Below, piece after piece: positions 1 to 30,461 of a stretch of 30,461 nucleotides of DNA. The stretch is from a virus. The DNA lies in the IMG/VR virus record IMGVR_UViG_3300025889_000614, positions 1-30,461 of that record; one strand, written 5' to 3'. How positions within the stretch are numbered: position 1 is the first letter of the stretch; each line of letters starts with the position of its first letter. Made by a program: the position numbers and the translations under genes. The notes beneath the pieces are model-generated. The model made no database searches, had not been told where the DNA came from, and saw only the letters and a program-made list of their open reading frames with translations.

Positions 1-624
1 AATCACCTATGGTATTGAAATCACATCAACAGATTATAGAGGGGATTAGAGGTAGTGAAACTACAATAAACACCCAACCAGACAAAGTCCGTCCCGATAA
101 TGTATTTAGATTTTCAACAGCATCGGCATCAAGGGACAATTTGATACACCATCCAGCTCCGTTTCATAAGGAATTACCTTGTTATTTTATCAACTTACTA
201 ACAGACAAGGGGGACACTATTTTAGATGTGTTTGCTGGTATAGGGACTACTGGTTTGTGTTGTGAAGACAGAAACTTTATTGGGTATGAATTGAACCCTA
301 TTTATGCTGATTTCGCTAATGAAAGATTAGATGGTATATTGGATAAAGTATATCAAATAAATCAGTATGATATGGAAGATAATTTCATCGCATCTTTTGA
401 TGGTATAACAACCGCAGCTAATTCAATCAACTATTCAACCCCCCATAATATTATGATGTGTTATAGGGGATTTAGAACAGAAGCAGGTGGATATAAATGG
501 AAATTGGAAAGAAAAATAGATAACCAAATAAAACTTGATTTATGATTGTAGAAGTTGAAGGTTTTACCCCCTATCCAAAACAAGCCGAGTTCATTACAAA
601 GATTGAGCAGGAACACGTCAAATA
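1..624. repeat. Left copy of the contig-end overlap
   Basis: This segment matches 29832-30461. Bases 1-112 equal 29832-29943 and bases 520-624 equal 30357-30461 exactly. The stretch between differs at many positions and is 6 bp shorter here, keeping the reading frame. The two copies carry the same gene junction (methyltransferase stop overlapping terminase start), so this is best read as the closing overlap of a circular or circularly permuted genome rather than two loci. The diverged core implies two alleles in the sampled population. Confidence 0.85.
3..545 (+). CDS. DNA methyltransferase, C-terminal part (allele 1), 5' truncated
   Basis: The reading frame is open to the left edge, and the in-frame ATG at 9 is internal, because the complete copy at 29366-30382 runs straight through it. 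What remains is the C-terminal half of a beta-class amino-methyltransferase: a HPAPFHKELP segment (motif X-like), then the S-adenosylmethionine-binding motif I as DVFAGIGTTGL, then a C-terminal domain with TTAANSIN and GGYKWK that looks like an intron-endonuclease DNA-binding repeat (NUMOD1/IENR1 type). Compared with the other copy, the first third and the C-terminal domain are nearly identical, while the motif X / motif I core is strongly diverged. The stop overlaps the terminase start as ATGA. It is an allele of the gene at the other end, not a separate broken gene. Confidence 0.85.
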   Translation, partial: SPMVLKSHQQIIEGIRGSETTINTQPDKVRPDNVFRFSTASASRDNLIHHPAPFHKELPCYFINLLTDKGDTILDVFAGIGTTGLCCEDRNFIGYELNPIYADFANERLDGILDKVYQINQYDMEDNFIASFDGITTAANSINYSTPHNIMMCYRGFRTEAGGYKWKLERKIDNQIKLDL

Positions 625-1780
625 CGCTGTCCTTACAATCGGGAGACAATTCGGGAAAACATTATTAGCCGAAAACCTATTACTGAAATGGGCGTTGGAA
701 AATAACGGAGCAACTCTAATGTGGGTAAGTCCAATTTATTCACAAGTCCGTAAGGTATATGAAGATATTGAAAAAGCGATTGCTGGCACCCCAATCCTAA
801 TATCATCTAATAAATCAAATTATGAAATGGGGCTAATAAACGGCAGTAAGATACTATTTAGGTCTGGTGAAAAACCAGATAGTTTGCGTGGTTACACATT
901 GGACTATCTAATAGTAGATGAGGCGGCATTTATCAAAGATGAAGTATGGAACGAAGTATTGAAACCAACGATTCTAATCAAAGGAAAAAAGGTATGTTTT
1001 ATATCAACACCGAAGGGGAGAAACTATTTGTATTCTTTACATACAAGGGGTCTAGACGTAGACCAACCCCAATACATAACCCTACAAGGGACAAGTTATG
1101 ACAACCCCTATATTGACAAACAAGAATTAGATGAAGCAAAAAAGACGCTTCCAGAAAACGTATTCAAACAAGAAATAATGGGTGAGTTTGTGGATAGTGG
1201 GGGTTCAGTGTTTACGGATATTGACACCTATTGTGTATTACCAAATTGGAGTAACAAACAACCAAGTAAAAGATACTATGCGGGTATTGACGTGGGACGA
1301 CAAGATGACTATTCAGTATTGACAATAATGGACGATGACGGAAATGTGGTGTTCATTTATAGGGACAGACACAAGCCGTGGGATACCATCTTACAGAACA
1401 TAAAACAATACCTAAACCAGTATCAAGCAACAGCGATGATGGAGGTAAACTCAATAGGGGATGTGTTGTATGAACAACTAATCAAATCCTATAAAGATAT
1501 ACACCCCTTCATCACAACACAATCATCAAAACAAGAAATCATAGAAGACCTAATCTATGAACTAAACAAGGGGGACTTGAGATTACCCACAGAAACCCTA
1601 TTTCCTTCGTTATATGGAGAGTTGAAGACGTTTACATATCATTACTCCCCTTCAACAAGGAAAGTGTCTTACAGAGCGTTTGATGGAGCACACGATGACA
1701 CCATCATTTCACTGGCTCTGTCATTACATAGTTTACGCAAGAAAAAAACAAAAGGTGCTTATTACATTTATAATAGGTGA
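542..1780 (+). CDS. terL: Terminase large subunit
   Basis: This is the ATPase-nuclease motor that pumps DNA into the prohead through the portal and cuts the concatemer. At 412 aa it is complete for the family. The ATPase shows a Walker A variant GRQFGKT (residues 34-40), Walker B LIVDEAAF with D126 and E127, and the coupling motif STP (155-157). The RNase H-like nuclease shows GIDVGRQDD with D250, MMEVNS with E301, and HDD with D385/D386, which together form the expected metal-binding acidic set. The start ATG overlaps the methyltransferase stop, so translation is probably coupled. The small terminase gene lies two genes upstream around the circle, with the methyltransferase and a micro-ORF between them. 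Which packaging type it uses (cos, pac or other) cannot be read from the sequence. Confidence 0.96.
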   Translation: MIVEVEGFTPYPKQAEFITKIEQEHVKYAVLTIGRQFGKTLLAENLLLKWALENNGATLMWVSPIYSQVRKVYEDIEKAIAGTPILISSNKSNYEMGLINGSKILFRSGEKPDSLRGYTLDYLIVDEAAFIKDEVWNEVLKPTILIKGKKVCFISTPKGRNYLYSLHTRGLDVDQPQYITLQGTSYDNPYIDKQELDEAKKTLPENVFKQEIMGEFVDSGGSVFTDIDTYCVLPNWSNKQPSKRYYAGIDVGRQDDYSVLTIMDDDGNVVFIYRDRHKPWDTILQNIKQYLNQYQATAMMEVNSIGDVLYEQLIKSYKDIHPFITTQSSKQEIIEDLIYELNKGDLRLPTETLFPSLYGELKTFTYHYSPSTRKVSYRAFDGAHDDTIISLALSLHSLRKKKTKGAYYIYNR

Positions 1781-1808
1781 AGAACATAAAACATTTATAT
1801 TTTAGAGT

Positions 1809-2480
1809 ATGGAACATATCATAGAGTTCGCTGGTAAGGACTACAAAGTCAATGAACCCACCTTACACGGATGGGCACAGCTGAATTTATTGAAGGACAT
1901 AGAAGAGGATGAGGACTTCTATTTATCATTGGTATCAGTATCTACGGGTATTGACGAATATGATTTACGTAAAGCTAATTTCGCACAAGTCAAAGATGCT
2001 GCGGAATATTTGAGCGACTACTTCATCAAGATTGGAGAGCAATTTCACCCCGAGTTTGAGTTCAAGGGTGTGAAATATAAGTTTATGGATTTGGCTAATA
2101 TGTCATTTGGTGAGTATGTGGACATTGATACATTCTTACAGAAGGACAAGTCATATACCAAGTCAAATATGCATGAACTAATGGCGATATTTTATAGACC
2201 GATAATGGAGAACGGAACTATAGAATCTTATGACATAAATCTAACTAAAAAAAGAGCGGAGTTATTTAGGGAACTACCCGTGAAATATCTACAAGGAGCA
2301 TTGCGTTTTTTTTTCGTTTTAGGGGGACTATTGAAAGAAGCTACCCCCTTTTATTTGACGATGTTTTACAAGATGAAGAAGAAAACAAAAACGCTCCTAA
2401 AACCTTTGCACAGCATTGGGGCTGGTATGGGACGATTGTTTTTCTGGCGCAAGAAAACATCAAAGACGTTGCAGAGATAA
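1809..2480 (+). CDS. Tail assembly chaperone, short (unshifted) form
   Basis: This 223-aa frame begins 28 bp after terL. The N-terminal part (about residues 1-165) resembles the G-like half of phage tail assembly chaperones: an acidic helical protein with a GEYVDIDTFL segment and a MAIFYRP segment. The last ~45 residues (KMKKKTKTLL onward) are basic and low in complexity, and look like out-of-frame translation, because the -1 frame over the same DNA encodes a much better protein end. Chaperones of this class coat the tape measure protein while the tail tube polymerises, and they usually come as short and frameshifted forms. Unusually, the gene lies next to terL, more than 6 kb from the tape measure gene. 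The family call comes from pattern and context; the frameshift signature supports it. Confidence 0.7.
   Translation: MEHIIEFAGKDYKVNEPTLHGWAQLNLLKDIEEDEDFYLSLVSVSTGIDEYDLRKANFAQVKDAAEYLSDYFIKIGEQFHPEFEFKGVKYKFMDLANMSFGEYVDIDTFLQKDKSYTKSNMHELMAIFYRPIMENGTIESYDINLTKKRAELFRELPVKYLQGALRFFFVLGGLLKEATPFYLTMFYKMKKKTKTLLKPLHSIGAGMGRLFFWRKKTSKTLQR
2306..2314 (+). promoter_or_regulatory. Candidate -1 ribosomal slippery site (T9 run)
   Basis: A run of nine T lies in the frame CGT TTT TTT TTC. Two tRNA-Phe anticodons can re-pair perfectly after slipping back one base, so this is an ideal -1 slip sequence. Slipping here joins the chaperone N-terminus to the downstream frame that ends at 2587. Weaker alternatives in the overlap are the G-run at 2322-2326 and the C-run at 2344-2348. 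A one-base homopolymer error would give the same picture. Confidence 0.5.
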
Positions 2481-2587
2481 CCCGAATGCCCCTATATTAT
2501 GTATTCAACTTCCTAACATACGCAAAAGAGTTGAATAAGGAGAGGGAAAGAGAAATGAATAAAATGATGAATAAATATAGAAAATGA
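2306..2587 (+). CDS. Tail assembly chaperone, -1 frame extension (GT-like)
   Basis: This frame has no good start of its own and is read only if ribosomes slip by -1 near 2306-2314. From there it encodes PLLFDDVLQDEEEN, then TFAQHWGWYGTIVFLAQENI, then a helical segment ending in a basic tail. The pattern of a WGWY motif followed by a short helical domain is typical of the T-like extension of siphophage tail chaperones. Its stop overlaps the next gene's ATG as ATGA (2584-2587), which is expected if ribosomes finish here. The overlap with the zero frame is about 170 bp, so the exact slip point is not fixed by sequence alone. The extension would let the chaperone recruit tail tube subunits to the tape measure complex. 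Confidence 0.7.
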   Translation, partial: FFFRFRGTIERSYPLLFDDVLQDEEENKNAPKTFAQHWGWYGTIVFLAQENIKDVAEITRMPLYYVFNFLTYAKELNKEREREMNKMMNKYRK

Positions 2588-3123
2588 GTAACTATTATAA
2601 CTTCAAAAATATTGTGGATGATTTCAAATTACTACAATCTAAACACAAACAACTGAACTCATTTGGTATTGGGGATATTAGGGATTTGATATTTCTAACT
2701 CAACAAAAGACAGATGAGGATTACGTGGGTAAGGTTACCAAAGACAATGTGCAAAACAACGCACCCGAATACCCCTTGTTGTATATTGTTCCACAACCCG
2801 CAACACGATATGACGGATATATTACCTATTCGTTCAATGTGATTGTCTGTGATATTGACAACACCAAAAATAAAACCATTCAAACCGATTTATGGAGTGA
2901 CACATTGGAAATAGCTGAGGACATCTTGGCTCAATTCAAGTATTCTGTAATAGCATCACAAGGGGATTTCTCATCCAAGTATGATGTGGTATTACCAACC
3001 TCTATAAGTCCGTTCAGTGAGATGTATGAAGATTTGTTGATAGGTTGGAACTTACAGCTCCAAGTGATGGTAGATAAACCCCTAAACAGATGTATCGCAC
3101 CTTACACTGATTTCAACGTATAA
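2584..3123 (+). CDS. Putative tail terminator / tail completion protein
   Basis: This 179-aa protein starts inside the stop of the frameshifted chaperone and ends sharing a base with the next start. It has no signal peptide or membrane segment. The middle is beta-rich (YPLLYIVPQP, YITYSFNVIVCDI) and is followed by a helix and another strand pair (GWNLQLQVMVDKP). This size, fold pattern and position before an HK97-gp10-like gene fit the small protein that caps or completes the tail at the head-tail junction. The role is inferred from order and composition, not from a signature motif. Confidence 0.5.
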   Translation: MSNYYNFKNIVDDFKLLQSKHKQLNSFGIGDIRDLIFLTQQKTDEDYVGKVTKDNVQNNAPEYPLLYIVPQPATRYDGYITYSFNVIVCDIDNTKNKTIQTDLWSDTLEIAEDILAQFKYSVIASQGDFSSKYDVVLPTSISPFSEMYEDLLIGWNLQLQVMVDKPLNRCIAPYTDFNV

Positions 3124-3695
3124 TGGAAGAACAATTAGCTGGAGCGTTTGAGTTATATTCTCAATTATTTGCAGAGAAACTAAAATGGGCATTGTCACAA
3201 CAATACCCCTATGCTCCAGGTAAAGATGGTAACGCTTATTCAATGGGTAGGAATAGTGCCTACGCTGGTTCTGCCAATAAAGTAGGTCCAGTCCCCGATG
3301 GATACAATACCAATCTAATAAATAGCGTTGAAGCTCGTTATGATGTAAACACCAAAGAGGTTCAAATCTTTATGAACGATTATTGGCAATATGTCAATGA
3401 TGGTAGAAACGCAGGAAAATATGTCCCTATTAGACCCTTGATGAAATGGGGTATGGCAAGATTGGGATTAGACCAGAACCAAGCAAAAAGTATGGCTTTC
3501 GCTGTCAGCAGAAATATCTATAAGTTTGGTATCAAACCTACCTATTTCTTTGACATTGCCATTGAACAACTATCTCAACAAATTGATGATGAATTATTTG
3601 AACAATTAGCATTGAGTATTGATGATTTCATCAGTCAAACCATTATAAACGCAATACCAGCCAACAATCAAAATATAAACATACAAGTGATATGA
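3123..3695 (+). CDS. HK97 gp10-like head-tail joining / tail protein
   Basis: This 190-aa protein carries an arrangement familiar from HK97-gp10-like neck proteins of Bacteroidota phages: YWQYVNDGRNAGKYVPIRPL (about residues 83-102), then a helix with KSMAFAVSRNIYKFGIKP and TYFF. The motif 'Y.yv..Gr..gk..P...l..W' followed by 'A.ai...I...Gikp..ff' is the basis of the call. Its start shares the last base of the previous stop, and its own stop overlaps the next ATG (ATGA), so it sits inside a tightly coupled tail block. It probably forms part of the connector between portal complex and tail tube. Confidence 0.6.
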   Translation: MEEQLAGAFELYSQLFAEKLKWALSQQYPYAPGKDGNAYSMGRNSAYAGSANKVGPVPDGYNTNLINSVEARYDVNTKEVQIFMNDYWQYVNDGRNAGKYVPIRPLMKWGMARLGLDQNQAKSMAFAVSRNIYKFGIKPTYFFDIAIEQLSQQIDDELFEQLALSIDDFISQTIINAIPANNQNINIQVI

Positions 3696-5596
3696 TTACA
3701 ATAGATAAAACCCCTTATGGATTTATGGGTAGCAATATGGAACACTATTTCACGTGTTCTTCAACCAATACCGCACTTACCAATTTCAAGTATGTTGTGG
3801 ACATCTACTTCAATCCTTATGAATCAACCGCAGAAAAAATAGGACGTGTAAAGCTCCGTCCAAACACGTATGGTAAAGCCATCTTTGATATTCGTGATAT
3901 TATAAAAAACTACATAAAACCAAATCCACGTGCTGAAGAAACCTATAATGGTATTAGTGGTGGAGTATGGAATATTGATATAAACAACCCCAATGGTAAC
4001 TTTGGTGCTCTGTCTGGTTTTTCACCTAGTAACATCTACAACTTTACCAACCCTTATGAGTTACTACAACATACGGGTTCATATAGAATATTGGTGGGGG
4101 AAGAATACACCAGTGGTGGAACGACAGTATTGGATATTCAAACCAAATATTGGATACCAACAGATATAGCCAATTTCACCTATTCATTGGATACAGTATC
4201 TGCGGGTTATTCGGGAACACCCAACAGAATAAACTGGCAAGGAGCCAATAGTTGGGATTACGGAACAAGCTATGGAACATTTGTATCGGGGGCTACCTAT
4301 CTCCACACCACGTTTGCAGGGTCATTTGTGGCTAGTGGAAGTTCCACAGCAGATAGTGGATTTTATGTGGCTGGTTCATTACCAACCAACAACGATATTG
4401 TTTATCTATGGAGCAATGACTTGGGATGTGGTTATAAGTTTATATGGAATTGTGATGGATGTGAAACAACGGGTTGGAACTATTATGGACTTTACTATAG
4501 TGAGTCAAACCCCATCTGTGTATCAGCCAGTGATTTGATTAGATTGACACCAGCTGCGGATGTATCTTATTACAGAAACCTATTGGGTGACAACAATTCA
4601 ACATTGCTAACATCAACAGAATATATGGGTAAGTTCAAGTTATCCACAGCAGCTACGGGTGGTGTGGAATACTTGGAAGACAACGCACCCCTATCCAATT
4701 TCTACAATAAGTTTGGTAATGACAGAACCCCTTATGCGATGACGGGTATTACCATTTCAGCAGCAAAGGAGAGTGTTAGATTTAGACACAGACAACACCA
4801 CAAACAATGTCCCGTTCTTGTCAACTTCGCTCAAGGTAACTTGGGGTATGATTTGAGTGGAAATGCGAACATCAACCAAGTATCCAATCTGGTTGAGTTA
4901 CGTCAAACAGCTAATGTGTTGGAATATCACGCAACACATCAGTTACCCTATCAAGGAACAACCTCAAATGTCTATACTGATTTGGATTATTTGATTACCA
5001 ACTTTGCAAAATACTATTATGGGGTAGCTGAATTTGATGATGTGAAAAAGGTGGCATTTTACACCACAAGTTCTGGTAGTCCAGTTACTGATTTTACCAG
5101 TTATGGTAGTTCAAATATTTACGTATTTGATTTTTATGGTGATGAATGTTTATATGGGGATGCGGTTCATTTCTTATACCTCAACACCAACGGAGCATGG
5201 GACACAATAACGTTCGGTCAAAAGAACATCAAGTCACTATCAACCTCACGAGACGTATATGCTCAAACGGGGGTTCGTGATGCGAGTAGTTATATGTGGC
5301 AATCAAGTGACCAAAGAAACATTGTTTATAACCAAGATACTGTAGTATCAGTGGAGGCTCAAAGTATATGGATGGATGACAACGATATGGAGACGTTTAG
5401 AGATTTCTTCCTATCCAATTATGCTTACCAAATCATCAGTAATATTGGTTACAACAATATTCTGTTCTATACACTAGTCCCAATACTTGTTACAAACAGC
5501 ACATTTGAGGAATACAAACAACGTTACAACAAATTATACCAATACACGATGAACTATGTGTATAACCCAATAAATCAATTCAACACATCAATCTAA
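3692..5596 (+). CDS. Large tail structural protein, unknown
   Basis: This 634-aa protein is rich in Gly, Ser, Thr, Asn and Tyr with many short beta segments, typical of virion surface or baseplate proteins. The N-terminus (YGFMGSNMEHYFTCSS, then YVVDIYF and RPNTYGKAIFDIRDII) looks like a beta-sandwich domain found at the start of tail-tip proteins in related phages. The C-terminal end is helical and aromatic (FRDFFLSNYAYQIISNIGY). There is no enzymatic motif, no signal peptide and no collagen-like repeat. It ends two bases before the next tail gene. A distal-tail or baseplate role is inferred from its position between neck genes and the tape measure. Confidence 0.6.
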   Translation: MITIDKTPYGFMGSNMEHYFTCSSTNTALTNFKYVVDIYFNPYESTAEKIGRVKLRPNTYGKAIFDIRDIIKNYIKPNPRAEETYNGISGGVWNIDINNPNGNFGALSGFSPSNIYNFTNPYELLQHTGSYRILVGEEYTSGGTTVLDIQTKYWIPTDIANFTYSLDTVSAGYSGTPNRINWQGANSWDYGTSYGTFVSGATYLHTTFAGSFVASGSSTADSGFYVAGSLPTNNDIVYLWSNDLGCGYKFIWNCDGCETTGWNYYGLYYSESNPICVSASDLIRLTPAADVSYYRNLLGDNNSTLLTSTEYMGKFKLSTAATGGVEYLEDNAPLSNFYNKFGNDRTPYAMTGITISAAKESVRFRHRQHHKQCPVLVNFAQGNLGYDLSGNANINQVSNLVELRQTANVLEYHATHQLPYQGTTSNVYTDLDYLITNFAKYYYGVAEFDDVKKVAFYTTSSGSPVTDFTSYGSSNIYVFDFYGDECLYGDAVHFLYLNTNGAWDTITFGQKNIKSLSTSRDVYAQTGVRDASSYMWQSSDQRNIVYNQDTVVSVEAQSIWMDDNDMETFRDFFLSNYAYQIISNIGYNNILFYTLVPILVTNSTFEEYKQRYNKLYQYTMNYVYNPINQFNTSI

Positions 5597-5597
5597 T

Positions 5598-8500
5598 ATG
5601 TTAGGACTTACTATTACCATTTCAGGCACCACTCATTATTTAGATTTATTTGAAACTAGTGAGTTCAAAGTCAACTCATCATTTGCAGAGATTCAAAATA
5701 TAACCCAAAGGAATAGCACATATTCCAATAGTTTTTATGTGCCTGGTAGTAAAGAAAACAATGATATATTCCAACACTTTTTTCACCTAAATTCTTCATT
5801 CACTGACTTTGATATTCGCAGAAAAATGGATGCGATATTGACATATAATGGATATGAGATTATGACGGGTTATGTTCGTCTAAATTTTGTCAACATTGAG
5901 AATAGGGAGGTTATCTACAACATCACATTCTACAATGAGGTAGGTAACTTATTGGCTAACATTGGGGACAAGTTGATGAGAGATTTGGACTTGAGTTATA
6001 TGAACCACCCCTATAATTCGTATGACGTAGCATTTGGTAGTTTGAAAGACCCCGACTTATACACACCAACGGGAACAACAGCGTATGAGACGGGTAAAGC
6101 GTATTGGTTCTTGGGACACTTTGGATATGAATACACATCGGGTAATACTGTAAATGTCAATGCTACACCAAAACTCAATTTCAGTTTGTTTTCGGGGGGT
6201 TTATTCAGTCAAGGATATTTTGATGACCCAGCAACACCACTCCAATCTTACTATATGAAACCCTCTGTTCAGTTTAGAGAGTTATACCATCAAATATTTG
6301 AGCAAGCGGGATATGATATTGAGAGCAATTTTATGGATACGGCTTATTTCAAGAGGTTCTACTTACCTCAAGCGTTCAACAGTGAGGGATTGTATATCTT
6401 ACAAGGAGAAAACGTGGAATATCAAACCATACAGAGTGGAGACCCCATAACCTACACGGGTGTAACTACTTGGACAAACGTAGACCCATCTTATACCCAA
6501 AATAATTTATTACGTGTAAAACTAACCCCAACAGTCAAAGATAACATCAGTGCTCATACTGTATCTGGTGACTATATTATGACAATCAATACAACGGGTA
6601 TTTATACAGCCACATTGGATATTTCGTGTTACAACAATGAACGAATACCCGATACTGTCAATTTGTCAGCATACTTGGATATCTATTTCCATCAAATATT
6701 ATCGGGGACAACAACGGGTAATACGATATTCCATCCTACGACAGTTACCATAGCGCCAGGAGGTCAAGGAAGCCTTAGCTATCAGTTCAGCTGGTTTGCT
6801 AACTCTGGTGATACCTTCGCTTGGGATTTTCTATTGAGTGGTTTGGGAACAGCCGTAGTTACTGACTTCAATTTCAACATCATATTAGGTCCAAAGATTG
6901 TGGTGGGTGATTTTGATTATTCCAAAGAGTTCCCCGATGACAAGTTCAAACAGATTGAGTTTATTCAAGCGGTAAACAACCTATTCAATATGGTGGTTGT
7001 TCCAAAAGTTGGAGAACCTAGAATCCTTATTGTTGAACCGATTATTGATTTTATCGGTAAAGGAGCTGTATTGGATTGGACAAGAAAGATTGACCACAAC
7101 GAACCTATACAGATTAGTCCAACAACCACAGTCATCAATGGGGTTATGGAGTTCAACATGCAAAAAGATGTGGACAATGGAAATGAACAGTTTTTCAACT
7201 TGAATAACTTGGTATTTGGAAGCAAGGAAATTGACTTGAATACTGACTACAAAGAAATGGTAACAAACTTTGATAGTGTATTCAGTAATAGTGTGGATTA
7301 TGTGGTAGTAAACCAACAATACAACTATGCTACGTTACCTATCTATTACGTGTTGGAAACAGAAGAACAAGATGGACAAGTTCAGCAGTTCTTCCGTCCA
7401 TTTAGAACCCTTCCAAGACCTTTATTTAGAGGGGTGAACCTACCAGGTCGCAACATCCAAAATATTGATGTCAGCGGGACTACATTCGGTGAGGTGTGGT
7501 ATTTGGATGGAACACAGATTGACGTATTTCCAATCAACCACAGATTCACCACCTATCCATTTGGTGTGAGTGGATTTTCACATTATACCAACTTCAACTC
7601 AACACAATACTACGACCCCACTGAAGCGCAGTTCCCAAGTTATGGGGATATGGAAACAGTGTATTACCAAGATTATATTGATGATTTGATTGATGCTGAC
7701 AACAGAATATTGGATGTGGCAGTATATCTAACCACTGAAGAGTTCAAGAGTTTGCAATACAATGAAAAGATATTCATTGATGGTAACTACTATCGCATAA
7801 ATAAGATTGAGAATTTTGATTATAATACAGAAAAACCAGTTAGGGTTCAGTTGGTAAAACTAACAAGGGATTATGAACCACACAGAAAGAGATGTTACAC
7901 ATTGACTGCGTGTGATGACCCCGCCGATATCATCTATACCAATACAGATTTGACGTATGGTATTTTTGCGTTCAAAGATGGATTTTGGAAGATAGGGGAA
8001 ATTTGTTATCAAATTGAAGAGATTGAATGTGGGGACTACAACTATCAACCAGTCAAAACCACATATTCTGGCTCAAGTGTTATTCCCGTAGCTTATACAA
8101 ATTGTAATTGTGACACATTGTCAACCATTCTCAATGTATATGACCAAGTTACACCAACACCAGTTCCTCCAAGTCCAAGTCCTACTCCCACACCTACGCC
8201 GACACCTTGTTTGTGTGAGGCATATACTGTGGATAACAATAGTTTGGAATCACAAGCGTTTATTGAATGGATTGATTGTAACGGAGCACCACAAACCTTT
8301 ACACTTGACCCAGACACTGGTTTGAGTTTCTGTGCATGTTTTGGTTCAATCTCAACTACGGGTGATACAACAACATTTGACAATGGTGTTTGTAATCCAG
8401 CACCGACTCCAACACCTACTCCAACAGCTACATTGAATGATTGTGTGGAATATACTGTTGAGAACGAAAACCCATTTGGTGTATCATTCCAATACGTGGA

Positions 8501-8876
8501 TTGTTGCACAAACCAGATTGTGATTGATACGTTGGGAGCATATCAAGTAACGTATGTATGTTCTAAACAAGCACCTAGTGGAAGTGTGTATTGGTATATC
8601 AATGGAGCATGTAATGTTCCTTGTCCATCACCGACACCTACACCTACCCCAAGTTCAACTCCATTACCTCCTGGACCTTGTTTCCAATACGAGATAACCA
8701 ATACAAGTAGTGAGGGTAACTTGACATTTGAATACATCCCTTGTGGGGATTGTGGAGCACCACCTCAAGTATCTATTATCTTACCAGATGGAATAGCGTC
8801 AGTATGTGCGTGTGATGGTTCTGTGGCAATCATCAGTGGAACGGGTAATATCGTCAAAGGGGCAGAGTGTCCATAA
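5598..8876 (+). CDS. Tail tip / baseplate protein with Pro-Thr linkers and three Cys-rich modules
   Basis: This 1092-aa protein probably sits at the tail tip. Residues 1 to about 840 form a long beta-rich region beginning ITISGTTHYLDLF and NSTYSNSFYVPGS, a pattern recalled from Bacteroidota phage tail proteins. The last quarter is modular: a Pro-Thr linker near residue 850-870, a Cys-rich module, a linker near 934-945, a second module, a linker near 1009-1022 and a third module. Each module starts with an aromatic strand (AYTVDN, EYTVEN, QYEITN), carries YxDC or IDCNG-like Cys pairs and ends in Cys-Asn or Glu-Cys. The Pro-Thr linkers resemble those in the gene at 17732-19582. The modules are probably surface-exposed and replaceable receptor-contact units. 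Confidence 0.65.
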   Translation: MLGLTITISGTTHYLDLFETSEFKVNSSFAEIQNITQRNSTYSNSFYVPGSKENNDIFQHFFHLNSSFTDFDIRRKMDAILTYNGYEIMTGYVRLNFVNIENREVIYNITFYNEVGNLLANIGDKLMRDLDLSYMNHPYNSYDVAFGSLKDPDLYTPTGTTAYETGKAYWFLGHFGYEYTSGNTVNVNATPKLNFSLFSGGLFSQGYFDDPATPLQSYYMKPSVQFRELYHQIFEQAGYDIESNFMDTAYFKRFYLPQAFNSEGLYILQGENVEYQTIQSGDPITYTGVTTWTNVDPSYTQNNLLRVKLTPTVKDNISAHTVSGDYIMTINTTGIYTATLDISCYNNERIPDTVNLSAYLDIYFHQILSGTTTGNTIFHPTTVTIAPGGQGSLSYQFSWFANSGDTFAWDFLLSGLGTAVVTDFNFNIILGPKIVVGDFDYSKEFPDDKFKQIEFIQAVNNLFNMVVVPKVGEPRILIVEPIIDFIGKGAVLDWTRKIDHNEPIQISPTTTVINGVMEFNMQKDVDNGNEQFFNLNNLVFGSKEIDLNTDYKEMVTNFDSVFSNSVDYVVVNQQYNYATLPIYYVLETEEQDGQVQQFFRPFRTLPRPLFRGVNLPGRNIQNIDVSGTTFGEVWYLDGTQIDVFPINHRFTTYPFGVSGFSHYTNFNSTQYYDPTEAQFPSYGDMETVYYQDYIDDLIDADNRILDVAVYLTTEEFKSLQYNEKIFIDGNYYRINKIENFDYNTEKPVRVQLVKLTRDYEPHRKRCYTLTACDDPADIIYTNTDLTYGIFAFKDGFWKIGEICYQIEEIECGDYNYQPVKTTYSGSSVIPVAYTNCNCDTLSTILNVYDQVTPTPVPPSPSPTPTPTPTPCLCEAYTVDNNSLESQAFIEWIDCNGAPQTFTLDPDTGLSFCACFGSISTTGDTTTFDNGVCNPAPTPTPTPTATLNDCVEYTVENENPFGVSFQYVDCCTNQIVIDTLGAYQVTYVCSKQAPSGSVYWYINGACNVPCPSPTPTPTPSSTPLPPGPCFQYEITNTSSEGNLTFEYIPCGDCGAPPQVSIILPDGIASVCACDGSVAIISGTGNIVKGAECP

Positions 8877-8906
8877 AATTATATTATAGTATAAGAACAA
8901 AATAAT

Positions 8907-11348
8907 ATGGCTCAAAAAGAATTAGTATTCAAGCTGAAATTCGTTGATGAAAACGGAAGTATTGTTGAAAAAACGGCTGGGAATATCAAGGAGATAAATA
9001 AGTCCATTGCGGACTTGAAGAATGAATTAGAGAACACTGAATTAGGTAGTGAACATTGGCAAGATTTAGCTACTGATTTAGGTAGGGCGGAAAACGCATT
9101 AGGTAAGGTAGGAGAAGCACAGAAAAAGGCAAAGGAAAGCACTATGTCATTTAGTGATAGTTTGTCATCAATGCCAGGACCTATTGGTGGTGTTATTCAA
9201 GGTGCAAAAGCGTTGAATGCTTCATTGATGAAACTGGTGGCTAACCCTATTGGAGCAGTCGTTGCGGCTATTGTGTTGGCTCTTACTGCTCTGTATAAAG
9301 CGTTCGCATCAACCAAAGCGGGTGCTGAAAAACTAGACCAAATCTTTGCAGGTATTTCAGCCGCTATGGACGTTCTACGTGATAGGGTATTGAAGGTAGG
9401 TGATGCGATTGTCAAATTCTTCTCTGGTGATTTTAGTGGGGCATTGGATGATGTCAAAGGTGCTGTAAGTGGAATAGGTGATGAGATTGCTGGTGAGTTC
9501 AAACAAGCGATGGACATCAAAAAAGAGTTACAAGCGATTGAAGACGCTACACGTAACTTGAATATGGAAAGGGCAAAACAGAATAAACTCATCAATGAAA
9601 GTAAACTAAAAGTCAATGATGAGACCTTGTCCTATGAAGACAGACAACGAGCTTTAGAAGAAGTTAGAAAGGCGGAAATTGCTCTTGCTAAACAAGAGGA
9701 GATTTTGGCTCAAAGAAGATATGATGCTATCAAGGCTCAAAATGCGTTGAGTGATAGTAGTAAGGAAGCGTTAGATGAAGAAGCCGCAGCATACGTCGCA
9801 TTACAAAATGCTCAAGCTAACTCATTGGCTAAACAGAAAGAGCTGTATGACCAAGAGAAGGCATTACGTGATAGACAAAGAGCAGAACAAAAAGCGGCTG
9901 CTGACAAAAGAAAACAAGAATTACAACAGATAGCAGATTTGGAACAACAACTCAACTTGGACCTAATCAAAGATGCTCAAGAAAAAGCAAAACAAGAGAT
10001 TCTCATCAACGATGCGAAGTTGAAGGAACAACTAAAGGCCTTGAATGCGAGTAAAACAAAACAAGCAGAAATTACCCTTCTAATTGAAGCGAGCACTCAA
10101 GCAAAACTAAAACAACTTGAGATTGATACCTATCAAACCAGATTGGATAATATCAAAGCATTTAGAGCAGAGTTAGTTGCTCAAGAATTATTGTATAGTG
10201 ATGCTGTGGTTCAACAAGCAGAAATAATGGCTGAAAACGAATTAGCTCATATAAACAAAGTTGTTGATGGGGATTATCAAGGTGTATTGGATAGAGAAGA
10301 GCAGTTGAAAAATTGGGAAACCACTCAAAAAACACAGTTGGATAAACTAATGAAAGCTTATGACAGATATTATGATACCCAAAAATTTGCCGCTAGTGAA
10401 GCATATCAAACAGACATTCAAAATAGTGCTGCGCGAGAAGAAGAAAGAAAAAGACAATTAGAAGATACTTCAAAAGTATATGAGGGTGAATTGAGAAGAA
10501 GATTAGAATTGGAGAGAGAAACAACCAAAAAGGATTTTGTCAGTGCAGAGAGATTGAAAGAGCTAAAAGTTCAAATTGCCACTGAACAAGCACAGAGAAT
10601 AATTGAAATCAATTCATATTTTGATGGATACGAAACTAATAGAACCCTACAATTCAATGCTCAAATGGCGAATATTGATGCTGAAAATCAACAGAGAAGA
10701 ACTGATATATTGGAAAAATTTGCAGCTGTTAGAAACAAGGTAAGAGACCAAGAAGCGGCGGCTGAACAAAAACGTTTAGAACTTGCGACATCTGGTTTGG
10801 ACGCAGTTGCTGAACTGGCTGGTAGGGAAAGTGATTTGGGTAAAACCTTGGCAGTTGCTTCAACCACAATTTCCACCTATCAAGCAGCTCAAGCGGCTTA
10901 CGCATCACAGTTACTAATTCCTACCCCCGATGCTCCCGTTAGAGCAGCCATCGCAGCTGGTATTGCGATAGCTCAAGGTTTGGCTCGTGTTGCTGCGATT
11001 GTCAAAGTTGATACTGATGTAAAAGCTGCTGATGGTATGGTTGTAGGTAATGGTAGTGATAGAAGTGACAATATACCCGTTTTAGTGAGTCCTGGTGAAA
11101 CAATCATCAACGCTCGTAGTAGTAGAATGTTTGGTGGATTATTGTCCGCCATAAATCAAGCAGGAGGGGGTAAGAGATTTGCGAATGGTGGAATATCATC
11201 AATGACAACACAGACATCTCCACAACAGAACTTATTGAACCAAATTGCTACTTCATCACAAGCACCAATCAAGACGTATGTCGTGTCTACAGATATGAGC
11301 AGTCAACAAGCATTGGATAGACAGATAAAATCCCGTTCTGTTTTATAA
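8907..11348 (+). CDS. Tail tape measure protein
   Basis: This 813-aa protein sets tail length and is ejected with the DNA. It has a helical N-terminus with GNIKEINKSIADLKNELENTE, a hydrophobic stretch around residues 100-135 (VANPIGAVVAAIVLALTALY), then hundreds of residues of heptad-like, Lys/Glu/Gln/Ala-rich coiled coil. The C-terminus has the recurrent tape-measure ending with GIAIAQGLARVAAI and DNIPVLVSPGETIINA. It is short for the family. At about 0.15 nm per residue, a common rule of thumb, it predicts a tail of roughly 120 nm. It follows the tail-tip gene by 30 bp, an order reversed relative to most siphophages, and the gap holds a TTATATTATAG box (8879-8889). Confidence 0.93.
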   Translation: MAQKELVFKLKFVDENGSIVEKTAGNIKEINKSIADLKNELENTELGSEHWQDLATDLGRAENALGKVGEAQKKAKESTMSFSDSLSSMPGPIGGVIQGAKALNASLMKLVANPIGAVVAAIVLALTALYKAFASTKAGAEKLDQIFAGISAAMDVLRDRVLKVGDAIVKFFSGDFSGALDDVKGAVSGIGDEIAGEFKQAMDIKKELQAIEDATRNLNMERAKQNKLINESKLKVNDETLSYEDRQRALEEVRKAEIALAKQEEILAQRRYDAIKAQNALSDSSKEALDEEAAAYVALQNAQANSLAKQKELYDQEKALRDRQRAEQKAAADKRKQELQQIADLEQQLNLDLIKDAQEKAKQEILINDAKLKEQLKALNASKTKQAEITLLIEASTQAKLKQLEIDTYQTRLDNIKAFRAELVAQELLYSDAVVQQAEIMAENELAHINKVVDGDYQGVLDREEQLKNWETTQKTQLDKLMKAYDRYYDTQKFAASEAYQTDIQNSAAREEERKRQLEDTSKVYEGELRRRLELERETTKKDFVSAERLKELKVQIATEQAQRIIEINSYFDGYETNRTLQFNAQMANIDAENQQRRTDILEKFAAVRNKVRDQEAAAEQKRLELATSGLDAVAELAGRESDLGKTLAVASTTISTYQAAQAAYASQLLIPTPDAPVRAAIAAGIAIAQGLARVAAIVKVDTDVKAADGMVVGNGSDRSDNIPVLVSPGETIINARSSRMFGGLLSAINQAGGGKRFANGGISSMTTQTSPQQNLLNQIATSSQAPIKTYVVSTDMSSQQALDRQIKSRSVL

Positions 11349-11386
11349 AAAATGGTAAATAAGTAAAATTTTTATATTTATTAGTA

Positions 11387-13057
11387 ATGAAAATAGTAGA
11401 GCTCACTATTGACGAGTTTGATGAAATTTCTGGTTTGGACGGTATATCTCTTGTAGAACGTCCAGCACACGAAAGCAACTGGCTCGCATTTGAACACGAA
11501 AAACATTATCAACCCATTTATGATATGTTGGATAACACAAAAATGGGTGAATTAGCATTTCACATAAATCAGTTAGGTGAGCCAGCAGATACGTTAGAAA
11601 AAGAGGGGTATGTATTGGTAGCAATCCAAGATGCTGTTCCAACAGAATATAGTAAAGATATGTTCGCAATACCATCCAATCCAAATCCAGATTGGGAAGG
11701 TGATTTCAACCCCCGTGTTAGATACAAATATGTCGGTGGTATAAGAAACAATACACGTTCATTCTGTAGAGAAATGGTAAGTGCTCAAAGGGTGTTTACT
11801 GATGAGGACATTCAAGCGTTATCATCTCTAAATCCCGTAGGTCCAGTTGGTTATTCTCCTCTAATGTGGCGTGGAAGTTATAACTGTTTACACAAGTGGG
11901 TAAAACTTACTTATGTTCCAAAAGCAGAGTTACCTAAAATCCTAAATTCAGCTAACAGTAGAAGGGGACTTATTAGTGAAGAGGTTGGTGTCTTATATGA
12001 TACCCGTAACCTTGCAACAGCAGCTGCGGAAGCAGAAGGTAGAAGTAAGGGTGCGAACGTAGGTCCAAGAGTAGGTGGTTTTGCGGCTATTGACATTATT
12101 GATGATATGCCAGTGTTTACCACAAGAGAAGAAGCCGAAAGATTAGCTGAAAAAATTGGATGTCAAGGTTCGCATGAAATGAATCTTGAAGGACAAATGG
12201 TATATGCTCCTTGTGCTCAACACGATTATGAGTTTGAAACCTACAATGACTATCCCGAAGCAGCTAGTGAGAACGCTTGTAAGGTATTACGCTGGATAGA
12301 TGAACACGGAAGGGACGAAGTAAGTGGAATGGAGCTTACGGGTCTTCAAAGAGCTAATTCGTTGTGTAAGAAAGAAAAAATCAGTAGGGATACGATTGGA
12401 CGTATGGCTGGTTTTGAAAGACATAGAAAGAATAGTGAAATCAATCCCGAATTTGAAGGGAAGCCTTGGAAGGACAAGGGTTACGTCGCTTGGCTTGCGT
12501 GGGGTGGTGATGAAGGTATCGCATGGGCTCAACGTAAAGTAGAACAGATTGACAGACAAGAAATGTCTCAAGAAGATTGTGGATGTAAGGATGGTTACTA
12601 CTTTGATGGACTAACGTGTAGCATGAAGCCAAATCAACTGGCATTTTCAACCAATGAGGAAAAAATGGAAATCACTGGTGCAGCCATAATCCCAAATAAA
12701 TTCATCATTAGGAGGTCAGCGCCAACTCCAATGAAACCTAATGGTGAGTTCTATTATGTCTTTTTTACTGAAGATACCATCAAAAAACTTGCAGAGAAAT
12801 ATATGAAAAATAAATTGTTAGATGCAAGCAATATTGAGCACACGGATAGAAAGGCAGATAGTTATGTGAAAGAAAGTTGGATTGTAGAAGACCCAATTTT
12901 TGATAAATCTACTTCGTTAGGACTTGAGTTTCCAAAGGGAACTTGGGTTATAACAATGAAGGTAGAAAACCCCAGAATATGGGAACAAATAAAAAACGGC
13001 AAACTAAATGGTTTTTCTGTTGAAGGTTGGTTCAACGAAAATCTTTTATTTAGCTAA
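11387..13057 (+). CDS. XkdF-like prohead protein (putative maturation protease), multidomain
   Basis: This 556-aa protein begins with the segment ELTIDEFDE and GISLVERPAHE, common at the start of prohead proteins in Bacteroidota phages. Next comes a FCREMV / GYSPLMWRGSYNCLHKWV region like the Cys-His signature of Mu F-like minor head proteins. Further on are a VFTTREEAERLAEKIGC motif, a helical segment with RANSLCKKEKIS, then YVAWLAWGGDEGIAWAQRKV. The last ~130 residues (from about 428, ITGAAIIPNKFIIRR) match the XkdF type, with GEFYYVFF, IEHTDRKADSYVKESWIVED and NGFSVEGWF. It precedes the scaffold and capsid genes, as expected for a prohead protease or scaffold-associated protein. I see no clear Ser-His pair proving protease activity. 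Confidence 0.8.
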   Translation: MKIVELTIDEFDEISGLDGISLVERPAHESNWLAFEHEKHYQPIYDMLDNTKMGELAFHINQLGEPADTLEKEGYVLVAIQDAVPTEYSKDMFAIPSNPNPDWEGDFNPRVRYKYVGGIRNNTRSFCREMVSAQRVFTDEDIQALSSLNPVGPVGYSPLMWRGSYNCLHKWVKLTYVPKAELPKILNSANSRRGLISEEVGVLYDTRNLATAAAEAEGRSKGANVGPRVGGFAAIDIIDDMPVFTTREEAERLAEKIGCQGSHEMNLEGQMVYAPCAQHDYEFETYNDYPEAASENACKVLRWIDEHGRDEVSGMELTGLQRANSLCKKEKISRDTIGRMAGFERHRKNSEINPEFEGKPWKDKGYVAWLAWGGDEGIAWAQRKVEQIDRQEMSQEDCGCKDGYYFDGLTCSMKPNQLAFSTNEEKMEITGAAIIPNKFIIRRSAPTPMKPNGEFYYVFFTEDTIKKLAEKYMKNKLLDASNIEHTDRKADSYVKESWIVEDPIFDKSTSLGLEFPKGTWVITMKVENPRIWEQIKNGKLNGFSVEGWFNENLLFS

Positions 13058-13080
13058 AAATAAACCAAATTTTCTTACAG

Positions 13081-14001
13081 ATGAATAGATTAGAAATTAT
13101 CAACAGAGTAAAACAAATCTTCGCAAACTCAAATCACAAGTTTGAGATTTACAAAAATGCTGAAGGTGTTGAATTTCGTATTGATGCTTTAGTTGTGGGA
13201 ACAGAGATTTATGTAATCACACCCGAAGGTGAGTTACCAGCTCCAGATGGAGAAGTTGTTTTGGAAGACGGAACAAAGATAATGGTAAAAGAGGGTAAGG
13301 TTGGTGAATTGATGTTACCCGAAGTATCAACTGAAGAAATGGCAGACGCAGAATTGGCTGATGGAACAAAAATTACTAACAAAGAAGATGGTGATTTTGC
13401 AGAAGGACAAATGTTGTATGTTATTGACGCAGAAGGAAACGAAGTAATGGCACCAGAAGGCGAACACACTACCAAATCGGGTATTGTGATTGTTGTAGAT
13501 GCTGAAGGAAAAATCACGGGTGTAAAATACCCAGACCAATCTGGTGAAGGTTCATTAGAAGAGCAGTCAAAAAACAAAATGGCTCAAGCCACTTTGATTG
13601 ACGGAACTGTTGTTGAAACTGAAGGTGACTTGAGTGTAGGTGCTGACTTATACTTGGTAACTGAAGAAGGTAAACAACCTGCAAATTCTGGTGAATACGA
13701 AACCGAAGATGGTAAAATTGTTGTTGTAGAAGACGGCAAAATCATTGATATCAAAGAAAAAGCACAAATTGATGTGCAGATGATGGAAATGTTTACACAA
13801 GCATTGGAATCTTTGAGCAATGAACTCAACGCTTTACGTAAAGAAAACGAAGAGCTAAAAAATAAATTCAGCAAATTCGCAGCTGAACCTGCGGCTGAAA
13901 AAATCTACGATAAAAGAGGGGAGTATATTCAATCCATCAAACAATTAGAATTTTCTAAATTGGAGCAATTATCTCAACTTCGTAGAGCACTAAAAAAATA
14001 A
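13081..14001 (+). CDS. Probable capsid scaffold protein with three repeated beta modules
   Basis: This 306-aa acidic protein lies between the XkdF-like gene and the major capsid gene, the usual place for a scaffold. Three related modules are visible at about residues 35-75, 93-155 and 170-225. Each has a [L/A]xDGT[K/V] strand, a G-x-x-LY-x-[V/I] strand, an EG(K/N) turn, and a G-[K/I]-[I/V]-V-[V/D] strand ending in a GKI or GKV turn. A coiled coil follows (about 232-272, LESLSNELNALRKENEELKN), then a basic C-terminus with IKQLEFSKLEQLSQLRRALK that could bind coat protein. The modules may be flexible internal packing units removed at maturation. The function is inferred from position and the coiled coil. 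Confidence 0.65.
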   Translation: MNRLEIINRVKQIFANSNHKFEIYKNAEGVEFRIDALVVGTEIYVITPEGELPAPDGEVVLEDGTKIMVKEGKVGELMLPEVSTEEMADAELADGTKITNKEDGDFAEGQMLYVIDAEGNEVMAPEGEHTTKSGIVIVVDAEGKITGVKYPDQSGEGSLEEQSKNKMAQATLIDGTVVETEGDLSVGADLYLVTEEGKQPANSGEYETEDGKIVVVEDGKIIDIKEKAQIDVQMMEMFTQALESLSNELNALRKENEELKNKFSKFAAEPAAEKIYDKRGEYIQSIKQLEFSKLEQLSQLRRALKK

Positions 14002-14029
14002 ATAAAAAAAACTAAAAGATTAGAATAAA

Positions 14030-14980
14030 ATGAACACAAAAAATGGTTTGAACAAACACGGCTTTTCATTTGACCTTTCAAATATTTCCAGCTACACAGA
14101 TGAGGTAGGAGGATTACTAATTTCTGAAAGTATTGTAAAAGCTAAAACTCCTTCAATCTGCTACATTCAAGCAGGTGTGAAGGGAACTCAATCTATCAAC
14201 CTTTTATCATCTTCAATTTCAATAGGTGATGGTGGATGTGGATGGAGTAACTCTAATACCTCTGCTACTACATTTACGCAGAGAAACTTGGCTACTAAAT
14301 TATATCGTTATCAAGAGGCTTTATGTCCTACTGATTTGAGAACATACTGGGCTGGTATGTTCCTAAACAATCCAGCATCAAACGCTGAACTTCCATTTGA
14401 AGCTCAAATCGCAGATTTGAAAGTAAAAGAAATCCAAAAATTTGTTGAAGACAAATGTTGGTTAGCTACGACTGGAACTGATGGGTATGACGGATTCTAC
14501 TACACTATCGCAACGGGAACTACTGGTGTAAACTACGTAGTAAGTCCTACTTCTCCTTCAAGTTCAACAATGTTGACTTGTGTGGATGAAGTTATTTCTG
14601 CTTGTCCAGATGCGATTCGTGAGGATGATGATTTGGTAGTATTTATGTCACCTGGAAACTACAACAATTACGTTGTAAATTTGAGAACGAGCAATTATTA
14701 CGCACCTTATGGTGATGCTACTCAAGCAGGAACTGAATTTATCACCTTCCACCCCGCTACAAAAATTCGTGTTGTAGGTGTTCCAGGACTTGCTGGAAAG
14801 GATAGAATCGTTTTGGGCAAGAGCTCACAAATGGTAATCGGTGTTGGTTTATTAGATGACACAGAGCGTTTAGATATGTGGTATTCAAAAGACAATGATG
14901 AGGTCAGGCTTCAAGCCCAATTCAACCTTGCAACGAATATAGCATTCCCAGAGAACTTTGTAACTAACAATTTAGCGTAA
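14030..14980 (+). CDS. Major capsid protein
   Basis: This 316-aa protein follows the scaffold gene by 28 bp. Its N-terminus (FDLSNISSYTDEVGGLLISE) and the segment SINLLSSSISIGDGGCGW resemble major capsid proteins of Bacteroidota siphophages. A helix with LKVKEIQKFVEDKCWLAT fits the long spine helix of the HK97 fold, and a later stretch holds DDLVVFMSPGNYNNYVVNLR and KIRVVGVPGL, typical of the A domain. There is no membrane segment or enzymatic motif. The order protease, scaffold, capsid supports the call. It would form the shell from hexamers and pentamers in the cytoplasm before DNA is packaged. Confidence 0.85.
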   Translation: MNTKNGLNKHGFSFDLSNISSYTDEVGGLLISESIVKAKTPSICYIQAGVKGTQSINLLSSSISIGDGGCGWSNSNTSATTFTQRNLATKLYRYQEALCPTDLRTYWAGMFLNNPASNAELPFEAQIADLKVKEIQKFVEDKCWLATTGTDGYDGFYYTIATGTTGVNYVVSPTSPSSSTMLTCVDEVISACPDAIREDDDLVVFMSPGNYNNYVVNLRTSNYYAPYGDATQAGTEFITFHPATKIRVVGVPGLAGKDRIVLGKSSQMVIGVGLLDDTERLDMWYSKDNDEVRLQAQFNLATNIAFPENFVTNNLA

Positions 14981-15016
14981 AACACATAAAATAAACTTGT
15001 AAAATAAAATATAAAA

Positions 15017-15553
15017 ATGGCTGATTATTCAAGTTGCCAGGTAAGCTCTTCAATCAACAATTCGTGTCTCGCCCAAACGGGTGGAATCTCAAAAGTTGTG
15101 ATTTTCCAAGATGCTACTGGCTATACAGAAAGTGCTGGTGAAATCTCTGTGATTTCTGGAACTGGCAACGCATACACTTATGAAATGCGTAAAAATGGGG
15201 GGTCTTCATTGACTGAAACCATCAATAATTCTCTTGAGAACGGTTCACTATTTTATCAACAAGATTTGGTTATGGTTTTCCACAAATTAGATACTGCGGT
15301 TCGCAATCAAATCAAACTCTTGAGTCAAAATAGAGGACTGAAGGTAGCTTGCTATGACAACAATGATAATATCTTTTACTTGGGAACAGATTTCCAAGGC
15401 GGATACTTGAGTGCTGGAACAGCTGCGACTGGAGTAAATTTTGGAGATGCTTCATCTTACTCAATTACTCTCTCATTCTTTAGTAAAGACCCGATGATGA
15501 AGTTGGATGACACATTAGAAAATGTGGTATCTGGCATCACAATCGTGGCGTAA
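15017..15553 (+). CDS. Probable major tail (tube) protein
   Basis: This 178-aa beta-rich protein follows the capsid gene. The segment LLSQNRGLKVACYDNNDNIFYLG followed by GVNFGDASSYSITLSF is a strand-loop-strand pattern seen in tail tube proteins, where a G-x-x-x-G-D-x-x-x-Y-x-x-x-L hairpin forms the tube wall. Its size is right for a tube subunit. The gene lies in the head cluster, distant from the chaperone and tape measure genes. A hairpin with strong G:C arms follows at 15574 and may terminate highly expressed capsid and tube transcripts. A head decoration role is a less likely alternative. Confidence 0.6.
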   Translation: MADYSSCQVSSSINNSCLAQTGGISKVVIFQDATGYTESAGEISVISGTGNAYTYEMRKNGGSSLTETINNSLENGSLFYQQDLVMVFHKLDTAVRNQIKLLSQNRGLKVACYDNNDNIFYLGTDFQGGYLSAGTAATGVNFGDASSYSITLSFFSKDPMMKLDDTLENVVSGITIVA

Positions 15554-15573
15554 ACTACTATAAACACAAATAC

Positions 15574-15596
15574 GGGGGGTGTAAAAACCCCCCTTT
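15574..15596 (+). terminator. Stem-loop terminator after the head cluster
   Basis: GGGGGG (15574-15579) pairs with CCCCCC (15588-15593) around an 8-base loop, then TTT. The T-tract is short, so this may be a partial terminator that lowers expression of the fibre genes relative to capsid and tube genes, or an mRNA 3'-end stabiliser. Confidence 0.6.
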
Positions 15597-15614
15597 AGCC
15601 AAATAAATAAAAAT

Positions 15615-15881
15615 ATGGAAAGAATATCACACGGATTTTTAGGAAAATTCAAGACATATAAGATACCCGTCCCACAAGTTGAACAAAAAACAACTGAAGA
15701 ACGTTTTGCTGCCTTGCAAGATGCCATAAAGCCGTGGGAATTTGACCCATCAAAATTGGTAAGAATTGGGGGATATGTCCCATCATCAACTCCACCAGTT
15801 GAGACATATCATTTACTTACCGAAGGTAGTTTTGAGTTACTAACAGAGGGTGGGGATAATATTGATTATGATTTCATATAA
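15615..15881 (+). CDS. Small virion-associated protein, unknown
   Basis: This 88-aa protein is Pro-rich in the middle and ends with HLLTEGSFELLTEGGDNIDYDF. That short tandem 'LLTEG' ending resembles C-terminal tags found in various phage virion proteins, which often repeat 'enGdfl..E.Gd'. It starts 19 bp after the hairpin at 15574 and is followed by the repeat-rich fibre gene, so it is probably made with the fibres. No signal peptide or membrane segment is present. The function is unknown. Confidence 0.6.
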   Translation: MERISHGFLGKFKTYKIPVPQVEQKTTEERFAALQDAIKPWEFDPSKLVRIGGYVPSSTPPVETYHLLTEGSFELLTEGGDNIDYDFI

Positions 15882-15902
15882 AAATAAAAACACATAAATA
15901 AT

Positions 15903-17492
15903 ATGGCAAATGTAAAAATATCCCAACTTACCACCACAACAACTGCAGATGATGGTAGTTGGTTAGTAATGAATGATAGTGGTAATACTACCACTTATAA
16001 AATAACAAGACAAAACCTATTAGCAGGAACAGACATTGCTGGTGGTTTTATTCAAGGGGACGCATCACACTCATTAGTCCCTTATTATTTCCCAACATCA
16101 GCAGCTACAGTTGCGAATACCACTTATGTTGATAAATTGCATTTGACGGGTCAAACAATTTTAGCAACGGGTGGTTTGATTGTTGGTGGTGATAATACAA
16201 GCACTATTACACCCGCATTCACAAGAAACGCAATCTTGAACTCATATAACTCAACAATCACTTCAACTAATAGTGATTCTAACAACACAATCATAGGTGG
16301 TTACAATGCTGACATTACTTCAAATAGTAGTATTGTTGGAACTGTCATCGGTTCTAATGGTGATTTGACGGTATCATCTGGTTTGTATAATGGAATATAC
16401 TCTTGTTGGACGGGTTTGATAAATAACGGTAATGCGAATAGTATTTTCGGTGGAAACAATATAACAATCAGTTCATCTGGAAATTACAATAGTGTTGTTG
16501 CGGGTCAAAGTAATACAATCACACAAGGTAATAAAAACTTTGCGGGTGGTGGAACAAGCAATTCACTGCAAAGTGGAGATAACAAAGCATCTGTGGGTGG
16601 TGCTAGTAATACTTTGCAAGGAAATAACTCTTCTCAACTTGGTTCAACATCAGTAAGTTTCACATCTAACGACAATGGTGTTGCGGTTGGGGCTCACACT
16701 GGAACATTACGAAATAGTAATGGTCTTGGATTAGGAATCTTTGGTGGTAATAACAACCGTCTTTTTGGAGCGTATATGAACTACTGTTATATCTATGGTG
16801 GTGCAAATAACACTCTTGAAGTGAACAATACCGCATGGATAGATGAGCGTTACGTTTATGGAACTATGGTTGGTGGTTATGGTAACAAAGTTATCAACAG
16901 AGCACAAAACAATACGGGTAACGCAGAATTTCCTTTAGTAATTGGTGGTAAGTCAAACAAGATTTTAGCAGACGCTAGTGAAGATAACATCTTGAATGGT
17001 ATTATAAATTCAAGTGGTTCAACAATCACAACTGGAAGACAGAATATGATTATCGGTAGTAATCTGTCTACTGTAAGTGGCACTACAAGAGCGGTAATGT
17101 TGGGAACAGACAATAGAGCGGCTCTTTATGATGATACTACACATACAGAAAATTCGCACACCTTCAAAACAGAAAGTTTCAATGTTATTGCTGGTGGTAA
17201 TGTCGGTGGAACTGTTGATGTGGATTGTAGTTTAGGAACAATTTACACCTTTACTTTGACGGCTAATACAACCCCTAACTTTATCAACTTACGCACGGGT
17301 CAAAGATTTATCTTTATCGTGGATAATACAACCTATAATGTCCCTACGGCTACAATCAACGGGGTTAGTGGTAATGTATATGCTAAAAACGGAACAATCG
17401 CAATCAGTAATAACGCAGTTACAAAATATACCGCAACTTTTGATGGAACCAGAATGTTCCTTGATGAAGAATTGAACTTTACTGCTGTGTAA
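15903..17492 (+). CDS. Repeat-rich tail fibre protein with head-like Asn-Gly repeats
   Basis: This 529-aa protein has an N-terminal part typical of fibre proteins (VKISQL, then DDGSWLVMND and TYKITRQNLL), followed by a long stretch (about residues 100-380) of imperfect 12-16-residue repeats of the form 'NS.[I/V].GG.N..I.[S/T]...N' (for example NSIFGGNNITISSSGNYNSV). This spacing resembles the left-handed beta-roll of trimeric adhesin head domains, so the protein is probably a trimeric fibre. The C-terminal ~100 residues form a separate beta domain (TIYTFTLTANTTPNFINLRT) that may be the tip. It is followed closely by a small gene and a lectin-like gene, which together form the host-contact cluster. 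Confidence 0.7.
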   Translation: MANVKISQLTTTTTADDGSWLVMNDSGNTTTYKITRQNLLAGTDIAGGFIQGDASHSLVPYYFPTSAATVANTTYVDKLHLTGQTILATGGLIVGGDNTSTITPAFTRNAILNSYNSTITSTNSDSNNTIIGGYNADITSNSSIVGTVIGSNGDLTVSSGLYNGIYSCWTGLINNGNANSIFGGNNITISSSGNYNSVVAGQSNTITQGNKNFAGGGTSNSLQSGDNKASVGGASNTLQGNNSSQLGSTSVSFTSNDNGVAVGAHTGTLRNSNGLGLGIFGGNNNRLFGAYMNYCYIYGGANNTLEVNNTAWIDERYVYGTMVGGYGNKVINRAQNNTGNAEFPLVIGGKSNKILADASEDNILNGIINSSGSTITTGRQNMIIGSNLSTVSGTTRAVMLGTDNRAALYDDTTHTENSHTFKTESFNVIAGGNVGGTVDVDCSLGTIYTFTLTANTTPNFINLRTGQRFIFIVDNTTYNVPTATINGVSGNVYAKNGTIAISNNAVTKYTATFDGTRMFLDEELNFTAV

Positions 17493-17504
17493 TAATTGAA
17501 CACT

Positions 17505-17732
17505 ATGGTATTAGATTATAATGGAATATTTGAATATCAAAGAGAGACGTATAATGGATATTCCATTGGTAATATAATTTTGGATATAAGGACAGATATT
17601 ATACAAGTTGAGGTAATCTATCATCAAAAACATAAAAGTTCGGCAAAAATGATAAAACATAGTTTCCAAGTAAAAGGTGGGGACGTAGATATTGACAAAA
17701 TATTAGATAAAATACATAAATTACACGTGTAA
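17505..17732 (+). CDS. Small unknown protein between fibre genes
   Basis: I chose the ATG at 17505 rather than the TTG at 17496. The product is 75 aa, beta-rich (VLDYNGIFEYQRETY, GNIILDIRTDIIQVEVIYH) with a helical C-terminus (DKILDKIHKLHV). The stop TAA shares its last base with the next ATG (taATG at 17732), so its translation is coupled to the lectin-like protein. It could be a chaperone or adaptor for that protein. Nothing in the sequence fixes the role. Confidence 0.6.
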   Translation: MVLDYNGIFEYQRETYNGYSIGNIILDIRTDIIQVEVIYHQKHKSSAKMIKHSFQVKGGDVDIDKILDKIHKLHV

Positions 17733-19582
17733 TGTTGAGAATCCAAAGAAATCAAAAAAATAATATGGTGGTTAGTGTATCCCGTCATAAGGTGATACCT
17801 AACCCTCAATATCTTTTTTCCTTTGAGCATATAATGTCAAAAGAAAAAGTTAGATTTTTTCCAAAAAACATATCCACAAATCAAAACAGATATGATGAAT
17901 TTGAGTTCTATGAAGGACAAACACCATCTGGGTATTCTGGAGATGTCCCTTATGAGATATTCCCCTATCCAGGTCAGTATTATTATTCTGTTTATGAATG
18001 TTTTACTCAAAACTCAACAAATCCACAATATGCGTTTGACAAATTAGAAGAGGGTAGATGTGTGGTATATGACAATACCATTGATGACCCTTATTCATAC
18101 ACGTATGTATCCAACAACGAAAATAACTCCAACTACATTTTCTATTCACCAGGTAGTAATCCACCAGCTACAACACAAGTTGCTCTACGATATTATACTA
18201 GTAATTCCTTGGCTTATTATTATAGTTGGAATGTAGCATATCCAGACCTCTTGATTGAGGACTTGGTAAGTGGTAATATCATACGTGCAGCCAATACATT
18301 ATACACTCTTGATAGTTGTGAAGGTGGATATCTAAATGTTTCGGGTAATACGACTCATATTGATATTGTATCGGGTTCATCAATCAATGGTTTCAAGGTT
18401 TATTTAGACCCAAATCAAATGATTCAATACAATTATGTTCCAGAAGGTTTTGGTGGAATAGCCGAAACGGGAACAACGTATTATAATTTCTCAACATCAT
18501 CTGTCAATAGTTCTTATTGGAAATGTAGTAGGATTAGATATTTTAGTGATGGTAGTTCAAGTGGTCCATCTACAGTGGAATTAGCATTCCACAAAGATTT
18601 AGACCCATCACGTCAAATTGCTTTTTCAATATCTGGTAATACAGCTCCTAATTGCACACCGAGTCCAACACCTTCGGTAACACCAACACTTACGGTAACA
18701 CCTACTCTAACACCAACTCCAACTAACACCCCGACAGTTACGGCTACAATAACACCAACACCTTCGGTAACCGCAACTCTTACACCTACACCAACTTTGA
18801 CACCTACTCCATCAGCACCAGCTTTTGACCCAGATGCTCAAGCGTTCTTTGACGCAATCACAACCGCAGGAGGTTCATTGACAACAACAGAACAAGACGC
18901 AACCAATCAACTTGTTTTGGATTTGAAGGGATATGGATTGTGGAGTAAAATGATAGGACTATATCCAGTTGTTGGAGCAAGTGCGACAGAACATCAATTC
19001 AACCTTGCCGACCCAACTCAATATAATCTAACATTCAACGGAACTTGGACACACTCAAGTTCGGGAGCATCACCAGGTTCAAATGGATATGCTGAAACTG
19101 GTATTATACCATCAACTATCAATTTCCAATCGGCTGGTTCAATCCACTATTCAATGTATATTACTGAAAATAATTCTGGTGGTGCTTATGATATGGGAGC
19201 GTATCATACTTTATATGCACAAGATTGGGGTATGATTTCATCATTCTTGGGTAATAATACAGCATACATTGGTGTTGGTGCTGGATGGAATACAGCAGGT
19301 AATGGTGGAAACACTGACGCATTTTGGTTGATGACAAATATTAGTTCAACATCTTACATTTATAAAGATGGTTCGTCTTTGGGTTCTAATAGTAAGAATA
19401 TCAACACTGGAATTCCTCTTGACATTTATATTTCTGCAAATAATAGGGACGGTTCAGCGGTAGATTTTGGACAAAGAGATTGGGCTCTTGCTTCAATCGG
19501 TTATGGTATGGACGCAACTGAAGCATCAAACTATGACACCGCAGTCGTAACATTCCAAACAGCATTATCACGACAGAACTAA
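17732..19582 (+). CDS. Tail fibre / adhesin with Pro-Thr linker and C-terminal lectin-like domain
   Basis: This 616-aa protein has three parts. Residues 1 to about 300 form a beta-rich region with RFFPKNISTNQNRYDEFEFYEG and YPGQYYYSVYE, a pattern recurrent in Bacteroidota phage structural proteins. Residues ~308-362 form a low-complexity Pro-Thr linker with four PTPS-like units and many TPT steps. Residues ~365-616 look like a concanavalin-type domain: FDAITTAGG, LKGYGLWSKMIGLYPVVG, FNLADPTQYNLTFNGTWTHS, then a jelly-roll-like series of strands. The last domain probably binds glycans on the host surface. The same linker chemistry occurs in the tail-tip protein at 5598-8876, suggesting exchange of tip domains. 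Confidence 0.75.
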   Translation: MLRIQRNQKNNMVVSVSRHKVIPNPQYLFSFEHIMSKEKVRFFPKNISTNQNRYDEFEFYEGQTPSGYSGDVPYEIFPYPGQYYYSVYECFTQNSTNPQYAFDKLEEGRCVVYDNTIDDPYSYTYVSNNENNSNYIFYSPGSNPPATTQVALRYYTSNSLAYYYSWNVAYPDLLIEDLVSGNIIRAANTLYTLDSCEGGYLNVSGNTTHIDIVSGSSINGFKVYLDPNQMIQYNYVPEGFGGIAETGTTYYNFSTSSVNSSYWKCSRIRYFSDGSSSGPSTVELAFHKDLDPSRQIAFSISGNTAPNCTPSPTPSVTPTLTVTPTLTPTPTNTPTVTATITPTPSVTATLTPTPTLTPTPSAPAFDPDAQAFFDAITTAGGSLTTTEQDATNQLVLDLKGYGLWSKMIGLYPVVGASATEHQFNLADPTQYNLTFNGTWTHSSSGASPGSNGYAETGIIPSTINFQSAGSIHYSMYITENNSGGAYDMGAYHTLYAQDWGMISSFLGNNTAYIGVGAGWNTAGNGGNTDAFWLMTNISSTSYIYKDGSSLGSNSKNINTGIPLDIYISANNRDGSAVDFGQRDWALASIGYGMDATEASNYDTAVVTFQTALSRQN

Positions 19583-19636
19583 AGAACAATAAATTCAAAT
19601 GATTGGGTAAAACAATAAAAAATTATATTATAAGAT

Positions 19637-20770
19637 ATGAAGAATACAAACGATAAATTCAAAATCTACGAATTTGGAATCCCTGCATATATTCCAAGTT
19701 TTGAAGAAAAAATCGTATCAAAACCTTATGTGTTATATGGGGAGGATAATCTCCAACCACAACACAGCATTGATATGTATAATTTTTCTTCTATAAACAG
19801 AGCATGTCTAAATGCTGTAATAAATGGAATTATCGGTAAAAATCTTCTCATTGATGGTAAGGATAGTTTTATGATGGCTAATTCAATGGAAACCCTATAT
19901 GATGTTTTCAAGAAGACAGCTGTTGATTTTGCTATACACAATGGTATTGCACTCAATACAGTAAAAAGACGTGACGGAGAAGGAATTGCAGATTTTTATC
20001 ACATTGACTTTAGTAAAGTTAGAAGTGGTAAAGTAGATGACTATGATTATGTAAAGGATTATTGGTATTGTGCTGATTGGACAAACATACAAAAATATAA
20101 GCCAGTTGAAATCAAAGCATTCAACATAAATGGAGAGGGTGATAGTCAAATATTCTACTCCTTCCAATATCAACCCAACCAAAAATATTATCCGTTACCT
20201 TCTTGGATTGGTGGTAGAATCCCCGTTCAAATAGACATTGAGATAATGAACTTTGAGTTGAACAATATTCAAAATGGATATTTCCCTTCATTGTTTATTT
20301 CATTGAATAATGGGGTGCCAGGTGATGAAGAACGTGAGATGATTTTTCGCCAATTTGAGGACATTTATTCATCATCCAACAATGCTGGAAAAATGTTCCT
20401 AAATTTTGCAGATAGTAAAGAAGCGGAGCCCACTATTACCAGTATCGCACCTAATAACAATGCGGATTTATTCAACGCCTTGAATGAAATTATACAAACC
20501 AAGATACTAACCTCGCATGGTATAACCAAACCCGACTTGTTGGGAATCAAGACAGCGGGACAATTAGGAAGCAAACAAGAAATTATAGAAGGGTATGAAC
20601 ACTTCTTACGTTCAGTAGTTGCTCCAAAACAACAATTCCTTATTCGTGAATTTGAGAAATTGTTATTCTATAAAACTGGCGAAGTCCATAAAATATCTAT
20701 TCAACAGAATGAGTTGTTTGAGGGTGAAACTCAAATAGTTCCTGGTGTTGAAGAAAAAGTAGGAATATGA
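19637..20770 (+). CDS. Portal protein
   Basis: This 377-aa protein forms the dodecameric DNA channel at one capsid vertex and docks the terminase. Family features are an N-terminal YNFSSINRACLNAVINGIIGKNLL segment, a wing region with VDFAIHNGIALNTVKRRDGEGIADFYHID, and a stem and crown part with LNEIIQTKILTSHGITKPDLLGIKTAGQLGSKQEIIEGYE, in which 'I..khGi..p.llGi...gqlgs' is typical of portals. It is slightly short for the family. It lies about 19 kb downstream of terL rather than next to it, yet is followed by a connector gene as usual. A TTATATTATAAG box lies just before the ATG (19623-19634). Confidence 0.88.
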   Translation: MKNTNDKFKIYEFGIPAYIPSFEEKIVSKPYVLYGEDNLQPQHSIDMYNFSSINRACLNAVINGIIGKNLLIDGKDSFMMANSMETLYDVFKKTAVDFAIHNGIALNTVKRRDGEGIADFYHIDFSKVRSGKVDDYDYVKDYWYCADWTNIQKYKPVEIKAFNINGEGDSQIFYSFQYQPNQKYYPLPSWIGGRIPVQIDIEIMNFELNNIQNGYFPSLFISLNNGVPGDEEREMIFRQFEDIYSSSNNAGKMFLNFADSKEAEPTITSIAPNNNADLFNALNEIIQTKILTSHGITKPDLLGIKTAGQLGSKQEIIEGYEHFLRSVVAPKQQFLIREFEKLLFYKTGEVHKISIQQNELFEGETQIVPGVEEKVGI

Positions 20771-21360
20771 GTTTAGGTGTTTTACTTGTCAGTGCTGAAA
20801 AAGTCAAATCGTTTACAGAGGTAAATGAGAATTTGGATGAGGCACTTTTATTACCCAATATACAAATTGCCCAAGAAATTGGACTGCAAACTTTAGTGGG
20901 CACAAAATTTTATAATCACATTATGTCAGCAGCTGAAACCAATACGTTGACAGCTGCAGAGACAACCTTATTGAATGATTATATCGGTCCATTTTTATTA
21001 TGGAGAGCAGTGTATGAGGCATTACCATCCATCTATATGAGAATGATGAATAAGTCACTATCAATAGGTGAGAGTCCAAATTCTAAAGCTGTTGATAGGG
21101 GAGATATGTCTTATTTGAGAAATATCCATCAATCACGCTACGAGTGGTATAGCCAACGTTTGCAAGATTATATGGTGTATAGACAAGGTGATTTCCCATT
21201 GTATTTCCAATACAATGCGGCTGATGGTATTCCAAAATCATCTGTAAACTATTATAGTGGGGTTCATATACCTAATGGACCTAGACGTCCCTTTAGATAT
21301 TGGAATATGGGGTTACCCGTTTATAGTGACCCTACAAACCCTAATAATTGTTGTTGGTAA
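20767..21360 (+). CDS. Head-tail connector (adaptor) protein
   Basis: This 197-aa protein begins within the portal stop (ATGA), so it is translated with the portal. It is helical at the N-terminus (VKSFTEVNENLDEALLLPNIQIAQE, then TLVGTKFYNHI), the pattern of small connectors in which 'i..aq......ig..ly..l' precedes a helical bundle. A helix with LWRAVYEALPSIYMRMMNKS follows. The C-terminus is Pro/Asn/Tyr-rich with a terminal NCCW. It probably binds the portal from outside and provides the docking ring for the tail-completion proteins encoded at 2584-3695. Confidence 0.65.
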   Translation: MSLGVLLVSAEKVKSFTEVNENLDEALLLPNIQIAQEIGLQTLVGTKFYNHIMSAAETNTLTAAETTLLNDYIGPFLLWRAVYEALPSIYMRMMNKSLSIGESPNSKAVDRGDMSYLRNIHQSRYEWYSQRLQDYMVYRQGDFPLYFQYNAADGIPKSSVNYYSGVHIPNGPRRPFRYWNMGLPVYSDPTNPNNCCW

Positions 21361-21362
21361 AA

Positions 21363-21533
21363 ATGGATAATAAAGAGATAATCGGTAACACCACAACTTT
21401 GGCTGGTGTTTTTGCTTACCTAATAAAATTTCAAGCAGAATTGACTATATTACTTTTGATAACGGGATTGGTGATAAATCTCATAAGAATATGGGATAGA
21501 ATAAAACATAAAAATAATAAAAACGATGAGTAA
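21363..21533 (+). CDS. Small membrane protein, holin-like
   Basis: Taken from the ATG at 21363, not the upstream TTG, giving 56 aa. It has a weakly hydrophobic N-terminal stretch (TTTLAGVFAYLIKF), then a clear transmembrane helix (LTILLLITGLVINLI), then a very basic tail (RIWDRIKHKNNKN). Size, topology and position between the connector and a second small membrane gene fit a phage holin or holin partner acting in the inner membrane. Its stop overlaps the next ATG. No endolysin gene is recognisable nearby, so the lysis role is an inference. Confidence 0.6.
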   Translation: MDNKEIIGNTTTLAGVFAYLIKFQAELTILLLITGLVINLIRIWDRIKHKNNKNDE

Positions 21534-21687
21534 AGATAAAATTTTTAGTATTGTTAGACATACCCTTACTTTTGTGGGTGGTATTCTTGTTATGAAAGGC
21601 ACTTTGGATGAGAGTGTTGCAGAGCAGATTATTTCTGGCATAATGACCTTGACTGGTTTGATTTGGGGTCAGTTAGATAAAGAATAA
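21526..21687 (+). CDS. Small hydrophobic protein, second holin-like gene
   Basis: This 53-aa frame starts at an ATG inside the end of the previous gene. It encodes SIVRHTLTFVGGILVMKGTL, then an acidic turn (DESVAEQ), then a second hydrophobic helix (IISGIMTLTGLIWGQL). The pattern 'RH.LT..GG.lv..G..de.....i.ga...l.g..ws' is recurrent in small phage membrane proteins often labelled putative holins. With two short helices flanking a DES turn it may form a hairpin in the membrane. The overlap with the first membrane gene suggests a holin pair or holin/antiholin arrangement. Confidence 0.65.
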   Translation: MSKDKIFSIVRHTLTFVGGILVMKGTLDESVAEQIISGIMTLTGLIWGQLDKE

Positions 21688-21692
21688 GAATT

Positions 21693-21932
21693 ATGCCCAT
21701 TCCAAATCCAAAATCAAGTGAAAATAAATCTACGTATGTAAGTAGATGTATTAGTCAAATCAGTGGTGAGTATCCACAAGACCAGGCTCTTGCGATTTGT
21801 ATCTCAAATTGGGATAACGAGAAATTTGCATCTTATCCCTGGGATAAGTGTATTACTGACCAACAGAATAGAGGTTACTCAATCAAAACCGCTGAACGTA
21901 TCTGTGGTTGGATTAGGGCGAAAAATAAATAA
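21693..21932 (+). CDS. Small Cys-containing phage protein with a duplicated motif
   Basis: This 79-aa protein opens with MPIPNPKSSENKSTYVSRCI followed by YPQDQALAICISNWD. That is a compact signature seen in many phages, where 'P.p...E....yisrCi.......yp...q..aIC...w' occurs alone or attached to prohead proteins. A second, degenerate copy follows: YPWDKCITDQQ, GYSIKTAERICGWI. Both copies keep the two Cys and the Tyr-Pro. It closes the rightward late transcript ahead of the terminator at 21967. The function of the motif is unknown to me; the pattern of paired Cys suggests metal binding or a small structural fold. Confidence 0.7.
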   Translation: MPIPNPKSSENKSTYVSRCISQISGEYPQDQALAICISNWDNEKFASYPWDKCITDQQNRGYSIKTAERICGWIRAKNK

Positions 21933-21966
21933 CCACTAATAGCTCCCAAGTTTTTTTGGTTTTTAG

Positions 21967-21992
21967 AAAGGGTCTTTTTAGACCCTTTTTTT
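21967..21992 (+). terminator. Intrinsic terminator closing the late operon
   Basis: AAAGGGTCT (21967-21975) pairs with AGACCCTTT (21980-21988) around a TTTT loop and runs into T residues. It lies between the convergent genes ending at 21932 (+) and 21991 (-). The T-tract serves the plus strand; the minus-strand side has no U-run, so it should act mainly on late rightward transcripts. Confidence 0.85.
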
Positions 21993-22296
21993 ATTTGGAC
22001 AAGTCAACACCATATCTCATTAGAGAACGTCTCTCAAATTGCAAATAAACGGGGTTCTCGGGGTTGTATAGCTCATAACCCATACTCCTCAAAAGTAGTT
22101 CAGCATTTTGTTTGGTTATTTCATCCTCACAAATCTCCAATGCGCTTGTCTTTTGTTTTATGGCGTCACGTGTTTGTTTTCTTCTTATTGACAGACACTC
22201 TTTGCATGTATAGGTATAATATCCAGTGGTTACACTAAAGTTGAAGTGATTCATTGTTTTTTCAATCTTACATTTGTTACAGATATGTGTGTCCAT
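21991..22296 (-). CDS. Zinc-finger protein (two CxxC pairs), the only leftward gene
   Basis: I take the ATG at 22296, which gives 101 aa and starts just before the first Cys pair. An upstream in-frame start exists at 22404 but would add a basic, Phe/Ile/Lys-rich extension from A+T-rich leader DNA. Residues C6/C9 (HICNKC) and C31/C34 (TCKEC) form a zinc ribbon like the one that precedes HNH nuclease domains in phages, but no HNH motif follows. Instead there is a helical, acidic C-terminus (ITKQNAELLLRSMGYELYNP). It may be a DNA-binding regulator or a nuclease remnant. Leftward orientation against an otherwise rightward genome suggests a regulatory or lately acquired gene. Confidence 0.75.
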   Translation of the reverse strand: MDTHICNKCKIEKTMNHFNFSVTTGYYTYTCKECLSIRRKQTRDAIKQKTSALEICEDEITKQNAELLLRSMGYELYNPENPVYLQFERRSLMRYGVDLSK

Positions 22297-22350
22297 ACTT
22301 TTTTTTATAAATATGTGGATAAAATAAACTTTTTTTATATTATGTAAATG

Positions 22351-22464
22351 GGGGGACAACGCACATAGTTTGGACTTGCTTCTTGTCGGTTGCTTATAAT
22401 TCACTCTATTATAATTTATTTTTTTTTTCGTCCTTATTATGTATAGTCGTTTTAGTTGTCCCCC
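22351..22464. repeat. Wide inverted repeat in the divergent gene gap
   Basis: GGGGGACAAC (22351-22360) is the exact inverse of GTTGTCCCCC (22455-22464), separated by 94 bp of very A+T-rich DNA with long T runs. It lies between the divergent starts at 22296 (-) and 22474 (+). The right arm ends 9 bp before the rightward ATG, and the left arm is about 55 bp from the leftward ATG. Paired operators for a regulator, or the edges of an inserted module, are both possible. Confidence 0.6.
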
Positions 22465-22473
22465 TTTTTTTAT

Positions 22474-22998
22474 ATGAGGACAATAGAAAGATATTCCTAT
22501 TACTACAGAAAAGGTAAAATAAAGACGTTCAAGGAACTATCCAACGCTTCAAGGACACACATACCCATTTGGTTAGAGAAAGTCCGCCAGAACGAAAATT
22601 TCAAGGAATTTGATTGTTATCTGTTTGGTTCATTATTGGACAAAGAAACTGCCAATGATATGGATGTGTTCTTTACGGGTGATTATATGCCAGAGTTGAT
22701 TGTTGATTTGTTGGATTACTCATTGGATGTTGCGATGAATCAAATGGGTATTCGTATGGATGTATTCTTTATACCCGATTTCAGTTACCTAACGTTACCT
22801 CCTCACTTTACTAGCACCAAGACGTATAGGATTTATAGCAGCTATGACTTTGAGTTGGAAGTGATAAAGGGTAAGGTATCCAAGTTTAGAGAATATGGGG
22901 TTGATTGTAAGAATGGATTGTTTGGATTGTATCATACTCAATACCATCAAAAATCTATTGATAGGGGTAGCACCATTAGATTACAGAAGTTGTCCTAA
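22474..22998 (+). CDS. Minimal nucleotidyltransferase (Pol-beta superfamily fold)
   Basis: I use the ATG at 22474 (174 aa). The sequence DCYLFGSLLDKETANDMDVFF contains the hallmark GS (G52, S53) and D-x-D (D62, D64) of the nucleotidyltransferase fold, and a third acidic residue follows in GIRMDVFFIPD (D96), so the catalytic set looks intact. Such enzymes transfer a nucleotide to protein, RNA or small molecules. Stand-alone minimal forms include the MNT antitoxins that AMPylate HEPN toxins, and antibiotic-modifying enzymes. No HEPN-like partner is recognisable next to it. In a phage this could inactivate a host factor or toxin. The substrate is unknown. Confidence 0.65.
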   Translation: MRTIERYSYYYRKGKIKTFKELSNASRTHIPIWLEKVRQNENFKEFDCYLFGSLLDKETANDMDVFFTGDYMPELIVDLLDYSLDVAMNQMGIRMDVFFIPDFSYLTLPPHFTSTKTYRIYSSYDFELEVIKGKVSKFREYGVDCKNGLFGLYHTQYHQKSIDRGSTIRLQKLS

Positions 22999-23017
22999 TT
23001 TAGATTGATTCTAAATT
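22997..23017. terminator. Inverted repeat at the nucleotidyltransferase stop (terminator or operator)
   Basis: AATTTAGA (22997-23004) and TCTAAATT (23010-23017) are exact inverses around TTGAT. The left arm overlaps the stop codon. T-rich DNA follows within 10-20 bp. The core TTTAGA-N-TGA-TTCTAAA-like sequence recurs at 24096-24118, so a shared operator is as likely as a terminator. Confidence 0.5.
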
Positions 23018-23044
23018 ATCTAATATTGTTTTCTTTTTTTGTTT

Positions 23045-23065
23045 TTGTAATATTTATTATTACAA
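23045..23065. repeat. Short perfect inverted repeat
   Basis: TTGTAATA (23045-23052) and TATTACAA (23058-23065) flank TTTAT. It sits just before the structured noncoding block and may be an operator or a weak hairpin. No T-run follows immediately. Confidence 0.45.
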
Positions 23066-23085
23066 GAGTGGATAATAGGTTTTTT

Positions 23086-23325
23086 GCCGACTACACGACC
23101 TACCACGACAAGAAGATATAAGATAACTTATTTCTTCAACCCCGTCAAATCACGCTAGCTCCTTCTAGGGACTTGTGAGCGTTGTGAGCCTCAAAAGAAG
23201 ATTCTTTTAGGTCGGGTCTAAACTAGATGATTGTAAGCCTAGCGCACTAGCACTAGCAGCATCTAGAAGGGGACTTGACTTTTGACCTAAAAGAAGATTT
23301 ATCTTCTTGGAATAAGAAAGTCGGC
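23086..23325. ncRNA. Structured noncoding block: putative ncRNA or replication origin
   Basis: From 22999 to 23379 (381 bp) no credible gene exists; the TTG-started frame from 23275 enters through repeats. Base composition is visibly richer in G+C than the neighbours. Several exact pairings exist on one strand: GCCGACT (23086-23092) with AGTCGGC (23319-23325) enclosing the block; GAAGATATAAG (23112-23122) with CTTATTTCTTC (23127-23137), one mismatch, loop ATAA; CTCCTTCTAGG (23159-23169) with TCTAGAAGGGG (23262-23272), including two G:U; TTCTTTTAGGTC (23202-23213) with GACCTAAAAGAA (23284-23295); and AAGAAGA (23291-23297) with TCTTCTT (23302-23308). Some exclude each other or interlock like a pseudoknot. 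AAGAAGAT occurs three times, TTGTRAGC three times and CTAG about ten times. Strand and boundaries are unproven. Confidence 0.45.
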
Positions 23326-23379
23326 CTCTATACCAGAACTAGCACTAGAACTAGTATCAAAAAAAATATATTAGATAGT

Positions 23380-23793
23380 ATGATGATAGTAGACATTACT
23401 CAACAGAAGAACAAGTTATTAGATGATGTAATGAAAGATTTACCTATTGAGAAGGTAAATCTTTTTATGTTACTAGACAGACCAGATTTTATAGAGAGAT
23501 TTGATTATGAATATGACAATGGTATAGAGTTCAAGGACTTCATTGCAGCTTCATTAGGGTATTTGCATGTTACCTATCCCAATAAAGTATATGGACATTT
23601 ATTCTCCGCTATTGTTATGGATATATTTGGTGACGTAGAGGAATGGAATAAGATTCCCAGTTCTGTATTTAGAAGATTGAAAGAACATTTTTTAGATGTG
23701 ATTACAGATATTGAATATCAAGAGTTACCGTCAAATCATATAGATTTTGAAATGGTTTATGTTATGTTAGAAACAGAGTTAGAAAATGATTGA
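23380..23793 (+). CDS. Unknown acidic protein
   Basis: I start this at the ATG at 23380 (137 aa). The longer TTG-started version would read through the structured noncoding repeats into TRTSTRTS-like low-complexity sequence, which is unlikely to be protein. The product is acidic and mostly helical (LLDDVMKDLPIEKVNLFMLL, then FRRLKEHFLDVITDIEY), with no membrane segment or Cys cluster. The stop overlaps the next gene's start by 8 bases, so the two form a coupled pair. I do not recognise the family. Confidence 0.6.
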   Translation: MMIVDITQQKNKLLDDVMKDLPIEKVNLFMLLDRPDFIERFDYEYDNGIEFKDFIAASLGYLHVTYPNKVYGHLFSAIVMDIFGDVEEWNKIPSSVFRRLKEHFLDVITDIEYQELPSNHIDFEMVYVMLETELEND

Positions 23794-24076
23794 TATTAGA
23801 TACGTTGAACTGAATAAGGGGAATATGAATATTCCAATGAGTGCCTTTACTCAAGAATACAATAAGGATGTTTATCTGTTGGTAGCAGCTGCGGCTGTAA
23901 GGCTGGACAAGTCAATACCCTTTGATATAAAGAAGTTCTCCATTGAAACATACAATGAGACCAACATTGTCGTAAAGTCCCGTAAAAAGGTTTATATGCT
24001 CCATATAGACAATATCTACGTGGTAGATGAAACTATGTATATTGAATATCGTTTCTTCCTATACAAAGACAAGTAA
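23786..24076 (+). CDS. Unknown small protein coupled to the previous gene
   Basis: This 96-aa frame begins 8 bases inside the previous gene. It is beta-rich (YLLVAAAAVRL, NIVVKSRKKVYMLHIDNIYVV, MYIEYRFFLYK) with alternating hydrophobic residues, which suggests a compact beta fold. There is no recognisable motif. The inverted repeat at 24096 and a promoter at 24151 follow, so this pair is a separate transcription unit from the small genes downstream. Confidence 0.6.
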   Translation: MIDIRYVELNKGNMNIPMSAFTQEYNKDVYLLVAAAAVRLDKSIPFDIKKFSIETYNETNIVVKSRKKVYMLHIDNIYVVDETMYIEYRFFLYKDK

Positions 24077-24095
24077 CCCAACAAAACCCAATAGG

Positions 24096-24118
24096 TTATT
24101 TAGAATGATTCTAAATAA
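24096..24118. promoter_or_regulatory. Palindrome resembling the one at 22997 (candidate operator)
   Basis: TTATTTAGA (24096-24104) and TCTAAATAA (24110-24118) are exact inverses around ATGAT. The shared core with the 22997 site is TTTAGA-N-TGATTCTAAA. There is no T-run after it, and it lies about 32 bp upstream of a -33/-35 box, which favours an operator over a terminator. Confidence 0.45.
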
Positions 24119-24150
24119 GAGAATAGTATAAATTATTTCTTACTACCCTA

Positions 24151-24180
24151 TTGACAATCCGTATTTTGTTCGTATAATTG
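24151..24180 (+). promoter_or_regulatory. Promoter with TTGACA and TATAATTG boxes
   Basis: TTGACA (24151-24156) is followed after 16 bp by TATAAT and the overlapping TATAATTG (24173-24180), which is one base from the Bacteroidota TAnnTTTG box at its usual spacing. The first 26 bases recur exactly at 26406-26431. It drives the gene at 24204 after a short leader. The match to the general sigma-70 consensus is unusually good for a Bacteroidota phage. Confidence 0.7.
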
Positions 24181-24203
24181 TGTTATAAATAAATCATAAA
24201 ATT

Positions 24204-24470
24204 ATGGAACAGACAGAGAAACTAACCAGAGAACAACAAGACGAATTGGCAGGTTATTACGACACATTAGTCCTATACTGGGGTGATGAACTTGAACCAA
24301 TTAGGGAAGTATGTGGTGGATACAATACCATCCAATACTACAACATTCTAAAGGCATTAGACAAGAAACTAACTTGGTTTAGTAAGTTGGGTAAGTATCA
24401 AGCAACTTATTTGAAATTGGTTAGAACAAAAACTGACAAGTTCATAACAAAACTATCTAACGAAGAATAA
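24204..24470 (+). CDS. Unknown small helical protein
   Basis: This 88-aa protein follows the promoter at 24151. It is soluble, mixed-charge and mostly helical (EKLTREQQDELAGYYDTLVLYW, YYNILKALDKKLTWFSKLGKY, KTDKFITKL). The next gene begins one base after its stop, so both are on one transcript that ends at the hairpin at 24788. I do not recognise the family. Confidence 0.7.
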   Translation: MEQTEKLTREQQDELAGYYDTLVLYWGDELEPIREVCGGYNTIQYYNILKALDKKLTWFSKLGKYQATYLKLVRTKTDKFITKLSNEE

Positions 24471-24471
24471 T

Positions 24472-24774
24472 ATGGCAACTATCAAAGAAAGGATAATCGC
24501 TCTTATGACAGAGCATCCCGCATTACGAGAGAAAAAAAGCAAGTTGATTGCATATATGTGGTTACAAGAAGCAGACCAACTAAACATCAGCACTATGAGG
24601 GGTGTATTGGAGGCAATAGCTTTGGGTAAACTATCTTCAAGTGAAACCATTAGACGAACCACTTGTAAGATTTGGGAAGAATATCCACATCTACGTCCAA
24701 CTGAAGAAACTCAAGAAGAGAACAGAAACCTTGAGGAAAGATTACGCCGAGGTCGTGGCGAAATAAACGACTAA
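24472..24774 (+). CDS. Small phage protein with a helical ETIRR motif, possible DNA-binding protein
   Basis: This 100-aa protein starts KERIIALMTEHPALREKKSKLIAYMW and continues with SSSETIRRTTCKIWEEYPHLR. The pattern of 'ii.lm...p.lR.....li...w' followed by 's.etI.R..r.i.e..P.lR' is found in small proteins of many phages and looks like a helix-turn-helix-like fold; the family has no function I can name. The C-terminus is charged (EERLRRGRGE). It closes a two-gene transcript, and the terminator begins 13 bp after its stop. Confidence 0.7.
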   Translation: MATIKERIIALMTEHPALREKKSKLIAYMWLQEADQLNISTMRGVLEAIALGKLSSSETIRRTTCKIWEEYPHLRPTEETQEENRNLEERLRRGRGEIND

Positions 24775-24787
24775 CTGGGTTTTTCAT

Positions 24788-24813
24788 AGGTGGGGGTAAC
24801 ACCCCACCTTTTA
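24788..24813 (+). terminator. Intrinsic terminator
   Basis: AGGTGGGG (24788-24795) pairs with CCCCACCT (24802-24809) around GTAACA and is followed by TTTAT. It ends the transcript of the genes at 24204 and 24472. Confidence 0.85.
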
Positions 24814-24827
24814 TTTCAACTAGTATT

Positions 24828-24968
24828 ATGAAGAGAACAAAACAAACATACGAGGAGAGTTTACCTATTTTTCCATCCCAACGTAGAGAGTTACGTGAGG
24901 ACTTGGATTACATTGTTCAATACAAAATGAACAAGTCAAAAAATATTTTGAAAAAAGTGAAGAAATAG
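24828..24968 (+). CDS. Very small basic protein
   Basis: A 46-codon frame, ATG to TAG. The product is basic, with a mixed N-terminus (MKRTKQTYEESLPIFPSQ) and a Lys-rich C-terminal tail (NKSKNILKKVKK). It lies right after the terminator and ends just before the next promoter, filling the gap neatly. I see no strong promoter of its own, so it may be made by read-through of the hairpin. It may bind nucleic acid. Real but small; no family recognised. Confidence 0.5.
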   Translation: MKRTKQTYEESLPIFPSQRRELREDLDYIVQYKMNKSKNILKKVKK

Positions 24969-24969
24969 T

Positions 24970-25000
24970 TTTGCCAGTAATTTTATGTGTTGTATCTTTG
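24970..25000 (+). promoter_or_regulatory. Bacteroidota-type promoter (TTTG / TATCTTTG)
   Basis: TTTG (24970-24973) lies 19 bp before TATCTTTG (24993-25000). The -33 side reads TTTTGCCAG, a variant of the TTTGGCAG used by the following promoters. The ATG at 25022 is about 21 bp beyond the -7 box, giving a short leader. The -7 box and leader start are shared with the promoter at 26078. Confidence 0.85.
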
Positions 25001-25021
25001 AACCATAATAAAACAGAAACT

Positions 25022-25180
25022 ATGAAAAACTTTGTAAAAATCATCATCGCACTTGGTAAGAAATACGGACAGCACAGCCCCGAACAGATGCGAGCTTGGA
25101 CTTGTGAAACAGAACAAGAATTGAACCAATACGCTGAAATCTTCTTGGGTTCTAACTATGTAAAAAATCTTTCAAAATAA
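25022..25180 (+). CDS. Unknown 52-aa protein
   Basis: The ATG at 25022 is fixed by the promoter at 24970; the longer TTG-started frame would begin inside that promoter's -33 box. The product is helical and soluble, with KIIIALGKKYGQHSPEQMRA and ETEQELNQYAEIFLG. Its last four residues (NLSK) and the DNA after them are identical to the end of the gene at 25892-26077, in a 28-bp exact repeat. Function unknown; the shared gene end points to a cassette boundary. Confidence 0.7.
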   Translation: MKNFVKIIIALGKKYGQHSPEQMRAWTCETEQELNQYAEIFLGSNYVKNLSK

Positions 25181-25189
25181 TTTTGGCAG
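25162..25189 (+). repeat. 28-bp direct repeat, copy 1 (gene end plus next -33 box)
   Basis: Identical to 26059-26086. It covers the codons for the shared NLSK-stop and the TTTTGGCAG box of the next promoter. It joins a gene end to a promoter, the expected product of shuffling gene-plus-promoter cassettes. Confidence 0.85.
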
Positions 25190-25213
25190 AGTAAAAAATC
25201 CTCCTTACCTTTG
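25181..25213 (+). promoter_or_regulatory. Bacteroidota-type promoter; leaderless start predicted
   Basis: TTTTGGCAG (25181-25189) with TTTG at 25182-25185, 20 bp to TACCTTTG (25206-25213). Only AACT separates the -7 box from the ATG at 25218, so the predicted transcription start falls on or beside the start codon. Confidence 0.88.
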
Positions 25214-25224
25214 AACTATGAAAA
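25182..25224 (+). repeat. 43-bp direct repeat, copy 1 (promoter plus start codon)
   Basis: Identical to 25472-25514. It runs from the -33 box through the start codon into the first Lys codons. The genes that follow the two copies are otherwise unrelated. Confidence 0.9.
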
Positions 25225-25484
25225 ACGAAAAATATCAACACGAAATTATTCCTATGAGTGATGTAAAATGTTTTACTGACTTTGGTTGGTATGATTCTTT
25301 ATGTAAAGAAAGAACACTCTACGAAGGTTTATCTTATTTGGTGTGTAATCTCAAAGGTGATGATTACAACACTTATTTTGAGATGTGGGACGAAGAGGGA
25401 TTCATTGGTAATTACTCTATTCCCAACACAGAAAATGGAAAATATATTGTATCAAAATATTTTCAAGAAAGTTTGGCAGAGTAA
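25218..25484 (+). CDS. Unknown acidic 88-aa protein
   Basis: This starts at the ATG placed four bases after the -7 box of the promoter at 25181. The protein is acidic and rich in Tyr, Glu and Asp (FTDFGWYDSLCKERTLYEGLSY, DDYNTYFEMWDEEGFIGNYS). An acidic, aromatic surface like this is compatible with a DNA-mimic or protein-inhibitor role but proves neither. Its last codons carry the -33 box of the next promoter. No family recognised. Confidence 0.7.
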   Translation: MKNEKYQHEIIPMSDVKCFTDFGWYDSLCKERTLYEGLSYLVCNLKGDDYNTYFEMWDEEGFIGNYSIPNTENGKYIVSKYFQESLAE

Positions 25485-25503
25485 AAAATCCTCCTTACCT
25501 TTG
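25472..25503 (+). promoter_or_regulatory. Bacteroidota-type promoter inside the previous gene end; leaderless start predicted
   Basis: TTTGGCAG (25472-25479) lies within the last codons of the gene ending at 25484. TACCTTTG (25496-25503) follows, and the ATG at 25508 comes after AACT. Sequence is identical to the promoter at 25181 through the start codon. Confidence 0.88.
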
Positions 25504-25514
25504 AACTATGAAAA
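25472..25514 (+). repeat. 43-bp direct repeat, copy 2
   Basis: Identical to 25182-25224. The first 13 bases double as the end of the coding region finishing at 25484, so promoter and coding sequence overlap. Confidence 0.9.
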
Positions 25515-25849
25515 CAACAGAGATTTTGGACGAAGTATCCTACAACTATGACGGGTTACACATAATCGGTTGCACCGCAGCAGGTGTGTATGTAAAACCC
25601 ACAGAAGAGATGTTATACCTTCTTTTCACACGAACTATGTGGAATAAGATGCAGAAAGCTTGGTTAGACCAAAAGATGGACTTTTGCACACGTTATGAAC
25701 ACTTCTGCGGGTGGGGTTGTATCCACAGCAAAGTTCAATACGTTTTTGATGGAACTTACGCAGTCCATAATGACGACTTTACAACTGATATGGTAGATGT
25801 TCCCGTGTATAAAGTATTGGACATCTTGGTTGATATGGAACACGGATAA
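25508..25849 (+). CDS. Unknown 113-aa protein
   Basis: This follows the second copy of the 43-bp promoter repeat. The sequence has a beta-rich start (LHIIGCTAAGVYVKPTEEML), a helix with MWNKMQKAWLDQKMDF, then CTRYEHFCGWGCIHSKVQYVF with three Cys and a His that could bind metal, and an acidic helix at the end (VDVPVYKVLDILVDMEHG). It has no membrane segment. Not recognised; likely an early host-takeover or host-interaction protein by position only. Confidence 0.7.
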   Translation: MKTTEILDEVSYNYDGLHIIGCTAAGVYVKPTEEMLYLLFTRTMWNKMQKAWLDQKMDFCTRYEHFCGWGCIHSKVQYVFDGTYAVHNDDFTTDMVDVPVYKVLDILVDMEHG

Positions 25850-25855
25850 AAAAAG

Positions 25856-25887
25856 TTTGGCAGTAACAAGAATAATCATTACCTTTG
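25856..25887 (+). promoter_or_regulatory. Bacteroidota-type promoter; leaderless start predicted
   Basis: TTTGGCAG (25856-25863) lies 20 bp, measured from TTTG, before TACCTTTG (25880-25887), then AACT and the ATG at 25892. The boxes match the promoters at 25181 and 25472, but the spacer differs, showing which bases are conserved. Confidence 0.87.
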
Positions 25888-25891
25888 AACT

Positions 25892-26077
25892 ATGAAAACT
25901 GGAAAAACAGCAAAAGAAAATCTTTACGATATTTTTGATTTTACCTTGATAAACAGTCGTGAATCTCACCCCGCTCGTTTATGGGAAATAATCTGTTGGC
26001 AAAATAATATAGATGAAGATGATGAAAGAATTGGTGAAATATATGATGATTGGTATGAAAAAAATCTTTCAAAATAA
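25892..26077 (+). CDS. Unknown acidic 61-aa protein
   Basis: This is a short, acidic protein (ARLWEIICWQNNIDEDDERI, then GEIYDDWYEKNLSK). The N-terminus is basic (MKTGKTAKENL). The start follows the -7 box by four bases. The gene end shares a 28-bp exact repeat with the gene ending at 25180. The strongly acidic second half is common in small early phage inhibitors, but there is no diagnostic motif. Confidence 0.7.
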   Translation: MKTGKTAKENLYDIFDFTLINSRESHPARLWEIICWQNNIDEDDERIGEIYDDWYEKNLSK

Positions 26078-26086
26078 TTTTGGCAG
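26059..26086 (+). repeat. 28-bp direct repeat, copy 2
   Basis: Identical to 25162-25189, covering the end of the 25892 gene and the -33 box of the promoter at 26078. Confidence 0.85.
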
Positions 26087-26109
26087 TATCAAAATAATCA
26101 GTATCTTTG
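26078..26109 (+). promoter_or_regulatory. Bacteroidota-type promoter (TTTTGGCAG / TATCTTTG)
   Basis: TTTTGGCAG (26078-26086) then TATCTTTG (26102-26109). The -7 box and the bases after it match the promoter at 24970, with a leader of about 20 nt before the ATG at 26133. Confidence 0.87.
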
Positions 26110-26132
26110 AACCATAATAAAATATAAACACA

Positions 26133-26399
26133 ATGACACAAGTAATCCAAGTTCAGTTTCAAGCTCCCAAAGTATGTTCTATGGTAGTTAGTCACAAAGA
26201 AAAAACCCTCAATCTCAAGTTGGATTGGGCATCCGCTGGTTTGGCTGATGTAGTAATCAAAAAAGTCAAAGGTGGATTCACCTATGAAGACAAGCAGATT
26301 GATATGAAACGTGAGTTCATCGGTAAAGGTGGATTGGAATATATGATGTGGGAGTTTGAGCTACCAGCAGTTGTAAAAAATATTCTATTATCTTTATAA
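26133..26399 (+). CDS. Unknown 88-aa protein
   Basis: This product is a compact alpha/beta protein, with strands IQVQFQAPKVCSMVVSHKEK and LNLKLDWAS, a basic middle (DVVIKKVKGGFTYEDKQIDM), then GKGGLEYMMWEFELPAVVKNI. It carries no membrane segment or Cys pair. The promoter at 26078 precedes it and another at 26406 follows, so it is a single-gene transcript. Not recognised. Confidence 0.7.
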   Translation: MTQVIQVQFQAPKVCSMVVSHKEKTLNLKLDWASAGLADVVIKKVKGGFTYEDKQIDMKREFIGKGGLEYMMWEFELPAVVKNILLSL

Positions 26400-26405
26400 T
26401 TTCAC

Positions 26406-26435
26406 TTGACAATCCGTATTTTGTTCGTATATTTA
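26406..26435 (+). promoter_or_regulatory. Promoter, second copy of the TTGACA type
   Basis: TTGACA (26406-26411), 16 bp, then TATATTTA (26428-26435). The first 26 bases equal 24151-24176. Only the -7 side differs, TATAATTG there and TATATTTA here, so the pair is a natural comparison of -7 strength. Confidence 0.7.
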
Positions 26436-26455
26436 GTGTATAAAAAAAATAGATT

Positions 26456-26752
26456 ATGAAAAAAGCAACAAAAAAACAAGTATTGGAGCATTCAGTAGCA
26501 ATGAGCCAAAAGTATTTTGACTTGGTATGGTATGCTCGTAGTGGACACAACGCTCACTTACCTTACGTAGAAGAAGAAAGAAAGAAGATTGAGAAGTTAT
26601 ACTCAAACGAGGTAAACGAATTATCTGGTGATGAAGCAGATTGGACACACGGATTCAACTCTGGAGCTTTGGCAGCATTTAGATTTATCCTAACCATAAT
26701 GGAAGAAGGTATTGAAGAGGCATACCAAGATTTTCCCGAATTAGACAGCTAA
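26456..26752 (+). CDS. Unknown 98-aa helical protein
   Basis: This starts after a 20-base A-rich leader. The product is mainly helical (KKQVLEHSVAMSQKYFDLVW, YVEEERKKIEKLYSNEVNEL, GALAAFRFILTIMEEGIEEA) with a basic N-terminus and acidic C-terminus. The segment DEADWTHGFNSGALAAFRFI, a short His/Gly-containing turn before a helix, is seen in small phage proteins of unknown role. The next gene follows after 16 bases and is probably co-transcribed. Confidence 0.7.
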   Translation: MKKATKKQVLEHSVAMSQKYFDLVWYARSGHNAHLPYVEEERKKIEKLYSNEVNELSGDEADWTHGFNSGALAAFRFILTIMEEGIEEAYQDFPELDS

Positions 26753-26768
26753 AAAAAAAAGTAATAGT

Positions 26769-26981
26769 ATGAAAACAAAAGAAGAACAAATCGTATTTCA
26801 AAACCAGTCACACCTAATCCAAAAGCATTTTGATAATTGTGGTGTCTGTCCAAGCTTGTTGGACATCTGTTTGGCAACTGACCTAATGGTAGAATTTGCA
26901 ACCAAAGGGTATAGCAAAGAACTGAAGGTTCGTTTTGATAATTTTGACAAGTATTTGAATGAAAAATCCAATAAGGGGTAA
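26769..26981 (+). CDS. Unknown 70-aa protein
   Basis: This short protein has a Cys-containing middle (HFDNCGVCPSLLDICLATDL) followed by a basic helix (VEFATKGYSKELKVRFDNFD). The Cys-x-x-Cys plus another Cys could bind zinc or form a redox centre, but no family is evident. It lies behind the 26456 gene with no promoter of its own. About 124 bp without a gene follows before the ParB-like gene. Confidence 0.6.
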   Translation: MKTKEEQIVFQNQSHLIQKHFDNCGVCPSLLDICLATDLMVEFATKGYSKELKVRFDNFDKYLNEKSNKG

Positions 26982-27066
26982 GATTTTTTGTGATAATAAA
27001 TTGGGGGTGTAACGGGATAAATAAATTTATGTAAAAAACGTGTGAGAGTAGAAAGAGAATTTCCCG

Positions 27067-27075
27067 TATCTTTTG
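27067..27075 (+). promoter_or_regulatory. Possible weak -7 element before the ParB-like gene
   Basis: GTATCTTTTGAA here resembles the GTATCTTTGAA of the promoters at 24970 and 26078 with one extra T, but no TTTG is visible 19-20 bp upstream. CGGGA (27013-27017) / TCCCG (27062-27066) and GTGTGA (27040-27045) / TCACAC (27079-27084) bracket it and may be regulator sites. Confidence 0.3.
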
Positions 27076-27105
27076 AAATCACACACAAAGAGTAAAATCA
27101 AAATT

Positions 27106-27879
27106 ATGAATCATTATTTCACTAACACTGAAAAAACGGATATGGTGGTTTACCGCACAAAGAACTATCAACAGTTCAAAATCATCCAATCCAACAGAGA
27201 GCTCGTTCCTTCACACGTAGAACAGTTGAAGGAGAGCATGAAACAAAAAGGGCAATACACGCCCATTATTGTAAAACGCAATGGAGAACTTGTAGAGGGA
27301 CAGCACAGATTGCAAGCAGCAAAAGAACTTGGAATGTCAGTCCTTTATTTGGTTCGTGACTTGGACATCAGCGACATAAGCGAGATGAACAGCAAAAGTA
27401 GAAATTGGAAAAACATTGATTATCTACGTCACTGGGCTAAAAGAGGATACCCTAACTACATGCGTCTTATGGAGATTGCAGAAGAAAACGCTGACTTGAA
27501 TATTGAGGTCAGCAACTACATCATCATCTTTGGTAACGATGGAGCAAAATCATTGGATAACTTCAAACACGGAAAGTTTGCTCTTCAGTTCCAAGAAAGA
27601 GGATTACAAGTTCTACGTATCTATAGAAAGATAAAACAATATTGTGATAACAATCCCAATAACGTCTTCTTTAGAGCACTGGCACACTTGGCTATGTTGG
27701 AAAAAGAAAACAAGTTCAACATAGATAAATTTGTAAAGAAACTCAAAAGAAAGTCCTTTACAAAACCAGTCGCTGGTGGAACATTACGAGATTATCTGTA
27801 TGAGATGGATAAAATCTACAATCTCAATGAACGTTCCAATTTCCAACGTTTGGACATCAAACTAAACGGGAAACACTAA
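27106..27879 (+). CDS. ParB-like protein (ParB/sulfiredoxin fold)
   Basis: I start at the ATG at 27106 (257 aa), since the TTG start at 27073 overlaps the possible -7 element. The N-terminal domain has SNRELVPSHVEQLKESMKQK, then QYTPIIVKRNGELVEGQHRL with the EGQHR box (residues 64-68) that defines the ParB/Srx-like fold, which binds nucleotide in CTP-dependent ParB proteins and cuts DNA in some phage relatives. The C-terminal ~190 residues (NSKSRNWKNIDYLRHWAKRG onward) are helical and basic and may bind DNA. No ParA partner is present, so partitioning is unlikely. A nuclease, transcription regulator or DNA-organising role is more plausible. A strong terminator follows. Confidence 0.8.
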   Translation: MNHYFTNTEKTDMVVYRTKNYQQFKIIQSNRELVPSHVEQLKESMKQKGQYTPIIVKRNGELVEGQHRLQAAKELGMSVLYLVRDLDISDISEMNSKSRNWKNIDYLRHWAKRGYPNYMRLMEIAEENADLNIEVSNYIIIFGNDGAKSLDNFKHGKFALQFQERGLQVLRIYRKIKQYCDNNPNNVFFRALAHLAMLEKENKFNIDKFVKKLKRKSFTKPVAGGTLRDYLYEMDKIYNLNERSNFQRLDIKLNGKH

Positions 27880-27889
27880 ACACCTCAAA

Positions 27890-27917
27890 CCCTCACCCAA
27901 AAGGTGGGGGTTTTTTT
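27890..27917 (+). terminator. Intrinsic terminator after the ParB-like gene
   Basis: CCCTCACC (27890-27897) pairs with GGTGGGGG (27903-27910, one T:G pair) around CAAAA, then seven T. It separates the accessory region from the sigma-factor/packaging operon. Confidence 0.9.
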
Positions 27918-27968
27918 ATTGAAAAAAAACGGAATGTTGATATATTTATTGAAAGATAATATTTAGTA

Positions 27969-28478
27969 ATGACCTTTTTTGAGTGGATAAATTCAAATCA
28001 TAGAGAAGCAATGGATATGGTAAGGAAAATATGTGTTGATAAAGATGCTCAAGATGATTTGTTTCAATGTGTGGTTGAACAGTTATTGGAAAAACCAAAA
28101 AAGATAAATGAAATACCAGATAGTCAAAAGATGTATTACTTTATTAGGGTGGTTAGAAATAACTACAACTCAAAGACAAGTCCCTATCACAAGGTGTATA
28201 GAAAGAACCAGAACCATCATACACCCCTTTTAGAAGAGATTACAGAGGACTTTGCTGATGAGGAGTATAAGGAGACATTACCCGACATAAAATGGGTTTA
28301 TAAACAACTTGAGGAGTTTGATTGGTTTGATAGAGATTTATTCGTTCTATGGTTAGAAATGGGGACACTAACGTCCGTATCAAAACAAACACAGATACCC
28401 CTCAACTCGGTAGGGAGATACATAAATAAAACAAAACAAAAACTAAAAGAATTATGGCAAAGGGAGCTTGGAGATTGA
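27969..28478 (+). CDS. ECF-like sigma factor
   Basis: This 169-aa protein has two helical domains joined by an acidic linker. The N-terminal part (about residues 18-75: KDAQDDLFQCVVEQLLEKPK, then MYYFIRVVRNNYNSKTS) fits sigma region 2, where a 'DDl.Q.v...l' core-binding helix is followed by a DNA-melting helix. The C-terminal part (about 118-166: DLFVLWLEMGTLTSVSKQTQIPLNSVGRYINKTKQKLKEL) fits the region 4 helix-turn-helix that reads the -35 box. It heads the packaging operon, overlapping the next gene by 25 bases, right after a terminator. A phage sigma factor here would switch host RNA polymerase to late promoters. I cannot show its target from this gene alone. Confidence 0.75.
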   Translation: MTFFEWINSNHREAMDMVRKICVDKDAQDDLFQCVVEQLLEKPKKINEIPDSQKMYYFIRVVRNNYNSKTSPYHKVYRKNQNHHTPLLEEITEDFADEEYKETLPDIKWVYKQLEEFDWFDRDLFVLWLEMGTLTSVSKQTQIPLNSVGRYINKTKQKLKELWQRELGD

Positions 28479-28705
28479 CAGAACGAGATGTTCAAGAAAT
28501 TAGAACATTGATAAATGTGGGGCACTATACAGATGGACAGATAGCTGAAAAATACAAGGTATCAAGAGTGCATATTTGGAAGATTAGACACCAACAAAGA
28601 TGGGCGTGGGTAGACACCCCCAAACTATTGTCTGGTTTCAAATCAAAGAAACAAATTGACAAAGTAATAATCGTTTATAAAGATGGAACAAAATTGGAGT
28701 TTTGA
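28454..28705 (+). CDS. Small helix-turn-helix DNA-binding protein
   Basis: This 83-aa protein starts 25 bases inside the sigma-factor gene. RLTERDVQEIRTLINVGHYT followed by DGQIAEKYKVSRVHIWKIRH is a classic helix-turn-helix (residues about 10-45), with the recognition helix SRVHIWKIRH. A Trp-rich segment and a basic beta end follow. The same domain is found next to HNH nucleases and in stand-alone phage regulators. It could regulate the packaging operon or act with the terminase small subunit. The next start lies 23 bases inside its end. Confidence 0.75.
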   Translation: MAKGAWRLTERDVQEIRTLINVGHYTDGQIAEKYKVSRVHIWKIRHQQRWAWVDTPKLLSGFKSKKQIDKVIIVYKDGTKLEF

Positions 28706-28898
28706 GGAGTTGGAATCAGTCCAATCCTTGATGGAAAAAGCACGTTACTCACATGCTGAAAGATTATTGGTATATGACTTATACAACAGAATATTTCGTG
28801 TTCATAAGTCACCAACATCGTGTGGTAAGTGTATGGTGAATACCCTAAACGCACTACGAAGAAAATACGAAGATGAACGAAACAAACGAAACCAATAA
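28683..28898 (+). CDS. Small CxxC phage protein
   Basis: This 71-aa helical protein has the ending SPTSCGKCMVNTLNALRRKYE, a 'T.CG.C....l..l...Y' motif that recurs in small proteins near the terminase in Bacteroidota phages. A single CxxC pair can bind zinc only as a dimer or with other ligands. The gene overlaps both neighbours (28705 and 28873), placing it in the same coupled series. The function is unknown. Confidence 0.65.
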   Translation: MEQNWSFEELESVQSLMEKARYSHAERLLVYDLYNRIFRVHKSPTSCGKCMVNTLNALRRKYEDERNKRNQ

Positions 28899-29304
28899 AA
28901 GGGGAAGACCCGTAGGTAGTAGAAAGAAAAAGATGTCCACAGCAGAGGTGGAAGATTTGTTGACAAACTCATTGGGGGAGATATTGGATAAACATCTGTC
29001 CTATACAGAATACATCAAATGGATTACCAATGAATATGGTATATCCAACCAGATGGCTAATGAGTATTGGTTGAGAACTTGGACACTATTACAAGAGAGA
29101 TATCAGTTGGACAGAGACCAGCTAATAAACAAACATCTGCAGAAATACTGGCAGATATATGACTTGGCACTTGCAAAGGAAGACCTAAACAACGCACGTC
29201 AAACACTCAATGACATCAGCAAGTTATTGGGTATGGCAGAGCCAGAAAAAGTGGACGTGAAACAAGAATTGAAAATCAAATTCAAGTTTGGAATAGACGA
29301 ATAA
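28873..29304 (+). CDS. terS: Terminase small subunit
   Basis: This 143-aa protein has a basic N-terminus (TNKRGRPVGSRKKKMST), then an N-terminal helix-turn-helix-like region (YTEYIKWITNEYGISNQMAN), a coiled-coil-like middle (LQKYWQIYDLALAKEDLNNA), and the ending TLNDISKLLGMAEPEKVDV. The 'L..i.kllGl.epekv.v' ending is typical of small terminase subunits of this group. It recognises the packaging site on phage DNA and loads the large subunit. It lies one methyltransferase gene upstream of terL in a coupled operon. The stop shares a base with the start of a micro-ORF at 29304. Confidence 0.8.
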   Translation: MNETNETNKRGRPVGSRKKKMSTAEVEDLLTNSLGEILDKHLSYTEYIKWITNEYGISNQMANEYWLRTWTLLQERYQLDRDQLINKHLQKYWQIYDLALAKEDLNNARQTLNDISKLLGMAEPEKVDVKQELKIKFKFGIDE

Positions 29305-29369
29305 TGGAAATAATAATTAGCGACCCTGGTGATGAAATGATGGGGGAACACATATACATTAGATTATGA
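29304..29369 (+). CDS. Micro-ORF bridging terS and the methyltransferase
   Basis: A 21-codon frame starts with the A of the terS stop (taATG) and ends in an ATGA overlap with the methyltransferase start. The peptide begins MEIIISDPGDEMMGE and ends in IRL. It fills the gap exactly, with coupled junctions on both sides, so it could serve to keep ribosomes moving from terS to the methyltransferase. It may be a coupling device, a real peptide or chance. Confidence 0.4.
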   Translation: MEIIISDPGDEMMGEHIYIRL

Positions 29370-30382
29370 TTATAGAAGGAGATTGTTTTGAACTAATAAA
29401 AACCTTACCAGATGAGAGTGTTGATTTGGTAATCACCAGTCCCCCTTATGCGGACATCGTCAATTATGGTAAGAATATTTCAATCCAAAAACCAACAGAA
29501 TATGTGGATTGGATATTACCCCTATTCAACGAAATACAGAGAGTTCTAAAACCAAGTGGTAGCTTCATACTCAACATCAACGATAATTGCTCTAATGGGT
29601 TGAGAAACCCCTATATCTTTGAACTGATACATCGCTCACAGAAGGAAACCAAACTAAAGTTCTATGACACTTACATTTGGCATAAGTTGAACGGAATACC
29701 AAATGGTTCACCCAAAAGATTTAGAAACACCACAGAGTTTATATTCCATTTTGTCAAGAACCAAAAACAACTCAAGTTCTATATGGATAGGGTGATGAAG
29801 GAACAAAAAGAAATAACCAAAAAAAGGTTGAAATCACCTATGGTATTGAAATCACATCAACAGATTATAGAGGGGATTAGAGGTAGTGAAACTACAATAA
29901 ACACCCAACCAGACAAAGTCCGTCCCGATAATGTATTTAGATTCCCAACAGCGGCAACACAAAGGGATAATACCATTAGACACCCCGCACCATACCACAA
30001 AGAATTACCCGCATATTTCATCAACTTACTAACAGATGAAGGTGATGTTGTTCTTGACCCTTTTAGTGGAATAGGAACGACTGGATTACCTTGTAAGGAA
30101 ATGAATAGAAGTTACATAGGGTTTGAGTTGAACCCCAAATATGCGGAGTTTAGTATCAACAGAATAAACGGGGATGAACTTGATGAATATTTGGTATGTC
30201 AATATGATATGGATGATAATTTCATCGCATCTTTTGATGGTATAACAACTGCGGCTAATTCAATCAACTATTCAACCCCCCATAATATTATGATGTGTTA
30301 TAGGGGATTTAGAACAGAAGCAGGGGGATACAAATGGAAAATGGAATTGAAACCAAATAACCAAATAAAACTTGATTTATGA
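29366..30382 (+). CDS. DNA methyltransferase, beta class, with C-terminal NUMOD/IENR1-like domain (allele 2, complete)
   Basis: This 338-aa enzyme would transfer a methyl group from S-adenosylmethionine to an amino group in DNA. Catalytic motif IV is SPPY (residues 25-28, in DLVITSPPYADI), the form common in N4-cytosine enzymes though not exclusive to them. The binding motif I DPFSGIGTTGL (from D231) comes after it, the order of the beta class. HPAPYHKELP near residue 209 is motif X-like. The last ~50 residues (IASFDGITTAANSIN, GFRTEAGGYKWK) resemble the DNA-binding repeat of intron endonucleases, an unusual partner for a methyltransferase. The gene lies between terS and terL, in line with protection of DNA from host restriction or marking of packaging DNA. 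No cognate restriction enzyme is seen. Its core differs strongly from the allele at 3-545. Confidence 0.9.
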   Translation: MIIEGDCFELIKTLPDESVDLVITSPPYADIVNYGKNISIQKPTEYVDWILPLFNEIQRVLKPSGSFILNINDNCSNGLRNPYIFELIHRSQKETKLKFYDTYIWHKLNGIPNGSPKRFRNTTEFIFHFVKNQKQLKFYMDRVMKEQKEITKKRLKSPMVLKSHQQIIEGIRGSETTINTQPDKVRPDNVFRFPTAATQRDNTIRHPAPYHKELPAYFINLLTDEGDVVLDPFSGIGTTGLPCKEMNRSYIGFELNPKYAEFSINRINGDELDEYLVCQYDMDDNFIASFDGITTAANSINYSTPHNIMMCYRGFRTEAGGYKWKMELKPNNQIKLDL

Positions 30383-30461
30383 TTGTAGAAGTTGAAGGTT
30401 TTACCCCCTATCCAAAACAAGCCGAGTTCATTACAAAGATTGAGCAGGAACACGTCAAATA
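29832..30461. repeat. Right copy of the contig-end overlap
   Basis: Counterpart of 1-624 with exact edges and diverged middle, 6 bp longer than the left copy. It includes the start of terL from 30379. Confidence 0.85.
30379..30461 (+). CDS. terL: Terminase large subunit, first codons (overlap copy, 3' cut by window)
   Basis: The ATG overlaps the methyltransferase stop exactly as at 542, and all 83 bases equal 542-624. It is the beginning of the same gene seen after circular closure, not a second terminase. Confidence 0.9.
   Translation, partial: MIVEVEGFTPYPKQAEFITKIEQEHVK

Follow-up and report, generated by a model that had tools for sequence, protein, structure and literature searches.

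A candidate family of stand-alone structured RNAs in uncultured phages of about 30 kb

The virus record analysed here, an IMG/VR entry of 30,461 bases that is referred to as the window at its full length, contains a gene-free gap running from a stop codon at 22998 to the next ATG near 23380. Comparative sequence analysis indicates, with a probability of roughly 0.8, that the plus strand of this gap encodes a stand-alone structured phage RNA of about 260 nt. A preliminary description of this DNA had proposed an undescribed structured element at this place, which was borne out by homologues in IMG/VR, by compensatory changes on the plus strand, and by the lack of any match in Rfam 15. Judged by these searches, the element recurs in a dozen or more further environmental phages and corresponds to none of the catalogued RNA families. 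The features of the element and its vicinity are as follows.

23051–23057, + strand: TATTTAT box, promoter-like, between a T-rich tract and P1
23064–23326, + strand: whole conserved RNA element, from P1 at the 5′ side to the 3′ pseudoknot strand (12 distinct members)
23068–23080, + strand: 5′ strand of P1, GUGG then UAGGU
23086–23092, + strand: 5′ strand of PK1 in the P1 loop, GCCGACU (ACUUG in relatives)
23098–23106, + strand: 3′ strand of P1, ACCUA CCAC
23109–23118, + strand: 5′ strand of P2, CAAGAAGAUA
23112–23137, + strand: hairpin of one subclade (window, L003, L016 and L020, with mismatches), competing with P2
23150–23187, + strand: P3 (23150–23154/23183–23187) enclosing P4 (23158–23161/23177–23180)
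23168–23176, + strand: GGGACUUGU motif in the P4 loop, of which GGACUUGU is invariant in 12/12 members
23193–23199, + strand: 5′ strand of the three-strand element, AAAAGAA
23202–23213, + strand: middle strand UUCUUUUAGGUC, pairing with either AAAAGAN copy
23223–23266, + strand: P6 cassette of type A, CUAG-rich, with a CUAGAUG/CAUCUAG outer stem and a CUAG..CUAG inner stem
23270–23277, + strand: second GGGACUUG copy, near-invariant, repeating 23168–23175 at +102
23284–23295, + strand: 3′ strand GACCUAAAAGAA, forming a 12-bp helix with 23202–23213
23291–23308, + strand: local hairpin AAGAAGAU/AUCUUCUU of one subclade (window, L016 and L020), competing with P2
23300–23309, + strand: 3′ strand of P2, UAUCUUCUUG
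23319–23325, + strand: 3′ strand of PK1, AGUCGGC (CAAGU in relatives)

Twelve distinct clear members were recognised in IMG/VR (the window, L003, L005, L011, L012, L016, L018, L019, L020, L043, L044, and L138), in addition to a single partial member and a second family that has diverged; L045 carries the same element as L043. Searching with the protein of the upstream gene yielded the nearly identical contig L002 and the diverged L003, and further members were found using sequence patterns taken from the conserved core. Another scan for the 3′ half detected no members beyond these. A covariance model (R1) was built from nine members, and the members matched it with 114–248 bits, including those left out of its construction (L043, 177 bits; L138, 149 bits; L044, 114 bits). 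The second family (L114, L117, and L107/L108/L110/L129/L139) was found through portal-gene neighbours at the matching syntenic place, and its scores rose when L043, L044, and L138 were added to the model, from 17.6 to 27.4 bits for L117. The partial member L122 consists of the 5′ domain near a contig end, the contig stopping just after it. Every record examined contained a single copy. Relatives with the same virion genes, namely homologous portal and terminase, but with no detectable copy of the RNA also exist, indicating that phages of this lifestyle can do without it.

Searches beyond this group returned nothing that could be assigned to the family. No Rfam 15 family reached its gathering score in the window, and none was obtained in E-value searches of the element and its homologues, where weak matches below threshold were discarded. 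The element is neither a tRNA nor a tmRNA, and the window contains no tRNA. Phage isolates searched with the window and with L019, and plasmids searched with the L005 element, gave no match. Twelve matches in a pattern scan of genome contigs were attributed to chance, as no homology was seen outside the pattern. The best covariance match in 395 genomes (the phylum of a Bacteroidetes MAG) reached 33 bits, fell within an ORF at a histidine-biosynthesis locus, and was also taken as chance; this search used stricter filters, which weak copies could escape. L172 (18.7 bits) was rejected as a member, and pattern matches in phage DNA (L004, L006, L008–L010, L013–L015, L017, L021–L030, and others) were inspected and discarded.

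The conserved fold is held together by helices whose strands change in concert. P1 is canonical in 99/99 cells of 11 sequences and has changed on both sides at 8/9 positions; its first part occurs as GUGG/CCAC, UUGG/CCAA, UGGG/CCCA, and UGUG/CACA, and its second part as UAGGU/ACCUA, AAGGU/ACCUU, AGGAC/GUCCU, GGGUG/CACCU, AGGGU/ACCCU, and AGAGU/ACUCU, with no broken pair in either. The P1 loop is predicted to pair with the 3′ end of the RNA, thereby constituting the pseudoknot PK1, which is canonical in 60/60 cells and altered on both sides at 6/6 positions: the window clade has CCGACU/AGUCGG, and elsewhere the pairing is AACUUG/CAAGUU or UACUUG/CAAGUA. Among the long-range helices P2 is conserved best, with 97/99 cells canonical and 5/9 positions changed on both sides, the changes including CAAGAAGAU/AUCUUCUUG, CAAGAAGUA/UACUUCUUG, CAAAAAGGG/CCCUUUUUG, and CAAAGGGAU/AUCCCUUUG. 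P3 (59/60 canonical cells) encloses P4 (47/48, both-side change at 4/4 positions), whose GCUC/GAGC is replaced by GCUG/CAGC in L018, ACUG/CAGU in L043, and GAAC/GUUC in L044; P3 has changed along with P4 in L044 and L138. L044 lacks both P1 and PK1, which indicates that the full fold is not needed everywhere. For these helix-by-helix counts the strands were verified in each sequence and picked by eye with pairing in mind, so that the totals are descriptive, and the controls for covariation rest on two alignments instead. When the alignment was fitted to the model, the nested helices (PK1 excluded) were paired in 94.1% of cells, as compared with 40–50% in controls in which the partner strand was slid by 1–3 columns; 19/33 pairs had changed on both sides, and 0/500 shuffles were as good. 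A MAFFT alignment, which is not structure-fitted, gave 92.1% paired cells against 40–51% in slid controls, with 11 pairs changed on both sides.

The strand was identified from G-U pairs, found in P3 of several members and in the kissing helix described below, and from terminators lying on the same strand; both point to the plus strand. A terminator scan detected an intrinsic terminator after the RNA in L019, and similar hairpins with T-runs follow it in L012, L018, L043, L114, L117, and L110. Folding energy was lower than that of dinucleotide shuffles on the plus strand (z = −4.4) and on the minus strand (z = −5.2) alike, and hence energy by itself does not tell which strand is transcribed.

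All the helical arms that had been proposed for this region are present in the sequence (23086–23092/23319–23325, 23112–23137, 23291–23308, 23159–23169/23262–23272 with two G-U pairs, and 23202–23213/23284–23295 as a perfect 12 bp), but comparison with the relatives rearranges them. The first of these was taken as a helix enclosing the others; the pairing stands, while P1 turns it into the pseudoknot PK1. The 12-bp helix is confirmed. The 11-bp helix (23159–23169/23262–23272), thought to interlock with it, is lost in homologues, being broken in L016, L018, and the members with a type-B cassette and confined to a few type-A members; it competes with P4, and was rejected as part of the conserved fold since compensatory change preserves P4, which uses the same 5′ arm. 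The two hairpins are limited to one subclade: that at 23112–23137 lacks its 3′ arm in compact members, and that at 23291–23308 is absent from L003 and the compact members. P1 (23068–23080/23098–23106) and P2 (23109–23118/23300–23309) had been overlooked. As for composition, AAGAAGAT was indeed found three times (23110, 23195, and 23291), as was TTGTRAGC (23173, 23182, and 23231). The 10 CTAG sites counted in 22999–23379, against 27 in the whole window and about 101 expected there from base composition, come mostly from the type-A cassette and a downstream hairpin (23330–23357), so that dense CTAG is not a property of the family. The reported G+C richness applies to the core at 23086–23325 (43%, 95th percentile) but not to the whole 381-nt stretch (35%, versus 36.8% for the window).

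Within this fold, one strand is provided with two partners. UCUUUU(AGG) can pair with the upstream CCUcAAAAGAN or with the downstream ACCUAAAAGAN, and both pairings are predicted in 12/12 members. The base N following AAAAGA is identical in the two copies in 12/12 members although all four bases are used (A in four members, C and G in three each, T in two). The long-range duplex was calculated to be more stable than the local one in most members when each is treated in isolation with loop costs not counted, and the local form has mismatches in L003, L016, L020, and L044. The suggestion of a phage ncRNA with switching folds thus holds as to the structured RNA, given the covariation and the conserved alternative pairing of three strands, while the switching itself would be the interpretation of that pairing. 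An additional tertiary contact may be formed in seven loci (L012, L018, L019, L043, L114, L117, and L110), in which the loop of a 3′ hairpin is complementary to the GGGACUUG copy of the P4 loop. The kissing partners are ACAAGUCC(C/U) or UAAGUCCG and show compensatory change, as in AGGACUUGU/ACAAGUCCU (L012), GGGACUUGU/ACAAGUCCC (L018), and CGGACUUA/UAAGUCCG (L114). This helix pairs in 51/54 cells, a figure reached by 1.7% of permutations of the loops among phages. A terminator-like hairpin with a T-run comes after the kissing 3′ hairpin; the window and its nearest relatives do not possess this hairpin, and an ORF comes next instead.

The region between 23214 and 23269 of the window is occupied by one of two kinds of P6 cassette. 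Type A is found in the window, L016, L020, L005, L018, and L114, and type B, in which a pyrimidine strand faces a G-rich strand, in L003, L011, L012, L019, L043, L044, L138, L117, and L110. Both types occurred in each related phage pair examined (window/L003, L005/L011, L018/L019, and L114/L117), and L005 and L011 share 99.6% identity along the 5.2 kb adjoining the element. Such a distribution looks like repeated exchange of the cassette, which may have been selected for. A 57-aa ORF lies right after the RNA in L005 (5193–5379) and is missing from the near-identical L011.

Wherever the portal and terminase regions are both visible, the RNA lies in the interval from the end of the former to the latter, with variable distance and orientation. 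The order portal-c1-[c10]-RNA-c4-c5-c6 is common to families 1 and 2, yet L012 carries the RNA in inverted orientation at this syntenic place. Between the window and L012, whose portal proteins are about 30% identical, nothing but the RNA core matches at the nucleotide level at E ≤ 1e-3, and the core is the strongest such match between the window and L018, which points to selection on the RNA. A TATTTAT box or close variant stands a few bases 5′ of P1 in most family-1 members; it gave no sigma-70 match and may represent a promoter. No terminator was recognised after the RNA in the window clade, where an ORF begins about 55 nt downstream. Directly 5′ of the RNA, only in the window, L003, L016, and L044, lies a 180-aa protein (22456–22998) whose FGS..DMD motif is reminiscent of nucleotidyltransferases and which matched neither Pfam nor PHROG. 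The neighbouring proteins yielded nothing useful in Pfam and PADLOC scans. Six contigs (L002/L007, L016, L018, L020, L043, and L045) end no more than 165 nt from the RNA, at scattered distances on either side; these ends are probably assembly breaks at a sequence common to several phages, a physical end being conceivable.

The nearest isolates by portal protein are the Nonlabens phages P12024S and P12024L (26% identity). Promoters of Bacteroidota have the consensus TTTG/TAnnTTTG, and several promoters of the window resemble this type. This portal kinship and these promoters suggest that the phage host probably belongs to Bacteroidota. Four repeated intergenic segments (25157–25225, 25454–25515, 25848–25921, and 26054–26121), in which TTTGGCAG is followed after about 19 nt by TA(C/T)CTTTG, are Bacteroidota-type promoter repeats just upstream of small ORFs, and a second type of promoter repeat, TTGACAATCCGTATTTTGTTCGTAT, occurs at about 24152 and 26407. 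The ends of the record (1–624 and 29832–30461) are 82% identical and carry parts of two related DNA methyltransferases, which suggests that the record approximates one genome with two methylase copies or contains a strain junction. TerL at 542–1780 is of the Terminase_6N kind. Positions 27073–27879 encode a ParB-like protein and positions 27969–28478 a protein with weak likeness to sigma factors; apart from these two, the methylase, and the terminase, the window showed no recognisable gene for DNA or transcription functions and no recognisable replication protein.

Several other functions have to be weighed against a stand-alone RNA. The preliminary description had offered a replication origin or a packaging site, neither of which accords with a conserved signal that belongs to an RNA of one strand, as the G-U pairs and terminators show. 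ColE1 RNA II and other antisense-controlled primers possess one strand with two alternative partners that can be exchanged during transcription. The present transcript could likewise be the primer of an RNA-primed origin with plasmid-like copy control, its AAAAGAN/UCUUUU exchange corresponding to the alpha/beta/gamma switch of RNA II, and would then be of use to phages without replication proteins of their own. This idea agrees with a single strand that has two near-identical partners and with the gene content of the RNA-bearing 30-kb relatives, mostly virion genes and small ORFs, while the distantly related P12024S has primase, helicase, and recombination genes. However, the RNA-less 30-kb relatives, incompletely annotated, also show little besides virion genes, the orientation of the RNA relative to the genome flips, the Rfam RNAI family is unmatched, and the cumulative GC skew does not turn at 23 kb, a weak indicator where nearly all genes lie on one strand. 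The likeness to RNA II is one of general arrangement and not of alignment; unlike that system, no antisense RNA and no evidence of an origin were found, and the kissing partner of the element lies in the same transcript. An origin is accordingly an improbable function. Still less credence is given to a packaging RNA acting as a motor part like phi29 pRNA, or to a pac/cos site. The portal–terminase interval, the contig ends near the RNA in L002, L016, L018, L020, L043, and L045, and the long-range pairing and, in some relatives, loop-loop pairing, both of which resemble those of that phage RNA, would suit such a role. Relatives with homologous packaging genes nevertheless lack a detectable copy, the large terminase is a Terminase_6 enzyme and not a phi29 ATPase, no Rfam pRNA match was obtained, distance and orientation to the terminase vary, and the contig ends, scattered on both sides, are explained by assembly breaks at conserved sequence.

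Control of a neighbouring gene in cis, by a riboswitch- or attenuator-like leader, is also quite unlikely for the family as a whole. Alternative pairings are typical of leaders, and an ORF begins shortly after the 3′ end of the RNA in the window, L003, L044, L005, and L138; with its close ORF and no recognised terminator, a leader role is conceivable in the window clade. The RNA is, however, not regularly followed by a gene in its own orientation: the downstream genes differ among clades, the next genes in L012 and the small ORF following in L020 are on the opposite strand, and several relatives have an intrinsic terminator between the RNA and the downstream sequence. A DNA-level element or neutral palindromic repeat with no RNA function might be imagined from the CUAG-rich palindromes and the good folding of both strands, but it is contradicted by compensatory changes with strand-specific G-U pairs, by the single copy per record, and by the terminators on the same strand, and is scarcely credible. 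Group I and II introns were discarded, as there was no Rfam match and the element lies between genes.

The varying orientation to neighbouring genes makes a free-standing trans-acting RNA the most likely form of this element, and binding of a conserved host or phage factor is a tentative mode of action, held at somewhat less than even odds. The compact body would consist of P1, with its loop locked to the 3′ end of the RNA as a pseudoknot, and the long-range P2; the P3/P4 arm would display GGGACUUG, and P6 would be an exchangeable peripheral domain. During transcription, the UCUUUUAGG strand probably pairs at first with the upstream AAAAGAN and would then be captured by the downstream copy ACCUAAAAGAN, completing the final fold. 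Contact with the conserved partner would probably be made through the near-invariant GGGACUUG and AAAAGAN, and in relatives with the 3′ hairpin the GGGACUUG loop may be capped by the kissing loop or dimerise through it. A bolder and doubtful proposal is that the RNA represents a new class of phage RNA, a machine for strand exchange during transcription with an interchangeable specificity domain, deployed in conflict between phages or between phage and host; parallel cassettes in sister pairs are expected if the RNA takes part in conflict, for example in superinfection exclusion or defence evasion.

ROOL and GOLLD are large, ornate RNAs of phages and prophages that often lie near tRNA islands (PMC12286853). 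The present element resembles them in being phage-encoded, apparently free-standing, and rich in long-range helices and pseudoknots. It differs in being 2–3 times shorter, in matching none of their Rfam models, in having no tRNA in the window, and in its narrow distribution in uncultured phages of about 30 kb. Most large structured phage RNAs have no known function, and a covariation-supported family absent from Rfam 15 is hereby added to their short list. Its length of about 260 nt brings it within reach of structure determination and genetics, and it would be unusually testable owing to its conserved three-strand exchange and to its two exchangeable cassettes, which amount to a natural swap experiment between close phages (L005/L011 and L114/L117).

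Follow-up and report, generated by a model that had tools for sequence, protein, structure and literature searches.

Mobile regulatory cassettes known as promoter early stem-loops (PeSLs) have reportedly been described in T4-type phages, in work attributed to Arbiol in 2010 and Comeau in 2014. The T4 genome is far larger than 30 kb. Lambdoid phages carry morons, extra genes that possess their own promoter and their own terminators and lie between conserved genes. According to the available portions of two articles, PeSLs are early promoter units located between small variable genes and are reported to mediate shuffling (PMC4503421, PMC3950731). The available text of the latter also describes, for the haloarchaeal virus HGTV-1, a promoter-like motif that precedes most of the genes in one arm and is likened to PeSLs and suggested to act as a gene shuffler (PMC3950731). 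In cluster K mycobacteriophages, short repeats termed SAS and ESAS precede many small genes, ESAS being accompanied by a putative promoter, and the accessible parts of the reports present them as possible recombination targets (PMC3203893, PMC11373665).

This study analyzes a row of five small genes (A–E) in a 30,461-base virus record, referred to as the window (the whole stretch of DNA analyzed), in which family scans matched terminase, portal, protease, tape-measure and endolysin. The array belongs to a tailed phage with promoters of the Bacteroidota form and extends from an intrinsic terminator to a conserved anchor gene (Table 1). Its appearance is that of a site at which phages exchange small genes. 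Specifically, we consider it quite probable that the region is a gene-exchange array in which recombination between alike promoters adds, removes and reorders units, a reading based on promoter-like sequences, genes that recur in other contexts, seams located at promoters above expectation, and stop and start codons that abut the promoter. No published description of this array was found in the literature searched, which covered few subscription papers. Regarding the genome as a whole, positions 520–624 and 30357–30461 are identical, revealing overlapping contig ends (spotted through the relative L018); the longest exact repeat of the whole window is 112 bp, and bases 1–624 are 82% like 29832–30461. 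A circular or permuted genome of ~29.8 kb is probable, and the methyltransferase fragment found at the window head is probably a variant copy.

Table 1 Features of the array and its flanks, in window coordinates; L numbers denote relatives, and percentages denote identity to their homologs.
Feature	Position	Strand	Remarks
Intrinsic terminator, strong	24788–24809	+	8-bp stem with 6 GC pairs, followed by TTTATTT; immediately 5' of array
Gene X, 46 aa	24828–24968	+	Stops 1 nt short of promoter 1
Promoter P1	24970–25000	+	TTTGCCAG-N15-TATCTTTG
Gene A, 52 aa	25022–25180	+	85% in L099 and L114, partial 72% in L021; neighbors differ
28-bp exact repeat, copy 1	25162–25189	+	Gene A end plus -33 box
Promoter P2	25182–25213	+	TTTG-N-TAnnTTTG match
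43-bp exact repeat	25182–25224 and 25472–25514	+	Copies 1 and 2
Gene B, 88 aa	25218–25484	+	Starts 4 nt past -7 box; tail SLAE*, stop in P3; 91% in L147
Promoter P3	25472–25503	+	TTTG-N-TAnnTTTG match; stop codon of gene B inside
Gene C, 113 aa	25508–25849	+	Starts 4 nt past -7 box; 45% in L199, L204; neighbors differ
Promoter P4	25856–25887	+	TTTG-N-TAnnTTTG match
Gene D, 61 aa	25892–26077	+	Starts 4 nt past -7 box; 87% protein, 91% DNA in L098
28-bp exact repeat, copy 2	26059–26086	+	Gene D end plus -33 box
Promoter P5	26079–26109	+	TTTG-N-TAnnTTTG match
Gene E, 88 aa	26133–26399	+	68% in L114, directly before gene A there
Promoter-like element, second type	26406–26433	+	TTGACA-16-TATATT; near-copy of element at 24151
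98-aa gene	26456–26752	+	57% homolog in L157, a cassette with TTTGGCAG promoter
Anchor gene, conserved, 70 aa	26769–26981	+	Downstream of array in several relatives

The five putative promoters share one form, TTTG[G/C]CAG-N15/16-TA[C/T]CTTTGAAC. Exact TA[C/T]CTTTGAA is present in all five and exact TTTGGCAG in four, P1 carrying TTTGCCAG instead. The first-pass annotation had proposed five promoters with shared boxes, and all were recovered on the + strand, with two of its coordinates (25181 and 26078) off by one. The window contains exactly five occurrences of the strict joint promoter pattern and 300 first-order Markov shuffles contain none, while the loose -33/-7 pattern alone is non-significant (7 in the window versus 3.9 expected, with 9 of 100 shuffles reaching 7). 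The exact repeats of 43 and 28 bp that had also been reported lie at the same places, and the longest repeat in the array region, at 43 bp, compares with at most 16 bp in 500 shuffles of that region. Among the coding bodies of A–E, no mutual similarity was detected at E<=1e-3, in agreement with the earlier view that they are unrelated. The accompanying claim that the gene ends are the same applies to A and D, which share their last codons (KNLSK*) plus promoter and are otherwise unrelated, and fails elsewhere, gene B stopping inside promoter 3. Within the KNLSK* repeat (the 28-bp copies in Table 1), TTTCAAAATAAT resembles TATCAAAATAAT inside promoter P5, a likeness that is perhaps the scar of an older join.

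The array promoters match the elements of the Bacteroidota housekeeping sigma factor (sigma-ABfr), for which the available part of the source gives a -33 TTTG, a -7 TAHHTTTG and a transcription start usually 4–5 nt past the -7 element (PMC6847099). When the promoter pattern was searched in GTDB genomes, Bacteroidota names, as read from titles, appeared in 70 of the 80 matches listed, the remainder comprising nine in other groups and one without a name. The pattern occurred 20 times in ~28 Mb from six whole genomes, themselves reached through pattern matches and hence picked for having one, compared with five close matches within 1.2 kb of the window. In loci fetched with the anchor gene, a procedure blind to promoters, a rightly spaced TTTG was present at 74 of 158 -7 elements before ORFs, 23 of the 74 being TTTGGCAG. 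The corresponding figure for bacterial loci was 42 of 239 after exclusion of the search pattern's own matches, which also biases the bacterial TTTGGCAG count of 0 downward.

As far as the accessible accounts describe T4 PeSLs, the window array resembles them in that small variable genes of a hypervariable region are repeatedly preceded by a promoter, and in shuffling at the motif between related phages, which is seen here in sequence. It differs in that its junctions contain no stem-loop or terminator, its promoters are of the Bacteroidota -33/-7 type, and the promoter adjoins or overlaps stop and start codons; at 30 kb, the array phage is also far smaller than T4. A terminator search of the + strand from 24970 to 26130 detected none inside the array, no local inverted repeat was found at the array junctions, and an Rfam search returned no known RNA. 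A conserved promoter-like motif repeated before genes is common to the array and HGTV-1, although the latter, in the text available, combines an archaeal TATA-like box with an inverted repeat, and neither is present in the array. Similarly, the repeated short sequence with a putative promoter before small genes recalls SAS/ESAS. In the portions of those reports at hand, however, SAS is located at the translation start, ESAS includes a 17-bp imperfect inverted repeat upstream of the 13-bp SAS that is absent from the array, and an ESAS tends to stay with its gene family, whereas the array genes change company. Morons, like the array genes, are extra genes with their own promoter amid conserved genes, but the array lacks internal terminators and its units are arrayed. 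The array is best described as PeSL-like shuffling minus the stem-loop, plus Bacteroidota-type promoters that double as stop codons.

Relatives were sought using the terminase, genes A and D, a related terminase, the anchor gene and the promoter pattern (two scans). The first broad promoter scan returned 15 contigs, several of them apparently chance matches without arrays, and served as a lead only; the second supplied relatives from the matches listed, and the last viral promoter scan yielded only the contigs of L155 and L157, already found. A DNA search of the array region against 50,697 phage records gave no match, nor did protein queries with gene C or with either form of the anchor gene (from the window and from L157), leaving no usable isolate.

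All five genes recur in other uncultured phages with other genes alongside, and no neighboring gene was shared at these recurrences among the cases examined. DNA homology covers only 25850–26080 for gene D (91%, L098), 25215–25503 for gene B (91%, L147) and 25001–25232 for gene A (85%, L099). Gene E has a second homolog in L194 at 32%, and its order relative to gene A in L114 is reversed in the window, where A comes first and E last. A rearrangement is seen between the close relatives L155 and L157, whose flanks are 99% identical, with a 189-aa gene before the array and the anchor gene after it. Between these flanks, a 93-aa gene (98% identical) follows a two-gene unit in L155 and precedes that same unit in L157, and other units occur in only one of the two arrays. 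Their alignment places the seams in promoters; at one seam the two sequences agree in TTTGGCAG and again beyond the spacer, but not in the spacer itself. Likewise, L098, whose terminase is 99% identical to that of L104 (the contig of L101), has long flanks 90–95% alike to those of L104, with unrelated genes in between. No promoter is recognizable upstream of A in L099, upstream of E in L114 or downstream of D in L098, which counts against exchange. The proposal of interchangeable gene-plus-promoter units made in the first-pass annotation is nonetheless supported by genes that recur with other neighbors and by homology blocks that end at promoters above expectation, and a search of the relatives for the opposing arrangement, the same genes in the same order with no breakpoints at the repeats, did not overturn it.

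An upstream ORF ends within -60 to +45 of 182 of 260 viral promoters, and in the same frame at exactly +13 in 33 and +19 in 22, counted from the first T of TTTG. Under stricter settings, stops at exactly +13 or +19 occur at 48 of 248 viral promoters versus 1 of 124 in bacterial loci, and an ATG follows the -7 box by 3–5 nt in 38 of 248 versus 1 of 124, a placement also seen for window genes B, C and D; both promoter sets were drawn partly or wholly from pattern scans, and repeat contig copies, such as L016 (L098), L202 (L157), L220 (L159) and L240 (L150), were excluded. The resulting tails are mostly -LAD, -LAE, -LAEQN or alike, with 57 distinct upstream proteins tabulated. Given the start distances of B, C and D and the transcription start rule in the available part of the source (PMC6847099), leaderless messages are predicted for these genes if the rule holds. 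Judged from sequence, promoter, stop codon and seam appear to be combined in one element, the -33 region often closing the upstream frame.

To quantify the seams, homology ends were counted inside 51 hand-picked array regions, using blocks with at least 80 coding bases and dropping the near-duplicate pair L107/L108. Promoters accounted for 83 of 133 ends in all classes (32.5 expected), 59 of 81 at an identity of at least 75% (20.8 expected), 33 of 42 at at least 85% (10.8 expected) and 23 of 32 at at least 90% (8.4 expected), and the observed value was reached by 0 of 20,000 Monte Carlo draws in every class, where the null is a uniform position, the rows are non-independent, and alignments that run across a promoter conserved for its function become longer. 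For neighbor conservation, 31 hand-picked contigs were compared, the near-duplicate pair L159/L162 being dropped; homologous promoter-linked genes kept their neighbors in 4 of 183 comparisons. In contig pairs with both classes, neighbors were kept in 4 of 149 comparisons of promoter-linked genes and in 200 of 455 comparisons of other genes (Fisher p ~2e-25, dependence uncorrected), and at an identity of at least 60% over all pairs it was 3 of 70 versus 181 of 417; mechanical ORF calling touches both classes in these counts, short genes more.

The 22 of 81 ends at an identity of at least 75% that lie off promoters count against exchange at promoters and favor an alternative in which exchange is real while the promoters are passive, with random (illegitimate) recombination followed by selective removal of gene-breaking or promoterless joins. 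This alternative is a genuine possibility, although a somewhat doubtful one. Exact strings common to junction pairs of one genome have medians of 9–22 nt, short for homologous recombination, but reach 43 bp in the window and 60 bp in L155, and strings of 28–60 bp at some junction pairs would favor homologous joining. With long maxima and such medians, homologous and short-homology joining are both possible.

Like integron arrays, the locus consists of small orphan-gene cassettes arranged head-to-tail in one orientation and parted by small, promoter-sized repeats, which would suit a recombinase that mobilizes units through one defined position in the repeat. Such a site-specific mechanism is nevertheless very unlikely. 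Folded as single-stranded DNA, none of the five junctions was significant (z -0.52 to 1.01) or offered a folded attC-like site, and apparent seams are spread from ~7 nt ahead of the -33 box to ~28 nt beyond the -7 box. No integrase was seen among 36 distinct window ORFs scanned (25 of 36 families listed in one scan), and integron cassettes are mostly promoterless, whereas here each unit has a promoter.

Assembly chimaeras, in which short-read assemblers joined different phages at repeated promoters, deserve equally little credence. Repeats as long as those noted above could invite such joins, every relative is a metagenomic contig, and the window's own junctions are known from one assembly. 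Against this, a join of co-occurring genomes would give near-identity, while the shared cassettes have diverged (A 85%, B 91%, D 91%); the same array stretches appear across different sample numbers (L103/L104, L159/L162 and L107/L108); and most shared junction strings are shorter than 45 bp, below the length of typical reads. Least credible is conservation of promoters by function only, with genes diverging beyond recognition and exchange absent: the genes are tiny and orphan, and conserved promoters by themselves would put homology ends near promoters, but genes at 85–98% identity lie beside unrelated genes in changed order, and because divergence cannot reorder genes, the L155/L157 rearrangement contradicts this explanation unless it is an artefact.

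Under the preferred reading of exchange by recombination between alike promoters, each unit would comprise a strong host-type promoter and one, sometimes two, small orphan genes. Recombination at these promoters, whether inside one genome or between phages that infect a cell together, could add, remove or reorder units without breaking expression. Since all promoters are alike, unit exchange would leave expression intact and place the new gene directly behind a working promoter, and the -33 region would often close the upstream frame with its built-in stop codon. The promoters presumably fire early and separately, and joining would proceed by general or short-homology recombination, with a site-specific enzyme not involved. 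More tentatively, and with appreciable doubt, the repeat may be a three-in-one adaptor under selection, serving as host promoter, as a stop giving a -LA[D/E]*-like tail and as seam, for a gene pool common to uncultured Bacteroidota-type phages that use no dedicated recombinase.

The flanks of the array contain further elements. Homologs of gene X adjoin the anchor gene in L112, L127, L128, L129, L139 and L140, whereas the window gene X sits across the array from it. The elements at 24151–24178 and 26406–26433 are near-copies of TTGACA-16-TATA[A/T]T, matching 12/12 and 11/12 of the sigma-70 consensus; they differ from the other window promoters, which have the Bacteroidota form, or alternatively may be degenerate -33/-7 elements. 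The 98-aa gene has a TTGACA-type promoter-like element here and a TTTGGCAG promoter in L157, so that a gene family can change promoter type. A 169-aa protein encoded at 27969–28478 resembles, by eye, a small sigma factor with a helix-turn-helix near the C-terminus; a PHROG scan of it gave no match, and it could serve the TTGACA-type promoters. On the strand opposite to the array (-), positions 21991–22296 encode an Endonuclease VII/HNH-like protein (phrog_1035, E 2.9e-07).

For ten proteins from the array region of the window, family scans revealed nothing above noise. Among 93 cassette proteins scanned, ten Pfam and two PHROG families each match one member at the limits used, mostly by chance in all probability, a GNAT acetyltransferase-like protein excepted; PADLOC and NCBIfam matches were weak, and no defense or counter-defense family was clearly matched. 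On the basis of these comparisons, nearly all cassette proteins appear to be orphans. The predicted structure of gene C has a mean pLDDT of 83, from an alignment of three sequences. A single-stranded-DNA-binding fold was considered for it, but no match was better than E>1e-3 and all TM-scores were below 0.5, and no claim is made. The cassette genes may serve host takeover or counter-defense, in keeping with the anti-host role proposed in the first-pass annotation, for or against which the family scans do not speak.

The locus is probably an array for gene exchange among phages of a group that yielded no isolate in the records searched, and order changes are visible between close genomes. The tandem TTTGGCAG-N-TAHMTTTG signature can be used to locate many small orphan genes traded among phages, and these genes constitute a natural library for counter-defense screens. 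With the array, the idea that a promoter doubles as stop codon and seam also becomes open to experiment.
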